From the NCBI GenBank assembly GCA_040954445.1, contig CP144361.1:1612001-1676000 (forward strand): 64,000 nucleotides of DNA, given 5' to 3'. Positions 1 through 64,000 of this stretch are shown piece by piece; the first letter of the stretch is position 1; each line of letters begins with the position of its first letter. The translations under genes were made by a program, and so were the position numbers. The notes under the pieces were generated by a model that had not been told where the DNA came from, did no database searches, and saw only the letters and a program-made list of their open reading frames with translations. The stretch is from Burkholderia sp. GTDB taxonomy: Bacteria > Pseudomonadota > Gammaproteobacteria > Burkholderiales > Burkholderiaceae.

Positions 1-765
1 GCGGTTCGGCGCGATATTGAAGTAATACGGCATCGCCAGCTCAAAACCATTGGTCGAGCTTAGCGAGAGGCTCGGCGGTAGGAAGCCGCTGCGCCGCTCG
101 CCTGACAGCGGGAAGGTCAGCCAGGGGCTCGCAAATATCGGCACACCCTGAAAAAACAGCGTGCCGTTGCGCGCCACGCCTTCGTCGGCACCGGTATCGA
201 ACTCGAAGCGGCTGCCCTTGATGTACCAGGCTGGATTCGCGCACTGGCAAACCGAGTAGGTTGCATCGATCATCACCGCACGCTCGCTGTCAAGAAGCTC
301 TGCCTGCTGCGCGCTGCCCGAGCCGCCGGTAGCCGTGAAGCGGTACTTTGGGGTGACCATCGTGCCCTGGTGCGCTTCGACTCTCAGGTGAGCTTCCCGA
401 CCATAGAAGGTCGAACCGTTTCCCGACACTGTGACCTTGCCATAAGCATCGGCCATGTCAGTGTCCTGATCATAGTGCAGCGTATCGGCCTTGACGATAG
501 TGGTGCAGCGCCGTAGCTCGGCTGAGCCCTTAGCGGCCAGATCCTGATTGGTGGTGCCGCTGGTGTGGTCGGCCAGCACGAAACCGGCAGGCTTCGAGCC
601 CGGACGCAGCGGATGCTCCTCGAGCTGGGGTGCCAGACGCAGATCCCACGGCGACGCTCCGAGCGGCTGTGGGTCTGCGGTCGTGCCAGTGAGCTGCGCC
701 TGAGCGACCGCGGGCACAAAGCCGGGTACGGCGAGCAGGGCGACCACGAGGCGTCGCTTGCGCAT
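1..765 (-). CDS. lptD: LPS-assembly protein LptD, N-terminal part (cut by window edge)
   Basis: LptD is the outer-membrane beta-barrel that, with LptE, inserts lipopolysaccharide into the outer leaflet. Reading leftwards from ATG at 763-765, 255 codons run without a stop to the window edge, so the barrel C-terminus lies outside. The first 24 residues form a signal peptide (basic MRKRR, hydrophobic core, AQAQ cleavage region). Residues about 85-200 resemble the OstA/LptA-like periplasmic domain ([20 protein letters not shown]), and the stretch ending in YYFNIAPNR is the characteristic start of the barrel domain. No gene is seen immediately upstream; the 306 bp to the next IS hold nothing I recognise. 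The gene looks intact as far as it can be seen. Confidence 0.9.
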
Positions 766-1071
766 CGGGGGCGCGCGGGATACGCGCGGAAAAATCAGTT
801 TAGGTGGCATCGATATCGGGATCGGTCGAATCGGCCCCATCAAGTTCCGGCGTTCTCGCATTGGCGGACCACGCAATTGAACCATGACGGCGACGCAGGG
901 CGCACACGACCTAATAAGGTAATCGGCGGGAGCAACACGAGGGGCCGCGCAGGCGCGCTGCAATCCAAGCGGGCCTGGATTGTCACACGGAACGCGTCAC
1001 AAAAGTCGTGGCGTATTGTATGGCATGAGGTTTCTTTGCCCCCAAGTTTACGTTTCGATGCTACCCCTTCC
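766..1071. other. lptD upstream region without a recognised gene
   Basis: These 306 bp lie between the lptD start and an IS903-type remnant. An open frame on the plus strand covers them but has no family resemblance and runs on from the antisense of lptD. The native lptD promoter should lie here; I could not pick a convincing -35/-10 pair. Confidence 0.4.
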
Positions 1072-1243
1072 GGCGTTGTTGCATAAATCGAACGAGCGCC
1101 GTTGACGTTTATGCGTAACGCTCGCAGGGCCAGCCCCTGTTATTGATCCGAAATTCGCGAGCCCCTGTTATTGATCCGAAATTCGCGATCAATATGCCCG
1201 TCGATGCCATTGCGTCCTCGCGCTTGATTTATGCAACAACGCC
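1072..1243. mobile_element. internally deleted IS903-type remnant (both ends, no transposase)
   Basis: The block begins GGCGTTGTTGCATAAATC and ends with its inverted complement. It keeps about 70 bp of the transposase-start end, about 50 bp of the transposase-stop end and, between them, two fragments of IS630-type terminus (TTGATCCGAAATTCGCGA). No 9-bp target duplication flanks it, so it was probably formed by recombination between copies. Its right end supplies the stop codon of the neighbouring glycosyltransferase. Confidence 0.8.
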
Positions 1244-1999
1244 TAGCAGAGCTGGCAGGTTTCCGTCGAATGAATAGGTGCCGGTATGCGTCGTACGGAA
1301 CCAGGGGCAGGCGTAGATTACCCCGCCGAGGTCGCGCCATTTCCAGCAGAACGACAAGTCTTCGGACAAGAGTCGCCCGTCGTCCACATGCAGAAATTCA
1401 AAGTGTTCCTGCAAATGCGTGGAATGCGGCAGGAGATGCCGATAGTTCGAAGGAATTTCGACGCGCTTGTCTGGATAGGCACTGGCGAGCTGGCCGAACA
1501 CCGCGCGCTCAATCAGCATCATGCCTGCCCCACCAGCCGCCACCTCGACCGGCTGCTTGCCCTGACTCAGGTTGCCCTCACCGATCGCATACACAGTATG
1601 CCGATAGTCGGCCGCCGCTTGCGCCACCTGCTGCGCCGACATCTCGGAATGGCGCCGCGCCGTCTCCACCACAGCCTCCCAGTTGATTTGTTTGGCGGGA
1701 TAGGGGCCAATCGCGACCTCGGCCCGCAGTTCGAACATGCGCAGCACGTCGCGCCCCTCGAAGCCGACGTCGGCGTCGACGAAAAGCAAGTGCGAGAGCA
1801 TCGATTCGCCGAGAAAGCGCTGAATTAGCACATTGCGTTGTTCGTGCAGCAGCGCGGTCCCGCTCACGTAGAAAAATTCAAAGGCGATGCCAGCCTCCAA
1901 GCAAACACGTTGCAGTGACAACAAACCGCTCACGTAAGGCATGAAGCAGCTCGCACCATAAGCGGGTGTAGCGACGAAGATACCTCGAGTCGTTATCAT
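1229..1999 (-). CDS. glycosyltransferase-like protein, 3' end overwritten by an IS
   Basis: A 256-residue protein starting MITTRGIFVATPAYG. The fold looks like a GT-A type glycosyltransferase: FVDADVGF near residue 70 is a candidate DxD metal/nucleotide-sugar site, and SEDLSFCWKW near residue 220 resembles the ED(Y/L)-W segment of family 2-like enzymes. The start at 1999 is chosen because the frame upstream runs into IS630 debris. The last four residues (GVVA) and the TAA stop are read from the inverted repeat of the adjoining IS, so the native C-terminus was lost, although probably only a few residues. A second glycosyltransferase lies upstream, suggesting a remnant surface-polysaccharide or LPS-core locus. 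The donor sugar cannot be told from sequence. Confidence 0.65.
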   Translation of the reverse strand: MITTRGIFVATPAYGASCFMPYVSGLLSLQRVCLEAGIAFEFFYVSGTALLHEQRNVLIQRFLGESMLSHLLFVDADVGFEGRDVLRMFELRAEVAIGPYPAKQINWEAVVETARRHSEMSAQQVAQAAADYRHTVYAIGEGNLSQGKQPVEVAAGGAGMMLIERAVFGQLASAYPDKRVEIPSNYRHLLPHSTHLQEHFEFLHVDDGRLLSEDLSFCWKWRDLGGVIYACPWFRTTHTGTYSFDGNLPALLGVVA

Positions 2000-2147
2000 G
2001 GTAGCCTTGTGGAAAATAGACACGGTAGCTTCAGCGATCTTTTGCGATTTCAAAAGTGAAGTACAACACAGCGCTGGTGAGCGGGATGGCGATTGGTCGG
2101 TGAGGTTAGCCAGGACCTGAGCCAGAATTTGCACAGAGGTGTGTCGG

Positions 2148-2742
2148 TTTATTGATCTGAAATTTGTGATCTTGAAATTAGAAAATCGACCTTTATGCGG
2201 GGGAAATGAAAAAACGAAATATAAGATCGCTTCCTCGTGAGTCACGTGCAGAGCGGTGACATCAGATGCTCAACCTGCGCGCAGGCTGCTGGATCTATGA
2301 CGCGATTCCCCGAGCATACGAACCTGTCGCGCACGGGCGTGTACGATATTTGCAAGCGCTACACCCACGAAGAGGTGCAGCTGGCTTGCAGGACAAGCCG
2401 AGCGGCGCGTAGGTGCGGCCTCGCACATCGTCCGAGCGCCCCCGTTTCGTCGCCCCACTAGATCTCCGCGCCTGCGGCTATGGCTCGGCGCGAAATCTCC
2501 GGGTACGGCTCGTGCAGCCATGCCTGTAGCGCTTCCGGTCCGCTGCTCGTAGGCCTGTCTCATCAGCTTTTTCGGCGCGAAACTCCAACTCGCCAGATAC
2601 AAGCCGACACCCTGCAGCGTCAAACCGCATCGCTGCCGGATCAAGTCCCGTACAGCATGTCACGTCCACAACGCGAACGACATCTTCAACTAGTCCGGCA
2701 TCTGATCGCGCAACAGCGCGCGAATTTCCACTTCCTTCTGGC
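2148..2742. pseudogene. rearranged IS630-type transposase remnants
   Basis: At 2148 a TATTGATC(T)G terminus is followed by the plus-strand beginning of the IS630 transposase helix-turn-helix region, with a YDICKRYT-like segment near 2340. From about 2410 the sequence switches to antisense transposase (homologous to the same region of the copy at 18611). The two halves are in opposite orientation and frameshifted, so this is a recombined relic. A degenerate IS903-type end (GCGTTATTGCATA) follows at about 2743. Confidence 0.7.
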
Positions 2743-2784
2743 GTTATTGCATATTGCTCCGGTCAACCAGTGGTGTGTTCCCCT

Positions 2785-3675
2785 TCATTCTTGAAACTGC
2801 CTACCCCACGGCCCCTTAGGGAGGGGAGCCTCGTTCAGCCAGCGCGCATAACGTTCGCGCTCCTCGACGATCCCGCGTGGAAACTGGCGCGGTTCGAGCG
2901 GCTGCTGCACATAGCGCAGTGGCCGGTCAAGCACGTCCCGGCCAGAGCGGATCCGGCTCTCGATATAGGCGACGTCCTGGAACTCGTCGCGCATGAATTT
3001 TTGGTCGGCAACGCTCTTCATCTTGAGGATCATTGCCTCGGGGCTGATTACCCACGAAAAATGCCAGCCTGCGTCGTAGATATGCTGGACTTTTCGGTAC
3101 CTGAACCAGGCGCGCTTGAGCGAGCGCAAGAGCCCCTCCGACTTGTAGGAGCGCACAGCGTTGACGTTGCCGAAGAACTGCGTCAAGTGCCGGTAGCTCG
3201 TCACGCGCGTGCCGATCCAGTCGGCGAAACTCCCACCATTCATCAGGCGGTTGTTGAGGAAGTAGGCGTAGCAGTACTGGTGCAAGTCGGCACGCAGGTA
3301 ACGACTCGGGTCGTACTGGAGCAGGCATTCCGGGCGCGGAATCTCGTCAAGGTCGGACACCACGATCAGGTCGTCGGGTGCCGCGTCGTGCAGACCGTGC
3401 ATCAGGTAGCTGCGTTGGTAGTTCTCGTTCTTCCACATATCCAGCTCGCCCGGCGGCAAGTGGTCGATCGCGAGATAGTGGATCTTGTCGCGAAAACGCG
3501 CGAATCGCTCGCTGTCGAAATTTAGTGGCTTTTCATCGCCAACCTGCGTGTAGCGCGACTCGGCGATCACGAAATAGTCGACGTGGTCCCACAAGGTCTC
3601 GAGCCGTAACTCGAGTAGCATGTCCTCATTGCAATAGCAAAAACAATCATAGATCTTCAGACGGGACGGATTCAT
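2785..3675 (-). CDS. glycosyltransferase family 17 protein
   Basis: A 296-residue protein beginning MNPSRLKIYDCFCYCNEDMLL. It matches the family 17 (beta-1,4-N-acetylglucosaminyltransferase-like) pattern: YDCFCYCNEDMLLELRLETL at the N-terminus, ESRYTQVGDEKPLNF near residue 50, an acidic VVSDLDEIPRPE motif near residue 105 as the likely metal/donor site, and GWHFSWV near residue 205. The start at 3675 is preferred to an upstream ATG at 3717 because family members begin just before the IYDCF segment. It probably acts in the cytosol on a surface glycan; substrate unknown. It is transcribed towards the other glycosyltransferase but separated by IS630 debris. The coding sequence appears complete. 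Confidence 0.75.
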   Translation of the reverse strand: MNPSRLKIYDCFCYCNEDMLLELRLETLWDHVDYFVIAESRYTQVGDEKPLNFDSERFARFRDKIHYLAIDHLPPGELDMWKNENYQRSYLMHGLHDAAPDDLIVVSDLDEIPRPECLLQYDPSRYLRADLHQYCYAYFLNNRLMNGGSFADWIGTRVTSYRHLTQFFGNVNAVRSYKSEGLLRSLKRAWFRYRKVQHIYDAGWHFSWVISPEAMILKMKSVADQKFMRDEFQDVAYIESRIRSGRDVLDRPLRYVQQPLEPRQFPRGIVEERERYARWLNEAPLPKGPWGRQFQE

Positions 3676-3883
3676 TGTTGGCAACAGTTGCCAGAGCAAA
3701 AATGTAAAGTGTAGCAAATCTGTTACACAGCGCTTGCTGCACGGCGGTTAGAGTGCCAGTTCAAAATGCTGTTCGGTCGTCTTTTGGAAGATCTTCAGGC
3801 GTGCTGGGTAGCATTTTTGCACTGTGATGGTCGCCCATTCCGATTCGGACTTCCATAAATGCCCTATTAATTCGACATTCATG

Positions 3884-3965
3884 CTCTTGAAATTAGAAAT
3901 TTGTCTCTCATGTCTCGTTTTTCCATCCCCATCACATGATGGACGATTTTCAAATTTCAAGAGAA
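3884..3965. repeat. IS630-derived fold-back MITE (degenerate)
   Basis: An imperfect inverted repeat with arms reading CTCTTGAAATTAGAAATTTG and, inverted, CAAATTTCAAGAG, around the central CATGTCTCGTTTTTCCAT that also occurs at the left end of the IS630-type copies. The outer TTGATCCG termini are not preserved. Confidence 0.55.
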
Positions 3966-3972
3966 CGAGTTT

Positions 3973-4162
3973 GCGTTGTTGCATAAATCGAGTGTGAGGA
4001 CGCAATAGCATCGACGGGATAATTTCAGGCGATACGAACGGATTGCCGACGAGCGAGGTCCGCCATACGGTTGATGACGCCGACGCGAACGGAGACCTCG
4101 GTCGCCTGAATTATGCCCGTCGATGCCATTGCGTCCTCACGCTCGATTTATGCAACAACGCC
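3973..4162. mobile_element. IS903-type miniature remnant with two like ends
   Basis: A 190-bp block bounded by the IS903-type inverted repeat on both sides. Both arms derive from the transposase-stop end of the element (GAGGACGCAAT.GCATCGACGG and its complement), around about 85 bp of transposase C-terminal sequence, so it cannot encode transposase. No target duplication is visible. Confidence 0.75.
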
Positions 4163-4320
4163 GCGCGAGAAACCAGTATCAAGATGCACTACAAAGGCGG
4201 CCCTGAAAAACACGCATAAAAATCCCGCCACCGGAAACCGATAACAGGATTCGAGCAGGCCGAGATATCGGCCCGATACTGCATGAACTAGAGCTGGTGT
4301 CGTATCGACGTGAAGGTCGA

Positions 4321-4914
4321 TTACGGACGGCTGCCGGTTGGGAACGGCCAGGCCGCTGCCGGGTTCAGCGCGGTCTTCGCGCCCGAAGAAGCTGGAGCCA
4401 CCGATGCCGTTGCGGTTGTCTTCGCGGGAGCTGCAGAAGCCTTCTTCGCAGCAGCTTTCTTGGAAGGGCTAGCTTTCTTCTTGGCAAGCGCGGCCTTCTT
4501 GGCAAACACGGCCTGCTTCGCGACAACCTTCTTCACCCCTGCCTTCTTCACCCCTGCCTTCTTCACCCCTGCCTTCTTCACCACTGCCTTCTTCACCACT
4601 GCCTTCTTCACCACTGCCTTCTTCACCACTGCCTTCTTCACCACTGCCTTCTTCACCACTGCCTTCTTCACCACTGCCTTCTTCACCACTGCCTTCTTCA
4701 CCACTGCCTTCTTCACCGCTGCCTTCTTCACCGCTGCCTTCTTCACCGCTGCCTTCTTCACCGCTGCCTTCTTCGCCGGTACTGCCTTCTTGGCAGCAAC
4801 CTTCTTGAACGCAACCTTTTTCGCTACGGCCTTCTTGGCTGCCGATGCCTTCTTGGCGGCGACCTTCTTCGCCGCCGCCTTCTTTGCAGCTGGTTTCTGC
4901 TTGGTAGTTGCCAT
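4321..4914 (-). CDS. histone H1-like, lysine/alanine-rich DNA-binding protein
   Basis: A 197-residue protein almost entirely of Ala, Lys and Val arranged as pentapeptides of the type [15 protein letters not shown]. This is the eukaryotic H1 C-terminal-like architecture seen in bacterial nucleoid-associated proteins such as Burkholderia H1-like proteins and Pseudomonas AlgP. It would bind DNA non-specifically through lysines. ATGs at 4915-4917 and 4912-4914 follow each other; the second is preferred because the GGAG of the ribosome-binding site is six bases from it and only three from the first. The non-repeat C-terminus ends [12 protein letters not shown]. Residues about 50-130 are encoded by a 15-bp tandem repeat, so length is expected to vary between strains. 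Repeat expansion is in frame and harmless to the reading frame. Confidence 0.8.
4526..4765. repeat. 15-bp coding minisatellite, 16 units
   Basis: Sixteen consecutive 15-bp units of the form GCCTTCTTCACCNCT lie inside the H1-like gene: three units ending CCCCT, then nine identical units ending CCACT, then four ending CCGCT. The block structure suggests successive local duplications. Each unit encodes one KKA(G/V/A)V pentapeptide on the minus strand. Confidence 0.95.
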
Positions 4915-4917
4915 CAT

Positions 4918-5326
4918 TTTCTCCTTCAGGTTCAGATGAGAGTCAGTTCAAACTACACTCTTCGTCAAAACCCGTTTCTCGCGGACGTGTGTTCAGAACG
5001 CCCGCTATGAAGCGGGCTATTCATCGGCGTACGCTGCGCAATCCCGCTTACGCTAATGAATACGGTAAGGGGCGCTGTGCCCTGCGGCACCCCGCGCGCC
5101 AGATCAAGCCGTCAGCCGGCACGCACGCCTCGCGCCGTTGCCCAGAATTGCTTGATCAAGGCAGGAGGCCTCTGGTCTGCCACCTTTTCCGGAGGGAAGT
5201 TTGCCCATCCAACTGAAGGGATCGCAAAGTTTCTATCATTTCTGTGCACCGCACCGGCACAGGCCATCCTTTGGATCAGGCGTTCTTGCTTCCCCAACAT
5301 TGGGCCCAGTTCGCGCCAGGCAGATA
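4918..5326. other. region upstream of the H1-like gene, no confident gene
   Basis: About 400 bp with a terminator-like stem (GCCCGCT-atga-AGCGGGC, 5000-5017) and, at 5230-5326, one half of an imperfect repeat shared with 6607-6705. Short open frames here have no family resemblance. The promoter of the H1-like gene should be inside, but I could not fix it. Confidence 0.4.
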
Positions 5327-5603
5327 GGCGTTGTTGCATAAATCTGGCGAGGGCCAGTGCCGTTTACGCGCAATGGTCGGGGCGAGCCCCCCTGTGATTA
5401 ATGCGCAATTTGCGATCTTGAAATTAGCAAATCGACTCTCGTATGCGGAAGATGCTAATTCAAGATCAAGTCAGATTCCGGCGTAAATTCTCAATTTTTG
5501 CTAAAAATTTGGCTACTCGCTGGTCTATTGGAATATCTTCAGGCGTACTGAACAGCATTTTGAACTAGCCTCTATTGATCACGAGTTTCTGATCAATAAG
5601 AAG

Positions 5604-6538
5604 ATGTGCAGGGACATACGCAAGACATGTAAGCCGAAGGCACGCTACCGTGTCAGGAACTGGGCGGACCTATAACGCGCTGGCCTGATCAACCGGGGAA
5701 ACGTGACGATACGGATAGGTAAAGATATTGATCCTCAATTCGTTATGTTGAAATTAGAAAATCGTCCCTCATGTGAGGGGCATGGAAAAACGAGATATGA
5801 GGGACGATTTTCTAATTTCAACATAACGAATTGAGGATCAATATCCCTGCCAGAACGCTCGCCGCCATATCCACGCATAGTCGCCAGTGTCTGTACAGCG
5901 CGATACGCTGATTCAGGCACTGCTTAAAGTGAAGACCATCTATCGAGTGGCACTGCGCACCCTGCAAGGTTTCGCCAAAAGTCTGCGCGATCTGGCCGTC
6001 CAGAGCTTGCCGGTGCCGAATTACACCATGCCCTGTCTCCGGGGAAAACGCTTGCTGTCGAACTGCCAATCCTTCTCGACAGTGAACAAATTCACCTGGT
6101 GGTCGATAGCACAAGTCTGAAGGTGTATGGCGCAAGTGAATAAAAGGTGCGCCAACATGGCTACTCGAAGCGACGCACGTGGCGAAAATCGATCTCGCGC
6201 TTAACGCGAATACGGGTCAACTGCATGCCACGCTGATGACGCATCAGGATATGATGGCTGACGGTTTCGCTCATTGGCCAGCGGATACGCCCGGTACAAC
6301 GCGTCGTAAAGGCGCGGTTAATGCACTTCCCCGTGAAGGTCGTCGCAAATGAAAGAAAGACAGTGGCTCCCACCGAAGATCGGTTGCCGAGAATGCGATG
6401 TATCGATTCAAGACGCTCACCAGCACCCGTCTCTGGACGCATCACATCGACTCGCAGGCAACCGAGTTCGCCGCGCGCGTCAGCGTAATTAACCGCATGG
6501 TGTACCTTGCTCGTTCGAAATCTATCCGTATCGCCTAA
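5604..6538 (+). pseudogene. IS903-group transposase pseudogene
   Basis: The start MCRDIRKTCKPKARYRVRNW matches the intact transposase at 24653, and the end has the NRMVYLARSKSIRIA-like tail, but a nonsense codon, a MITE insertion and several indels separate the two. Confidence 0.8.
5724..5845. repeat. IS630-derived MITE with perfect 49-bp inverted arms
   Basis: The segment 5724-5772 is the exact reverse complement of 5797-5845, with a 24-bp spacer. The element itself begins TTGATCCTCAATTCG and is flanked by TA on both sides, the target signature of IS630/Tc1-mariner transposition. The arm sequence equals the left end of the IS630-type copies. It is inserted inside an IS903-type relic. Confidence 0.92.
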
Positions 6539-6606
6539 AATTATGCCCGTCGATGCCATTTTGCGTCCTCACGCATGAATTGATGCAACAACGCCGGTTT
6601 GAAAAG

Positions 6607-6705
6607 TGCCTGTCATTTCTGTACGCCACACCGGCGTAGGCCATCTTTTGCATCAGACGTTCTTGCTTACTCAACGCTGGGCCGGGCTCGCGCCCGATAG
6701 ATGCA
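6607..6705. repeat. imperfect repeat shared with 5230-5326
   Basis: About 100 bp, roughly three quarters identical to 5230-5326 by eye (for example TGTCATTTCTGT, GGCCATC and CGTTCTTGCTT shared in order). Together the copies bracket the old IS903-type element. Neither contains an obvious gene; antisense translation gives a related peptide (KQERLMQKMAYAGVAYRND / KQERLIQRMACAGAVHRND), so it may be a decayed short coding repeat. Confidence 0.5.
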
Positions 6706-6730
6706 TCTTTGCTCGCGATGTCGAGCCCAG

Positions 6731-7954
6731 TCATTCCCAAGACAGCGCGCCGCCCGTTTGATACTCGAACACGCGTGTCTCGAAGAAGTTCCTTTCCTTC
6801 TTCAAATCGATCATCTCGCTCATCCACAGGAACGGGTTTTCCCAGTTCTGAAACAGCGCGTCGAGGCCGATTTGCTGGCAGCGGCGATTCGCGATGAAGC
6901 GCAGATAGCTCTTAAACATCGAGGCATTCAGGCCGAGTACACCACGCGGCATGGTGTCTTCAGCGTAACCATATTCGAGCTCAACCGCGTGCTTGAACAG
7001 ATCTCGGATCTCGGCGCGGAATTCTAGCGTCCAGAGATGCGGGTTCTCGAGCTTGATCTGGTTAATCAGGTCGATACCAAAATTACAGTGCATCGACTCG
7101 TCGCGCAGGATGTACTGATACTGTTCCGCCGCACCCGTCATCTTGTTCTGGCGACCGAGCGCGAGAATTTGAGTGAAACCGACGTAGAAAAATAGGCCTT
7201 CCATGATGCAGGCGAACACGATCAGCGACTTCAGCAACTTCTGGTCCGCTTCCAGCGTGCCCGTTACGAACGTCGGATCAGTCAGCGTGTGGATGAACGG
7301 GATCAGGAATTCGTCCTTGTCTCGGATTGAGATGATCTCGTGGTACGCATTGAATATCTCGCCTTCGTCCAGGCCGAGCGATTCGACGATGTACTGATAG
7401 GCGTGGGTATGGATCGCTTCCTCGAAGGCCTGGCGCAGCAAGAACTGGCGACACTCGGGTGCCGTGATGTGGCGGTAGGTGCCCAACACGATATTGTTAG
7501 CGGCCAGCGAGTCGGCGGTCACGAAGAAACCGAGGTTGCGCCTGACGATCCGGCGTTCGTCCTCGGTGAGGCCGTTCTGATCTTTCCACATCGCGATGTC
7601 GCGGGACATATTGATTTCCTGCGGCATCCAGTGGTTCGCGCAACTCGCCAGATACTTCTCCCACGCCCACTTGTACTTGAACGGAACCAACTGATTGACA
7701 TCGGTTTTTCCGTTGATGATGCGCTTGTCGGCGATATTGACTCGCTCCTGCGAACCAGCTGTGCTCGCTTGCTTCGGTGTATGCGGAACGACCTCGGGGT
7801 CGCCCTGGAAGAAGTCGCGCATCGAAGGAGCCTGATGAACGGAAGACGCCGCGGTCTGCACACCGACAGCTATTCCGGTAGGGAAGCGCATCGTTTTTTT
7901 CTGCGCTCTGCTCGCGGGAGTTATAGCCGCCTTCTCGTCATTCCAGTTGAGCAT
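6731..7954 (-). CDS. nrdB: class Ia ribonucleoside-diphosphate reductase, beta subunit
   Basis: NrdB carries the diiron centre and stable tyrosyl radical that NrdA uses to reduce ribonucleotides. The 407-residue protein has the family hallmarks: the HTHAYQY helix with the first iron-ligand glutamates (FEEAIH), the second ligand set in [10 protein letters not shown], and a C-terminal tail [10 protein letters not shown], the end that docks into NrdA. ATG at 7954 is preceded by GGTGAG, a good ribosome-binding site. The first 45 residues form the flexible N-terminal extension seen in betaproteobacterial NrdB. It normally follows nrdA directly; here 1.36 kb of IS debris separates the two, so cotranscription is doubtful. 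Confidence 0.95.
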
Positions 7955-8058
7955 AAATTCTCACCATTAATTAGAACGGTTTGTACCATCTTTCCCTCAG
8001 CGATAAAAGGGTTCGCTCACGAAAAATCCTGTTTTCGATTCGGGTTGCGACCTCGATA

Positions 8059-8225
8059 GGCGTTGTTGCATAAATCGAGTATGAGGACGCCATGGCATCG
8101 ATGGGCATAATTTCAGGCGATACGAACGGGTGGCGGACGAGCGAGGTCCGCCACCCGTTCGTATCGCCTGAAATTATGCCCATCGATGCCATGGCGTCCT
8201 CATACTCGATTTATGCAACAACGCC
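8059..8225. repeat. perfect palindrome built from two IS903-type ends
   Basis: The 167 bp consist of two exact 79-bp inverted arms around a 9-bp loop (CGAGCGAGG). Each arm is the transposase-stop end of the IS, from the terminal repeat through the last transposase codons. The inner edge abuts a truncated transposase gene. Confidence 0.95.
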
Positions 8226-8983
8226 CCGTCACGGGCAATTGCATCAACCGCGCCATTACGCCACGCCGCACCGGGCATATCCGCTGGCCAATGAGCGGCA
8301 CCCTCGCGTGGCGGAATCGAAGGAATAGCACTGCGTGCAGCAATGGCCGCATGGCATGGCTTGGTGTCGTAGGCACCGTCACCGCCGATGACATCGATTT
8401 GTTCTTCGCGTGGAATCTGGTCGAGCAACTTGGCCAGAGCGTCACCGTCAGCCACATTCTGATTCGTCATTAGCGCGGCATGCACTTGACCTGTATTCGC
8501 GTTGAGCGCGAGATGGACTTTACGCCACGTGCGCCGCTTCGAGTAGCCGTGCTGGCGCACCTTCCATTCACCTTCTCCATAGACCTTCAGACCGGTGCTG
8601 TCGACAACCAGATGGATCGGTTCATTGTCACGAAGGATCGGCAGTTCGACATCAAGCGTTTTTGCCCGGCGACAGAGCGTGGTGTAATTCGGCACCGGCA
8701 AGCTCGGGAAGGCCAAATCGCGCAGACTTTGGGTGAAACCTTGCAGGGCGCGCAAGGTCAGTCGATAGACGGTCTTCACGCCAAGTAATGCCTGAATCAG
8801 CGTATCGCCGTATACACACGGGCGACCACTTGTGGGTATGGCATCAGGTATTCTGGCAAGAACGGCTTCATCTATCCATATTGTTACGTTCCCCCGGCTG
8901 ATCAGGCCTTCATTATAGGCCGCCCAATTCCTGACACGGTAGCGTGCCTTCGGCTCACCTGTCTTGTGTATGTCCTTGCGCAT
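8226..8983 (-). pseudogene. IS903-group transposase, C-terminally truncated
   Basis: It begins MRKDIHKTGEPKARYRVRNW and keeps the first two catalytic aspartates (VVDSTGLKVYG and GGDGAYDT) but not the glutamate. Seventeen codons from the palindrome would be appended. Confidence 0.88.
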
Positions 8984-9095
8984 TTTCTTGGAAAAAATTA
9001 GGCAGTTACTCTGGAATCTGACTTGATAGGAGGCTGGCCCCGCGACCGTTGCGCGTAAACGTCAACGGATCTCGCTCGATTTATGCAACAACGCC
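8226..9095 (-). mobile_element. IS903-type copy truncated at its 3' end by the palindrome
   Basis: The right end (9095) has the normal inverted repeat and leader. The transposase reads leftwards from ATG at 8983 and is intact through residue 252 (IARDG), then runs into the palindrome, losing the last 66 residues including the DDE glutamate helix (SLAENAMYRF). The copy lies between nrdA and nrdB. Flanking bases at 8050-8058 and 9096-9104 do not match, so there is no target duplication. Confidence 0.9.
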
Positions 9096-9310
9096 CTGGA
9101 AGATCGCGCGATGCGTATCAACGTTACGAGCGAGCTGGCTCGATCTTCCTGTCAGGGGCGTTCTCGAACCCATCGAGAGGTTTGTAAGCTACGGATTTCT
9201 TATCTGTTTGTGGCGTTGTTGCATATTGATCCGAAATTCGTAATTTTGAAATTTCGAATCAATATCGATGAAAAGCGCCCCGCCTTCACTTCACCGCATG
9301 ATGATGTGTG
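9096..9310. other. nrdA-nrdB spacer remnant with IS ends
   Basis: About 110 bp of unassigned sequence is followed by an IS903-type terminal repeat (from 9204) that is interrupted by a short IS630-type fold-back (TTGATCCGAAATTCG with its inverted partner, about 9221-9264). No gene is seen. This was presumably the nrdA-nrdB intergenic region. Confidence 0.5.
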
Positions 9311-12253
9311 TTACTGACAGGCCTCGCATTCTTCGAAGCCTGGGTCACCTGGACGCATCCTGCAGACCGGGCCGTCGGCCTCGATCGGCGCGGCGCTGAG
9401 CGCGCCTGTCTGTGCCACGCTACCCACCCAGCCGCCGCTCATGCCGCCAAAGCTCGGCACCGCGTTTAGTGCGCCGTGCGCCACCGTGGACTTCTCGATG
9501 TGAGTGGCCGCCATCGTACGCAGATAGTAGGTGGTCTTCAGGCCTCGCACCCAAGCAAGCTTGTAGATCTCGTCGAGCTTCTTGCCCGAGACACCCGCCA
9601 TGAAAATGTTAAGCGACTGCGCTTGGTCGATCCACTTCTGTCGACGGGAAGCCGCCTCGACCAGCCACTTCGGATCAACCTCAAAGGCAGTTGCGTAGAT
9701 CGCGCGCAGATCGATGGGGATCCGGTCGATGCGCGCGAGCATGCCGTCGAAGTACTTCAGGTCAGCGACCATCACCTCGTCCCACAGGCCGCGTTCCTTC
9801 AGGTCTCGCACCAAATACTCGTTGACCACCGTGAACTCTCCAGACAGGTTCGACTTCACGAACAGGTTCTGGAAGGTCGGCTCGATACAGGGCGAGACGC
9901 CAATGATGTTCGAGATGGTGGCGGTCGGCGCGATCGCGATGCAGTTCGAGTTACGCATGCCGTGGACGGCGATCCGACCGCGCAGCAAAGTCCAGTCGAG
10001 CGATTCCTTCATGTCGACCTCGACGTAGCCGCCACGCGCCTCTTCCAGAAGCTTTAAGCTGTCCTGTGGGAGGATACCGCGATCCCACAGCGAGCCGTTG
10101 TAGCTCGAGTAGCGACCACGCTCCTCGGCCAGCTCGGTCGACGCCCAGTAAGCGTAGTAGCAAACTGCCTCCATCGAGCGATCGGCGAACTCAACCGCCG
10201 CGTTCGATGAGAACGGCGTGCTTCGCAAGTGCAGGCAGTCTTGGAAGCCCATAATGCCCAGGCCGACTGGACGGTGCTTGAGGTTCGAGTTACGTGTCTT
10301 GGCGACCGCGTAGTAGTTGACGTCGATGACGTTGTCGAGCATGCGCATCGCCAGGCTCACGGTGCGCTTGAGTTTGTCATGGTCGAGCACATAGCTACCG
10401 TCCGCCTGTTTGGCAAGGTGGGCGACCAGGTTGATCGAGCCCAGGTTGCAGACTGCGATTTCCGAGTCGCTGGTATTGAGCGTGATTTCCGTGCAGAGGT
10501 TCGACGAGTGGACAACGCCGACGTGCTGCTGCGGGGAGCGGATATTGCAGGAATCCTTGAACGTGATCCACGGATGACCTGTCTCGAACAACATGCTGAG
10601 CATCTTTCGCCAAAGTTGCACAGCCAGGATTTTTTTGAACAGCTTCAGCTCACCGCGCGCCACTTTTTCCTCGTAGCCGAGGTAGGCCGCCTCGAACTCC
10701 GCGCCGAACTTGTCGTGCAGGTCCGGACATGTCGAGGGCGAAAACAGCGTCCAGTTGCTGTCTTCCATTACGCGCTGCATGAACAGGTCGGGAATCCAGT
10801 TCGCCGTGTTCATGTCATGGGTTCGGCGGCGGTCGTCGCCGGTGTTCTTGCGCAGCTCGAGGAATTCCTCAATGTCGAGGTGCCAGGTTTCGAGGTAAGC
10901 GCAGACCGCGCCCTTACGCTTGCCACCCTGGTTCACGGCCACCGCCGTGTCGTTGACTACCTTCAGGAACGGCACCACGCCCTGCGACTTGCCGTTCGTG
11001 CCTTTGATGTGCGAACCGAGCGCGCGCACGCGCGTCCAATCGTTACCCAGGCCACCTGCGAATTTTGAGAGTAGCGCATTTTCCTTCAGCCCTTCATATA
11101 TGCCATCCAGGTCATCGGCGACCGTGGTCAGGTAACAGGAAGAGAGCTGCGGGCGGCGCGTGCCCGAGTTGAACAGGGTCGGCGTCGAGCTCATGAAGTC
11201 GAAGTTCGACAGCACATTATAAAATTCGATCACGCGCGCTTCACGGTCACTCTCGTTGAGTGCCAGGCCCATCGACACGCGCATGTAAAACGCCTGCGGC
11301 ATCTCGATGCGGGTACCATCGACATGCAGGAAGTAGCGGTCATACAGCGTCTGCAGGCCGAGGTAGCCGAACTTCAGGTCGCGGCTTGCGTCGAGTGCCT
11401 CGCCCAGGCGAACCAGGTCGAACTGCAACAGCTTTTCGTCGAGCAGCTCGGCTTCGACACCCCGCTTGAGGAACTGTGGGAAGTATTCTACGTAGCGTGC
11501 CTGCATCTCGCCCTGCACGACTTCCTCGCCGAAGATTTCGCGGCGGATCGTGTGCAGCAGGATGCGTGCCGTCACCTGGCTGTAGGCCGGGTCTTTCTCG
11601 ATCATAGTGCGAGCAGCCAGGATCGCCGAGGCATAGACCTGGCTCAGCGGCACGCCGTCGTACAGGTTCTTCACCGTCTCGTCGACGATCAAATCAGGAT
11701 TGACAGCGCTGTCCAGGCCCTCGCAGGCGCCGGCGACCAGGCCGTGCAGCGTATTCACGTCGAGCTGGCGGCTCACGCCCTTGTCAGTCACGGTCAGGCG
11801 CGAGCTGCCGACCGCCACCTCGACCGCCGCGGCGTTCGTGCGCTCGAGGTGGCGCTTCTCGCGGTACAGCACGTAGGCGCGCGCGACGTTGTGCTCGCCG
11901 CCACGCATCAGCGCTAGCTCGACCTGATCCTGAATATCCTCAATATGGAAGGTACCTCCGTTCGGGCGGCTGCGCAGCAGTGCGCGCACGACGCTCTGCG
12001 TCAGCTGCTCGACGAGCTCGCGCACCCGAGACGACGCGGCACCCTGGCCTCCGTTGACCGCGAGGAAGGCTTTTGTGACGGCGATCGCGATCTTTGACGG
12101 CTCGAACGCCACCACGCTACCGTTACGGCGGGTCACATTGTGATCGGCGAACGTCATCTGTGGCGTGAGCACGGGCGTGCCCAGCGAAGCCGTGCCAAGA
12201 GGGTAGCTCTGGGCGCTCTTGAATTGGGACGTCCCGGTGTCGGTCGTTTGCAT
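9311..12253 (-). CDS. nrdA: class Ia ribonucleoside-diphosphate reductase, alpha subunit
   Basis: NrdA is the catalytic and allosteric subunit that makes deoxyribonucleoside diphosphates. The 980-residue protein has an N-terminal ATP-cone (residues about 35-140, RRNGSVVAFEPSKIA onward), the first active-site cysteine in QLSSCYL (near residue 375), NLCTEITL and CNLGSINL with the catalytic Asn/Cys/Glu set, and the C-terminal redox pair in EECEACQ. The start at 12253 (MQTTDTGTSQFKS) is chosen because AGGAG lies eight bases upstream; the open frame extends to 12343 only by reading into an IS630 remnant. Its promoter, with two NrdR-like boxes, now lies about 930 bp upstream beyond that remnant. 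Confidence 0.96.
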   Translation of the reverse strand: MQTTDTGTSQFKSAQSYPLGTASLGTPVLTPQMTFADHNVTRRNGSVVAFEPSKIAIAVTKAFLAVNGGQGAASSRVRELVEQLTQSVVRALLRSRPNGGTFHIEDIQDQVELALMRGGEHNVARAYVLYREKRHLERTNAAAVEVAVGSSRLTVTDKGVSRQLDVNTLHGLVAGACEGLDSAVNPDLIVDETVKNLYDGVPLSQVYASAILAARTMIEKDPAYSQVTARILLHTIRREIFGEEVVQGEMQARYVEYFPQFLKRGVEAELLDEKLLQFDLVRLGEALDASRDLKFGYLGLQTLYDRYFLHVDGTRIEMPQAFYMRVSMGLALNESDREARVIEFYNVLSNFDFMSSTPTLFNSGTRRPQLSSCYLTTVADDLDGIYEGLKENALLSKFAGGLGNDWTRVRALGSHIKGTNGKSQGVVPFLKVVNDTAVAVNQGGKRKGAVCAYLETWHLDIEEFLELRKNTGDDRRRTHDMNTANWIPDLFMQRVMEDSNWTLFSPSTCPDLHDKFGAEFEAAYLGYEEKVARGELKLFKKILAVQLWRKMLSMLFETGHPWITFKDSCNIRSPQQHVGVVHSSNLCTEITLNTSDSEIAVCNLGSINLVAHLAKQADGSYVLDHDKLKRTVSLAMRMLDNVIDVNYYAVAKTRNSNLKHRPVGLGIMGFQDCLHLRSTPFSSNAAVEFADRSMEAVCYYAYWASTELAEERGRYSSYNGSLWDRGILPQDSLKLLEEARGGYVEVDMKESLDWTLLRGRIAVHGMRNSNCIAIAPTATISNIIGVSPCIEPTFQNLFVKSNLSGEFTVVNEYLVRDLKERGLWDEVMVADLKYFDGMLARIDRIPIDLRAIYATAFEVDPKWLVEAASRRQKWIDQAQSLNIFMAGVSGKKLDEIYKLAWVRGLKTTYYLRTMAATHIEKSTVAHGALNAVPSFGGMSGGWVGSVAQTGALSAAPIEADGPVCRMRPGDPGFEECEACQ

Positions 12254-12307
12254 GTGTAAAGCTCCTGGTGCTGGATGGTGCAGAGGAATCTTTGGACTTG
12301 AACAATT

Positions 12308-12928
12308 ATTGATAAAAATGCGTAATCTTGAATCAAGCTGCATAGAGAATTGGTGTACGTATCAAATAGAGAGCGATACGCTTTGGTGATTTCTGGAGAC
12401 GCTGCAGATAGCTGATGACGGCTTTCTTGAGATACCCCTTGGTTCTTTCCGGAGCCTGCTTTGTCACGTTCGCTTTCAGATCCGCGTTGAGCATCTCGTC
12501 GGGATTGAGTTCCGGACTGTACGATGGCAGGTAGCACACTTCGATCTTGTCGAGGTGCTCGGCCCACCACGCTTTGACCGGCTTAGCATGATGAATTTTC
12601 AGGTTTTCGAGAATCAGAAAAACCTTCTTGGTGCGCATGTTTTTGATCAGCCTCTTCATGAAGTCGAGCAGGACGTATGCGTTTATTGATCCGCAATCCA
12701 GCCGAACCTTTTCGGGTGTAGCGCTTGCAAAGATCGTATACGCCCGTGCGCGATAGGTTATATGCTCGGTAATCTCGTCGTAGGTCTAGCCAGCGCGTGT
12801 GCAGCTTGATCACCTGACGTCGCCCCTCTTCACGTGCCTCACGAAGAAACGATCTCATGTCTCGTTTTTCCATCTCCCTCACATGAGGGTCGATTTGCTA
12901 ATTTCAAAATCACATACTGCGGATCAAT
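12308..12928 (-). pseudogene. IS630-type transposase relic between nrdA and its promoter
   Basis: The C-terminal DDE part (frame at 12333-12659) reads KKVFLILENLKIHHAKPVKAWW and SYSPELNPDEMLNADLKANV, typical of IS630 transposases with the last Asp/Glu pair. The N-terminal helix-turn-helix piece (12690-12860) is joined after a deletion of the middle third and is out of frame. Ends are TATTGAT at left and GGATCAATA at right, consistent with TA-target insertion. Confidence 0.85.
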
Positions 12929-13142
12929 AACGCGCAGTGGAGACGCGGGTAGCAAAACAAAAAAGCGGCATAAGCCGTGCGATACTGAGAAATCGACGTC
13001 TATTTTCGTCATCCATATCGCGCCCTTTTCCGCCTGTTTCTGTGTTGTTGCTGTGTGCCGTACGAGGACGGACTCTACGCTGAGAATTCCTCCTGAATTC
13101 TCTTTCAGCTGGAGCGGACTGCCCTGGTGTCTCCCACTTTTA

Positions 13143-13158
13143 ACACTACATTTAGTTT
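13143..13158. promoter_or_regulatory. NrdR-like box 1
   Basis: ACACTACATTTAGTTT fits the NrdR consensus (acaCwAtATaTwGtgt) at most core positions. It lies 31 bp, about three helical turns, from a second box, the spacing typical of NrdR tandem sites that repress ribonucleotide reductase genes. Confidence 0.65.
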
Positions 13159-13173
13159 TTAACTATTTAAGTT

Positions 13174-13189
13174 ATACTAAATATAGTAT
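13174..13189. promoter_or_regulatory. NrdR-like box 2
   Basis: ATACTAAATATAGTAT keeps the CTA.ATATAG core of the NrdR consensus and is nearly palindromic. It overlaps the predicted -10 of the minus-strand promoter, the usual arrangement for repression. Confidence 0.7.
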
Positions 13190-13207
13190 ACAATTAAATA
13201 ATTCCAA
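13180..13207 (-). promoter_or_regulatory. predicted nrdA promoter
   Basis: On the minus strand TTGGAA (13207-13202) and TATATT (13185-13180) are 16 bp apart in an AT-rich stretch unlike its surroundings. Transcription would run towards nrdA, with the native leader in 12929-13170 now separated from the gene by the IS630 relic. Confidence 0.55.
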
Positions 13208-13268
13208 GATAAAAAGTTTGAGAGTAATTGCGCTCCGCCCGCTTAGTGATCCGCAATTCGTGATCAAT

Positions 13269-14606
13269 AATGACGCATCAGAATGTGGCTGACGGTGACG
13301 CTCTAGCCAAGTTGCTCGACCAGATTCCACGCGCTGAACAAATCGATGTCATCGGCGACGAGGGTCGCCTACAACGCCAAGCCATGCGATGCGGCTATTG
13401 CAGCACGCAGTGCTGTTCCTTCGATTCCGCCACGCGAGGGTGCCGCTCATTGGCCAGCGGATACGCCCAGTGCGGCGTGGCGTAACGGCTCGGTTGATGC
13501 AATTGCCCGTGACGGTCGTTGAAAACGGAAGAAAGACAGTGGCTACCACAGGCGATCGCTTGCCGAGAATACGATATATCGGTTCGAGATGCGTACTGGA
13601 AACTGTCTCTGGGCGAGTCGGCGTAATCAATCCGCATGGCGGATCTCGCTCGTCCGCAATCTGTTCGTATTGCCTGAAATTATGCCCGTCGATGCCATTG
13701 CGTCCTCACGCTCGATTTATGCAACAACGCCCCACGCTCTGTCGCCGGGAAAAAACGCTTGATGTTGAACTGCCGATCCTCCGTGACAATGAAGCGATCC
13801 ATCCGGTTGTCGACAGCACCGGTCTGCAGGTCTCTATGGAGAAGGTGAATGGAAGGTGCGCCAGCACGGCTACTCGAAGCGGCGCACGTGGCGTAAAGTC
13901 CATCTCGCGCTCAACGCGAATACGGATCAAGTGCATGCCGCGCTAATGACGAATCAGAATGTGGCTGACGGTGACACTCTGGCCCAGTTGCTCGACCAGA
14001 TTCCACGCGAAGAACAAATCGATGTCATCGGCGGTGATGGTGCCTACGACACCAAGCCATGCCATGCAGCCATTGCTGCACGCAGGGCGTTGTTGCATAA
14101 ATCGAGCGAGATCCGTTGACGTTTACGCGCAACGGTCGCGGGGCCAGCCTCCTATCAAGTCAGATTCCAGAGTAACTGCCTAATTTTTGCCAAGAAAATG
14201 CGCAAAGACATACACAAGAAAAGTGAGCCGAAGGCACGCTACCGTGTCAGGAATTGGGCGGCCTATAATGAAGGCCTGATCAACCGGGGGAACGTAACAA
14301 TATGGATAGATGAAGCCGTCCTTGCCAGAATACCCGATGCCATACCCACACGTGGTCGCACGTGTCTATACGGCGATACGCTGATTCAGGCATTACTTGG
14401 CGTGAAGACCGTCTATCGACTGACGTTGCGCGCCCTGCAAGGTTTCACCCAAAGTCTGCGCGATCTGGCCTTCCCGAGCTTGCCGGTGCCGAATTACACC
14501 ACGCTCTGTCGCCGGGCAAAAACGCTTGATGTCGAACTGCCGATCCTTCGTGACAATGAACGGCGTTGTTGCATAAATCGAGTGTGAGGACGCAATAGCA
14601 TCGACG
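13269..14606. mobile_element. pile-up of four IS903-type fragments
   Basis: In order: a frameshifted transposase 3' half with the right terminal repeat (13269-13733), an internal transposase fragment (13734-14085), the 5' end of another copy beginning GGCGTTGTTG at 14086, and a short end fragment from 14562 that abuts the lolA relic. All transposase pieces read on the plus strand. A short IS630-type terminus (TGATCCGCAATTCGTGATCAATA) precedes the block at 13245-13268. Confidence 0.85.
14198..14561 (+). pseudogene. IS903-group transposase, N-terminal third
   Basis: It reads MRKDIHKKSEPKARYRVRNW through VELPILRDNE (residue 121) without interruption, then is cut by another IS end just before the first catalytic aspartate motif. 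Confidence 0.88.
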
Positions 14607-14896
14607 CCTCTCGTAGGACCAGACGAACCTGTTGGGGTGCGCGAACACAAAGCTACCGCTCGAATGATCGGTCAGCTTGATGGTCGGAATCGCACCGCTG
14701 GCACGCTTGGAAGGCGTTTTGATGATCTGCTGGGTGAAGCCGCCCTTGTTGGCGGTCTAAACCTGGGCGATGAAGGCCTTGAGCTGGTCGGTGCCAGCCG
14801 CGAAGGACTTCGAAGCGACCGCTATCAGCAAGGCACCGTCCAGGCCTCTACGAAGCAGCGGACCGCAGGGAACTGCACGAGCGAGAACGCTTGCAT
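14607..14896 (-). pseudogene. lolA: lolA pseudogene (outer-membrane lipoprotein carrier)
   Basis: LolA ferries lipoproteins across the periplasm from LolCDE to LolB. In Burkholderia lolA follows ftsK, as here. Reading leftwards from ATG at 14896 gives MQAFSLVQFPAVRCFVEAWT then a frameshift; the continuation in another frame reads LIAVASKSFAAGTDQLKAFI, a signal peptide end and mature LolA start; then TAG; then GGFTQQIIKTPSKRASGAIP and SSGSFVFAHPNRFVWSYER. An IS end cuts the gene there, removing more than half. Identification rests on these LolA-like segments and on position. LolA is normally essential in proteobacteria, so either a second copy exists or lipoprotein trafficking is changed. Confidence 0.8.
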
Positions 14897-14942
14897 GGGG
14901 TGATTTTCTCCCTGATTGGAATGGGCCGGCACCGATACGGCG

Positions 14943-17252
14943 TCATTCCGCGTCGCGGGACGGCACCAGGATTTCGCGATTGCCGTTGGACGAAATGGCT
15001 GAAACGAGCCCAGATTGCTCCATTTGTTCAAGCAATTGCGCCGCACGATTGTAACCGATGCGCAGATGGCGCTGCACCAGCGAGATCGAGGCGCGGCGGT
15101 TCTTGACGACGATTGCGACGGCCTGATCGTAAATAGGGTCTGAATCTTCGCCGCCCTCGCCGGTTCTGGTGCCGGTCGAGCCTTCTTCGCCCTCGGCCAG
15201 GCCGCCCTCGAGCAGGCTCTCTATATAGTTTGGCTCGCCATGCTCTTTAAGTTTCTCGACTACGCGGTGCACCTCATCGTCGGACACGAAAGCACCGTGC
15301 ACGCGCACCGGCAGGCCGCTGCCGGGTGGCAGGTAAAGCATGTCGCCCATGCCGAGCAGCGATTCGGCACCCATCTGGTCGAGAATCGTACGCGAGTCGA
15401 TCTTCGAAGACACCTGGAAAGCCATACGGGTCGGCACATTGGCCTTGATCAAGCCGGTAATCACGTCGAACGAGGGACGCTGGGTGGCGAGGATCAAGTG
15501 GATGCCGGCCGCGCGTGCCTTTTGCGCGATCCGCGCGATCAGCTCCTCGACCTTCTTGCCTACCACCATCATCAGGTCGGCCAGCTCGTCGATCACCACC
15601 ACGATATTGGGCAAGTGGCCAAGCGGCTCGGGATCCTCGGGCGTCAGACTGAACGGGTTTGGGATCTTCTCCTCCCGCTTAGTCGCCTCGTCAATCTTAA
15701 TGTTATAGCCGCCCAAGTTGCGCATACCGATCTTGCTCATCAGCTTGTAGCGGCGCTCCATCTCGGCGACAGTCCAGTTCAACGCGTTGCCGGCCTGGCG
15801 CATATCGGTGACGACCGGGCAGAGCAGGTGTGGAATGCCTTCGTAGACGCTCATTTCCAGCATCTTCGGGTCGATCAGGATTAGCCTGACCTGGTCGGCG
15901 GTGGCCTTGTAGAGCAGCGAGAGGATCATCGCGTTGAGCCCCACCGATTTTCCGGAACCGGTGGTACCGGCCACCAGCAGGTGGGGCATCTTGGCGAGGT
16001 CGGCGCACACCGGCTTGCCCCCAATATCCTTGCCCAGGCCGATGGTGAGGGACGAGGACGCGGCGGCATACACCTCAGAGCCGAGGATCTCGGAGAGTCG
16101 CACAGTCTGGCGGCGCGGGTTCGGCAGCTCCAGCGCCATATAGTTCTTACCGGGGATCGTCTCGATCACGCGGATCGACACCAGCGACAGGGAGCGCGCC
16201 AGGTCCTTGGCAAGCCGGACAATCTGGCTGCCCTTCACGCCGGTGGCCGGCTCGATCTCGTAGCGCGTCACCACTGGGCCGGGATAGGCGGCCACCACGC
16301 CTACCTCGACGCCGAAGTCCTTGAGCTTCTTCTCGATCAGGCGCGAGGTGAATTCCAGCGTATCGACCGGCATCGCCTCCTGGGAGTGGGGGGCCACGTC
16401 GAGCAGGGAGATTGCCGGCAGGGTGGAGTCGCCCGGAAGGTCGGTGAACAGCAGCACCTGATGCTCGTGCTCGATATGCTCGGACTTGGCCAGCGTGACG
16501 ACCGGCGGCACGATGGTAACCGGCTCGTGCTCCTCGCTGCGCACCCGCTCCTCCACGCCCTCGCCCGTACAGCGTACTTCGGCGGCCTCGCCGAGCTTAC
16601 GGTCGCGCTCGGCTTCGCGGCGTAGTTTGGCCAGCGCGAAGGCGTTGATGATGGCGTCGCCCAGCCGCTCGCAGACCGACAGCCAGGAAAAGCGAAAATA
16701 TAGGGAAAGGCCGATCGCGAGCGCGATCAGCAGGAACAGGGTACCGCCCGTAAAGCCGAACGCGTGCGAGACGGCCCGCGCGACCGTCTCGCCCACCACG
16801 CCGCCAGGAGCACGCGCCAGCGGCGCTTTCAGCGAACACAGGCGAAGCGCCTCAATGCCGTCGCTGGCGAGCATCACCAGCACGAAGGCAAACCCCTCGG
16901 CGAGCCAGCCAATCGCGGGGCTGTCCGGCGGCTCTTCGTCGAGCGCCTCGTGGCGCGTGATGTGGCGGTAGTTGGCGGCAATCCGGCACGCCAGCACCAC
17001 CACGAGCCAGTAAGCCGAGATACCGAACAGCAGCAGCAGGATGTCGGCCGTCCAGGCACCGACGCGCCCGGCCCGATTCGAGATATGGTCGAGCTGGACC
17101 GCATGTGTCCAGCTCGGATCGCGACGGCTGTAGCTCAGGAGCGCTATCAGCAGGAACGCGAACGCCGCAACTTGCAGAATCCAGCGTATCTCGATGAGCA
17201 GTCTCGACATACGATGCGGCAGCGCCTGCGCCGTAAAAGGAGCTTTTGCCAT
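14943..17252 (-). CDS. ftsK: DNA translocase FtsK
   Basis: FtsK is the septal DNA pump that clears chromosome termini and activates XerCD at dif. The 769-residue protein has four or so N-terminal membrane segments (residues about 20-175, [16 protein letters not shown] and following), a short linker, and the motor: Walker [13 protein letters not shown], Walker [14 protein letters not shown], and [20 protein letters not shown]. The C-terminal gamma winged helix ([20 protein letters not shown] to SSNGNREIL) recognises polar KOPS-type sites. The start at 17252 ([18 protein letters not shown]) is chosen over a longer frame to 17495 because it matches family N-termini; no strong ribosome-binding site is seen. 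Compared with long FtsKs the Pro/Gln-rich linker is short. It is divergent from trxB, with the lolA relic downstream. Confidence 0.94.
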
Positions 17253-17404
17253 GAATCTGTGTAGAAAGAGGCGGCCACGCCGGACGGACCCCGCCGATCG
17301 TTTAATCGCTATCATTATAAATGTAGCCGCGACCGGGCAAGTGTAAATGACGGTAACCCACCGATCGAGGTATACTATTTTATTAGTATGATAAAAACGC
17401 CGGT

Positions 17405-17434
17405 TTGGCAGTGTAGAAAACGCTTCTTTATAAT
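17405..17434 (+). promoter_or_regulatory. predicted trxB promoter
   Basis: TTGGCA (17405-17410) and a consensus TATAAT (17429-17434), 18 bp apart, lie about 120 bp before the trxB start in the ftsK/trxB divergent intergenic region (17253-17554). That region otherwise shows no gene. Confidence 0.6.
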
Positions 17435-17542
17435 ACCTGTCTGGTACCCATCGATGGCATCGTCCCTGGAGCGTAAGATGCGGCTCGGTCGCCATGCTGC
17501 CTTGCCGACCGCTACGTCATCCGGGCGCCTGGTGGCTTTTAA

Positions 17543-18517
<975 letters not shown>

Positions 18518-18556
18518 TCCGACAGTCGGTCGGCCCGGTCGGGCGACGTTACTGGT

Positions 18557-19398
18557 GACGTTGTTGCATAAATCGAGCGTGAGGACGCCATGGCATCGAC
18601 GGACATACTAATCCGTAATTTGTTATGTTGAAATTATAAAATAATTTTTCATGTGAGGGGTGTGGAAACAAGAGACATGAGGTCGCTTCCTCGTGAGGCA
18701 AGTGAAGAGCGGCCTCGTCAGGTAATCAACCTGCGCAGGCGAGGCTGGATCTACGACGAGATTGCCGAGTATGCGAACCTCGCGCGCACCGGCGCGTTCG
18801 ATATTTGCAAACGCTACGCCCGCGAAGTTGCGGCCAGATTGCGTGAAAAGCCGAGCGGCGGAGCAGTGAACCCACGCCGTGCCCTGAATGAACAGGAGGA
18901 CGGGAAATTCGCGCGCTGTTGCGCGATCAAATGTCGGACCAGTGGAAGATGTCGTTCGCGTTGTGGACGCGACATGCCGTGCGGGAGTTGATCCGGCAGC
19001 GATGTGGTTTGACGCTGTAGGGTTTCGGCCTGTATTTGGCGCGCTCGGGTTTCACGACGCAAAAGCCGATGCAACGGGCCTACGAGCAGCGACCGGAAGT
19101 GGTGCAGGCAGCGCTGAATGAGACGTACCCGGAGATTTCGCGCCGGACCATAGCCGAAGGCGCGGCGATCCCAGTGGAGTGACGACCCGTTGCCAGGTGT
19201 GCTGAAAAGTCTCCAGTTCTGCTGAAAAGTCTTCGAGGGTGCGATAGACGCAGACATCCTGCTTGATTTCCTGAAACGGTTGATTATTGATCCACAATTT
19301 GTGATCTTGAATTGCGGATCAGCAATAAAGACATGCAACAACGCAGAAGTCCGCAATCCGTTCCATTTCGTCCTCACGCTCGATTTATGCAACAACGC
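18557..19398 (+). mobile_element. IS630-type relic nested in IS903-type ends
   Basis: An IS903-type end (from 18557, about 50 bp) is interrupted by an IS630-type element whose left end starts near 18611 (ATCCGTAATTTGTTATG). The IS630 right end and a small fold-back (TTGATCCACAATTTGTGATC) lie at 19280-19325, then the rest of the IS903-type end finishes at 19398. The composite has replaced whatever lay between trxB and trpF. Confidence 0.75.
18677..19200 (+). pseudogene. IS630-type transposase pseudogene
   Basis: The N-terminal helix-turn-helix reads MRSLPREASEERPRQVINLR, then GWIYDEIAEYANLARTGAFD and ICKRYAREVAARLREKPSGG, as in IS630-family transposases. A frameshift follows after ALNEQED. 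Downstream the second domain continues out of frame (a VRELIRQRCGLTLxGFGLYL-like stretch), with a stop at the LTL*GFG position, and the DDE domain is missing. Confidence 0.85.
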
Positions 19399-19441
19399 TG
19401 GCTCACTCCACCGAAAGAGCTTTAGCCCATTAACCAGCAGT

Positions 19442-20155
19442 GTGTTGTACTTACTCTTGAACCCCCTGACCTTTTCTGCCGACCGCCTCGCCGACACGCC
19501 GCAAGCCCGAACCCGCATCAAGCTGTGCGGACTGTCCCGTCCCTCCGATGTCGACCATGCCGTCGCGCTCGGCACCGACGCGGTCGGCTTCGTGTTCTAC
19601 CCAAAGAGCCCGCGCGCGGTAACCATTGAGCAGGCCGGCGAGCTCGCGCGGCGCGTGCCGCCCTTCGTCTCGGCGGTCGGGCTGTTCGTGAACGCCACAT
19701 CCAACGAACTGGCGCACGTGCTCGACGCGGTGCCACTCACTACGCTGCAGTTCCACGGCGAGGAGATCCCGGAACAGTGCCTAGCGCTTGCGCGCGAGGC
19801 CAGGCTACCCTGGATACGCGCCTTGCGCGTGGGGGCCTCGACGCAGCGCGCCGATTTGGTAAAATTGGCACTTCAATATTCGATAGCCAGCAGCCTGCTG
19901 TTCGACACCCATGTGCAGGACTATGGCGGCAGCGGCAAGGTCTTCGATTGGTCCCTCATTCCCGAAGAGTTCGCATATCGGGCTGTTTTGAGTGGTGGCT
20001 TGAGTGCTCAAAACGTCGATGGTGCGATACGCCAGATCCACCCGTACGCGGTCGATGTCTCCAGTGGCATCGAGATACCGAGCGAAAAGGGCGTGAAAGA
20101 TCATGCCCGGATGGCGGCGTTCGTGAGCGCGGTGCGCGCGGCGGACGCCAAGTGA
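19442..20155 (+). CDS. trpF: phosphoribosylanthranilate isomerase (start uncertain)
   Basis: TrpF converts N-(5-phosphoribosyl)anthranilate to CdRP, the third step of tryptophan synthesis. The (beta-alpha)8 protein shows IKLCGLSRPSDVDHA with the catalytic cysteine, GFVFYPKSPR, VGLFVNA, LQFHGEE, the catalytic aspartate in FDTHVQDYGGSGK, LSGGL and VDVSSGIE near the end. The GTG at 19442 is a provisional start (237 residues): no good ribosome-binding site is visible, and an IS end lies 44 bp upstream, so the native start may have been lost. Downstream, trpB is absent and trpA is a stump, so this enzyme probably no longer feeds a complete pathway. Confidence 0.88.
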   Translation: MLYLLLNPLTFSADRLADTPQARTRIKLCGLSRPSDVDHAVALGTDAVGFVFYPKSPRAVTIEQAGELARRVPPFVSAVGLFVNATSNELAHVLDAVPLTTLQFHGEEIPEQCLALAREARLPWIRALRVGASTQRADLVKLALQYSIASSLLFDTHVQDYGGSGKVFDWSLIPEEFAYRAVLSGGLSAQNVDGAIRQIHPYAVDVSSGIEIPSEKGVKDHARMAAFVSAVRAADAK

Positions 20156-20156
20156 A

Positions 20157-20193
20157 CACAATGCCCCGGCGTGGCGTGCACCGGGGCATTGTG
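20157..20193. terminator. GC-rich hairpin after trpF
   Basis: Arms CACAATGCCCCGG and CCGGGGCATTGTG pair perfectly over 13 bp around an 11-base loop, starting just after the trpF stop. The right arm overlaps a degenerate IS terminal repeat starting at 20185, so it may be a rho-independent-like terminator (no T-run) or an accident of IS insertion. Confidence 0.4.
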
Positions 20194-21309
20194 GCATAAA
20201 TCGAGCGAGATCCGTTGAAGTTTACGCGCAACGGTCGCGGGGCCAGCCTCCTATCAAGTTAGATTCCAGAGTAACTGCCTAATTTTTGCCAAGAAAATGC
20301 GCAAGGACATACACAAGAAAGGTGAGCCGAAGGCACGCTACCGTGTCAGGAATTGGGCTGCTTATAATGAAGGCCTGATCAACCGGGGGAACGTAACAAT
20401 ATGGATAGATGAAGCCGTCCTTGCCAGAATACCTGATGCCATACCCACACGTGGTCGCCCGTGTCTATACGGAGACACGCTGATTCAGGTATTACTTGGC
20501 GTGAAGACCGTCTATCGACTGACGTTGCGCGCCCTGCAAGGTTTCACCCAAAGTCTGCGCGATCTGGCCTTCCCGAGCTTGCCGGTGCCGAATTACACCA
20601 CGCTCTGTCGCCGGGCAAAAACGCTTGATGTCGAACTGCCGATCCTTCGTGACAATGAACCGATCCATCTGGTTGTCGACAGCACCGGTCTGAAGGTCTA
20701 TGGAGAAGGTGAATGGAAGGTGCGCCAGCACGGCTACTCGAAGCGGCGCACGTGGCGTAAAGTCCATCTCGCGCTCAACGCGAATACGGGTCAAGTGCAT
20801 GCCGCGCTAATGACGAATCAGAATGTGGCTGACGGTGACGCTCTGGCCAAGTTGCTCGACCAGATTCCACGCGAAGAACAAATCGATGTCATCGGCGGTG
20901 ATGGTGCCTACGATACCAAGCCATGCCATGCGGCCATTGCTGCACGCAGTGCTATTCCTTCGATTCCGCCACGCGAAAGTGCTGCTCATTGGCCAGCGGA
21001 TACGCCCGGTGCGGCGTGGCGTAACGGCGCGGTTGATGCAATTGCCCGTGACGGTCGTCGAGAATGGAAGAAAGACAGTGACTACCACCGGCGATCGCTT
21101 GCCGAGAATGCGATGTATCGGTTCAAGGCGCTCACCGGAAACTATCTCTGGGCGCGTCACATCGCCGCGCAGGCGACCGAGGTTGCCTGCGCGGCGGCGT
21201 AATCAACCGCAGCATGGGGGACCTCGCTCGTCCGACATCCGTTCGTATCGCCTGAAATTATGCCCGTCGATGCTATTGCGTCCTCACGCTCGATTTATGC
21301 AACAACGCC
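20185..21309 (+). mobile_element. IS903-type copy in the position of trpB
   Basis: Left end GGCATTGTGGCATAAATC (two mismatches), right end canonical. It lies between trpF and the methyltransferase gene, where Burkholderia carries trpB. Flanks do not form a target duplication, consistent with deletion of trpB by recombination between IS copies or after insertion. Confidence 0.88.
20297..21202 (+). pseudogene. IS903-group transposase, C-terminal frameshift
   Basis: It is identical in layout to the intact 318-residue transposase through residue 297, including all three catalytic residues (VVDSTGLK, GGDGAYDT, SLAENAMYRF). A small deletion then shifts the frame at ATEVACAAA, replacing the last 20 or so residues. 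Activity cannot be excluded because the DDE triad is intact. Confidence 0.8.
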
Positions 21310-21351
21310 TATGCAAACCCGAACGCGGCGGCATCGTGCTCTGACGCCCTG

Positions 21352-22242
21352 ATGCGCGACCTGATCGAGGAGCTGACCGGCGGCTCGGTGAGTGAGGGTG
21401 AGGCAGCTTCGACCGCTACCGTATCCGCGTGTCCCGGGTCCGCGTTGCCGGACGGCATTGAGTTGCGGCACCGTGATTTCCTGATTGATGCGGCGAGCCT
21501 GCCTGATGCGTCGATCGACCTGATCGTCACCGATCCACCCTATGGGCTCGGCAAGGACTACGGCAACGATTCCGACAAATTGCAGGGTGACGCTCACCTG
21601 GCGTGGACCCGGCGGTGGCTCGAGCTCGCGATCCCGAAGTTGAAGCCGAGCGGCTCGCTTTATGTGTTCTGCACCTGGCAGTACGCGCCGGAGATCTTCA
21701 GCTTTCTTAAGACACGCCTGACGATGATCAACGAGATCATCTGGGACCGACGCGTTCCGAGCATGGGCGGCACTACGCGCCGCTTCACGTCGGTGCACGA
21801 CAACATCGGTTTTTTCGCTGTATCGAAAGGCTATTACTTCGATCTCGACCAGGTCCGTATTCCCTACGACGCCGAAACGAAAAAGTCGCGTTCTCGCAAG
21901 CTGTTCAAAGGCAGTAAGTGGCTCGAGATGGGCTACAACCCGAAGGACATCTGGTCGGTCTCGCGCCTGCATCGGCAGCACGCCGAGCGAGTCGACCACC
22001 CGACCCAGAAACCGCTCGAGCTAGTCGAGCGGATGGTGCTGTCGAGCTGTCCGCTAGGCGGCGTGGTGCTGGACCCGTTCATGGGCAGCGGCACCACCGC
22101 CGTGGCTAGCACGCGAAACGGGCGCCATTTCATCGGCTACGAAATCAACGAAAGTTATTGCGCGCTCGCGCGCGAGCGCGTGACCGCGATCGCGCGACGA
22201 CCGATGCCTGAGCCAAAACGGGCCGCTCACCGCCAATCGTGA
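21352..22242 (+). CDS. orphan site-specific DNA methyltransferase (beta-class, DPPY)
   Basis: A 296-residue SAM-dependent amino-methyltransferase. VTDPPYGLGKDYGND near residue 60 is the catalytic DPPY motif and DPFMGSGTTAVAST near residue 240 is the SAM-binding FxGxG motif; the order DPPY before FxGxG places it in the beta class. HPTQKPLELVERMV precedes motif I as usual. No restriction gene is adjacent, so it is an orphan. Burkholderia carries such a gene between trpB and trpA, and its survival while both trp neighbours were lost suggests a separately selected, perhaps epigenetic, role. The target site cannot be read from the protein. Codons just before the start (ERGGIVL then TGA, ending 21343) may be the last residues of trpB. 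Confidence 0.88.
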   Translation: MRDLIEELTGGSVSEGEAASTATVSACPGSALPDGIELRHRDFLIDAASLPDASIDLIVTDPPYGLGKDYGNDSDKLQGDAHLAWTRRWLELAIPKLKPSGSLYVFCTWQYAPEIFSFLKTRLTMINEIIWDRRVPSMGGTTRRFTSVHDNIGFFAVSKGYYFDLDQVRIPYDAETKKSRSRKLFKGSKWLEMGYNPKDIWSVSRLHRQHAERVDHPTQKPLELVERMVLSSCPLGGVVLDPFMGSGTTAVASTRNGRHFIGYEINESYCALARERVTAIARRPMPEPKRAAHRQS

Positions 22243-22263
22243 TCGAATCCAGGAAACGACATC

Positions 22264-22335
22264 ATGCCCCGTATACAGAAGACTTTTGCAGCACTCGCCC
22301 CCAGGCCTGGAAGGGCCCGATTGTTTTCCTTACGG
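22264..22335 (+). pseudogene. trpA: trpA stump (tryptophan synthase alpha, first ~24 codons)
   Basis: ATG at 22264 with AGGA upstream begins MPRIQKTFAALAP, the TrpA N-terminal motif (typically M-S-R-I-Q-x-T-F-A-A-L). A one-base frameshift follows; the other frame continues QAWKGPIVFLT, matching the KGLIPFIT segment. An IS903-type element starts at 22336 and the remainder is gone. Position after the methyltransferase and before accD agrees with Burkholderia order. Confidence 0.85.
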
Positions 22336-23463
22336 GGCGTTGTTGCATAAATCGAGCGAGCTCCCCGTTGACGTTTACGCGCAACGGTCTCGGTGCCAGC
22401 CCCAGATCAAGTAAGACTCCAGAGTAACTGCCTAATTTTTTACAAGAAAATGCGCAAGGACATACATAACACAGGTGAGCAGAAGGCACGCTACCGTGTA
22501 AGGAATTGGGCGGCCTATAATGAAGGCCTGATCAACCAGGGGAACGTAACAATATGGATAGATGAAGCCGTCCTTGCCAGAATACCCGATGCCATACCCA
22601 CACTTGGTCGCCCGTGCCTATACGGCGATACGCTGATTCAGGCATTACTTGGCGTGAAGACCGTCTATCGACCGACATTGCGCGCCCTGCAAGGTTTCAC
22701 CCAAAGTCTGCGCGATCTGGCCTTCCAGAGCTTGCCGGTGCCGAATTACACCACGCTCTGTCGCCGGGCAAAAACGCTTGATGTCGAACTGCTGATCCTT
22801 CGTGACAATGAACCGATCCATCTGGATGTCGACAGCACCGGTCTGAAGGTCTATGGAGAAGGTGAATGGAAGGTGCGCCAGCACGGCTACTCGAAGCGGC
22901 GCACGTGGCATACAGTCCATCTCGCGCTCAACGCGAATACGGGTCAAGTGCATGCCGCGCTCATGAGGCATCAGAATGTGGCTGACGGTGACGCTCTGGC
23001 CAAGTTGCTCGACCAGATTCCACGCGACAAAAAAATCGATGTCATCGGCGACGTCGATGCCTACGAAACCAAACTATGCCATGCAGCCATTGCTGCACAG
23101 CGGTGCTGTTCCTTCGATTCCGCCACGCGAGGGTGCCGCTCATTGGCCAGCGGATACACCCGGTGCGGCGTGGTGTAACGGCGCGGTTGATGCAATTGCC
23201 TGTGAAGGTCGTCGAGAATGGAAAAAAAAGACAGTGGCTACCACCGGCGATCGCTTGCCGAGAATGCGATGTATCGGTTCAAGGTTCTCACCGGAAACTG
23301 TCTCTGTGCGAGTCACATCGACGCGCAGGCGACCCGGGTTGCCGTTCGCGTCGGCGTAATCAACCGCATGGCGGACCTCGCTCGTCCGCACTCCGTTCGT
23401 ATCGCCTGAAATTATATTTGTCGATGCCATTGCGTCTTCACGCTTAATTTATGCAACAACGCC
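22336..23463 (+). mobile_element. IS903-type copy ending trpA
   Basis: Full-length with both terminal repeats but no target duplication. The transposase frame starts at 22450 and is broken. It sits exactly at the cut in trpA and 105 bp before accD. Confidence 0.9.
22450..23409 (+). pseudogene. IS903-group transposase pseudogene
   Basis: It starts MRKDIHNTGEQKARYRVRNW. It reads through the first catalytic aspartate (DVDSTGLKVYG), has a changed second region (GDVDAYETKLCHA instead of GGDGAYDTKPCHA), then frameshifts at AAQRCCSF and again near the EWKKKT region. Confidence 0.85.
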
Positions 23464-23568
23464 CTCGACTGCGACGCTCAGGCGGATTGAGACCGTCACG
23501 CGACATACTGAGAAACACCGAATGTAGGCCGGAACGATTCGGCCCGTTCTGATGAAGGGAACTATACG

Positions 23569-24441
23569 ATGAGCTGGCTCGATAAGCTGCTGCCGCCGAA
23601 GATCAAGCAGACAGACCCGAAGAACCGCAAGGGCATCCCCGAGGGACTGTGGGTTAAGTGCCCATCTTGCGAGGCCGTACTGTATCGTTCCGACGTCGAG
23701 GCGAACCTCCACGTCTGCCCGAAATGCGACCATCACATGCGCATTGGCGCGCGTGAGCGCCTGGACGAGCTGCTCGATCTAGAGGGCCGCTACGAGATTG
23801 GCCAGGAAATCGTGCCAGTCGACACGCTGAAGTTCAAGGACAGCCGCAAGTACCCGGATCGCCTCAAGGAAGCGATGGACGAAACTGGAGAAACCGACGC
23901 GATGGTAGTAATGGGCGGCGCGATCCGCACGCTCTCAGTGGTGGCGGCGTGCTTCGAGTTCTCGTTCATGGGCGGTTCGATGGGCTCGGTGGTCGGTAAG
24001 CGCTTCGCGTGCGGCGCGCAGAACGCGCTCGAGCAGCACGTGCCTTTCATCTGTGTAACGGCTTCGGGCGGCGCGCGCATGCAGGAAAGCCTGCTGTCGC
24101 TGATGCAGATGGCGAAGACCACGGCAATGCTAACCAAGCTCGCAGAAGCTAAGCTACCATTCATCTCGGTGTTGACCGACCCGACCATGGGCGGCGTGTC
24201 GGCCAGCTTCGCCTTCCTCGGAGACGTGGTGATAGCCGAGCCGAAGGCTCTGATCGGCTTCACCGGCCCACGCGTGATCGAGCAGACGGTGCGCGAAAAG
24301 CTTCCTGAAAGTTTCCAGCGCTCGGAATTCTTGTTGAAGTCGGGCGCGATCGACATGATCGTTGACCGTCGCAAGATACGCGACGAAATCGCCCAGCTGC
24401 TGGCGCTACTGCAGCGCCAACCGGTGGATGCGCTCGCCTGA
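23569..24441 (+). CDS. accD: acetyl-CoA carboxylase carboxyltransferase subunit beta
   Basis: AccD pairs with AccA to transfer carboxyl from biotin to acetyl-CoA, making malonyl-CoA for fatty acid synthesis. The 290-residue protein has the N-terminal zinc ribbon, cysteines 31, 34, 50 and 53 (CPSC...CPKC), and the carboxyltransferase core: [46 protein letters not shown] and [11 protein letters not shown]. The [10 protein letters not shown] start is typical of Burkholderia AccD. It is followed by a terminator-like hairpin and then folC across an IS. The gene looks intact and essential. Confidence 0.96.
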
Positions 24442-24467
24442 AGTCAAGCGCGTGCCCCCCCAACATG

Positions 24468-24513
24468 CCGGCTCGTCCTCCGAGCCGGGAGAACGGCGCG
24501 TTTTTCGTTTTTC
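24468..24513 (+). terminator. rho-independent terminator after accD
   Basis: CCGGCTCG and CGAGCCGG form an 8-bp stem with a TCCTC loop (24468-24488), followed after ten bases by TTTTTCGTTTTTC. Confidence 0.65.
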
Positions 24514-24540
24514 AGCGTTCCGGAAGATTTGCTGTGGTAC

Positions 24541-25663
24541 GGCGTTGTTGCATAAATCGAGCGAGATCCGTTGACGTTTACGCGCAACGGTCGCGGGGCC
24601 AGCCTCCTATCAAGTCAGATTCCAGAGTAACTGCCTAATTTTTGCCAAAAAAATGCGCAAGGACATACACAAGAAAGGTGAGCCGAAGGCACGCTACCGT
24701 GTCAGGAATTGGGCGGCCTATAATGAAGGCCTGATCAGCCGGGGGAACGTAACAATATGGATAGATGAAGCCGTCCTTGCCAGAATGCCCGATGCCATAC
24801 CCACACGTGGTCGCCCGTGTGTATACGGCGATACGCTGATGCAGGCATTACTTGGCTTGAAGACCGTCTATCGACTGACCTTGCGCGCCCTGCAAGGTTT
24901 CACCCAAAGTCTGCGCGATTTGGCCTTCCCGAGCTTGCCGGTGCCGAATTACACCACGCTCTGTCGCCGGGCAAAAACCCTTGATGTCGAACTGCCGATC
25001 CTTCGTGACAATGAACCGATCTATCTGGTTGTCGACAGCACCGGTCTGAAGGTCTATGGAGAAGGTGAATGGAAGGTGCGCCAGCACGGCTACTCGAAGC
25101 GGCGCACGTGGCGTAAAGTCCATCTCGCGCTCAACGCGAATACAGGTCAAGTGCATGCCGCGCTAATGACGAATCAGAATGTGGCTGACGGTGACGCTCT
25201 GGCCAAGTTGCTCGACCAGATTCCACGCGAAGAACAAATCGATGTCATCGGCGGTGACGGTGCCTACGACACCAAGCCATGCCATGCGGCCATTGCTGCA
25301 CGCAGTGCTATTCCTTCGATTCCGCCACGCGAGGGTGCCGCTCATTGGCCAGCGGATATGCCCGGTGCGGCGTGGCGTAATGGCGCGGTTGATGCAATTG
25401 CCCGTGACGGTCGTCGAGAATGGAAGCAACACAGTGGCTACCACCGGCGATCGCTTGCCGAGAATGCGATGTATCGGTTCAAGACCCTCACCGGCCACTG
25501 TCTCTGGGCGCGTCACATCGCCGCGCAGGCGACCGAGGTCGCCGTTCGCGTCGGCGTCATCAACCGCATGGCGGACCTCGCTCGTCCGCAATCCGTTCGT
25601 ATCGCCTGAATTATGCCCGTCCGATGCCATGGCGTCCTCACACTCGATTTATGCAACAACGCC
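24541..25663 (+). mobile_element. intact IS903-type element (reference copy, 1123 bp)
   Basis: Terminal repeats GGCGTTGTTGCATAAATC and its complement bound an uninterrupted transposase. The 9-bp target duplication CTGTGGTAC is exact at 24532-24540 and 25664-25672. Nine-base duplications and the GGC.TTGTTG.ATAAATC ends are characteristic of the IS903 group of the IS5 family. The insertion split the accD-folC intergenic region 3 bp before the folC ATG is reached beyond the duplication, leaving the folC start intact but removing its upstream context. Confidence 0.97.
24653..25609 (+). CDS. IS903-group (IS5 family) DDE transposase, intact
   Basis: A 318-residue transposase, the reference for the window. 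The N-terminal region MRKDIHKKGEPKARYRVRNW to TIWIDEAVL binds the terminal repeats. The RNase H-like core carries the catalytic residues in VVDSTGLKVYGEGEWKVRQH (Asp), DVIGGDGAYDTK (Asp) and RRSLAENAMYRFK (Glu), with the YREK-like Tyr-Arg following the glutamate. No frameshift is needed for expression, unlike some IS5 groups. Near-identical copies at 54079 and 27586 suggest recent activity. Confidence 0.95.
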   Translation: MRKDIHKKGEPKARYRVRNWAAYNEGLISRGNVTIWIDEAVLARMPDAIPTRGRPCVYGDTLMQALLGLKTVYRLTLRALQGFTQSLRDLAFPSLPVPNYTTLCRRAKTLDVELPILRDNEPIYLVVDSTGLKVYGEGEWKVRQHGYSKRRTWRKVHLALNANTGQVHAALMTNQNVADGDALAKLLDQIPREEQIDVIGGDGAYDTKPCHAAIAARSAIPSIPPREGAAHWPADMPGAAWRNGAVDAIARDGRREWKQHSGYHRRSLAENAMYRFKTLTGHCLWARHIAAQATEVAVRVGVINRMADLARPQSVRIA

Positions 25664-25674
25664 CTGTGGTACAG

Positions 25675-26991
25675 ATGAGCACATTTCCTACTCTGAATGC
25701 CTGGCTCTCGCATCTTGAAACCGCACATCCGATCGGTATCGACATGGGCTTGGCCCGCATCACCCAGGTCAAAGAGACGCTCGGACTGAGTGTCTCGTGC
25801 CCGGTAATCACTGTCTGCGGTACTAACGGAAAGGGTTCAACCTGCGCATTCCTTGAAACCATCCTGCTGAAGGCCGGATATCGCGTCGGCTGCCATACTT
25901 CGCCGCACCTGCTCGCCTTCAACGAGCGTGCGCGCCTAGGTGGCAAGAACGTGACCGACGAGCTGCTGCTACCGCATTTCGAGGCTGTCGAGGCGGCGCG
26001 CCTGAGCCTGGCGCAGCCCGTCACGCTGACCTATTTCGAGTTCACCACGCTGGTGATCCTGCGGCTGTTCGCCGACAGCGAGCTCGACACGGTGATCCTC
26101 GAAGTGGGCCTGGGCGGTCGGCTCGACGCGACGAATACCATCGATGCCGACTGCGCGATTGTCACCAGCATCGACATCGACCATACCGAATACCTGGGTG
26201 ATACACGGGAGAAAATCGGCTTTGAGAAGGCTGGCATCTTCCGTCCCGGTACGCCAGCGATCTGCGGCGATCCCGCGCCGCCGCAAACCCTGCTCGACCA
26301 TGCCGAGTCGATCGGCGTCGACCTGTGGCTGGTCGGTCGCGACTTCCGCTACGAGGCGCAGTTCGGCAATGAGCGTCAGCAGTGGAGCTACCTGGGCCGC
26401 AACAAGCGCTACCCGGCGCTAGCCTACCCTGCGCTGCGTGGTGCCAACCAGCTGCTCAATGCCTCGGTCGCGCTGGCCGCACTAGAGGCGCTACGCTCTC
26501 GCCTGCCGGTATCAGCCCACGACATCCGCCTGGGCTTGGCCAACGCCGAGTTGGCGGGGCGCTTCCAGGTGTTGCCCGGTAAGCCCGCGATCGTCCTCGA
26601 TGTTGCACATAACCCGCACGCGGCCGCAGTGCTCGCAAAAAATCTCGGCAACATGGGTTTTTTTCCGCACACTTATGCGGTGTTTGGGGCGATGCGGGAC
26701 AAGGACATCGCTGGCGTGCTCAAGCAGTTGAAAGGCGAGATTGACCACTGGTGCGTAACTGACCTGCCACTGCTGCTGCGGCGCCCCGCTTCAGCTGAGG
26801 CGCTCGAGACGGCGTTGCGCGAGGCAGGTGTTGAGGATGGTCCCGACAGCAGTGTCGCGCATCATGCCACACCCGAAGACGCTTTTCGAGATGCCCTGAA
26901 ACGGGCCTCAGAGAATGATAGAATTGTGGTTTTTGGTAGCTTTTATACAGTGGCTGGCGTGTTAGCCTACCGTAAATCGCAGCAACACTGA
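25675..26991 (+). CDS. folC: bifunctional folylpolyglutamate/dihydrofolate synthase
   Basis: FolC adds glutamate to dihydropteroate and extends the polyglutamate tail of folates. The 438-residue protein begins MSTFPTLNAWLSHLETAHPI. It carries the P-loop VCGTNGKGSTCAFLE, the LEVGLGGRLDATN motif, SIDIDHTEYLGDTREKIGFE and AGRFQVLPGKPAIVLDVAHN, all typical of the Mur-ligase-like FolC family. The longer open frame starting at 25420 is an artefact that reads through the upstream IS. The ATG at 25675 lies 12 bases after the IS end, so ribosome-binding and promoter sequences are now partly IS-derived. Downstream genes expected in Burkholderia (dedD-like, cvpA, purF) are absent. Confidence 0.94.
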   Translation: MSTFPTLNAWLSHLETAHPIGIDMGLARITQVKETLGLSVSCPVITVCGTNGKGSTCAFLETILLKAGYRVGCHTSPHLLAFNERARLGGKNVTDELLLPHFEAVEAARLSLAQPVTLTYFEFTTLVILRLFADSELDTVILEVGLGGRLDATNTIDADCAIVTSIDIDHTEYLGDTREKIGFEKAGIFRPGTPAICGDPAPPQTLLDHAESIGVDLWLVGRDFRYEAQFGNERQQWSYLGRNKRYPALAYPALRGANQLLNASVALAALEALRSRLPVSAHDIRLGLANAELAGRFQVLPGKPAIVLDVAHNPHAAAVLAKNLGNMGFFPHTYAVFGAMRDKDIAGVLKQLKGEIDHWCVTDLPLLLRRPASAEALETALREAGVEDGPDSSVAHHATPEDAFRDALKRASENDRIVVFGSFYTVAGVLAYRKSQQH

Positions 26992-27024
26992 CGGGTGGTT
27001 CAGGCAACCCATTGTAGCAGATTT

Positions 27025-27036
27025 GGTTGTTTAGAC
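27025..27036. mobile_element. end of an unrecognised third IS (left scrap)
   Basis: GGTTGTTTAGAC starts here and, across the IS903-type insertion, continues at 29309 as TGTTTAGACAGGCTTTTC. The same terminal sequence occurs inverted at 38240-38260 and, diverged, at 44080-44105. Confidence 0.45.
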
Positions 27037-27473
27037 GGCGTTGTTGCATAAATCGAACGTGAGGACGCCATGGCATCGGACGGGCATAATTCAGGCGATA
27101 CGAACGGATTGCGGACGAGCGAGGTCCGCCATGCGGTTGATGACGCCGACGCGAACGGCGACCTCGGTCGCCTGCGCGGCGATGTGACGCGCCCAGAGAC
27201 AGTGGCCGGTGAGGGTCTTGAACCGATACATCGCATTCTCGGCAAGCGATCGCCGGTGGTAGCCACTGTGTTGCTTCCATTCTCGACGACCGTCACGGGC
27301 AATTGCATCAACCGCGCCATTACGCCACGCCGCACCGGGCATATCCGCTGGCCAATGAGCGGCACCCTCGCGTGGCGGAATCGAAGGAATAGCACTGCGT
27401 GCAGCAATGGCCGCATGGCATGGCTTGGTGTCGTAGGCACCGTCACCGCCGATGACATCGATTTGTTCTTCGC

Positions 27474-28604
27474 GGCGTTGTTGCATAAATCGAGCGAGAT
27501 CCGTTGACGTTTACGCGCAACGGTCGCGGGGCCAGCCTCCTATCAAGTCAGATTCCAGAGTAACTGCCTAATTTTTGCCAAGAAAATGCGCAAGGACATA
27601 CACAAGAAAGGTGAGCCGAAGGCACGCTACCGTGTCAGGAATTGGGCGGCCTATAATGAAGGCCTGATCAGCCGGGGGAACGTAACAATATGGATAGATG
27701 AAGCCGTCCTTGCCAGAATGCCCGATGCCATACCCACACGTGGTCGCCCGTGTGTATACGGCGATACGCTGATTCAGGCATTACTTGGCTTGAAGACCGT
27801 CTATCGACTGACCTTGTGCGCCCTGCAAGGTTTCACCCAAAGTCTGCGCGATTTGGCCTTCCCGAGCTTGCCGGTGCCGAATTACACCACGCTCTGTCGC
27901 CGGGCAAAAACGCTTGATGTCGAACTGCCGATCCTTCGTGACAATGAACCGATCTATCTGGTTGTCGACAGCACCGGTCTGAAGGTCTATGGAGAAGGTG
28001 AATGGAAGGTGCGCCAGCACGGCTACTCGAAGCGGCGCACGTGGCGTAAAGTCCATCTCGCGCTCAACGCGAATACAGGTCAAGTGCATGCCGCGCTAAT
28101 GACGAATCAGAATGTGGCTGACGGTGACGCTCTGGCCAAGTTGCTCGACCAGATTCCACGCGAAGAACAAATCGATGTCATCGGCGGTGACGGTGCCTAC
28201 GACACCAAGCCATGCCATGCGGCCATTGCTGCACGCAGTGCCGCAGTGCTATTCCTTCGATTCCGCCACGCGAGGGTGCCGCTCATTGGCCAGCGGATAT
28301 GCCCGGTGCGGCGTGGCGTAATGGCGCGGTTGATGCAATTGCCCGTGACGGTCGTCGAGAATGGAAGCAACACAGTGGCTACCACCGGCGATCGCTTGCC
28401 GAGAATGCGATGTATCGGTTCAAGACCCTCACCGGCCACTGTCTCTGGGCGCGTCACATCGCCGCGCAGGCGACCGAGGTCGCCGTTCGCGTCGGCGTCA
28501 TCAACCGCATGGCGGACCTCGCTCGTCCGCAATCCGTTCGTATCGCCTGAAATTATGCCAGTCGATGCCATTGCGTCCTCACGCTCGATTTATGCAACAA
28601 CGCC
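27474..28604 (+). mobile_element. IS903-type element (inner) inserted into a sister copy
   Basis: 1131 bp in plus orientation, flanked by exact duplications GTTCTTCGC (27465-27473 and 28605-28613) that are transposase codons of the outer element. Its own length exceeds the reference by 8 bp because CGCAGTGC is duplicated near 28240. Confidence 0.96.
27586..28549 (+). pseudogene. IS903-group transposase with 8-bp frameshifting duplication
   Basis: It reads like the reference to GGDGAYDTKPCHAAIAARSA, then the 8-bp duplication shifts the frame and an unrelated frame (LFLRFRHARVPLIGQRICP) is read. The original frame, with the catalytic glutamate, remains intact downstream to 28549, so one small deletion would restore it. 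Confidence 0.9.
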
Positions 28605-29196
28605 GTTCTTCGCGTGGAATCTGGTCGAGCAACTTGGCCAGAGCGTCACCGTCAGCCACATTCTGATTCGTCATTAGCGCGGCATGCACTTGACCTGTAT
28701 TCGCGTTGAGCGCGAGATGGACTTTACGCCACGTGCGCCGCTTCGAGTAGCCGTGCTGGCGCACCTTCCATTCACCTTCTCCATAGACCTTCAGACCGGT
28801 GCTGTCGACAACCAGATGGATCGGTTCATTGTCACGAAGGATCGGCAGTTCGACATCAAGCGTTTTTGCCCGGCGACAGAGCGTGGTGTAATTCGGCACC
28901 GGCAAGCTCGGGAAGGCCAAATCGCGCAGACTTTGGGTGAAACCTTGCAGGGCGCGCAAGGTCAGTCGATAGACGGTCTTCACGCCAAGTAATGCAAGTA
29001 ATGCCTGAATCAGCGTATCGCCGTATACACACGGGCGACCACGTGTGGGTATGGCATCGGGCATTCTGGCAAGGACGGCTTCATCTATCCATATTGTTAC
29101 GTTCCCCCGGCTGATCAGGCCTTCATTATAGGCCGCCCAATTCCTGACACGGTAGCGTGCCTTCGGCTCACCTTTCTTGTGTATGTCCTTGCGCAT
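28605..29196 (-). pseudogene. outer IS903-group transposase, 5' part
   Basis: It starts MRKDIHKKGEPKARYRVRNW at 29196 and is read to QIPREE, where the inner IS interrupts it. The 3' part continues at 27473-27091. It includes an ALLALLGVK duplication relative to the reference. Confidence 0.9.
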
Positions 29197-29317
29197 TTTC
29201 TTGGCAAAAATTAGGCAGTTACTCTGGAATCTGACTTGATAGGAGGCTGGCCCCGCGACCATTGCGCGTAAACGTCAACGGATCTCGCTCGATTTATGCA
29301 ACAACGCCTGTTTAGAC

Positions 29318-29452
29318 AGGCTTTTCGATTAGGCCGCGAGCGTCAAGAGGCTGACCTGACGGGCTTCGATGGCTGATTTGAAGCCCAGTTTTTTGAGACG
29401 CGATTCACTTATTGAATCGATTCTAGAACGCGATAACGCCCGGTTCTTACCA
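29318..29452 (-). pseudogene. C-terminal scrap of a third, unrecognised transposase
   Basis: On the minus strand a short frame ends SRLKKLGFKSAIEARQVSLL-TLAA and stops at about 29329, directly inside the GGTTGTTTAGACA.GCTTTT terminus. The KKLGFKS segment recurs at 44017-44040. The family is not recognised. Confidence 0.45.
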
Positions 29453-29695
29453 GATTTATGCAACAACGCGCAACAACGCCACGCGAGGGTGCCGTTCATT
29501 GGCCAGCGGATACGCCCGGTGCAGCGTGGCGTAACGGCGCGGTTAATGCAATTGCCCTTGACGGTCGTCGAGAATGGAAGAAAGACAGCGGCTACCACCG
29601 GCAATCGTTTGCCGAGAATGGGATGTATCGGTTCAAGACGCTCACCGGGAACTGTCTCTGGGCGCGTCTCACATCGCCTCGCAGGCGACCGAGGG
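29453..29695 (+). mobile_element. IS903-type fragment (transposase 3' region)
   Basis: It starts with a duplicated end (GCAACAACGCGCAACAACGCC), then transposase sequence from PPREGAVHWPADTPGAAWRN to FKTLTGNCLWAR, with a frameshift, and stops at ATEGA without the second terminal repeat. Confidence 0.8.
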
Positions 29696-29702
29696 CGCTT
29701 CG

Positions 29703-29883
29703 TCAACGCTGAAAGTAGCACCTCCGCGCACCCAGCAAGTTTTGCGCAGCACGACCTCCAGTGCTGTCGCCGCGCGGCGCGCGGCCCAGGGGGTCGGCCA
29801 CGGCCTCGCGCATGAGTCAGCTGGGCGGAACGACGCTGCACCACGCGCTAGTGCACGTCGGTCGCGTCGAAGCGCAACTGTAT
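29703..29883 (-). pseudogene. ubiC: probable ubiC pseudogene (chorismate--pyruvate lyase)
   Basis: Directly after the htpG stop on the same strand, reading from 29883: ATA CAG then LRFDATDVH, TAG, then RVVQRRSAQLTH. A second frame gives REAVADPLGRA, and a third gives EVLLSALTK following TGCTGGGTGCGC (CWVR). UbiC proteins start M-x-x-RFD-x-x-D-x-HW-R and later carry VR-E-x-V-AxP and a WVREV-LLS motif, which these pieces match in order. The ATG has become ATA, the HW tryptophan codon has become a stop, and the middle is deleted. UbiC makes 4-hydroxybenzoate for ubiquinone. Identification is by motif memory and htpG adjacency, so moderate only. Confidence 0.5.
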
Positions 29884-29885
29884 GT

Positions 29886-31784
29886 TTACACGGCGCGCGA
29901 CAGCAGCAGCGCGTTGGTGCGCTTGACGAAAGCGGCTGGGTCTTCCAGCGCGCCACCCTCAGCCAGCAGTGCCTGGTCGAGCAGTAGGTGGCACCAGTCA
30001 GCGAAATCGGTGCCTTCGGGCTGCAGCTGCTTGATCAGTGGATGCTCAGAGTTGATCTCGAGAATCGGCTTCATCGCTGGTGCCTGCTGCCCGGCAGCCT
30101 TCAGCATACGCTGCAGGTAGCCGCTCATGTCGTTGTCGTCGGCCACCAGGCAGGACGGCGAATTGGTCAGGCGGAAGGTCACGCGCACTTCCTTGACCTT
30201 GTCGCCGAGTGTTTCCTTGATCTTCTCTACCACCGGCTTCATCGCCTCGCCAGTTTCTTCCTGAGCCTTCTTCTCTTCGTCGTCGAGGGCACCGAGATCG
30301 AGATCGCCACGCGCCACGCTGGTCATCGGCTTGCCGTCGAACTCGTTCAGATAGGACAGCATCCATTCGTCGATGCGGTCGGTCAGCAGCAGCACCTCGA
30401 CGCCCTTCTTGCGAAACACCTCGAGGTGCGGGCTGTGAGTGGCGGCCAGCCAGGTATCGGCCGTGACGTAGTAGATCTTACTCTGCTCAGGCTTCATGCG
30501 CGAGACGTAGTCGGCTAGCGATACGTTCTGCTCGGTCGTCTCGCCCTGCGTCGAGGCAAAACGTATCAGCTTGGCGACGCGCTCGCGGTTGACGTTGTCC
30601 TCGCCGACGCCCTCCTTCAGTACCTGGCCGAACTCGGTCCAGAAGGTCTTGTACTTGTCTCTGCCAGCATCGTCCTCCGCGTTCGCGAGTTCCTCCAACA
30701 TCGACAGCGTGCGCTTGGTCACGCCGTCGCGGATGGTGCGCACGTCACGGCTTTCCTGCAGGATTTCCCGTGACACGTTGAGCGGCAGGTCCGCCGAGTC
30801 GACGATGCCCTGCAGGAAGCGCAGGTATTGCGGCAGCAACTGCTCGGCGTCGTCCATGATGAACACGCGCTTCACGTACAGCTTCAGACCGCCTCGATAG
30901 TCGCGGTTCCACATGTCAAAGGGCGCGTGCGCCGGCACGTAGAGCAGCTGCGTGTATTCGCTACGGCCCTCAACGTGGTTGTGGGTCCAGGCCAGCGGGT
31001 CCTGGTGGTCGTGTGCGACGTGCTGGTAGAATTGCTTGTATTGCTCGTCGCTGATGTCTTGTTTGGAGCGAGTCCAGAGCGCGCTGGCCTGGTTGATGGT
31101 CTCGTCCTCATCCTGCTCGACCATCTCACCTTTTTCTTGGTTCCACTTTTCCGCCTTCATTAGGATCGGCAGGCCGACATGGTCCGAGTACTGCCGAATA
31201 ATGGACTTGAGCTTGTAGGAGGACAGCAGCTCGTCTTCGCCCTCGCGTAGGTGCAGGGTGATGGTGGTGCCGCGCTGGGCACGCTCGATCGTGTCGACTG
31301 TGAAGTCGCCCTCGCCCGCGCTTTCCCAGCGCACGCCTTCCGAAGCTGGCGCACCGGCGCGGCGCGTCTCGAACGTGATGCGATCGGCGACGATGAAACC
31401 TGAGTAAAAGCCGACGCCGAACTGCCCGATCAGCGCAGCGTCGCGCTGCTGGTCGCCAGAGAGTTTCGAAAAGAATTCTTTGGTACCCGAGCGTGCGATG
31501 GTGCCCAGGTTGGCGATCGCCTCGTCGCGACTCATACCAATGCCATTGTCGTCGATCGTGAGGGTGCGCGCGGTTTTGTCGTAGCCGATGCGGATCCGCA
31601 GGTTCGGATCGTTATCGTAGAGAGTGCCGTTCCCCAGCGCCTCGAAACGGAGCTTGTCGGCCGCGTCGACCGCGTTCGACACCAGTTCGCGAAGGAAGAT
31701 TTCCTTGTTGCTGTACAGCGAATGGATCATCAGATGGAGGAGCTGTTTGACTTCCGCCTGGAAGCTCATCGTTTCATGTGCCAT
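29886..31784 (-). CDS. htpG: molecular chaperone HtpG (Hsp90)
   Basis: HtpG is the bacterial Hsp90, an ATP-dependent chaperone acting late in folding of client proteins. The 632-residue protein starts [20 protein letters not shown]. It shows the GHKL ATPase features: [42 protein letters not shown] and [10 protein letters not shown]; the middle-domain [20 protein letters not shown] follows, and the dimerisation domain ends in LLLSRAV. The start at 31784 has AGGA eight bases upstream; a longer frame to 31925 is an overextension. A sigma-32-type promoter lies 115 bp upstream. Confidence 0.96.
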
Positions 31785-31898
31785 TGCGTTTTCCTGTAGC
31801 CAAAGAGGATAAATGAGAGAAGGGATCCGGCCTGACCCGGCAGAGCACTCGCCCCAAGGCGTGGCCGGATCGGTCCCGGATCGTGTCTTCGGGCACAG

Positions 31899-31926
31899 AA
31901 ATGGAGTCGGCGGAGAGAATTTCAAG
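31899..31926 (-). promoter_or_regulatory. sigma-32 (heat-shock) promoter of htpG
   Basis: On the minus strand CTTGAAA (31926-31920) and CTCCATTT (31906-31899) are separated by 13 bp, close to the RpoH consensus CTTGAAA-N11-16-CCCCATNT. The 300 bp between htpG and the next IS (31785-32094) hold no gene. Confidence 0.75.
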
Positions 31927-32094
31927 ACCCCGGGCGAAATGAAGTTCCTCGCTCCAAGGAGTGAGGAATTAACCCCAAAAAAATCAAATGCAAAAGTGAA
32001 CGAATCACCCCCGGTTTCTCGGAGACTGTTTTGTTTGAGTCAGGCCGACTTCGTGATCTTGCAATTAAAAAATTGTCCCATCATGTGATGGGCA

Positions 32095-32491
32095 GGCGTT
32101 GTTGCATAAATCGAGCATGAGGACGCAATGGCATCGACGGGCATAAGGCGATACGAACGGATTGCGGACGAGCGAGGTCCGCCATGCGGTTGATGACGCC
32201 GACTCGCAGGTGACCTCGGTCGCCTGCGCGTCGATGTGATGCGCCCAGAGACAGTTGCCGGTGAGGGTCTTGAACCGATACATCGCATTCTCGGCAAGCG
32301 ATCGCCGGTGGTAGCCACTGTCTTGCTTCCATTCTCGATGACCGTCACGGGCAATTGCATCAATCGCCCCATTACGCCACGCCGCACCGGGCATATCCGC
32401 TGGCCAATGAGCGGCACCCTCGCGTAGCGGAATCGAAGGAATAGCACTGCGTGCAGCAATGGCCGCATGGCATGGCTTGGTGTCGTAGGCG
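32095..32491 (-). mobile_element. IS903-type fragment (3' end, minus)
   Basis: The left terminal repeat and about 390 bp of transposase 3' region, including ENAMYRFK and the PSIPPREG region with a stop (TAG/CTA) at the RVPLI position. It ends abruptly at about 32491, 21 bp from the adenosyltransferase gene. A scrap of IS630-type end (TTGTCCCATCATGTGATGGG) precedes it at 32073-32092. Confidence 0.82.
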
Positions 32492-32511
32492 GCGTTGGCG
32501 TGCCGCGCTCC

Positions 32512-33063
32512 TCACTCGAGCCGCCGGTCGCGCTCCCAGAGCACGTCGCTGCCGCCCGCCGCGTGGCTCAGCACACGCGCCAGCACAAACAGCAGGTCGG
32601 AAAGCCGGTTCACGTAGCGGCAAGGCGTGGCCGCGACCTCACCGACGGCGAGCGAGACAATCGAACGCTCGGCGCGCCGACAGACGGTGCGGCAGACATG
32701 CGCGAGTGCGACCGGACGCGAACCACCCGGCAGGGTGAACTCCTTGAGCGGTGGCAATTGCGCGTTATAGTGTGCCAGCCAGTCATCCAGCCGGGCTAGA
32801 TACGCGTCGTTCATTGCCACATACCCTGGGATACAGAGTTCACCGCCTAGGTCGAATAGGTCGTGCTGGATCGTGGCTAGCACTCTGCAAATTTGTTCGG
32901 GTAGCGGCTCGGCCAGCAGCACGCCGAGCTGAGAATTCAGCTCGTCGACATCACCGATCGCCGCGATGCGCGCGTCGTCTTTAGCGACCCGGCTGCCATC
33001 GCCCAGGCCCGTGGTGCCGTCGTCGCCGGTGCGGGTCGCGATCTTGCTCAGGCGGTTGCCCAT
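32512..33063 (-). CDS. cob(I)yrinic acid a,c-diamide / cob(I)alamin adenosyltransferase, PduO type
   Basis: It transfers the adenosyl group of ATP to cob(I)alamin, producing coenzyme B12. The 183-residue protein is a PduO-type trimeric adenosyltransferase: the N-terminal ATP-binding strand SKIATRTGDDGTTGLGDGSR, then GDVDELNSQLG, LFDLGGELC, FTLPGGSRP, and the C-terminal CRTVCRRAERSIVSL and YVNRLSDLLFVLAR. Residue set and length are normal. No ribosome-binding site was fixed, and the 220 bp upstream (33064-33282) show no gene and no recognisable cobalamin riboswitch. IS fragments flank both sides, so expression may be monocistronic. Confidence 0.93.
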   Translation of the reverse strand: MGNRLSKIATRTGDDGTTGLGDGSRVAKDDARIAAIGDVDELNSQLGVLLAEPLPEQICRVLATIQHDLFDLGGELCIPGYVAMNDAYLARLDDWLAHYNAQLPPLKEFTLPGGSRPVALAHVCRTVCRRAERSIVSLAVGEVAATPCRYVNRLSDLLFVLARVLSHAAGGSDVLWERDRRLE

Positions 33064-33282
33064 ATGGTGGTGATCTCGTCGTGTCGGACCGCGCGATACG
33101 AGCGCGGCGATTATGGATGAAGTGGCATCGATCTCTGCTCGGGATCAGCAAGACGGCGCAAGCTACGCCCCCCGCGGGGCGACGGCGTGACCGCAACATG
33201 TCGGGATGATCCCAGCATAAATGCCCGTGCACGTAGTGCCGACTGTGCAACTTTTTTATAAAGTTAGGTTGGCAATTCGGCG

Positions 33283-33594
33283 TTTTTGCATAAATCGAGC
33301 GTACGCCATGGCATCTACGGGGCGTTGTTGCATAAATCGAACGTGAGGACGCCATGGCATCGGACGGGCATAATTCAGGCGATACGAACGGATTGCGGAC
33401 GAGCGAGGTCCGCCATGCGGTTGATGACACCGACGCGAACGGCGACCTCAGTCGCCTGCGCGGCGATGTGACGCGCCCAGAGACAGTTGCCGGTGAGGGT
33501 CTTGAACCGATACATCGCATTCTCGGCAAGCGATCGCCGGTGGTAGCCACCTGTCTTGCTTCCATTCTCGACGACCGTCACTGGCAAGTGTATA
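33283..33594 (-). mobile_element. two adjoining IS903-type 3'-end fragments
   Basis: A 40-bp end fragment (GGCGTTTTTGCATAAATC) is followed at 33322 by a canonical terminal repeat and about 270 bp of transposase C-terminal codons (ENAMYRFKTLTGNCLWARHI region), ending just beside the dsbD stop codon. Confidence 0.82.
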
Positions 33595-33596
33595 AA

Positions 33597-35582
33597 TCAA
33601 GCCGAAGGCGTGGCTGCCGGTGCTCCGGCGCGATCGAGGCTGCGAAGAAAACGATCGGCTGTCTGGTAGCCCACCACGCGGCCCAGCTCATGGCCATCCG
33701 AGCCGAACACGATGATGCCAGGCGGCCCGAACAACCCGAAGCGCTTGAGCAGCGCCTGGTCGTTGGCATTGTCTGCGGTTACCTCGGCACGTACTAAGTA
33801 CAGCTGGCCGAGACGCGCCTGCACGCGCGGGTCGGTAAAGGTCAGGTGCTCCATCTCTTTGCAGGACACGCACCAGTCGGCGTAGAAATCGAGCATCACG
33901 GGCCAGGCGGTCTTGATCACCTGGTCGAGCTCTGCGTTGGAGCGAACCGGCTCGAAAGCCGGACCTTCGGACACACTGGCGCTGCTGGCCGGGCTTACTG
34001 CCGCTCCGCGTCCGGAGAACACCGACAGGGGGCGCAGCGGATCGGTCGAGCCGGCTGCGAGGCCGGCCAGCAGCATGGCGGCCCAGATCGCAAAGGCCGC
34101 GCCGATGCCGCTTCCCAGGCGGTGCCAGATCGAGGCACCGACCGAGTGCGGCGTGAACAGACCGGTGGCCGCTGCGGCGATCAGGAGCCAGAGCGCTGCC
34201 AGGCCGCTCTGCCAAAACACGCCGAGTACCGGCCAGACGATCCACAACGCAGCCGCCAGCAACATCACACCGAAGAACACCTTGACGCCATCCATCCAGG
34301 CACCCGCACGCGGCAGTAGAATACCGGCACCGAGGCCCATGATCAGCAGCGGAACGCCCAGGCCGATCCCCATCGCGAATAGCGCGGCACCGCCGAGCAG
34401 CGAGTTGCCGGTATGCGCGATGAAAGCCAGCACGGAAAACAGGGGAGCCGTCATGCAGGCACCGACCACCAGCGCCGACAGCGCGCCCATGGTGGTCGCT
34501 GCCAGGAAGCGACCGCCCGAGCGCCGGCTCGATGCCTGCGCGACACCCTCCTGCCAGCACTGCGGCAGCGAAATGTCCATGCCGCCGATCAGGGTCAGCG
34601 CGAATACGGTCAGCAGCAGGCCGAAGGCGCCGAGTATCCACGGATTCTGCAGCCAGGCACCGAGGCTTTGGCCGACCAACGCGGCTGCGATACCGAGCAC
34701 CGTGTAAACCAGAGCCATGCCCACCACGTAAGTTAGCGACAGCAGGGAGCTGCGTGCACGCGTCGTCTGGGTGCCCTCGCCGATAATGATCGCCGACAGG
34801 ATCGGGATCATCGGGTAGGAGCAGGGCAGCAGGCTCAGCACCATACCGACCACGAAGAATAGGGCGATAATGGTTAGGAAGCCATGGCCTTCCAGTAGCG
34901 ATTGCGCATAGTCGACGCTGGTCACGCGGTCGTACCAGCTGCCGTCGAAATGCGGTGCCGGAGTAGGTGAGGGAGTGGCGACCAGGTCCGGTGATGGCGA
35001 GTCTGCGCCGGCTACGGGCGCAGGCGGTATGGGCAAGGCTCGCGTGGCTGATTGCGGTCGCGCCGTCGGGGTTGACGACGCCACGTTCGACGCGGCGGCC
35101 ACTTTGAGCGCTGCGCCGTTGACATGCACGACGTGCTCGGCTGGTGGATAGCAAATCCCGCCGTCTGCGCAGCCCTGGGACGTGACCGACAGATCGAACG
35201 CCCCGCTCGTCTTGGCGAGCGGCACGTGGATCGTTACCTTGCCCCGGTAGGTCTCGACGTTCTTAGCGAAGGCCTCGTCGTACTTCACGTGGCCGACCGG
35301 CAATTGCGCCTCGCTGAGCGTCGCGTTACCTCTCTTTACTGTAAAAGTGAAGCGCTCGCGGTACATGTAGTAGCCGTTAGCGATCTTGAAGTGGACGTTG
35401 ACCTGCCCTGGTGCCTCGCTCGAGCTGAAGCGGAACGCGACCGAGGGATCGAGGAAATCGTCGTCAGCGCGCGCGGTCGACGAGATTCCGAACAACGATG
35501 AGGCGAAGAGCACCAGGCAAAAGAGCAGCAAACGCAGGTCGGCAGCCGTGGAGAATTGGCGATCAGACAGGCATTGTTGCAT
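33597..35582 (-). CDS. dsbD: thiol:disulfide interchange protein DsbD, start codon supplied by an IS
   Basis: DsbD carries electrons from cytosolic thioredoxin across the inner membrane to periplasmic DsbC/DsbE-type partners. Domains in order: signal peptide (LLLFCLVLFASSLF...ARA), periplasmic immunoglobulin-like alpha domain with the redox pair in SQGCADGGICYPP, eight membrane helices with LLPCSYPM and VVGACMTAP cysteines, and the periplasmic thioredoxin-like gamma domain with WCVSCK. The native start (ATG TCT GAT CGC, MSDRQF) overlapped the cutA stop. The IS at 35570 separated the A from its TG, but the IS end reads ATG CAA CAA TGC into the same frame, giving MQQCLSDRQF. A longer frame from 35810 inside the IS also exists. 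No ribosome-binding site is evident before the new ATG, so expression is uncertain. Confidence 0.9.
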   Translation of the reverse strand: MQQCLSDRQFSTAADLRLLLFCLVLFASSLFGISSTARADDDFLDPSVAFRFSSSEAPGQVNVHFKIANGYYMYRERFTFTVKRGNATLSEAQLPVGHVKYDEAFAKNVETYRGKVTIHVPLAKTSGAFDLSVTSQGCADGGICYPPAEHVVHVNGAALKVAAASNVASSTPTARPQSATRALPIPPAPVAGADSPSPDLVATPSPTPAPHFDGSWYDRVTSVDYAQSLLEGHGFLTIIALFFVVGMVLSLLPCSYPMIPILSAIIIGEGTQTTRARSSLLSLTYVVGMALVYTVLGIAAALVGQSLGAWLQNPWILGAFGLLLTVFALTLIGGMDISLPQCWQEGVAQASSRRSGGRFLAATTMGALSALVVGACMTAPLFSVLAFIAHTGNSLLGGAALFAMGIGLGVPLLIMGLGAGILLPRAGAWMDGVKVFFGVMLLAAALWIVWPVLGVFWQSGLAALWLLIAAAATGLFTPHSVGASIWHRLGSGIGAAFAIWAAMLLAGLAAGSTDPLRPLSVFSGRGAAVSPASSASVSEGPAFEPVRSNAELDQVIKTAWPVMLDFYADWCVSCKEMEHLTFTDPRVQARLGQLYLVRAEVTADNANDQALLKRFGLFGPPGIIVFGSDGHELGRVVGYQTADRFLRSLDRAGAPAATPSA

Positions 35583-36690
35583 AAATCGAGTGTGAGGACG
35601 CAATAGCATCGACGGGATAATCAGGCGATACGAACGGATTGCGGACGAGCGAGGTCTGCCATACGGTTGATGACGCCGACGCGAACGGAGACCTCGGTCG
35701 CCTGTGAGTCGATGTGGCGCGCCCAGAGACAGTTGCCGGTGAAGGTCTTGAACCGATACATCGCATTCTCTGCAAGCGATCGCCGGTGGTAACCACTGTC
35801 TTGCTTCCATTCTCGACGACCGTCACGGGCAATTGCATCAACCGCGCCATTACGCCACGCCGCACCGGGCATATCCGCTGGCCAATGAACGGCACCCTCG
35901 CGTGGCGGAATCGAAGGAATAGCACTGCATGCAGCAATGGCCGCATGGCATGGCTTGGTGTCGTAGGCACCGTCACCGCTGATGAGATCGATTTGTTCTT
36001 CTCGTGGAATCTGGTCGAGCAACTTGGCCAGGGCGTCACCGTCAGGCACATTCTGATGCGTCATTAGCGCGGCATGCACTTGACCCGTATTCGCATTGAG
36101 CGCGAGATGGACTTTACGCCACGTGCGCCGCTTCGAGTAGCCGTGCTGGCGCACCTTCCATTCACTTTCGCCATAGACCTTCAGACCGGTGCTGTCGACA
36201 ACTCGATAAATCGGTTCATTGTCATGAAGGATCGGCAGTTCGACATCAAGCGTTTTTTCCCGGCGACAGAGCGTGGTGTAATTCGGCACCGGCAAGCTCG
36301 GGAAGGCCAGATCGCGCAGACTTTGGGTGAAACCTTGCAGGGCGCGCAACGTCCGTCGATAGCCGGTCTTCACGCCAAGTAATGCCTGAATCAGCGTATC
36401 ACCGTATAGAAACGGGCGACCACGTGTGGGTATGGCATCGGGTATCCTGGCAAGGACGGCTTCATCTATCCATATTGTTATGTTCCCCCGGTTGATCAAC
36501 CCTTCATGATAGGCCACCCAATTCCTGACACGGTAGCGTGCCTTCGGCTCACCTGTCTTGTGTATGTCCTTGCGCATTTTCTGGGCAAAAATTAGGCAGT
36601 GACTCTGGAATCTGACTTGATAGGGGGGGTGGCCCCGCGACCGTTGCGCGTAAACGTCAACGGATCTCGCTCGATTTATGCAACAACGCC
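35570..36690 (-). mobile_element. IS903-type element splitting cutA and dsbD
   Basis: 1121 bp, left repeat slightly diverged (GGCATTGTTGCATAAATC), right repeat canonical, exact 9-bp duplication GATCAGACA at 35561-35569 and 36691-36699. The transposase is complete. Confidence 0.96.
35621..36577 (-). CDS. IS903-group transposase, complete reading frame
   Basis: 318 residues from MRKDIHKTGEPKARYRVRNW to PQSVRIA with the DDE residues in RVVDSTGLKVYGESEWK, LISGDGAYDTK and SLAENAMYRFK. It differs from the 24653 copy at many residues (for example YHEGLINRGNI, TGYRRTLRAL), so it belongs to an older subgroup. It is probably translatable. Confidence 0.92.
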   Translation of the reverse strand: MRKDIHKTGEPKARYRVRNWVAYHEGLINRGNITIWIDEAVLARIPDAIPTRGRPFLYGDTLIQALLGVKTGYRRTLRALQGFTQSLRDLAFPSLPVPNYTTLCRREKTLDVELPILHDNEPIYRVVDSTGLKVYGESEWKVRQHGYSKRRTWRKVHLALNANTGQVHAALMTHQNVPDGDALAKLLDQIPREEQIDLISGDGAYDTKPCHAAIAACSAIPSIPPREGAVHWPADMPGAAWRNGAVDAIARDGRREWKQDSGYHRRSLAENAMYRFKTFTGNCLWARHIDSQATEVSVRVGVINRMADLARPQSVRIA

Positions 36691-36692
36691 GA

Positions 36693-37019
36693 TCAGACAT
36701 GGAATAAGCGTTGGGTTTCGGTTGCCGCCCAAGCGCCGTAAGCATCGGAGGCGATGGCCTGCCACGAGACGATTTCGGGCGTCTCGTAGGGATGATGGGA
36801 CGCGATAAAGCGCTCGAGTTCGAGCGAGCGCTGGGTGCTCGTCTTGAACAACAACTGGATCTCCTCCGTGGATTCGACCTTGCCCTGCCAGTGGTAGTTC
36901 GAGCGGATCGTGCCGAGTTCCGAAACGCACGCCGCGAGTCGCCCGCTCAGCGCGCCGTCGGCGAGCAGGCGGGCCGTAGCCGAATCAGGTACAGTCGTCA
37001 TCATCAGAACGATTTCCAT
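36693..37019 (-). CDS. cutA: divalent-cation tolerance protein CutA
   Basis: CutA is a small trimeric ferredoxin-fold protein implicated in copper/divalent metal tolerance, of uncertain biochemical role. The 108 residues start MEIVLMMTTVPDSATARLLA and include LAACVSELGTIRSNYHWQGK, VESTEEIQLLFKTS and SHHPYETPEIVSW, the signature region of the family. The second ATG (37019) is used because AGGA is seven bases upstream of it; the ATG at 37025 is too close. The stop codon lies within the 9-bp IS target duplication. The original dsbD ATG overlapped the last codons, implying translational coupling, now broken by the IS. Confidence 0.93.
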   Translation of the reverse strand: MEIVLMMTTVPDSATARLLADGALSGRLAACVSELGTIRSNYHWQGKVESTEEIQLLFKTSTQRSLELERFIASHHPYETPEIVSWQAIASDAYGAWAATETQRLFHV

Positions 37020-37059
37020 TAACATTTCCTATTTCCTGCTGGGACTTGCCGAAACGCTA

Positions 37060-38202
37060 GGCGTTTTTGCATAAACCGAGCGTAAAGATGCAATGGCATC
37101 GACGGGCATAATTTTAGGCGATACGAACGAATTGCAGACGAGTGAAGTCCACCATGCGGTTGATTACATTGACTCGCAGGCGACCGAGGTCGCTTGCGAG
37201 TCAATGTAACACGCCCAGAGAGAGTGGCCGATGAGGGTCTTGAACCGATACATCGCATTTTCGGCAAGCGATCGCCGGTGGTAGCCACTGTCTTGCTTCC
37301 ATTCTCAACGACTGTCACGGGCAATTGCATCAACCACACCATTACGCCACGCCGCATCGGGCATATCCGCTGGCCAATGAGCGGCACCCTCGCGTGGCGG
37401 AATCGAAGGAATAGCACTGCGTGCAGCAATGGCCGCATAGCATGGCTTAGTATCGTAGGCACCGTCACCGCCGATGACATCGATTTGTTCTTCGCGTGGA
37501 ATCTGGTCGAGCAACTTGGCCAGAGCGTTACCGTCAGCCACATTCTGATTCGTCATTAGCGCGGCATGCACTTGACCTGTATTCGCGTTGAGCGCGAGAT
37601 GGACTTTACGCCACGTGCGCCGCTTCGAGTAGCCGTGCTGGCGCACCTTCCATTCACCTTCTCCATAGACCTTCAGACCGGTGCTGTCGACAACTATATG
37701 GATCGGTTCATTGTCACGAAGGATCGGCAGTTCGACATCAAGCGTTTTTGCCCAGCGACAGAGCGTGGTGTAATTCGGCACCGGCAAGCTCGAGAAGGCC
37801 AGATCGCGCAGACTTTGGGTGAAACCTTGCAGGGCGCGCAACGTCAGTCGATAGACGGTCTTCACGCCCCAAGTAATACCTAAATCATCGTATCGCCATA
37901 TAGACACGGGCGACCACATGTGGGTATGGCATCGGGTATTCTGGCAAGGACGGCTTCATCTATCCATATTGTTACGTTCCCCCGGTTGATCAGGCCTTCA
38001 TTATAGGCCGCCCAATTCCTGACACGGTAGCGTGCCTTCGGCTCACCTTTTTGCGTATATCTTTGCGCATTTTCTTGACAAAAATTAGGCAGTTACTCTG
38101 GAACCTGACTTGATAGGAGGCTGGCCCGCGACCGTTGCGCGTAAACGTCAACGGATCTCGCTCGATTTATGCAACAACGCCCTCGATTTATGCAATAACG
38201 CC
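37060..38202 (-). mobile_element. degraded IS903-type copy with doubled right end
   Basis: Left end GGCGTTTTTGCATAAACC, right end canonical at 38181 followed by a second, slightly mutated end (TTTATGCAATAACGCC) to 38202. No target duplication. Confidence 0.85.
37114..38070 (-). pseudogene. IS903-group transposase pseudogene
   Basis: The start MRKDIRKK is frameshifted after eight codons. A further frame change and a TAG lie near 37880 (deletion in the GDTLIQALL region). The segment from LGVKTVYRL to IARDS is clean, including both aspartate motifs. Confidence 0.85.
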
Positions 38203-38265
38203 GAGCAGGCCGCGAGCCTCAAAGAGGCCGGCCTGATCGCAAAAGCGTGTCTAAACAACCGGATC
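38203..38265. mobile_element. scrap of the third, unrecognised IS
   Basis: Reverse-complemented, the stretch reads GGTTGTTTAGACACGCTTTT followed by a piece resembling the transposase C-terminus at 29329 (IRPASLRLAAC versus RQVSLLTLAA). It lies between the IS903-type end and the rne 3' end. Confidence 0.4.
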
Positions 38266-38302
38266 CGCTATAGCCCAGTGCTGGGTGTGGCGATGCGCTC
38301 GC

Positions 38303-41245
38303 TCAGTGCTGCGAGCGGGTCTCGACCTGTTGCATCGGCGTCGGATCGACCGGCGGCAGGGCCTTACGCTCGCGTGGGGCACGCGCTTGCGGCACAATCT
38401 GAGCGGTGGCTTCTTGGGCGGCGCGGAGCTTTTCGGCATCCGTGTTCACCCAGATCAGGCCAGCGGCATCGAGTGCGGCTTCGATGCTTGCCGCGGTCGG
38501 CACCGCGGCAAGTACCTGCGGCACTGAGATCGACCTAGCCGGCTCGGGCTCGACTGCCGTGGCGGCGGCTTCAACCGGAGCTGGCGTGGTGATCACGACC
38601 GGCTCGGCTGCCGGGACCACGTGGACCATGAGCTCAACTTCCGGCGAGGCTTCTTCGGGCGTGGTAACCTGGGCTGCCAGTGCCGCTTCCGACACTGTTT
38701 CCGCCACGCGCGGGGCGACGGCTTGCGTCGCCGCCTCGGCATGCGCAGCGACGGTTGTGACGGCCATTGTGGCGGCAGCGGTGTTGACCGTGGCGACGGC
38801 GGCCACGACCGGAGCATCCGTGTCATGGTCGGTTGTTACGGCGGCCTCATGGTCGGTGCCTTCCGCACCTTCCATGCTTTCCGGCGTGGTGCCTGTGCCT
38901 TCCTCTCGATCGCGACGGCCACCACCACGTCGACCGCGACGACGACGACGACGTTCCTCGCCGTCACGCGCGCCGGCTTCGGTGCTGGCTTGCTCGGCAC
39001 CCCCGGGTACCAAAATTTTAGCGTCTTCGGCCATTTCGGCATGGTTTTCGCTACGCTTGACAGTTTGTAGCTTGGCGACATGCGACATGGCTTTGCGGCG
39101 TTCACCGCGTTCACCGCGTTCGCCTCGTTCTCGACGTTCCTGGCGCGACACTTCCGGCGTGCCTTCGTTCGTCATAGCGCGCTCAGGCGGCTCGCGACCT
39201 TCGCGTCCTTCCCGCGCTTCACTCGGCTCGAAGTTGTCGCATTCGCGCCGCTCACGGCCTTCGCGAGCCTCGCGCGGTCTGCGGTTGCCAAGTCCTTCAC
39301 GACTCTCAGGATTCTCACGCAGTTCCCGCGTCTCTTTACCCTCGCGCTCGCTACGCGGCTGCTGCAGCTGTCGACCGCCGCGGCGATTGCCGTTGTTACG
39401 GTGATGGTGATCGCCGCCGCGCTCACCGCGCTCTAACTTCTCGCCACGCGCCGGACGGGCCGTTGAGGCGGCTTCCTTGACTGGTTTTAGCACCGGAACC
39501 GGCACGGTCGGCGAACTACCGAACAGACGTTTAAGACACGCGAACAGGCCACTGGTGGCGGGTGCCACAGCTATCGGAGTCGGTGCAGCCGCTACCTCGG
39601 ACTGCGGTGCTGCGCTCGGCGCTGGGCTGGCCGGCGTGATTCCTTTGACAGCAGCTTCCTGCTTCGGCTTCGCGTCGGTGGTGCGCTTGCTGTAAACAGT
39701 TTCCGCTTCGAGCTCGCGGGCGGCTTCCTCTGCCATCTTCCAGGAGGCGCGCGGGTCGTCGAGGCGTGCATCGTCGTGTCGCAGGCGCTCCAGCTTGTAA
39801 TGCGGCGTCTCGAGGTACTTGTTCGGAATTAGCAGGATGCTGACCTTGAAGCGCGACTCGATCTTGTTGATTTCCTGGCGCTTTTCATTCAGCAGGAAGG
39901 CAGTTACATCGACCGGTACCTGGCAATGGATTGCTGCGGTGTTCTCCTTCATGGCCTCTTCTTGAATGATCCGAAGCACCTGCAGTGCAGAAGATTCCGT
40001 ATCGCGGATATGGCCGGTGCCGTTGCAGCGCGGGCAGGTCACGTGGCTGCCTTCGGAGAGGGCCGGTCGCAAGCGCTGGCGCGACAGTTCCATCAGGCCG
40101 AAGCGCGAGATTTTGCCCATTTGCACACGAGCGCGGTCATACTTGAGCGCGTCCTTCAGGCGCTGCTCTACCTCGCGCTGGCTCTTGGCCGACTCCATGT
40201 CGATGAAATCAATCACGATCAGGCCGCCCAGGTCGCGCAGGCGTAGCTGGCGCGCCACTTCGTCGGCGGCTTCCAGGTTAGTGCGGGTAGCAGTTTCCTC
40301 GATGTCTGTACCCTTAGTGGCACGCGCCGAGTTTACATCGATCGCAACTAGTGCCTCGGTGTGATCGATCACGATCGCGCCGCCCAAGGGTAGCGGCACC
40401 GTGCGCGAGTACGCCGTCTCGATTTGGTGCTCAATCTGGAAACGCGAGAACAGGGGAATGTCATCGTGGTAGCGCTTCACCTTGCCGACGTTGTCGGGCA
40501 TCACGATGTCCATGAAAACCCGCGCCTGATCATAGATCTCGGTAGTGTCGATCAGGATTTCGCCGATGTCAGGCTGGAAATAGTCCCGGATCGCGCGGAT
40601 CACTAGGCTCGATTCCAGGTAGATCAGCATCGGCTGGCCATTGTGGCCGCTTTTCGAGGCGGCCTCGATGGCATGCCAAAGCTGCAGCAGATAATTCAGG
40701 TCCCACTGGAGTTCCTCAGCGCTGTGGCCGATGCCTGCGGTGCGAGTGATCATGCTCATGCCTTCCGGGATCTCGAGCTGCGCCATAGTTTCGCGCAGTT
40801 CCTGACGCTCGTCGCCCTCGATGCGGCGCGACATACCGCCGCCGCGCGGGTTATTCGGCATCAGCACCAGGTATCGACCGGCCAGCGAGATGAAGGTGGT
40901 CAAAGCAGCACCCTTGTTGCCGCGTTCTTCCTTCTCAATCTGGATAATCAGCTCCTGGCCCTCGCTCAGGGTATCCTGAATGCGCGCGGAGCGCATGTCG
41001 ACGCCATCGCGGAAGTATTGACGAACGACTTCCTTGAAGGGCAAAAAGCCGTGGCGATCTTCTCCGTAGTTGACGAAGCAGGCTTCGAGTGAGGGCTCGA
41101 TGCGGGTGACCACGCCCTTGTAAATATTGCCTTTACGCTGTTCACGGCCGGCGGTTTCGATATCGATGTCGATGAGTTTCTGTCCATCGACGATGGCGAC
41201 ACGCAGTTCTTCCTGCTGTGTCGCATTGAACAGCATGCGTTTCAT
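38303..41245 (-). CDS. rne: ribonuclease E
   Basis: RNase E is the main endonuclease for mRNA decay and rRNA/tRNA processing and scaffolds the degradosome. The 980-residue protein starts MKRMLFNATQQEELRVAIVD. It has the S1 domain (GNIYKGVVTRIEPSLEACFV), the 5' sensor/RNase H-like region, the catalytic DNase I-like domain with ALVAIDVNSARATKGTDIEE and LGGLIVIDFIDM, and the zinc-link CPRCNGTGHI. After residue about 540 the C-terminal half is Arg/Glu-rich then Ala/Thr/Val-rich low complexity (residues about 640-940), the expected disordered scaffold. GGAG lies seven bases before the ATG. A hairpin sits just upstream. The minus-strand gene is complete. Confidence 0.95.
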   Translation of the reverse strand: MKRMLFNATQQEELRVAIVDGQKLIDIDIETAGREQRKGNIYKGVVTRIEPSLEACFVNYGEDRHGFLPFKEVVRQYFRDGVDMRSARIQDTLSEGQELIIQIEKEERGNKGAALTTFISLAGRYLVLMPNNPRGGGMSRRIEGDERQELRETMAQLEIPEGMSMITRTAGIGHSAEELQWDLNYLLQLWHAIEAASKSGHNGQPMLIYLESSLVIRAIRDYFQPDIGEILIDTTEIYDQARVFMDIVMPDNVGKVKRYHDDIPLFSRFQIEHQIETAYSRTVPLPLGGAIVIDHTEALVAIDVNSARATKGTDIEETATRTNLEAADEVARQLRLRDLGGLIVIDFIDMESAKSQREVEQRLKDALKYDRARVQMGKISRFGLMELSRQRLRPALSEGSHVTCPRCNGTGHIRDTESSALQVLRIIQEEAMKENTAAIHCQVPVDVTAFLLNEKRQEINKIESRFKVSILLIPNKYLETPHYKLERLRHDDARLDDPRASWKMAEEAARELEAETVYSKRTTDAKPKQEAAVKGITPASPAPSAAPQSEVAAAPTPIAVAPATSGLFACLKRLFGSSPTVPVPVLKPVKEAASTARPARGEKLERGERGGDHHHRNNGNRRGGRQLQQPRSEREGKETRELRENPESREGLGNRRPREAREGRERRECDNFEPSEAREGREGREPPERAMTNEGTPEVSRQERRERGERGERGERRKAMSHVAKLQTVKRSENHAEMAEDAKILVPGGAEQASTEAGARDGEERRRRRRGRRGGGRRDREEGTGTTPESMEGAEGTDHEAAVTTDHDTDAPVVAAVATVNTAAATMAVTTVAAHAEAATQAVAPRVAETVSEAALAAQVTTPEEASPEVELMVHVVPAAEPVVITTPAPVEAAATAVEPEPARSISVPQVLAAVPTAASIEAALDAAGLIWVNTDAEKLRAAQEATAQIVPQARAPRERKALPPVDPTPMQQVETRSQH

Positions 41246-41648
41246 TGAACGACTCCAGTGCGCCGGTCAAACCGGCGAGGTGTTGTGAATGAAAGAGTCA
41301 TACGTTGAAGGTCTAGCCAGCCACAGCGGCCCAGAGTCATGCGGCTGCATCCGTGAGGGAACAGGCGAAGCGTTGACATAGGTACGCACGGGCCGGGTAT
41401 TGAGCCACGCAATACATGCCCTGTGGTGGACACTATGCGTTGACCAGGTGTCGAGGCGCTTGGAGTATACGCCGAAGACCACACCGGTACCCTCCGCCAT
41501 GGTAAAGCACCACCGGGCCCTGTGCGGTCCGAGATCCCGCGCACGTGCGGGCACACTGTGCATGGGAACCGGAAGATCCTGCGTCCTACTGAGCCGCGCC
41601 GGGAAGCATCGGTCGCAGTGGGCATCATGAAGCCCGCGAGCATACGAC
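41246..41648 (-). promoter_or_regulatory. rne 5' leader region
   Basis: About 400 bp between the rne start and an IS scrap, without a gene. A stem CGCCGGT-caa-ACCGGCG (41261-41277) stands directly before the rne ribosome-binding site. Long leaders are common for rne, where they mediate autoregulation; the rluC gene expected divergently in many proteobacteria is absent here. Confidence 0.4.
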
Positions 41649-41740
41649 GATATTGATTCGAAATTCGTGATCAATAACAGGGGGCCAGCCCCACAACCGT
41701 TGCGCGTAAACGGCTCTCGCTCGATTTATGCAACAACGCC
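41649..41740. mobile_element. IS630-type terminus joined to an IS903-type 5' end
   Basis: TATTGATTCGAAATTCGTGATCAATA, a minimal IS630-type fold-back, is joined to the last 60 bp of an IS903-type element ending GCAACAACGCC at 41740. Confidence 0.7.
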
Positions 41741-41804
41741 GATTTGAGGCCGTCCCTGCTAAAATGCTAAGTTTATGTCGATTCACCACTCAACAGGCCA
41801 CGCT

Positions 41805-43397
41805 GTGCTTTCTACCGTCAACATCACGATGCAATTCGGGCCGAAGCCCCTGTTCGAAAACATCTCAGTCAAGTTCGGGGAGGGCAACCGTTACGGGCTG
41901 ATCGGCGCGAACGGCTGCGGCAAGTCGACCTTCATGAAGATCCTCGGCGGCGATATCGAGCCCAGCTGCGGTAATGTCGTGCTCGAGCCGAATATCCGTC
42001 TGGGCAAGCTGCGCCAGGACCAGTTCGCCTACGAGGACGTGCGCGTGCTCGACGTGGTGATGCAAGGCCACATGGAAATGTGGGGTGCCATGAACGAGCG
42101 AGACGCAATCTACGCGAACCCGGATGCCACTGACGAGGACTACATGCACGCGGCCGAGCTGGAAGCGAAGTTCGCGGAATTCGGCGGCTACGAGGCCGAG
42201 GCGCGCGCGGGCGCGCTGCTACTGGGCATCGGCATCGACGAAAAGCTGCACAACGGCACTATGAGCGAGGTAGCCCCCGGCTGGAAGCTGCGAGTGCTGC
42301 TGGCACAGGCGCTATTCTCTAAGCCGGACGTCCTGCTGCTCGACGAACCGACCAACAACCTCGATATTCACTCGATCCGTTGGCTGGAAGACACGCTCAA
42401 CCAGTACAACTCGACGATGATCATCATCTCGCACGATCGTCACTTTCTGAACTCGGTCTGCACCCACATAGCAGACATAGATTTCGGCACGCTAAAGGTT
42501 TGGCCGGGCAACTACGACGACTACATGCTCGTCTCGGTTCAGGCACGCGAGCGCCAGGCCAATGCTAACGCGCGTGCCAAGGAACGCGTAGCTGAGCTGC
42601 AGGACTTCGTGCGTCGCTTTTCGGCGAATAAGTCCAAGGCGCGCCAGGCCACTAGCCGCGCCAAGCAGATCGAAAAAATTAAAATTGAGGAATTCAAGCC
42701 TTCTTCGCGTCAAAACCCGTTCATCCGCTTCGAATTCGAGAAGAAGCTGCACAACATCGTGGTGGTAGCAGAAGAAGCGACCAAGAAATATGAACGCACC
42801 ATCTTCAGCAACTTCAACTTATCGGTGCAGCCGGGCGAGCGGATCGCCATCATCGGCGAGAATGGAGCGGGCAAGACCACGCTGCTGCGTGCGCTGCTCG
42901 GAAATCTCGAGCTCGACCACGGCAGCGTCAAGTGGGCCGAGAACGCGAACGTCGGCTACATGCCGCAGGGCACCTACGAGGAGTTTCCGAACGACGTCAC
43001 GCTGATGGATTGGATCGACAACTACCGCAAGAAAGGCGACCATGAGACCATGGTACGTGGCACGCTGGGCCGCCTGCTGTTCTCAGCAGACGACATCAAG
43101 AAGTCGGTAAGGGTGCTGTCGGGCGGCGAGAAGGGTCGTATGATCTTGGGCAAGCTGATGCTGGGTCGCCACAATGTGCTGCTGATGGACGAGCCAACCA
43201 ATCACATGGATATGGAGTCGATCGAGTCGCTGCAAATCGGGCTCGAGCAGTTCGAGGGCACATTGATCTTTGTTTCGCACGACCGTGAATTCGTCAGTAC
43301 CCTGGCCAAGCGCATCATCGAGGTGCGCAACGACGGAAGGCTGAACGATTTCGGCGGCAACTACGAAGACTTTCTAGCGAAGCAGGAAAAGGCTTGA
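41805..43397 (+). CDS. ABC-F family ATPase (YbiT-like)
   Basis: A cytosolic tandem ATPase of the ABC-F family, which act on ribosomes rather than in transport. Both nucleotide-binding domains are complete: Walker [11 protein letters not shown] and [10 protein letters not shown], signature regions [16 protein letters not shown] and [16 protein letters not shown], Walker [11 protein letters not shown] and [10 protein letters not shown], with the linker (residues about 240-320) rich in Arg, Lys and Ala that contacts the ribosome. Translation is drawn from GTG at 41805 ([12 protein letters not shown], 530 residues), the usual family N-terminus, with AGG seven bases upstream; an in-frame ATG at 41775 would add ten residues but lacks a ribosome-binding site. 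A strong hairpin follows the gene. Confidence 0.9.
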
Positions 43398-43432
43398 CCG
43401 GGTGCGCCGAGCTTACCAGCTCCGATCTTTAT

Positions 43433-43468
43433 GCAAAATGCGGCGATGATCAATCGCCGCGTTTTGCA
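43433..43468 (+). terminator. hairpin after the ABC-F gene
   Basis: GCAAAATGCGGCGA and TCGCCGCGTTTTGC pair with one mismatch around an 8-base loop 36 bp after the stop codon. There is no long T-run, but position and strength suggest a terminator. Confidence 0.6.
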
Positions 43469-43476
43469 TGTGCACC

Positions 43477-43906
43477 GGCGTTGTTGCATAAATCGATTCA
43501 AGCGATACGAACGGATTGCGGACGAGCAAGCTCTGCAATCCGTTCCATTACGTCCTCACGCTCGATTTATGCAACAAAGCCGTCTTCACGCCAAGTAATG
43601 CCTGAATCAGCGTATCGCCGTATACACACGGGCGACCACGTGTGGGTATGGCATCGGGTATTCTGGCAAGGACGGCTTCATCTATCCATATTGTTACATT
43701 CCCACGGTTGATCAGGCCTTCATTGTAGGCCGCCCAATTCCTGACACGATAGCGTGCGCCTTCGGCTCACTTTCTTATGTATGTTCTTTCGCATTTTCTT
43801 GGCAAAAATTAGGCAGTTACTCTGGAATCTGACTTGATAGGAGGCTGGCCCCGCGACCGTTGCGCGTAAACGTCAACGGATCTCGCTCGATTTATGCAAC
43901 AACGCC
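43477..43906 (-). mobile_element. IS903-type miniature joined to a 5' transposase fragment
   Basis: A 105-bp miniature with both terminal repeats (43477-43581; right repeat GCAACAAAGCC) adjoins about 325 bp of the transposase-start end, in which the first codons (to LGVKT) are frameshifted near 43765 (GTGCGCCTTCGG). It ends with the canonical repeat at 43906. Confidence 0.8.
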
Positions 43907-43909
43907 ATT

Positions 43910-44108
43910 TCAATATCAAGAATTGCGGATCAATAAAACGTTGAAGAGGTTTGTGCTATGATCGTAATAATATTGAGTTGCTACGATTTCGAATAGCGTT
44001 TCGAAAAAACTAGGCTTCAAATCAACCCCTTGAAGCCCGTTAGGATCGCCTCTTGATGTTCGAGGCCTGTGATCACAACACAAAATCGTTTCTGAACAAC
44101 CGGAGCTG
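43910..44108 (+). mobile_element. relic of the third IS next to argC
   Basis: After a short IS630-type terminus (43917-43937), the plus strand contains SVSKKLGFKSTP, like the transposase tail at 29329, and then CGTTTCTGAACAACC, a diverged copy of the third element's terminus. The relic ends within a few bases of the argC stop codon. Confidence 0.42.
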
Positions 44109-45050
44109 CTACAAGCCGCTGTCTTCATCGGTGCCGATGTTTAGGTTCATGCACTGGATCGCCGCGCCCGAGGCACCCTTGCCAAGGTTGTCTAAGCGAG
44201 TGACCGTGACGAAGCGCTCCTCGTTGCCGAACACGAACAGGTCGACGCGATTAGTGTCGTTGTTGGCTTGTACGTCGAAGAAGCCCTCGTCAAGATTTTC
44301 GGTCGCATCGTAGGGGGCGACTTTCACGAAGGCTTCGCGGGCGTAGTATTCGGCGAGGATCTGCTGCATGTCCTGAGGCTTGACGCAGCGCGTCAGCTGG
44401 TTCGGCGTGAAGTAGGTGGTGACAGCCAGACCCTTGTAGAAGGGTCCGACGATCGGCGTGAAGATCGGCGCGTTTACCAAGCCTGTGTGCTCAGCCATCT
44501 CCGGAAGGTGTTTGTGGGCGAGGTTGAGCGCGTAGGCGCGCGGGCTGGACAGGCATTCATTGCCGCCGGCCTCATAGTCGGCAATCATCTTCTTGCCGCC
44601 GCCGCTGTAGCCAGTGATCGAGTAGCTGTGGGCCGAGAAGTCGGTGGAGACCACACCGGCGTCGACCAGCGGGCGCATTGCTAGCACGAAGGCCGAGGCG
44701 TGGCAGCCCGGCACTGCGATGCGCTTGGCGACGCGGATCCGCTCGCGCTGTGCGCGGGTCAGCTCGGGTAGGCCATAGGCCCAGTCTGCGCTAGTGCGAA
44801 AGGCAGAACTGGTGTCGATCAGCGTAGTACGCTCATTCTCGAGCAGCGAGGCCGATTCGAACGAGGCTAGGTCGGGCAGGCATAGGAAGGTGATGTCCGA
44901 GACATTGATCAGGCGCCGGCGTTCTTCCACGTCCTTGCGCTTCGCTTCGTCGATGTGAAGGATGTCGATGTCGCCACGTGCGGACAAGTGTTCCAAAATC
45001 TTCAGGCCGGTCGTGCCTTCCTGGCCGTCGACGAAAACTTTCGTGCTCAT
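44109..45050 (-). CDS. argC: N-acetyl-gamma-glutamyl-phosphate reductase, short (ArgC2) type
   Basis: It reduces N-acetylglutamyl phosphate to the semialdehyde in arginine synthesis, using NADPH. The 313-residue protein is the short type-2 form: [14 protein letters not shown] nucleotide-binding start (residues 5-18), catalytic cysteine 116 in [24 protein letters not shown], and [11 protein letters not shown]. The ATG at 45050 has GGAG seven bases upstream. A sigma-70-like promoter lies about 50 bp upstream. Downstream, an IS relic begins right after the stop. The protein appears complete. Confidence 0.95.
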
Positions 45051-45098
45051 CTTGCTCTCCAGGAATGGAGCGGCCAGCGCGAACGCTGGAAAGCCGAT

Positions 45099-45126
45099 AT
45101 TTTAGACTTCGCGAACAGGGCTGTAA
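45099..45126 (-). promoter_or_regulatory. predicted argC promoter
   Basis: On the minus strand TTACAG (45126-45121) and TAAAAT (45104-45099) are 16 bp apart. A small hairpin (CCAGCG-TTCG-CGCTGG) lies in the leader at about 45073-45088. Confidence 0.5.
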
Positions 45127-45203
45127 CCGGGCGGTGCGGCAGGGCTTCCGCATGAATAGCCCCGTGGGGGAACAAGGGTTCTGCAGTTCTGCGGCGGATC
45201 AAT

Positions 45204-45525
45204 AGCACGGCATGCACTTGACCCGTATTCGCGTTGAGCGCGAGATGGACTTTACGCCACGTGCGCCGCTTCGAGTAGCCGTTCTGGCGCCCCCCCTCCA
45301 TTCACCTTCACGAGAGATCTTCAGACCGGTACTTTCGACCACCAGGTGGATCGGTTCGCTGTCGCAAAGGATCGGTAGTTCGACATCAAGCGTTTTTTTC
45401 CAGGCGACAAAGCGCAGCGTAATTCGGCACCACCGGCAGGCTCTGGAAGGCTAGATCGCGCAGACTTTTGGTGAAACCTTGCAGGCCGCGCAACGTCAGT
45501 CGATAGACGGTCTTCACGCCAAGGG
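45204..45525 (-). mobile_element. IS903-type internal fragment
   Basis: Antisense transposase from the ALNANTGQVHA region back to LGVKTVYRL, with several indels (for example a CCCCCC run at 45290 and ...VVPNYAALCRL). No ends remain. Confidence 0.78.
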
Positions 45526-45910
45526 CGTTGTTGCATAAATGGAGATTTTGAATCAGGCTGCATAACGAATTGGTTTGTGCATGAAAGAGCGAGCGACACG
45601 TTGCGGTGATTTCTGGAGACAACGTAGATGGCTGATGACCGCTTTTTTGAGATGTCCCTTGGACCGTGCCGGAGCCTGTTTCTTTACGTTCGCCTTCAGG
45701 TCGGCCTTGAGCACCGCGTCGGGATTCAGTTCCAGGCTGTACGACGGCAGGTAGAACACTTCGATTTCGTCGATGTCCTCGGCTAACCACCCCGTGACCG
45801 GTTTGGCGTGATGAACCTTAAGGTTGTCGAGAATCAGAAACACCTTTTTGCTGCGCATGTCTTTATTGATACGAAATTTGTTATTTTGAAATTATTGATC
45901 AATAATTTAG
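45526..45910 (-). pseudogene. IS630-type transposase, C-terminal half
   Basis: An IS903-type end (GGCGTTGTTGCATAAAT) runs into the right end of an IS630-type copy. The frame 45553-45858 reads MRSKKVFLILDNLKVHHAKP, SYSLELNPDAVLKADLKANV and HKPIRYAA, the last third of the transposase. The rest is missing; a small fold-back terminus lies at 45868-45905. Confidence 0.82.
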
Positions 45911-45973
45911 CGATAATTTCTTAAATGTACTACCTTTTTATAGTACGAGGAAAACAGGGAGCAGGTAGGCACC

Positions 45974-46726
45974 TCAGTGGCGAGTTTCGCAGACCTGGCA
46001 ATCGGCTTGCCGCATGATGCGCATGGTATTCCATTCCATGCGCAGCGAATCGAGCATCATCAGCCGACCGACCAGCGGCTTGCCGAAGCCGCCCGCCAAG
46101 CGTAACGCCTCGGCCGCTTGCATTGCGCCGATGATGCCGACCGTTGGCGCGAACACGCCCATGGTTGAGCAGGCCACTTCCTCGAAAGGCTGGTCCTCTG
46201 GGAATACGCAGGCATAGCAAGGAGAAGCCGGATCGCGGAAATCAAAGCTGCTGATCTGGCCATCGAAGCGCAGCGCCGCGCCCGAGACAAGCGGCACGCC
46301 GTGCACGGCGCAGGCGCGATTGATCGCGTGGCGCGTCGCGAAGTTGTCGCTACAGTCGAGTACCACGTCAGCGTGCTGTGCGGCGGCGTCGAGCCAGGCG
46401 ACATCGGCGTGCTCGGCCACCGCATGCACTACCACCTCGGGGTTGAGGCGCGCCAATGCGTCACGGCCCGATTCCACCTTGCTACGACCGACCGATTCGG
46501 TGACGTGCAGGATCTGGCGCTGCAAGTTGGTGAGGTCGACCGTGTCTGCGTCGACCAAGGTGATCGCACCAATGCCCGAGGCGGCCAAGTACATTGCCGC
46601 AGGAGAACCGAGGCCGCCCGCGCCGATCACCAGCGCATGCGCGTCGAGGAAGCGCTGCTGCGCCTCAATGCCAATCTCGTCGACCAGGATGTGGCGGGAA
46701 TAGCGGAGCAGTTGTTCGTCGCGCAT
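45974..46726 (-). CDS. moeB: MoeB/ThiF-type adenylyltransferase
   Basis: An E1-like enzyme that adenylates the C-terminal glycine of a sulfur-carrier protein (MoaD or ThiS) for molybdopterin or thiamine synthesis. The 250-residue protein has the ATP-binding GAGGLGS (35-41), DLTNLQRQ, DCSDNFATR, cysteine 186 in ACSTMGVF, and the zinc pairs CYAC (170-173) and CQVC (243-246). A C-terminal rhodanese domain is absent, as in E. coli MoeB. The start at 46726 (MRDEQLLRYSRHI) is used; the longer frame to 46975 reads into an IS. MoeB and ThiF cannot be separated by sequence alone. The carrier genes are not in the window. Confidence 0.88.
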   Translation of the reverse strand: MRDEQLLRYSRHILVDEIGIEAQQRFLDAHALVIGAGGLGSPAAMYLAASGIGAITLVDADTVDLTNLQRQILHVTESVGRSKVESGRDALARLNPEVVVHAVAEHADVAWLDAAAQHADVVLDCSDNFATRHAINRACAVHGVPLVSGAALRFDGQISSFDFRDPASPCYACVFPEDQPFEEVACSTMGVFAPTVGIIGAMQAAEALRLAGGFGKPLVGRLMMLDSLRMEWNTMRIMRQADCQVCETRH

Positions 46727-46764
46727 CGCAGAGACGGTCGAAAAGAGTGGCTTCAAGAGTGAAG

Positions 46765-47850
46765 GGCGTTGTTGCATAAATCGATTCAGGCGATACGAAT
46801 GGATTGCGGACGAGCGAGGTCCGCCATGCGGTTGATGACGCCGACGCGAATGGCGACCTCGGTCGCCTGCGAGGCGATGTGACGTTCCCAGAGACAGTTG
46901 CCGGTGAGGTTCTTGAACCGATACATCGCATTCTCGGCAAGCGATCGCCGGTGGTAGCCACTGTCCTGCTTCCATGCTCGACGACCTTCACGGGCAATTG
47001 CGTCAACCGCCCCCACCACGCCGCACCGGGCATATCCTCTGGCCAATGAGCGGCACCCTCGCGTGGCGGAATCGAAGGCATAGCACTACGTGCAGCAATG
47101 GCCGCATGGCATGGCTTGGTGTCGTAGGCACCGTCACCGCCGATGACATCGATTTGTTTTTCGCGTGGAATCTGGTCGAGCAACTTAGCCAGAGCGTCAC
47201 CGTCAGCCACATTCTGATTCGTTATTAGCGCGGCATGCACTTGACCCGTATTCGCGTTGAGCGCGAGATGGACTTTACGCCACGTGCGCCGCTTCAAGTA
47301 GCCGTGCTGGCGTACCTTCCATTCACTTTCGCCATAGACCTTCAGACCAGTGCTGTCGACAACCAGATGGATCGGTTCGTTGTCGCGAAGGATCGGCAGT
47401 TCGACATCAAGCGTTTTTGCCCGGCGACAGAGCATAGTGTAATTCGACACCGGAAAGCTCGGGAAGGCGAGATCGCGCAGACTTTGGGTGAAACCTTGCA
47501 GGGCGCGCAACGTCAGTCGATAGACGGTCTTCACACCAAGTAACGCCTGAATCAGCGCATCGCCGTATAAACACGGGCGACCACGTGTGGGCATGGCGGC
47601 GGGTATTCTAGCAAGGACGGCCTCATCTATCCATATCGTCACGTTCCCCCGGTTGATCAGGCCTGCATTATAGGCCGCCCAATTCCTGACACGGTAGCGT
47701 GCCTTCGGCTCACCTGTCTTGTGTATGTCCTTGCACATTTTCTTGTCAAAAATTAAGCAGTTACTCTGGAATCTGACTTGATAGGGGGCTGGTCCCGCGA
47801 CCGTTGCGCGTAAACGTCAACGGATCTCGCTCGATTTATGCAACAACGCC
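46765..47850 (-). mobile_element. IS903-type copy upstream of moeB
   Basis: Canonical repeats at both ends, no target duplication; internal deletions shorten it. Immediately beyond the right end is a 13-bp scrap of IS903-type sequence (ATTCTGATGCATC). Confidence 0.88.
46796..47738 (-). pseudogene. IS903-group transposase pseudogene
   Basis: MCKDIHKTGEPKARYRVRNW onward is intact through both aspartates, then a deletion at AAW|WGRLT shifts the frame before the glutamate motif. The catalytic end remains in another frame (SLAENAMYRFKNL). Confidence 0.86.
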
Positions 47851-47865
47851 ATTCTGATGCATCAT

Positions 47866-47935
47866 TATTGATGCGCAATTTGTAATCTTGAAATTACGAA
47901 TCAATACTTCAAGATTACATATTTCAAATCAATAA
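47866..47935. repeat. IS630-derived short fold-back
   Basis: TATTGATGCGCAATTTGTAATC is followed by its degenerate inverted partner ending AAATCAATA; the outer TA and inner arms pair imperfectly. It lies 13 bp after the typA stop codon. Confidence 0.65.
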
Positions 47936-47948
47936 AATGCACAGATCC

Positions 47949-49766
47949 CTAGGGGGCGCGGCTGGCACGGCGACGCGCGTGTTCCTTCAGGTGGCGCTTG
48001 CGCAGGCGGATCGACTGCGGCGTCACTTCGACTAGCTCATCATCGTCGATAAATGCGACCGCGTATTCCAGCGACATCTGGATCGGCGGCACCAGGCGCA
48101 CCGCTTCGTCGGTACCCGAGGCACGCACGTTGGTCAGCTGCTTGCCCTTGATCGGGTTGACCACCAAGTCGTTGTCACGGCTGTGGATACCGATGATCAT
48201 GCCCTCGTAGAGCGCGTCGCCAGGCCTCACAAACATGCGACCGCGATCCTGTAGCTTCCAGAGCGCGTAGGCTACGGCAGCACCATTATCCTGCGAGATC
48301 AGTACACCGTTACGGCGCCCGCCGACCGAGCCTTGCTTGACTGGAGCGTAGGAGTCGAAGATGTGGCTCATCAGGCCCGTCCCGCGCGTGAGCGTCAGGA
48401 ACTCGCTGTGGAAGCCGATCAGGCCCCGCGCCGAGATCCTGTACTCGAGACGCGTACGGCCATGGCCGTCCGAGGACATGTCGAGCATTTCGCCCTTACG
48501 GCGGCCAAGCTCTTCCATCACCGCCCCCTGGTGCTCGTCCTCGACGTCGATAGTCAGTTGCTCGTACGGCTCCTTCTTGACGCCGTCGACTTCCTGCAAC
48601 ACCACGCACGGACGGGACACAGCCAGCTCGTAGCCCTCACGGCGCATGTTCTCGACCAGGATGGTCAGGTGCAGTTCGCCACGGCCAGAAACTTCGAACA
48701 CGGTTTCGTCACCGGTTTCACGCACGCGCAGCGCCACGTTGTGATTCAGTTCTTTCATCAGGCGGTCGCGAATCTGGCGGCTCGTCACGAACTTGCCTTC
48801 ACGACCAGACAGCGGCGAGAAATTAACCAGGAAATTCATGGTCAGCGTCGGCTCATCAACTGTGATCATCGGCAGCGCTTCCGGGGTGTCGACTGCGCAA
48901 ATCGTCGCACCGATGCCGACATCTTCGATACCGTTAATCAGTACGATATCTCCGGCCTCGGCCGACTCTACCTGGACGTGATCCAGGCCCTTGAACGATA
49001 GCACCTGGTTGATCTTACGGCTCAGCACTTCGCCTTCCGGTCCGGAACGCATTACTACCGGCTGGCCCGACTTGATGCGGCCGCGCGTGATGCGGCCCAC
49101 GCCGATCCGGCCAACATAGGTTGAGTAGTCGAGCGAAGTGATCTGCAGCTGCAGCGGTGCTTCAGGGTCGACCGGACGAACTGGTATGTGCTCGAGGATT
49201 GCCTCGAACAGCGGGCGCATGTCGCCGTCGCGCGCTGACGAATCGAGCGAGGCATAACCGTTCAGGCCCGATGCGTAGACGATTGGGAAGTCAAGCTGTT
49301 CTTCGGTCGCGCGGAGCTTATCGAAAAGGTCGAAGGTCTGGTTGATCGCCCAGTCAATCCGCGCTCCAAGGCGGTCGATCTTGTTAACCACCACGATTGG
49401 CTTGAGGCCCAGCGCTAGTGTCTTTTTAGTCACAAAGCGGGTCTGCGGCATCGGGCCTTCGACTGCGTCCACCAGCAGCAGCACCGAGTCGACCATCGAC
49501 AGCACGCGTTCAACCTCGCCGCCGAAGTCGGCGTGACCCGGGGTGTCGACGATATTGATATAGGTGCCTTCATACTCGACCGCGCAGTTCTTCGCGAGAA
49601 TCGTGATCCCGCGCTCTTTTTCGATGTCGTTCGAGTCCATCACCCGCTCGACCATCTGCTGGTTTTCTCGGAAGGTGCCAGACTGGCGCAGCAGTTGGTC
49701 GACGAGCGTAGTCTTGCCGTGGTCTACGTGGGCAATAATGGCGATATTGCGAATAGCGCGGGTCAT
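47949..49766 (-). CDS. typA: ribosome-associated translational GTPase TypA (BipA)
   Basis: TypA/BipA is a ribosome-binding GTPase related to EF-G that helps 50S assembly and stress or cold growth. The 605-residue protein starts [20 protein letters not shown] with the G1 loop at residues 12-19, G3 DTPGHADF, G4 [12 protein letters not shown], domain II ([13 protein letters not shown]), and the BipA C-terminal domain ([35 protein letters not shown]). It ends in a basic [17 protein letters not shown] tail. A longer frame to 49787 is not needed. Complete. Confidence 0.95.
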
Positions 49767-49994
49767 AGAAACCTGATAATCGAACACGCAAAAATACGCG
49801 TGGATGGTCGTGCCTCACGCGCTCTAGTGCTCTCGCTCTACTCGAGCTTTATTGCATAAAGGGAGCGAGAGCCGTTGACGTTTACGCGCAACGGTCGCGG
49901 GAATAGCCACCTTTTATTGATATTGATCCGCAATTCGTGATCAATAAGAAATACGAGAACTGGAATCAAGCTGCATAACGAATTGGTTTGTGCA
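49767..49994. other. typA upstream region with IS scraps
   Basis: After 80 bp of possibly native leader, a degenerate IS903-type 5' end (ATTGCATAAAGGGAGCGAGAG, from about 49850), an IS630-type fold-back (TTGATCCGCAATTCGTGATCAA, 49924-49946) and a scrap of IS630 transposase end (CATAACGAATTGGTTTGTGC) follow. No gene. Confidence 0.55.
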
Positions 49995-51120
49995 GCGTTG
50001 TTGCATAAATCGAGTGTGAGGATGCAATAGCATCGACGGGCATAATTTTAGGCAATACGAACGGATTGCGGACGAGCGAGGTCCGCCATACGGTTGATGA
50101 CGCCGACGCGAATGGAGACCTCGGTCGCCTTTGAGTCGATGTGACGCGCCCAGAGACAGTTGCCGGTGAGGGTCTTGAACCGATACATCGCATTCTCGGC
50201 AAGCGATCGCCAGTGGTAGCCAGTGTGTTGCTTCCATTTTCGACGACCGTCACGGGCAATTGCATCAACCGCGCCATTACGCCACGCCGCACCGGGCATA
50301 TCCGCTGGCCAATGAGCGGCACCCTCGCGTGGTGGAATCGAAGGAATAGCACTGCGTGCAGCAATGGCCGCATGGCATGGCTTTGTGTCGTAGGCACCGT
50401 CACCGCCGATGACATCGATTTGTTCTTCGCGTGGAATTTGGTGTCGAACAACTTCACCAGAGCGTCACCGTCAGCCACATTGTGATTCGTCATTTGCGCG
50501 GCATGCACTTGACCCGTATTCGCGTTGAGCGCGAGATGGACTGTACGCCACGTGCGCCGCTTCGAGTAGCCCTGCTGGCGCACCTTCCATTCACTTTCGC
50601 CATAGACCTTCAGACCGGTGCTGTCGACAACCAGATGGATCGGTTCGTTGTCGCGAAGGATTGGCAGTTCGACATCAAGCGTTTTTGCCCGAAGACAGAG
50701 TGTGGTGTAATTCGGCACCGGAAAGCTCGGGAAGGCTAGATCACGCAGACTTTGAGTGTGAAACCTTGCAGGGCGCGCAACGTCAGTCGATAGACGGTCT
50801 TCACGCCAAGTAATGCCTGAATCAGCGCATCGCCGTATAGACATGGGCGACCACGTGTGGGTATGGCATCGGGTATTCTGGCAAAGACGGCTTCATCTAT
50901 CCATATTGTTACGTTCCCCCGGTTGATCAGGCTTTCATTATAGGCCATCCAATTCCTGACACGATAGCGTGCCTTCGGTTCACCTTTCTTGTGTATGTCC
51001 TTGCGCATTTTCTTGGAAAAAATTAGGCAGTTACTCTGGAATCTGACTTGATAGGAGGCTGGCCCAGCGACCGTTGCGCGTAAACGTGAACGGATCTCGC
51101 TCGATTTATGCAACAACGCC
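49995..51120 (-). mobile_element. IS903-type copy, near full length
   Basis: Left end GCGTTGTTGCATAAATC lacks the first base; right end canonical. No target duplication: the left flank is IS630 debris and the right flank another IS630 relic. Confidence 0.88.
50048..51008 (-). pseudogene. IS903-group transposase pseudogene
   Basis: MRKDIHKKGEPKARYRVRNW through LQGFT is read, then a 2-bp insertion (at 50755) shifts the frame; the middle reads cleanly in another frame up to VKLFD, where a second indel occurs (TKFHAKN instead of QIPREEQ). Confidence 0.86.
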
Positions 51121-52042
51121 ACTCAGCCAACCACGTTGTGACCGGCTTGGCGTGATCAACTTTCAGGTTGTCGAGAATCAGAAACACCTTCTTGCTGCGC
51201 ATGTCTTTATTGATCAGCTCGCTTCAAGAAAGCGAGCAGGATGTCGGCGTTCATCGCGCCCTCGAATACTTTCCAGCACACTTGGCCACGGTGTTTTCAC
51301 CGTCGACGTCACCGACAAGCCTTCCCGTCGGCTCGCCACGCGCCGCTCAGGTGTCTTGCCCATTGGTGCAGCGTAGGAGCGGACTTGTACATCATCCGAG
51401 CGCAGCCCTGTTTCGTCGCCCAACTGAATTTCCGCACTTTCGGCTTTTCCCGACGCGCAATCTCCGGGTACGTCTCGTTCAGCCATGCCTACACGGTTTC
51501 CGGTCGCTGCTCGTAGGCCCACTTCATCGGCTTTTTTGGGGTGAAGCCCCAGCGCGCCAGATACAAGCCGACACCTTGCAACGTCAGCGTCAAACTACAT
51601 TGCTTCCGAATCAACTCCCGCACGGTATGTCGCGTCCGTCCATAACGCGAACGACATCTTCGTCTGGTCCGGCATCTGGTCGTGCAACAGCATGCGAATT
51701 TCCACTTCCTGCTGCTCACTCAGGTCGCGGCTTTGGTTCATTGCTCCGCCGCGCGGCTTGTCACGCAATCCAGCCGTACCTTCGCGGGTGTGGCACTTGC
51801 AAATATTGATCCGCAATTTATGATCTGGAAATTGCAGATCAATATCAAACACGCCCGTGCTCGAAAAGTTCCGTATGCTCGTCAATTTCTTCCTAGGTCC
51901 AGCCGCGCATGCGCAGGTTGATCACCTGACGTCGCCGCGCTTCACGTGCCTCACGAGGAAGCGATTTTATGTCTCGTTTTTTTCCATTTCTCTCACATGA
52001 AGGTTAATTTGCTAATTACAAGATTACGCATTGCAGATCAAT
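51121..52042 (-). pseudogene. IS630-type transposase relic
   Basis: Reading leftwards: an N-terminal piece near 51960, a small fold-back terminus inserted at about 51799-51845, then the central region (QCSLTLTLQGVGLYLARWGF, TPKKPMKWAYEQRPETV, GDETGLRSDD) and SVTSTVKT, and a C-terminal scrap (LILDNLKVDHAKPVTTWL-like) near 51140. Frameshifts separate the pieces. The element kept more of its middle than other IS630 copies here. Confidence 0.8.
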
Positions 52043-53219
52043 AGCCAAATTGCTCGACCAAATTCCACGCGAAGAACAAATCGATGTCATTAGCGTCGAC
52101 GGTGCCTACGACACCAAGCCATGCCATGCGGCCATTGCTGCACGCAGTGCTATTCCTTCGATTCCGCCACGCGAGGGTGCCGCTCATTGGCCAGCGGATA
52201 TGCCCGGTGCGGCGTGGCGTAATGGCGCGGTTGATGCACAATTGCTCGTGACGGTCGTCGAGAATGGAAGCCACACAGTGGCTACCACCAGCGATCGCTT
52301 GCCGAGAATGCGATGTATCGGTTCAAGACCCTCACCGGAAACTGTCTCTGGGCGCGTCACATCGCCTCACAGGTGACCGAGGTCGCCGTTCGCGTCGGCG
52401 TCATCAACCGTATGGCGGACCTCGCTCGTCCGCAATCCGTTCGTATGGCCTGAAATTATGCCCATAGATACCATGGCGTCCTCATGCTCGATTTATGCAA
52501 CAACGCCATTCACCTTCTCCATAGACCTTCAGACCGGTGCTGTCGACCACCAGGTGGATTAGTTCGCTGTCGCGAAGGATCGGCAGTTCGACGTCAAGCG
52601 TTTTTGACCGGCGACAGAGTGTAATGGGCGTTGTTGTATAAATCGAGCGAAATCCATTGACGTTTACGCGCAACGGTCGCGGGGCCAGCCCCCTATCAAC
52701 TCAGATTCCAGAGTAACTGCCTAATTTTTCGAAGAAAATGCGCAAGGACATACATAAGACAGGTGAGCCGAAGGCCCACTAACGTGTCAGGCAGTGGGCA
52801 GCCTATAATGCAGGCCTGATCAACCGGGGAAACGTGACGATATGGATAGATGAAACCGTCCTTCCAGGAAACCCGACGCCATACCCACGCGTGGTCGCAC
52901 GCGTCTATACGGCGATACGTTGATTCAGAAATTACTTGGCGTGAAGACCATCTATCGACTGACGTGGCGCGCGCCCTGCAAGGTTTCACCCAAAGCCTGC
53001 GCGCTCTGGCCTTCCCGAGCATTATTTCTCGTTTTTCTATGCCCCTCACATGAGAGAGGCTGTTCAAATTTCAAGATAACGAATTTCTGATAAATATGCA
53101 ACAACGCCGTGTAATGTAATTCTGCACCTGCAAGCCCGGAAAGGTCGGATCGCACAGACTTTGGGTGAAACCTTGCAGGGCGCGCAACGTCAGTCGATAG
53201 ACTGGGGCTGCACGCCAAG
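52043..53219. mobile_element. mosaic of four IS903-type fragments and IS630 scraps
   Basis: 52043-52507: plus-strand transposase 3' half with right end. 52508-52626: minus-strand internal piece (GDSTGLKVYG region). 52629-53020: plus-strand 5' end with start MRKDIHKTGEPKAH and a stop. About 53025-53105: IS630-type fold-back debris. 53106-53219: minus-strand piece ending at CACGCCAAG. None can be functional. Confidence 0.8.
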
Positions 53220-53221
53220 TA

Positions 53222-53321
53222 TTGATCCGAAACTCGTGATCTTAAAATTGGAAAATCGTTTTTCATGTCTTGTTTTTTATACTTCTCACATGAGGAGCAA
53301 TTTTTTTAATTTCAAGATCAA
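53222..53321. repeat. IS630-derived MITE beside the yajC stop
   Basis: It begins TTGATCCGAAACTCGTGATC and ends with the partial complement TTTCAAGATCAA, flanked by TA at 53220-53221 and 53322-53323. Its left side is inserted at the TA of CACGCCAAGTAATG in an IS903-type piece; its right side lies 7 bp from the yajC stop. Confidence 0.8.
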
Positions 53322-53328
53322 TAATTTC

Positions 53329-53661
53329 TTACAGGGACTTGATTGTTCCTTTCGGCAGAATGGTCGTCACGGCCGACTTCTGAACCGTGATTTCGGTTCC
53401 CTCCGACACCTCGACGCCGACGTAGGCTGTGCCGACTTTAGTGACCTTGCCGACTAGGCCTCCGTTGGTTACGACCTCATCACCCTTGGTCATCGCGGCG
53501 AGCATATTGCGATGCTCCTTCTGGCGCTTCATCTGCGGATGGATCATGATAAAGTAGAGCACCACAAACATCAGAATAAGCGGCAGGAAGCTCATCAGAC
53601 TTGATTCGGAGCTGCCTCCAGCGCCTTGCGCGAATGCATTACTGATAATGGCCAACAACAT
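53329..53661 (-). CDS. yajC: preprotein translocase accessory protein YajC
   Basis: YajC is a small inner-membrane partner of SecDF in the holotranslocon. The 110-residue protein starts MLLAIISNAFAQGAGGSSES, has one membrane helix (SFLPLILMFVVLYFIMIHPQ), the conserved MKRQKEHRNMLAAMTKGDEV and VVTNGGLVGKVTKV, and a C-terminal beta domain. The start at 53661 has GGAG nine bases upstream; the longer frame to 53733 reads into a MITE. Normally tgt precedes and secD/secF follow; neither is here, and MITEs flank the gene on both sides. Confidence 0.93.
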   Translation of the reverse strand: MLLAIISNAFAQGAGGSSESSLMSFLPLILMFVVLYFIMIHPQMKRQKEHRNMLAAMTKGDEVVTNGGLVGKVTKVGTAYVGVEVSEGTEITVQKSAVTTILPKGTIKSL

Positions 53662-53698
53662 GTCCCTATCTCCGTTGTGGAAAATCAGAAAATAACTA

Positions 53699-53811
53699 TT
53701 GATCCATAATTCGGGATCTAGAAATTGGAACATCGTCCCTCATGTCTCATTTTCTATTCCCCTCATATGAAAAATGATTTTCCAATTTCTAGATCACGAA
53801 TTACGGATCAA
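53699..53811. repeat. IS630-derived MITE in the yajC promoter region
   Basis: A 113-bp element bounded by TTGATCCATAATTCGGGATC and its near-complement, left TA target at 53697-53698, right target changed to TG. The arms pair over most of 45 bp. It lies 37 bp upstream of the yajC start. Confidence 0.85.
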
Positions 53812-54024
53812 TGATCATTTTAGCATTGGCGAAAACCGTAATAGCATCGAAAATATGCTTTATTAATCAATAAATGCGTTATCTTGAAATTAGTAAATGG
53901 ATCCTCATGTGAGGGAGATGGAAAAACAAGACATGAAATCGCTGCCTCGTGAGGCACGTGCAGAGCCGCGACGTCAGGTGATCAACCTGCACACGCCCGG
54001 CTGGATCTACGATGAGATTGCCGA

Positions 54025-55147
54025 GGCGTTGTTGCATAAATCGAACGTGAGGACGCCATGGCATCGGACGGGCATAATTCAGGCGATACGAACGGATTGC
54101 GGACGAGCGAGGTCCGCCATGCGGTTGATGACGCCGCCGCGAACGGCGACCTCGGTCGCCTGCGCGGCGATGTGACGCGCCCAGAGACAGTGGCCGATGA
54201 GGGTCTTGAACCGATACATCGCATTCTCGGCAAGCGATCGCCGGTGGTAGCCACTGTGTTGCTTCCATTCTCGACGACCGTCACGGGCAATTGCATCAAC
54301 CGCGCCATTACGCCACGCCGCACCGGGCATATCCGCTGGCCAATGAGTGGCACCCTCGCGTGGCGGAATCGAAGGAATAGCACTGCGTGCAGCAATGGCC
54401 GCATGGCATGGCTTGGTGTCGTAGGCACCGTCACCGCCGATGACATCGATTTGTTCTTCGCGTGGAATCTGGTCGAGCAACTTGGCCAGAGCGTCACCGT
54501 CAGCCACATTCTGATTCGTCATTAGCGCGGCATGCACTTGACCTGTATTCGCGTTGAGCGCGAGATGGACTTTACGCCACGTGCGCCGCTTCGAGTAGCC
54601 GTGCTGGCGCACCTTCCATTCACCTTCTCCATAGACCTTCAGACCGGTGCTGTCGACAACCAGATAGATCGGTTCATTGTCACGAAGGATCGGCAGTTCG
54701 ACATCAAGCGTTTTTGCCCGGCGACAGAGCGTGGTGTAATTCGGCACCGGCAAGCTCGGGAAGGCCAAATCGCGCAGACTTTGGGTGAAACCTTGCAGGG
54801 CGCGCAAGGTCAGTCGATAGACGGTCTTCAAGCCAAGTAATGCCTGAATCAGCGTATCGCCGTATACACACGGGCGACCACGTGTGGGTATGGCATCGGG
54901 CATTCTGGCAAGGACGGCTTCATCTATCCATATTGTTACGTTCCCCCGGCTGATCAGGCCTTCATTATAGGCCGCCCAATTCCTGACACGGTAGCGTGCC
55001 TTCGGCTCACCTTTCTTGTGTATGTCCTTGCGCATTTTCTTGGCAAAAATTAGGCAGTTACTCTGGAATCTGACTTGATAGGAGGCTGGCCCCGCGACCG
55101 TTTCGCGTAAACGTCAACGGATCTCGCTCGATTTATGCAACAACGCC
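54025..55147 (-). mobile_element. intact IS903-type element inside an IS630 relic
   Basis: 1123 bp with canonical ends and an exact 9-bp duplication GATTGCCGA (54016-54024 and 55148-55156). Confidence 0.97.
54079..55035 (-). CDS. IS903-group transposase, intact
   Basis: 318 residues, differing from the 24653 copy at only a handful of positions seen by eye (for example I for M in TLIQALLGLK, T in REGATHW, I in FKTLIGH, G in VAVRGG). All DDE residues are present. Probably functional. Confidence 0.94.
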   Translation of the reverse strand: MRKDIHKKGEPKARYRVRNWAAYNEGLISRGNVTIWIDEAVLARMPDAIPTRGRPCVYGDTLIQALLGLKTVYRLTLRALQGFTQSLRDLAFPSLPVPNYTTLCRRAKTLDVELPILRDNEPIYLVVDSTGLKVYGEGEWKVRQHGYSKRRTWRKVHLALNANTGQVHAALMTNQNVADGDALAKLLDQIPREEQIDVIGGDGAYDTKPCHAAIAARSAIPSIPPREGATHWPADMPGAAWRNGAVDAIARDGRREWKQHSGYHRRSLAENAMYRFKTLIGHCLWARHIAAQATEVAVRGGVINRMADLARPQSVRIA

Positions 55148-55324
55148 GATTGCCGAGCATATAAACCTGTCGCGCACGGGCATGTTCGATATTTGCAAAT
55201 GCTATACCCGAGAAGGTGCGCGGCTGGATTTCTGGACAAGCCGAGCGCCGGAGCGGTGAACCCAAGCCGAGCCCTGAGTGAGCAAAGGAAGTGGAAATGC
55301 GCATGCTTTTGCACGACTATTGAT

Positions 55325-56039
55325 CCGTATTCGCATTGAGCGCGAGATGGACTGTGCGCCACGTGCGCCGCTTCGAGTAGCCATGCTGGCACGCAACCTT
55401 CCGTACCTTCGCCAATAGACCTTCAGATCGGTGCTGTCGACCACCAGGTAGATCGGTTCGCTGGCGCGAAGGATCGGCAGTTCGACATCAAGCGTTTTTG
55501 TCCGGCGACAGAGTGTGGTGTAATTCGATACCGGCAAGCCCGGGAAGGCTAGATCGCGCAGACTTTTGTGAAACCTTGCAGGGCGCGCAACGTCAGTCGA
55601 TAGATGGTCTTCACGCCCAGTACTGCCTGAATTAGCGTATCTCCGTACAGACGCGAGCCAACCACGCGTAGGTATGTCGTCGGGTATTCTGGCAAGGACG
55701 GCTTCATCTATCCAGATTGTCACGTTCTCCCGGTTGATTAAGCCTGCATTATTAATCCGTAATTCGTAATTTTGAAATTTAAAAATCCTCCATCATGTGA
55801 TGGAGCATTGGAAAATGAGACATGAGACACAAATTTCAAGATTACGAATTTCGGATTAATATAGGCCGCAACTCCTGACACGGTAGCGTTCCTGCAGCTC
55901 ACATGTCTTGCGTATGTCCTTGCACATTTTCTTGGAAAATTAAGTAGTTACTCTGGAATTTGACTTGATTACAGGGGGCTGGCCCCGCGACCGTTGCGCG
56001 TAAACTTCAACGACTCTCGCTCGGTTGATGCAACAACGC
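55325..56039 (-). mobile_element. IS903-type 5' fragment with inserted MITE
   Basis: A minus-strand relic from the ALNANTGQVHA region to a mutated right end (GATGCAACAACGC). The transposase start (MCKDIRKT-like) and middle are frameshifted. The MITE at 55752 interrupts it. Confidence 0.82.
55752..55859. repeat. IS630-derived MITE inserted in an IS903-type relic
   Basis: 108 bp bounded by TTAATCCGTAATTCGTAATT and an inverted CGAATTTCGGATTAA. The interrupted host sequence, CATTATAGG in other copies, appears as CATTA...TATAGG, so the TA target is duplicated exactly. Confidence 0.9.
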
Positions 56040-56067
56040 TTATTTGAGGCTGCCCATCTTTCCTTTC

Positions 56068-56730
56068 ATGGCAAAGAACCGTTTCGATCAGTCGTGGCTG
56101 CACGACCATATCAACGACCCTTACGTGAAGCTGGCGCAACGGGAGGGTTACCGCGCGCGCGCGGCCTATAAGCTCAAGGAAATCGACGACCAGGACAGGC
56201 TAATCCGGCCCGGGCAGGTGATCGTCGACCTGGGCGCAGCCCCGGGCAGCTGGAGCCAGTACGCGCGCAACAAGCTGGCCCAGAGCAATCAGCGTGACAG
56301 CCAGCGCGAGGGCGGGATCGACGGCATCATCATCGCTCTAGATATGCTTCCGATGGAGCCAATCGCCGACGTGCACTTTATCCAGGGCGACTTCCGCGAG
56401 GAAGAGGTGCTGCGCCAGCTCGAGGACATGCTGGAAAACCGTATGGTGGATCTTGTAATTTCCGACATGGCCCCCAACCTATCGGGCGTAGCCCTAGCAG
56501 ATGCGGCTCGGATTGAGCATGTATGTGACCTCGCGCGAGAATTCGCCCAGAACCATCTCAAACTAAATGGCAGCCTTTTAGTGAAGTGTTTTCACGGCAG
56601 TGGCTACAGCCAGATTGTTGAAAAATTCAAGTATCAGTTCCGCTCGGTTGCGCCACGCAAACCGAAGGCCTCGCGTGACAAATCTTCGGAGACATTTATT
56701 TTGGGGCGGCATCTGAAGCATCCGCGCTGA
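56068..56730 (+). CDS. rlmE: 23S rRNA 2'-O-ribose U2552 methyltransferase RlmE (FtsJ/RrmJ)
   Basis: RlmE methylates the ribose of U2552 in the 50S A-loop late in assembly. The 220-residue protein starts [20 protein letters not shown]. The SAM site is [14 protein letters not shown]; the catalytic K-D-K-E set fits [30 protein letters not shown] and SSETFILGR. The ATG at 56068 matches family N-termini; an upstream in-frame ATG at 56044 lies at an IS end. A small hairpin (GCATCCG-CGCTGA-CGGATGC) overlaps the stop. Usually followed by ftsH, as here once the IS is removed. Confidence 0.95.
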
Positions 56731-57126
56731 CGGATGCGCAACTGTCGCGTCGAGACCGGGAGTCTTGCTGCCGGTCATTGGATTTACCTATCAAAGCGTT
56801 TGGCGAACCTTATGGCAGCTCTCTTGAAATTTGAGTAGGTGCAAAGGGTCGCTGAGATGCGAAAAGCCGCGTCGAAAAAAGTATTTCCAAACCATACCCC
56901 CCGCCCAAGGCGGAGGAAGTCTTTGCCATCGGATGGGCTCTGTGGAGCCAGTCTGCGCGCAGGCCTTTGCCTGGCCAGAGCCCTCAAGCGTGCTCGTAGA
57001 TTGCGTTGCATTAAGGGTTTGCTACGCCGGTCTTCTCCCGTACTGGACACGAAAAATCCACCCACTCGAAATTCAACAGAGGCTTTATGGCGATGGGCTT
57101 CGGACTGGATTAGAATGCTACGAGAG
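56731..57126. other. rlmE-ftsH spacer, unassigned
   Basis: About 400 bp of non-IS sequence. Open frames on both strands (about 100 residues each) lack family features, and the G/C and codon pattern does not favour either. A decayed gene between rlmE and ftsH is possible, but I could not identify it. Confidence 0.35.
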
Positions 57127-58251
57127 AGTGTTGTTGCATACATCGAGCGAGATCCGTTGACGTTTACGCGCGATGGTCGCGGGGCCAGCTCTCTATTAAG
57201 TCAGATTCCAGAGTAACTCCCTAATTTTTGCCCCCAAAATGCGCAAGGATATACACAAGACAGGTGAGCCGAAGCCACACTACCGTGTCAGGAATTGGGC
57301 GGCCTATAATGCAGGCCTGATCAACTGGGGGAACGTGACGATATGGATAGATGAATCCGTCCTTGCCAGAATACCCGACGCCATACCCACGCGTGGTCGA
57401 GCGTGTCTATACGGCAATATGCTGATTCAGGCATTACTTGGCGTGAAGACCGTTTATCGACCGACGTTGCGCGCACCGCAAGGTTTTACCCAAAGTCTGC
57501 GCGATCTAGTCTTCCCGAGCTTGCCGATGCCTAATTACAGCACGCTCTGTCGACGGGCAAAAATGCTTGATGTCGCACTGCCGATCCTTCGCGACAACGC
57601 ATTGATCCATCTTGTGATCGACAACACCGGTCTAAAGGTCTATGGAGAAGGTAAATGGAAGGTGCGCCAGAACGGCTCCTCAAAGCGGCGCACGTGGCGT
57701 AAAATCCATCGCGCGCTCAAGGCGAATACGGGTCAAGTGCATGCTGCGCTAATGATACATCAGAATGTGGATGACGGTGACGCTCTGGCCAAGTTGCTCG
57801 ACCAGATTCCACGCGAAGAACAAATCGATGTCATCGGTGCCGACGGTGCCTACGACACCAAACCATGCCATGCGGCCATTGCTGCACGCAGTGCTATTCC
57901 TTCAATGCCGCCGCCACGCGAGGGTGCTGCTCATTGGCCAGCGGATACGCCCGATGCGGCGTGGCGTAATGGCGCCGTTGATGCAATTGCCCGTGACGGT
58001 CGTCGAGAGTGGAAGAAAGACAATGGCTACCACCAGCGATCTCTTGCCGAGAATACGATGTATCGGTTCAAGATGCTCACCGGAAACTGTCTCTGGGCGC
58101 GTCACATCGACTCGAAGGCGACCGAGGTCGCCGTTCGCGTCGGCGTAATCAACCGCATGGTTGGACCTCGCTCGTCCGCAATTTGTTCGTATCGCCTGAT
58201 TATGCCCGTCGATGCCATTGCGTCCTCTCGCTCGATTTATGCAACAACGCC
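57127..58251 (+). mobile_element. diverged IS903-type element between rlmE and ftsH
   Basis: 1125 bp. Left end AGTGTTGTTGCATACATC is mutated, right end canonical. The flanks CTACGAGAG (57118-57126) and CCACGAGAG (58252-58260) match at 8 of 9 bases, so this is an old simple insertion. Confidence 0.9.
57239..58197 (+). pseudogene. diverged IS903-group transposase, likely inactive
   Basis: One long frame begins MRKDIHKTGEPKPHYRVRNW but many conserved residues differ: NWGNVTIWIDESVL, TVYRPTLRAPQGF, VIDNTGLKVYGEGKWKVRQN. DDE residues are still recognisable (VIDNTG, GADGAYDT, SLAENTMYRF). An indel at NRMVGPRS shifts the last dozen codons. Confidence 0.85.
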
Positions 58252-58256
58252 CCACG

Positions 58257-58286
58257 AGAGTGCCGCAGAAAAACTGCGGGCACTCT
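58257..58286. terminator. hairpin between the IS and ftsH
   Basis: AGAGTGCCGCAG and CTGCGGGCACTCT form a strong stem around AAAAA, 24 bp before the ftsH start. Before the IS insertion it would have been in the rlmE-ftsH intergenic region; it may be a terminator or a leader attenuator. Confidence 0.45.
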
Positions 58287-58309
58287 TCTATGAGTGAAGG
58301 AGTGGCGCT

Positions 58310-60199
58310 TTGAACAACAATATGTTCTCAAAAGCAGCAGTGTGGCTCGTGATCGCACTGGTGCTGTTTACAGTGTTCAAGCAGTTCGACAAGCCCCACG
58401 TCCAGGAAGGTGTGTCGTATTCGCAGTTCATGGACGATGCTAAAGTTGGCAAGATTAAAAACGTGGTCGTACAGGGGCGAAACCTCACCGTCACTCCTGC
58501 CGAAGGCCAGAAATACCAGATCGTGTCGCCCGGCGACATCTGGATGGTCGGTGACCTGATGACGTACGGCGTCCAGGTCAGCGGCAAAGCTGACGACGAG
58601 CCTAATGCGTTCGTCTCCGCGTTATACTACTTAGGGCCGACGCTGTTAATCATAGTGTTTTGGTTTTACATGATGCGACAGATGCAGGGCGGCGGCAAAG
58701 GCGGTGCCTTCTCGTTCAGCAAGTCGCGCGCGCGGTTGATCGACGAAAACAACAATGCTGTAAACTTTTCTGACGTCGCGGGCTGCGACGAAGCTAAGGA
58801 AGAAGTATCCGAGCTGGTCGACTTCCTGCGTGATCCCCAGAAATTTCAAAAGCTGGGCGGGCGTATCCCGCGCGGCGTACTGCTGGTTGGCCCTCCGGGT
58901 ACCGGTAAGACGCTCCTCGCGCGCGCCATCGCCGGCGAGGCAAAAGTGCCGTTCTTCAGCATCTCGGGTTCGGACTTCGTCGAAATGTTCGTCGGCGTGG
59001 GCGCGGCTCGTGTGCGCGACATGTTCGAACAGGCGAAGAAGCATGCGCCCTGTATCGTATTCATCGATGAAATCGACGCGGTCGGTCGCCATCGAGGCGC
59101 CGGTATGGGCGGCGGAAACGATGAGCGCGAACAGACGCTGAACCAGATGTTAGTCGAGATGGACGGCTTTGAGGCCAACTCTGGCGTGATCGTGATCGCC
59201 GCTACCAACCGGTCCGACGTGCTCGACAAGGCGCTACTGCGCCCGGGTCGTTTCGACCGCCAGGTCTATGTCAGCCTGCCAGATATCCGCGGTCGCGAGC
59301 AGATCATGCGTGTACACTTGCGTAAGGTACCGATCTCAAACGATGTGGACGCGGTCGTTCTGGCACGCGGCACGCCGGGCTTCTCGGGTGCAGACTTAGC
59401 CAACCTGGTCAACGAGGCGGCGCTGTTCGCCGCGCGGCGCGGCAAGCGCATCGTTGAAATGCAGGACTTCGAGGACGCCAAGGACAAAATTTTCATGGGT
59501 CCGGAGCGCAAGTCGGCCGTAATCCGCGAAGAAGCGAAGCGTGCCACGGCGTACCACGAAGCCGGCCACGCGGTGGTCGCCAAGCTGCTACCGAAAGCCG
59601 ATCCAGTCCACAAGGTCACCATCATCCCGCGCGGTCGCGCACTTGGCGTAACTTGGCAGCTTCCGGAGCACGACAACGAGACCTACTCGAAGGACTACCT
59701 ACTCGATCGGCTCGCGATCCTGTTCGGTGGCCGTGTTGCTGAAGAGTTGTTCATGAACCTGATCAGCACCGGTGCTTCAGACGACTTCAACAAAGCGACC
59801 AAAACGGCTCGCGCGATGGTGACGCGCTTTGGCATGACCGATACGCTCGGGCCAATGGTCTATGCCGACGACGACAACGATGGTGGCCTATTCAGCAAGG
59901 GCTTCACGCGTGCCATCTCGGAAGCGACGCAGCAGAAAGTTGACGCGGAAATCCGCCGCGTGATCGACGACCAGTACAGCCTGGCGCAGCGTCTTCTCGA
60001 CGAAAACCGCGACAAAGTCGAGGCCATGACGATCGCGCTGATGGAGTGGGAAACCATCGACGCCGACCAGATCAACGACATCATGACGGGCCGTCCGCCG
60101 CGCTCGCCGAAAAGCAGCGGCAACGTGCCCTCGGCGAGCGATCGTTCCGGCGGTGCTGGTGCCGAAGTCAAGCCGGACAACGCGCCCGCGCCGGCATGA
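58310..60199 (+). CDS. ftsH: ATP-dependent zinc metalloprotease FtsH
   Basis: FtsH is the membrane-bound AAA+ protease that degrades misfolded membrane proteins and regulators such as RpoH and LpxC. The 629-residue protein starts with TTG at 58310 ([10 protein letters not shown]), with AAGGAG seven bases upstream. It has two membrane helices (about 8-24 and 105-122), Walker A GPPGTGKT (194-201), Walker B FIDEID (251-256), the second region of homology ending RPGRFDRQ, and the zinc site HEAGH (416-420). It ends in a Pro/Ser-rich tail. The folP-glmM genes that usually follow are missing. Confidence 0.96.
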
Positions 60200-60215
60200 T
60201 TTCCTCTAGGGATTC

Positions 60216-60243
60216 TATTGATCTGCAATTGCGGATCAATAAA
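60216..60243. repeat. minimal IS630-type fold-back after ftsH
   Basis: TATTGATCTGCAATTGCGGATCAATA, two facing termini with no interior, 17 bp after the ftsH stop. Confidence 0.7.
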
Positions 60244-60292
60244 GCGACTCGCTATGCAGCTTTATTTAAGATCACATATTTCTTATCAAGAG

Positions 60293-61483
60293 GGCGTTGT
60301 TGCATAAATCGAGCGAGATCCGTTGACGTTTACGCGCAACGGTCGCGTGGGTCAGCCCCCTATCAAGTCAGATTTGAGAGTAACTGCCTAATTTTTGCCA
60401 AGAAAATGCGCAAGGATATACACAAGACAGGTGAGTCGAAGCCACACTACCATGTCAGGAATTGGGCGGCCTATAATGAAGGCCTGATCAACCAAAAGGC
60501 CTAACCGAGAAGGCCTGATCAACCGAGGGAACGTGACAATATGGATAGATGAAGCCGTCCTTGCCAGAATACCCGGTGCCATACCCACACGTGGTCGCCC
60601 GTGTCTATACGGTGATACGCTGATTCAGGCGTTACTTGGCGTGAAGACCGTCTATCGACTGACGTTGCGCGCCTTGCAAGGTTTCACCCAAAGTCTGCGC
60701 GATCTAGCCTTCCCGGAGGCTTCCGGTTCCGGTTTATACCACGCTCTGTCGCCGGGAAAACGCTTGATGTCGAACTGCCGATCCTTCGGCGATAACGAAC
60801 CGATCCATCTGGTTGTCGACAGCACCGGTCTGAAGGTCTATGGCGAAGGTGAATAGAAGGTTGCGCCAGCACGGCTACTCGAAGCGGCGCCCGTGGCATA
60901 AAGTCCATCTCGCGCTCAACGCGAATACGGGTCAAGTGCATGCCGCGCTAATGACGCATCAGAATGTGGATGACGGTGACACGCTGGCCAAGTTGCTCGA
61001 CCAGATTCCACGCGAAGAACAAATCGATGTCATCGGTGGTGACGGTGCCTACGACACCAAGCCATGCCCATGCCATGCGGCCATTGCTGCACGCAGTGCT
61101 ATTCGTTCGATTCCGCCACGCGCGGGTGCCGTTCATTGGCCAGCGGATATGCCCGGTGCGGCGTGGCGTAATGGCGTGGTTGATGCAATTGCCCGTGACG
61201 GTCGTCGAGAATGGAAGCAAGACAGTGGTTACCAGCGGCGATCTCTTGCCGAGAATGCGATATATCGGTTTAAGACCCTCACCGGCAACTGTCTCTGGGC
61301 GCGTCACATCGCCTCCGCAGGCGACCGAGGTCGCCGTTCGGCGTCGGCGTCATCAACCGTATGGGGTGGACCTCGCTCGTCCGCAATCCGTTCGTATCGC
61401 CTGAAATTATGCCCGTCAATGCTATTGCGTCCTCACACTCGATTTATGCAACAACCGATTTATGCAACAACCCCAATAACGCC
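60293..61483 (+). mobile_element. degraded IS903-type copy with tandem right ends
   Basis: Canonical left end; the right end is repeated imperfectly three times (GATTTATGCAACAACC, again, then CAATAACGCC). No target duplication. Confidence 0.85.
60407..61404 (+). pseudogene. IS903-group transposase pseudogene
   Basis: MRKDIHKTGESKPHYHVRNW begins the frame; a 28-bp imperfect internal duplication (GGCCTGATCAACC repeated) adds a stop; later indels occur at 60715 (GGAGGCTTCC), 60850 and 61315. Confidence 0.85.
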
Positions 61484-61669
61484 TATTCAACTAGATCGAA
61501 GTGTTTTACCACCAGAGTCGTTGCCGCTCCACGTTCTGCCAAGTATCGCTGGTTCATTATCTTCAAGACTGGCTGCGTACGTAAAACGAGCAAATTCTGG
61601 AAATAAACGACTCGTCCATGATGCGTGAAAAACTGGGCAAGCTCAGATATCGACTGGAGCCTTTCCATC
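61484..61669. other. unassigned sequence before ibaG
   Basis: About 185 bp of non-IS sequence, probably the remains of the gene that preceded ibaG (an Mla-type transport gene in related genomes). The frame SVLPPESLPLHVLPSIAGSL on the plus strand is open but not recognised. Confidence 0.3.
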
Positions 61670-61906
61670 TTGCCGACTCCCGAACAGATCAAGCAATATA
61701 TCGCGGGCGGTCTTGCCTGCACGTATCTGGAAGTCGAAGGCGACGGCCAGCATTTTTTCGCGACCATTGTGTCGACCGAATTCGAAGGCAAGCGACCGAT
61801 CCAATGCCATCAGCTGGTCTATGCGGCGCTCGGCGACCGCATGAAGCAAGAAATTCACGCCCTCAGCATGAAAACGCTGACGCCCGCAGAATGGAAGAAC
61901 GCATAA
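61670..61906 (+). CDS. ibaG: BolA-family protein IbaG
   Basis: IbaG/YrbA is a BolA-like protein that works with monothiol glutaredoxins in iron-sulfur handling and, in many proteobacteria, lies between mla and murA. The 78-residue product PTPEQIKQYIAGGLACTYLE, VEGDGQHFFATIVSTEFEGK and HQLVYAALGDRMKQEIHALS spans the BolA fold, with the invariant histidine in CHQLVY. I place the start at TTG 61670 because homologues start M-L-P-T-P; the codon before is ATC, possibly a mutated ATG. A GTG at 61625 would add 15 non-homologous residues. murA, expected next, is missing. Confidence 0.85.
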   Translation: MPTPEQIKQYIAGGLACTYLEVEGDGQHFFATIVSTEFEGKRPIQCHQLVYAALGDRMKQEIHALSMKTLTPAEWKNA

Positions 61907-61943
61907 AGAACCGATGAACTTCGTGCCAATTTCAGTGGCCTTG

Positions 61944-62044
61944 GGCGTCGTTGCATAAATCGAGCGCGCGGACGCAATGGTATCGCCTGAAATTGTGCCC
62001 GTCGATGCTATTGCATCCTCACACTCGATTTATGCAACAACGCC
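61944..62044. mobile_element. IS903-type miniature (101 bp)
   Basis: Both terminal repeats (GGCGTCGTTGCATAAATC and its canonical complement) enclose about 60 bp from the transposase-stop end in inverted arrangement (GCGGACGCAATGGTATC and GATGCTATTGCATCC). No coding capacity. Confidence 0.8.
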
Positions 62045-62206
62045 GAGTCGATTTGTTAATTTCAAAATTATGAATTTCGAAGCAATATGCAACAATGCCG
62101 AATTGATCGGCCAGCAAGGCTGAACATGATTGGCACGGTTTTCCGGAAAAAAGAGCCGCAGTTGATTCGTAATTTTCTCAAGGAAAAGCATGTTAGTTAT
62201 GCCGCT
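62045..62206. other. mixed IS scraps between ibaG and hldD
   Basis: Contains TTGTTAATTTCAAAATTATG (IS630-type interior), two further isolated IS903-type ends (GCAACAATGCC near 62087 and ACAACAATGCC near 62208) and about 90 bp of unassigned sequence. Confidence 0.5.
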
Positions 62207-63229
62207 TTACAACAATGCCATATTTTTCGCATCTGTCAGTAGCTGGCTGAACAGCCAGCGCACGTAACGGTCCACACCTTCTTGTACGGTCAGAAATGGC
62301 GCGTCATAGCCGGCTGAGCGCAGCTTTGACTGGTCGGCCTGCGTGAAACACTGGTACTTACCGCGTAGTGTATCGAGGAACGGTACGTACTCGATCAATC
62401 CCTGTTCCACCTGTTCGTCCAGCGTCAGCGGGGGCTGACCGTTGAGCGCGCGCAGCGTGTTGATTACCGAGCTTGCGATGTCGTTAAAGGGCTGGGCGCG
62501 GCCCGTACCGAGATTGAAGATGCCCGATTTCTCCGGATGATCGAAGAAGAATAGATTGACTTTTACCACGTCCTCGACCGAGACGAAATCGCGCGTCTGC
62601 TCGCCAGCTGCATAACCGTTGTACTCGCCGAATAGCTTGACCTTACCCTCGGCGCGGAACTGGTTGAAGTTGTGGAATGCTACTGAGGTCATGCGTCCCT
62701 TGTGCGTCTCGCGCGGGCCATAGACGTTGAAGTAGCGAAAGCCGGCGATCTGGCTTTTCGCGTCCGGCAGCACGCGGCGGATCACCTGGTCAAATAGAAA
62801 CTTCGAATAGCCGTAGACGTTGAGCGGTGCCTCCATCTCGCGTTCCTCGACGAAGCGCTGCGAGCCGCCGTAGATAGCCGCCGACGAGGCATAGAGGAAC
62901 TGTGTACCGTTCGCCAGGCAGGTATCGAGCACCGCGCGGCTATAGCGGAAGTTGTTTACCATCATATAGCGACCGTCGGATTCCAGCGTATCCGAACAGG
63001 CACCTTCGTGGAATACCGCGCGCACCTTACCGAATTCGCCGCGCTGGCAGCGCTCGAGGAATTCGGTTTTGTCGAGATAGTCGTCGATCTCGCAATCGAC
63101 CAGGTTTCTGAACTTGTCGGCGCGGGTCAGGTTGTCAACCGCGATGATGTGCGTCTCGCCGCGCTCGTTGAGCGCCTTGACGAGATTCGCGCCGATGAAG
63201 CCGGCTGCGCCCGTGACGATGAGAGTCAT
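62207..63229 (-). CDS. hldD: ADP-L-glycero-D-manno-heptose 6-epimerase
   Basis: HldD makes the L-glycero-D-manno-heptose donor of the LPS inner core. The 340-residue SDR protein starts [20 protein letters not shown] (NADP-binding GAAGFIG), with [17 protein letters not shown], the catalytic Tyr139-x-x-x-Lys143 in [29 protein letters not shown] and [15 protein letters not shown] lies six bases before the ATG. The last residues (MALL) and the TAA are read from an IS-end scrap, so a few native C-terminal residues were replaced. The 5' side abuts an IS end only 27 bp upstream, so the native promoter is probably lost. Confidence 0.94.
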
Positions 63230-63256
63230 GATCGTCCTGCTGTCAAAAGATACGGT

Positions 63257-64000
63257 AGCGTTGTGGCATAAATTGATCGTGAGGACTCAATGCCATCGAC
63301 GGGCATAATTTCAGGCGATACGAACGGATGGCGGACGAGCGAGGTCCGCCATGCGGTTGATGACGCCGACGCGAACGGAGACCTCGGTCGCCTGCGAGTC
63401 GATGTGACGCGCCCAGAAACAGTTGCCGGTGAGGGTCTTAAACCGATATATCGCATTCTCGGCAAGCGATTGCCGGTGGTAGCCACTTTCTTGCTTCCAT
63501 TCTCGACGACCGTCACGGGCAATTGCATCAACCGCGCCATTACACCACGCCGCACCGGGCATATCCGCTGGCCAATGAACGGGGCACCCTTCGCGTGGCG
63601 GAATCGAAGGAATAGCACTGCGTGCAGCAATGGCCGCATGGCATAGCTTGGTGTCGTAGGCACCATCACCGCCGATGACATCGATTTGTTCTTCGCGTGG
63701 AATCTGGTCGAGCAACTTGGCCAGAGCGTCACCGTCAGCCACATTCTGATTCGTCATTAGCGCGGCATGCACTTGACCCGTATTCGCGTTGAGCGCGAGA
63801 TGGACTTTACGCCACGTGCGCCGCTTCGCGTAGCCGTGCTGGCCACCCTTCCATGCACCCTCTCCATAGACCTTCAGGCCGGTGCTGTCGACAACCAGAT
63901 GGATCGGTTCATTGTCACGAAGGATCGGCAGTTCGACATCAAGCGTTTTTGCCCGGCGACAGAGCGTGGTGTAATTCGGCACCGGCAAGCTCGGGAAGGC
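63257..64000 (-). mobile_element. IS903-type element running off the window
   Basis: Left end AGCGTTGTGGCATAAATTG is diverged. The element continues beyond the right edge of the window, so its other end and target duplication cannot be checked. Confidence 0.88.
63311..64000 (-). pseudogene. IS903-group transposase, partial (window edge), possibly intact
   Basis: The frame is open from PSLPVPNYTTLCRRAKTLDV to PPSVRIA and keeps VVDSTGLKVYGEG, GGDGAYDTK and SLAENAIYRFK. It differs from the reference by GAWKGGQHGYAK and by a one-codon insertion at PREGCPVHW. The N-terminal 100 or so residues lie outside, so its status is undecided. Confidence 0.7.

Follow-up and report, generated by a model that had tools for sequence, protein, structure and literature searches.

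An IS5-family insertion sequence (IS) has entered the overlap of cutA and dsbD in Burkholderia sp. contig CP144361.1, removing the dsbD start codon and supplying an in-frame ATG of its own. The window referred to here is the whole stretch of DNA analysed, 64,000 nucleotides long. The one uncommon point of the junction is a double exchange: the native start now leads into the transposase, and IS-borne starts lead into dsbD. The insertion is confirmed; it is for the most part an unremarkable accident in a decaying genome, of a type already known from symbionts. The gene dsbD is probably kept at reduced expression by the IS-borne starts, a reading held here with modest confidence. The features concerned are as follows.

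35570..36690, minus strand: IS5-family insertion sequence, 1,121 bp, delimited by its ends and target duplication, transposase NF033579, codirectional with cutA and dsbD
35561..35569, unstranded: left-hand target duplicate of 9 bp, GATCAGACA, over dsbD codons 1-4
36691..36699, unstranded: right-hand target duplicate of 9 bp, GATCAGACA, which includes the stop of cutA and most of the original dsbD start
35621..36577, minus strand: transposase ORF, 318 aa, free of internal stops
36693..37025, minus strand: cutA, intact, 110 aa, PF03091 at 5.1e-28, own stop TGA at 36695-36693
36698..36700, minus strand: original dsbD ATG, still next to cutA and now leading into the transposase frame
35568..35570, minus strand: former dsbD start slot, which reads CTG after the insertion (C contributed by the IS, TG by dsbD)
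35607..35609, minus strand: nearer IS-borne in-frame ATG, 11 nt past the transposase stop, reading MLLRPHTRFMQQCLSDRQF...
35580..35582, minus strand: ATG in the IS terminal repeat, sharing the dsbD frame, 38 nt past the transposase stop, reading MQQCLSDRQF...
33597..35582, minus strand: dsbD frame when begun at the IS ATG (661 aa, stop at 33597), matching NF001419 and Pfam domains

Loss of the dsbD start to the IS, as the preliminary description had proposed, is borne out by an exact 9-bp duplication and by three relatives with an uninterrupted site. Removal of the IS and one duplication copy restores the overlap, in which the cutA stop TGA falls within ATGTCTGATC (minus strand) and the ATG of ATGTCTGATC occupies 36700-36698; the relatives agree. 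In those three (L126, L127 and L129), the flanks are adjacent, with the dsbD flank ending and the cutA flank starting at 96/105, 18291/18300 and 18460/18469, respectively, and the flank overlap consists of the duplicated bases plus a shared C. The repeat search returned a match of 10 nt at the IS flanks because this adjoining C is common to both sides; the duplication proper is 9 bp and identical. The interval first given had the site right but began at the left duplication; the IS itself spans 35570-36690.

The native start is highly conserved. The pattern ATGTYTRR lies across the cutA stop in 63/63 relative loci (L001-L033 and L085-L114, with at least one genome counted twice, as L028 and L092), so no different native start was found among them. 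The variants are ATGTTTAA (49 loci), ATGTCTAA (6), ATGTCTGA (4), ATGTTTGA (2) and ATGTTTAG (2), and the start-stop overlap that serves as the criterion for coupling is present in every locus. cutA itself is 92% identical to its nearest relative, L085. After insertion, TG is all that the dsbD side retains of its start codon. The IS end reads ATG CAA CAA TGC CTG TCT GAT CGC, as first described; this ATG lies at 35582 and its frame stays open for 661 aa. The first account had missed a further in-frame ATG (35609) and what became of the native ATG, which reads in frame into the transposase as far as the stop at 35623-35621, giving 359 aa vs 318 aa for the usual ORF.

The element belongs to the IS5 family, having a DDE transposase, inverted repeats and a short duplication. 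Its ends are GGCATTGTTGCATAAATCGAGTG and GGCGTTGTTGCATAAATCGAGCG (inverted), the terminal inverted repeats have 33-nt arms that are 82% complementary (flank bases counted), and the transposase scores 310.6 bits against NF033579 (cut-off 140), with PF13737 and PF01609 domains also matched. The closest public transposases share 92% identity across 89% of the query. This IS alone fills 21,336 of the 64,000 bases of the window, or one third. In a search of Burkholderia genus genomes that scored the first candidates per genome, the IS was matched in 21/65 and gave no match in genome G018; the best match, and the sole full-length one among the matches listed, reaches 76%. Four related plasmid-borne ISs of the IS5 group have 67-76% DNA identity to the window IS and resemble it in size (1.12-1.13 kb) and type of ends, with transposases of 318-319 aa in the three annotated ones and exact 9-bp duplications at 3/4; unlike all four, the window IS sits on a gene start. 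Public records of the same family carry the names ISBam3 (Burkholderia MAG records) and ISRta5 (Cupriavidus).

The lack of a ribosome-binding site at the new start had been taken to leave dsbD either rescued or dying; as a mark of decay it is not supported. The anti-Shine-Dalgarno energy at native dsbD starts has a median of 0.1 kcal/mol (range -3.3 to 0.4; 63 relative loci), and the new IS ATG gives 0.3; absence of the site is thus no change, because the native start has no Shine-Dalgarno sequence either. Native dsbD starts pair even worse than random 20-mers (-2.8), on a measure of little general power, as the first ATGs of the relatives' long ORFs (median -3.0, n=108) barely differ from these random sequences. 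Since native pairing is essentially nil, we infer that the native dsbD start relies on the cutA overlap. Folding is less tight in the new start region (-9.8 kcal/mol) than in the native one of the B. gladioli-like L085 (-16.1).

Coupling to cutA had been described as lost. The direct overlap is indeed gone; however, a weakened relay from cutA is possible, because the native ATG now leads into the transposase, whose stop is followed 11 nt later by an ATG in frame with dsbD. Counted from the transposase stop, the distance to a start is now +38 nt, longer than the overlap or very short spacing typical of coupled pairs, or +11 nt, in a range left out as variable in PMC10666635. In the E. coli reporters described there, separating stop and start by 38 nt abolished reinitiation in one gene pair and lowered it by 80-90% in two others, and at shorter stop-start distances reinitiation was variable and specific to the gene pair (PMC10666635).

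Under the favoured reading, transcripts entering from upstream would carry dsbD across the IS, and DsbD would be initiated from an IS-borne start (35609 or 35582) at a lower, probably weak level. Some of the ribosomes might be those that terminate on the transposase just before the nearer ATG; alternatively, dsbD might rely on weak initiation without a Shine-Dalgarno sequence. The longer N-terminus would presumably do nothing but extend the front of the signal peptide. Counting against such a rescue are a terminator-like site inside the transposase on the dsbD strand (35939-35923), although such sites occur at chance level (2 found vs 1.4 expected), and another IS end 34 nt upstream of cutA, where relatives have other sequence. 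No sigma-70-like promoter was found in 35400-37200, an uninformative result given that shuffled sequences averaged 0.8.

The coding body of dsbD is whole. Over about 1.97 kb it contains neither stop nor frameshift and stays open to the normal end; it scores 506.7 bits against NF001419 DsbD (cut-off 330), with DsbD_N, DsbD_TM and thioredoxin domains. Nine cysteines are present, and the three redox cysteine pairs are represented by the motifs GGIC, LPCSYP, GACMT and WCVSC (nDsbD, membrane and thioredoxin parts), whose redox roles we take to be those of E. coli DsbD. Along the window branch, dN/dS of dsbD is 0.19 (0.13-0.26) or 0.21 (0.14-0.30), depending on the outgroup; the values on the B. gladioli branch are 0.14 and 0.10, and the window interval overlaps that branch. 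Genes of the same window give 0.07 (htpG), 0.09 (folC), 0.09 (moeB) and 0.16 (cutA). The dsbD value of about 0.2 lies above the first three and near that of cutA. The gene has thus been constrained along the branch overall, but may be somewhat relaxed.

The other reading of these data, possible but rather unlikely, is that dsbD is a recent pseudogene whose expression was ended by the insertion and which looks intact since too little time has passed. Loss of direct coupling together with new starts lacking a Shine-Dalgarno sequence would suit this, as would the loss of one residue before the thioredoxin motif, where the window has W and the public protein P0001 has GR. At this site 119/120 DsbD proteins compared match the pattern S/A-x-x-P and the window reads A-W-P; the difference may be a mutation or a long-read error. 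Such a pseudogene would, however, have to keep its entire length free of stops and frameshifts, and the same fusion occurs in P0001.

The age of the insertion bears on this choice. The IS copy at the dsbD junction carries 28 private substitutions (ML branch 0.039), vs 1-3 in the youngest copies. If all 28 postdate the insertion and dsbD is unselected, 1.5-2.4 stops and 3.3-5.1 frameshifts are expected (total 4.8-7.5), and the gene has neither (P 0.008-0.0005). Six other IS copies supplied the frameshift rate, 12 frameshifting indels per 180 private substitutions, which may include long-read errors. Stops alone are compatible with neutrality, the chance of none being about 0.22-0.09 at 1.5-2.4 expected. 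Private changes are synonymous in 68/174 cases across pooled IS copies (28% expected, P 0.001) and in 10/23 in the dsbD-junction copy (P 0.08); because of this excess, part of the copy's divergence may predate the insertion. Clean dating by the IS copy was dropped for this reason, and a late insertion, as a recent pseudogene requires, is permitted, provided that most of the 28 substitutions arose beforehand. The choice between a rescued and a dying gene, left even at first, now leans tentatively toward a gene kept but weakened, given its intact frame, cysteines and dN/dS.

Public records offer a second view of the junction. P0001, an NCBI entry titled "MAG: protein-disulfide reductase DsbD [Burkholderia sp.]" from a 24,973-base contig, begins MQQCLSDRQF and is identical to the window dsbD except at the one W/GR site, with the same IS-end variant. 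Three other Burkholderia sp. MAG records (P0009, P0011 and P0012) begin MSDRQ, the native-type start. Besides P0001, the nearest DsbD proteins are from B. gladioli (85%) and genome G018 (86%). A sequencing or assembly error behind the junction or its in-frame fit is extremely improbable: the likely source assembly is long-read only and was termed error-prone by its authors, but the duplication is exact and P0001 repeats both the fusion and the variant, possibly from DNA that is not independent.

Initiation of DsbD at the start-slot CTG or at a downstream TTG, GTG or CTG, which would make the IS ATGs irrelevant, is distinctly improbable. In its favour, the start slot (35570) is filled exactly by a CTG, the CTG, TTG and GTG codons at 35537-35495 have anti-Shine-Dalgarno energies down to -2.8, and the record of one relative (P0013) is annotated from inside the signal peptide, beginning MLFGALFG. 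Against this, CTG is rarely used as a start codon, and the downstream starts would strip the charged front of the signal peptide.

The IS end had further been suggested to act as a "portable start codon". Within this IS group the idea is valid at the level of sequence, but no enrichment points to a function. An outward terminal-repeat ATG is found in 7/8 ends of the four related plasmid ISs, and an equivalent of the nearer ATG (35609) in 0/4. Four of the nine other long window copies (c24541, c27474, c54025 and c49994) show transposase stop-to-ATG spacings of 41 and 14 nt; in the remaining five, the transposase frame or tail is changed and the spacings differ. Among 19 host genes, chosen from those named by family searches rather than from the whole window gene set, 14 start no more than 450 nt from a codirectional IS end, the start position being approximate for trpF, htpG, ftsH, rlmE and typA. 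The IS ATG is in frame with 5/14 gene starts (about 4.7 by chance), and the frame is also open in three (dsbD, folC and moeB); folC and moeB keep their own ATG, and the IS codon is needed by dsbD only. The 55 IS-end matches have a median open length of 24 codons in the ATG frame vs 17 and 24 in the other two; their ATG (54/55) is partly selected by the search pattern, which includes it and allows 4 mismatches. For want of enrichment above chance, a portable start as an evolved function was ruled out, and the in-frame fit of the IS ATG is a one-in-three accident. Titles and abstract openings, mostly of papers available without subscription, showed no clear precedent for a start codon provided by an IS or repeat.

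A more general role would be speculative and is improbable: the transposase-side IS end could act as a travelling translation relay, in which the transposase stop is followed by two in-frame outward ATGs, one at about +14 nt and one at about +41 nt that begins 13 nt from the IS end, so that an element landing codirectionally on a gene start captures the coupled start of the upstream gene for its own transposase and hands ribosomes to the broken gene. If true, insertions at gene starts would do softer damage in IS-flooded genomes, and many copies could thereby persist.

The host is an IS-rich member of the B. gladioli group, probably the Lagria villosa symbiont LvStB. The GC content of the window is 55-59%; the complete LvStB_2023 genome is reported to have a 1.89-Mbp chromosome of GC 58.63%, with 1613 of 3676 ORFs called pseudogenes (PMC11542224), a proportion that also favours a recent pseudogene at dsbD. 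The junction offers a clear natural example in which an IS swaps the start within overlapping genes while both coding bodies stay unbroken. It raises the questions of how frequently genes outlast the loss of a start codon to insertion where genomes are shrinking and IS-rich, and how accurate the counts of "pseudogene" vs "intact gene" are at 5' ends there. If IS-end starts work, annotation and gene-loss models need to include them; if they fail, annotated proteins beginning inside an IS end are false.

Known systems share parts of this arrangement. The earlier Lv-StB draft is reported to contain multiple IS5-family transposase copies, with polA and uvrC broken beside transposases (PMC7042692); this is likely the same organism, and dsbD differs from such IS-mediated disruption in that its body is whole and only its start is exchanged. 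In E. coli, IS5 activation of glpFK likewise involves an IS5 insertion that alters expression of an adjacent gene, an effect that would be expected for dsbD; as described there, glpFK activation acts on transcription via IHF and DNA bending, whereas the window IS replaces the start codon itself (PMC2753651). As in the termination-reinitiation pairs described in PMC10666635, native cutA and dsbD overlap stop and start, and the new layout places the stop first and the starts at +11 and +38 nt; by the ranges given in that report, +38 nt is beyond efficient coupling and +11 nt just outside the predictive range (-8 to +10).

In the region upstream of cutA (positions 37026-37082), a further copy of the IS5-family element found at the dsbD start ends 34 nt from the gene. 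The counterpart of this region in the three relatives compared is a different sequence, carrying a TACGAT/TAGGAT hexamer. Judged from sequence, this IS end and the hexamer-bearing alternative together suggest that the putative cutA-dsbD promoter may also have been displaced, by the copy upstream of cutA.

IS ends also lie upstream of two other genes, and there are one nested pair and three short pieces:

24532-25690, young-looking IS copy (2 private substitutions, i.e. changes specific to that copy; 318-aa ORF; duplication CTGTGGTAC)
46726-46790, IS end ahead of moeB, whose frame matches that of the gene and runs into it without a stop (MQQRPSLLKPLFSTVSAM)
27037-29308, IS within IS (inner copy 27474-28604, duplication GTTCTTCGC)
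3972-4162, 8059-8225 and 43477-43581, short pieces, each bounded by two outward IS ends

The folC ATG lies 11 nt downstream of the young-looking copy, 9 of these being the duplication, and folC is in frame with the outward ATG in that copy's terminal repeat. At moeB, the native-type start follows the ATG of the IS end by 51 nt. The outer copy of the nest has TGTTTAGAC on both sides. In the first two short pieces, two left ends face each other, and these pieces resemble small derivatives of the same IS.

At 33903-33905, DsbD reads TAWPVML in the window versus TAGRPVML in P0001, a public MAG record with the same fused N-terminus; W versus GR is either a real one-residue loss or a long-read error. 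Thioredoxin reductase is part of the route feeding electrons to DsbD, and its gene lies in the same window:

17555-18517, trxB, full-length frame
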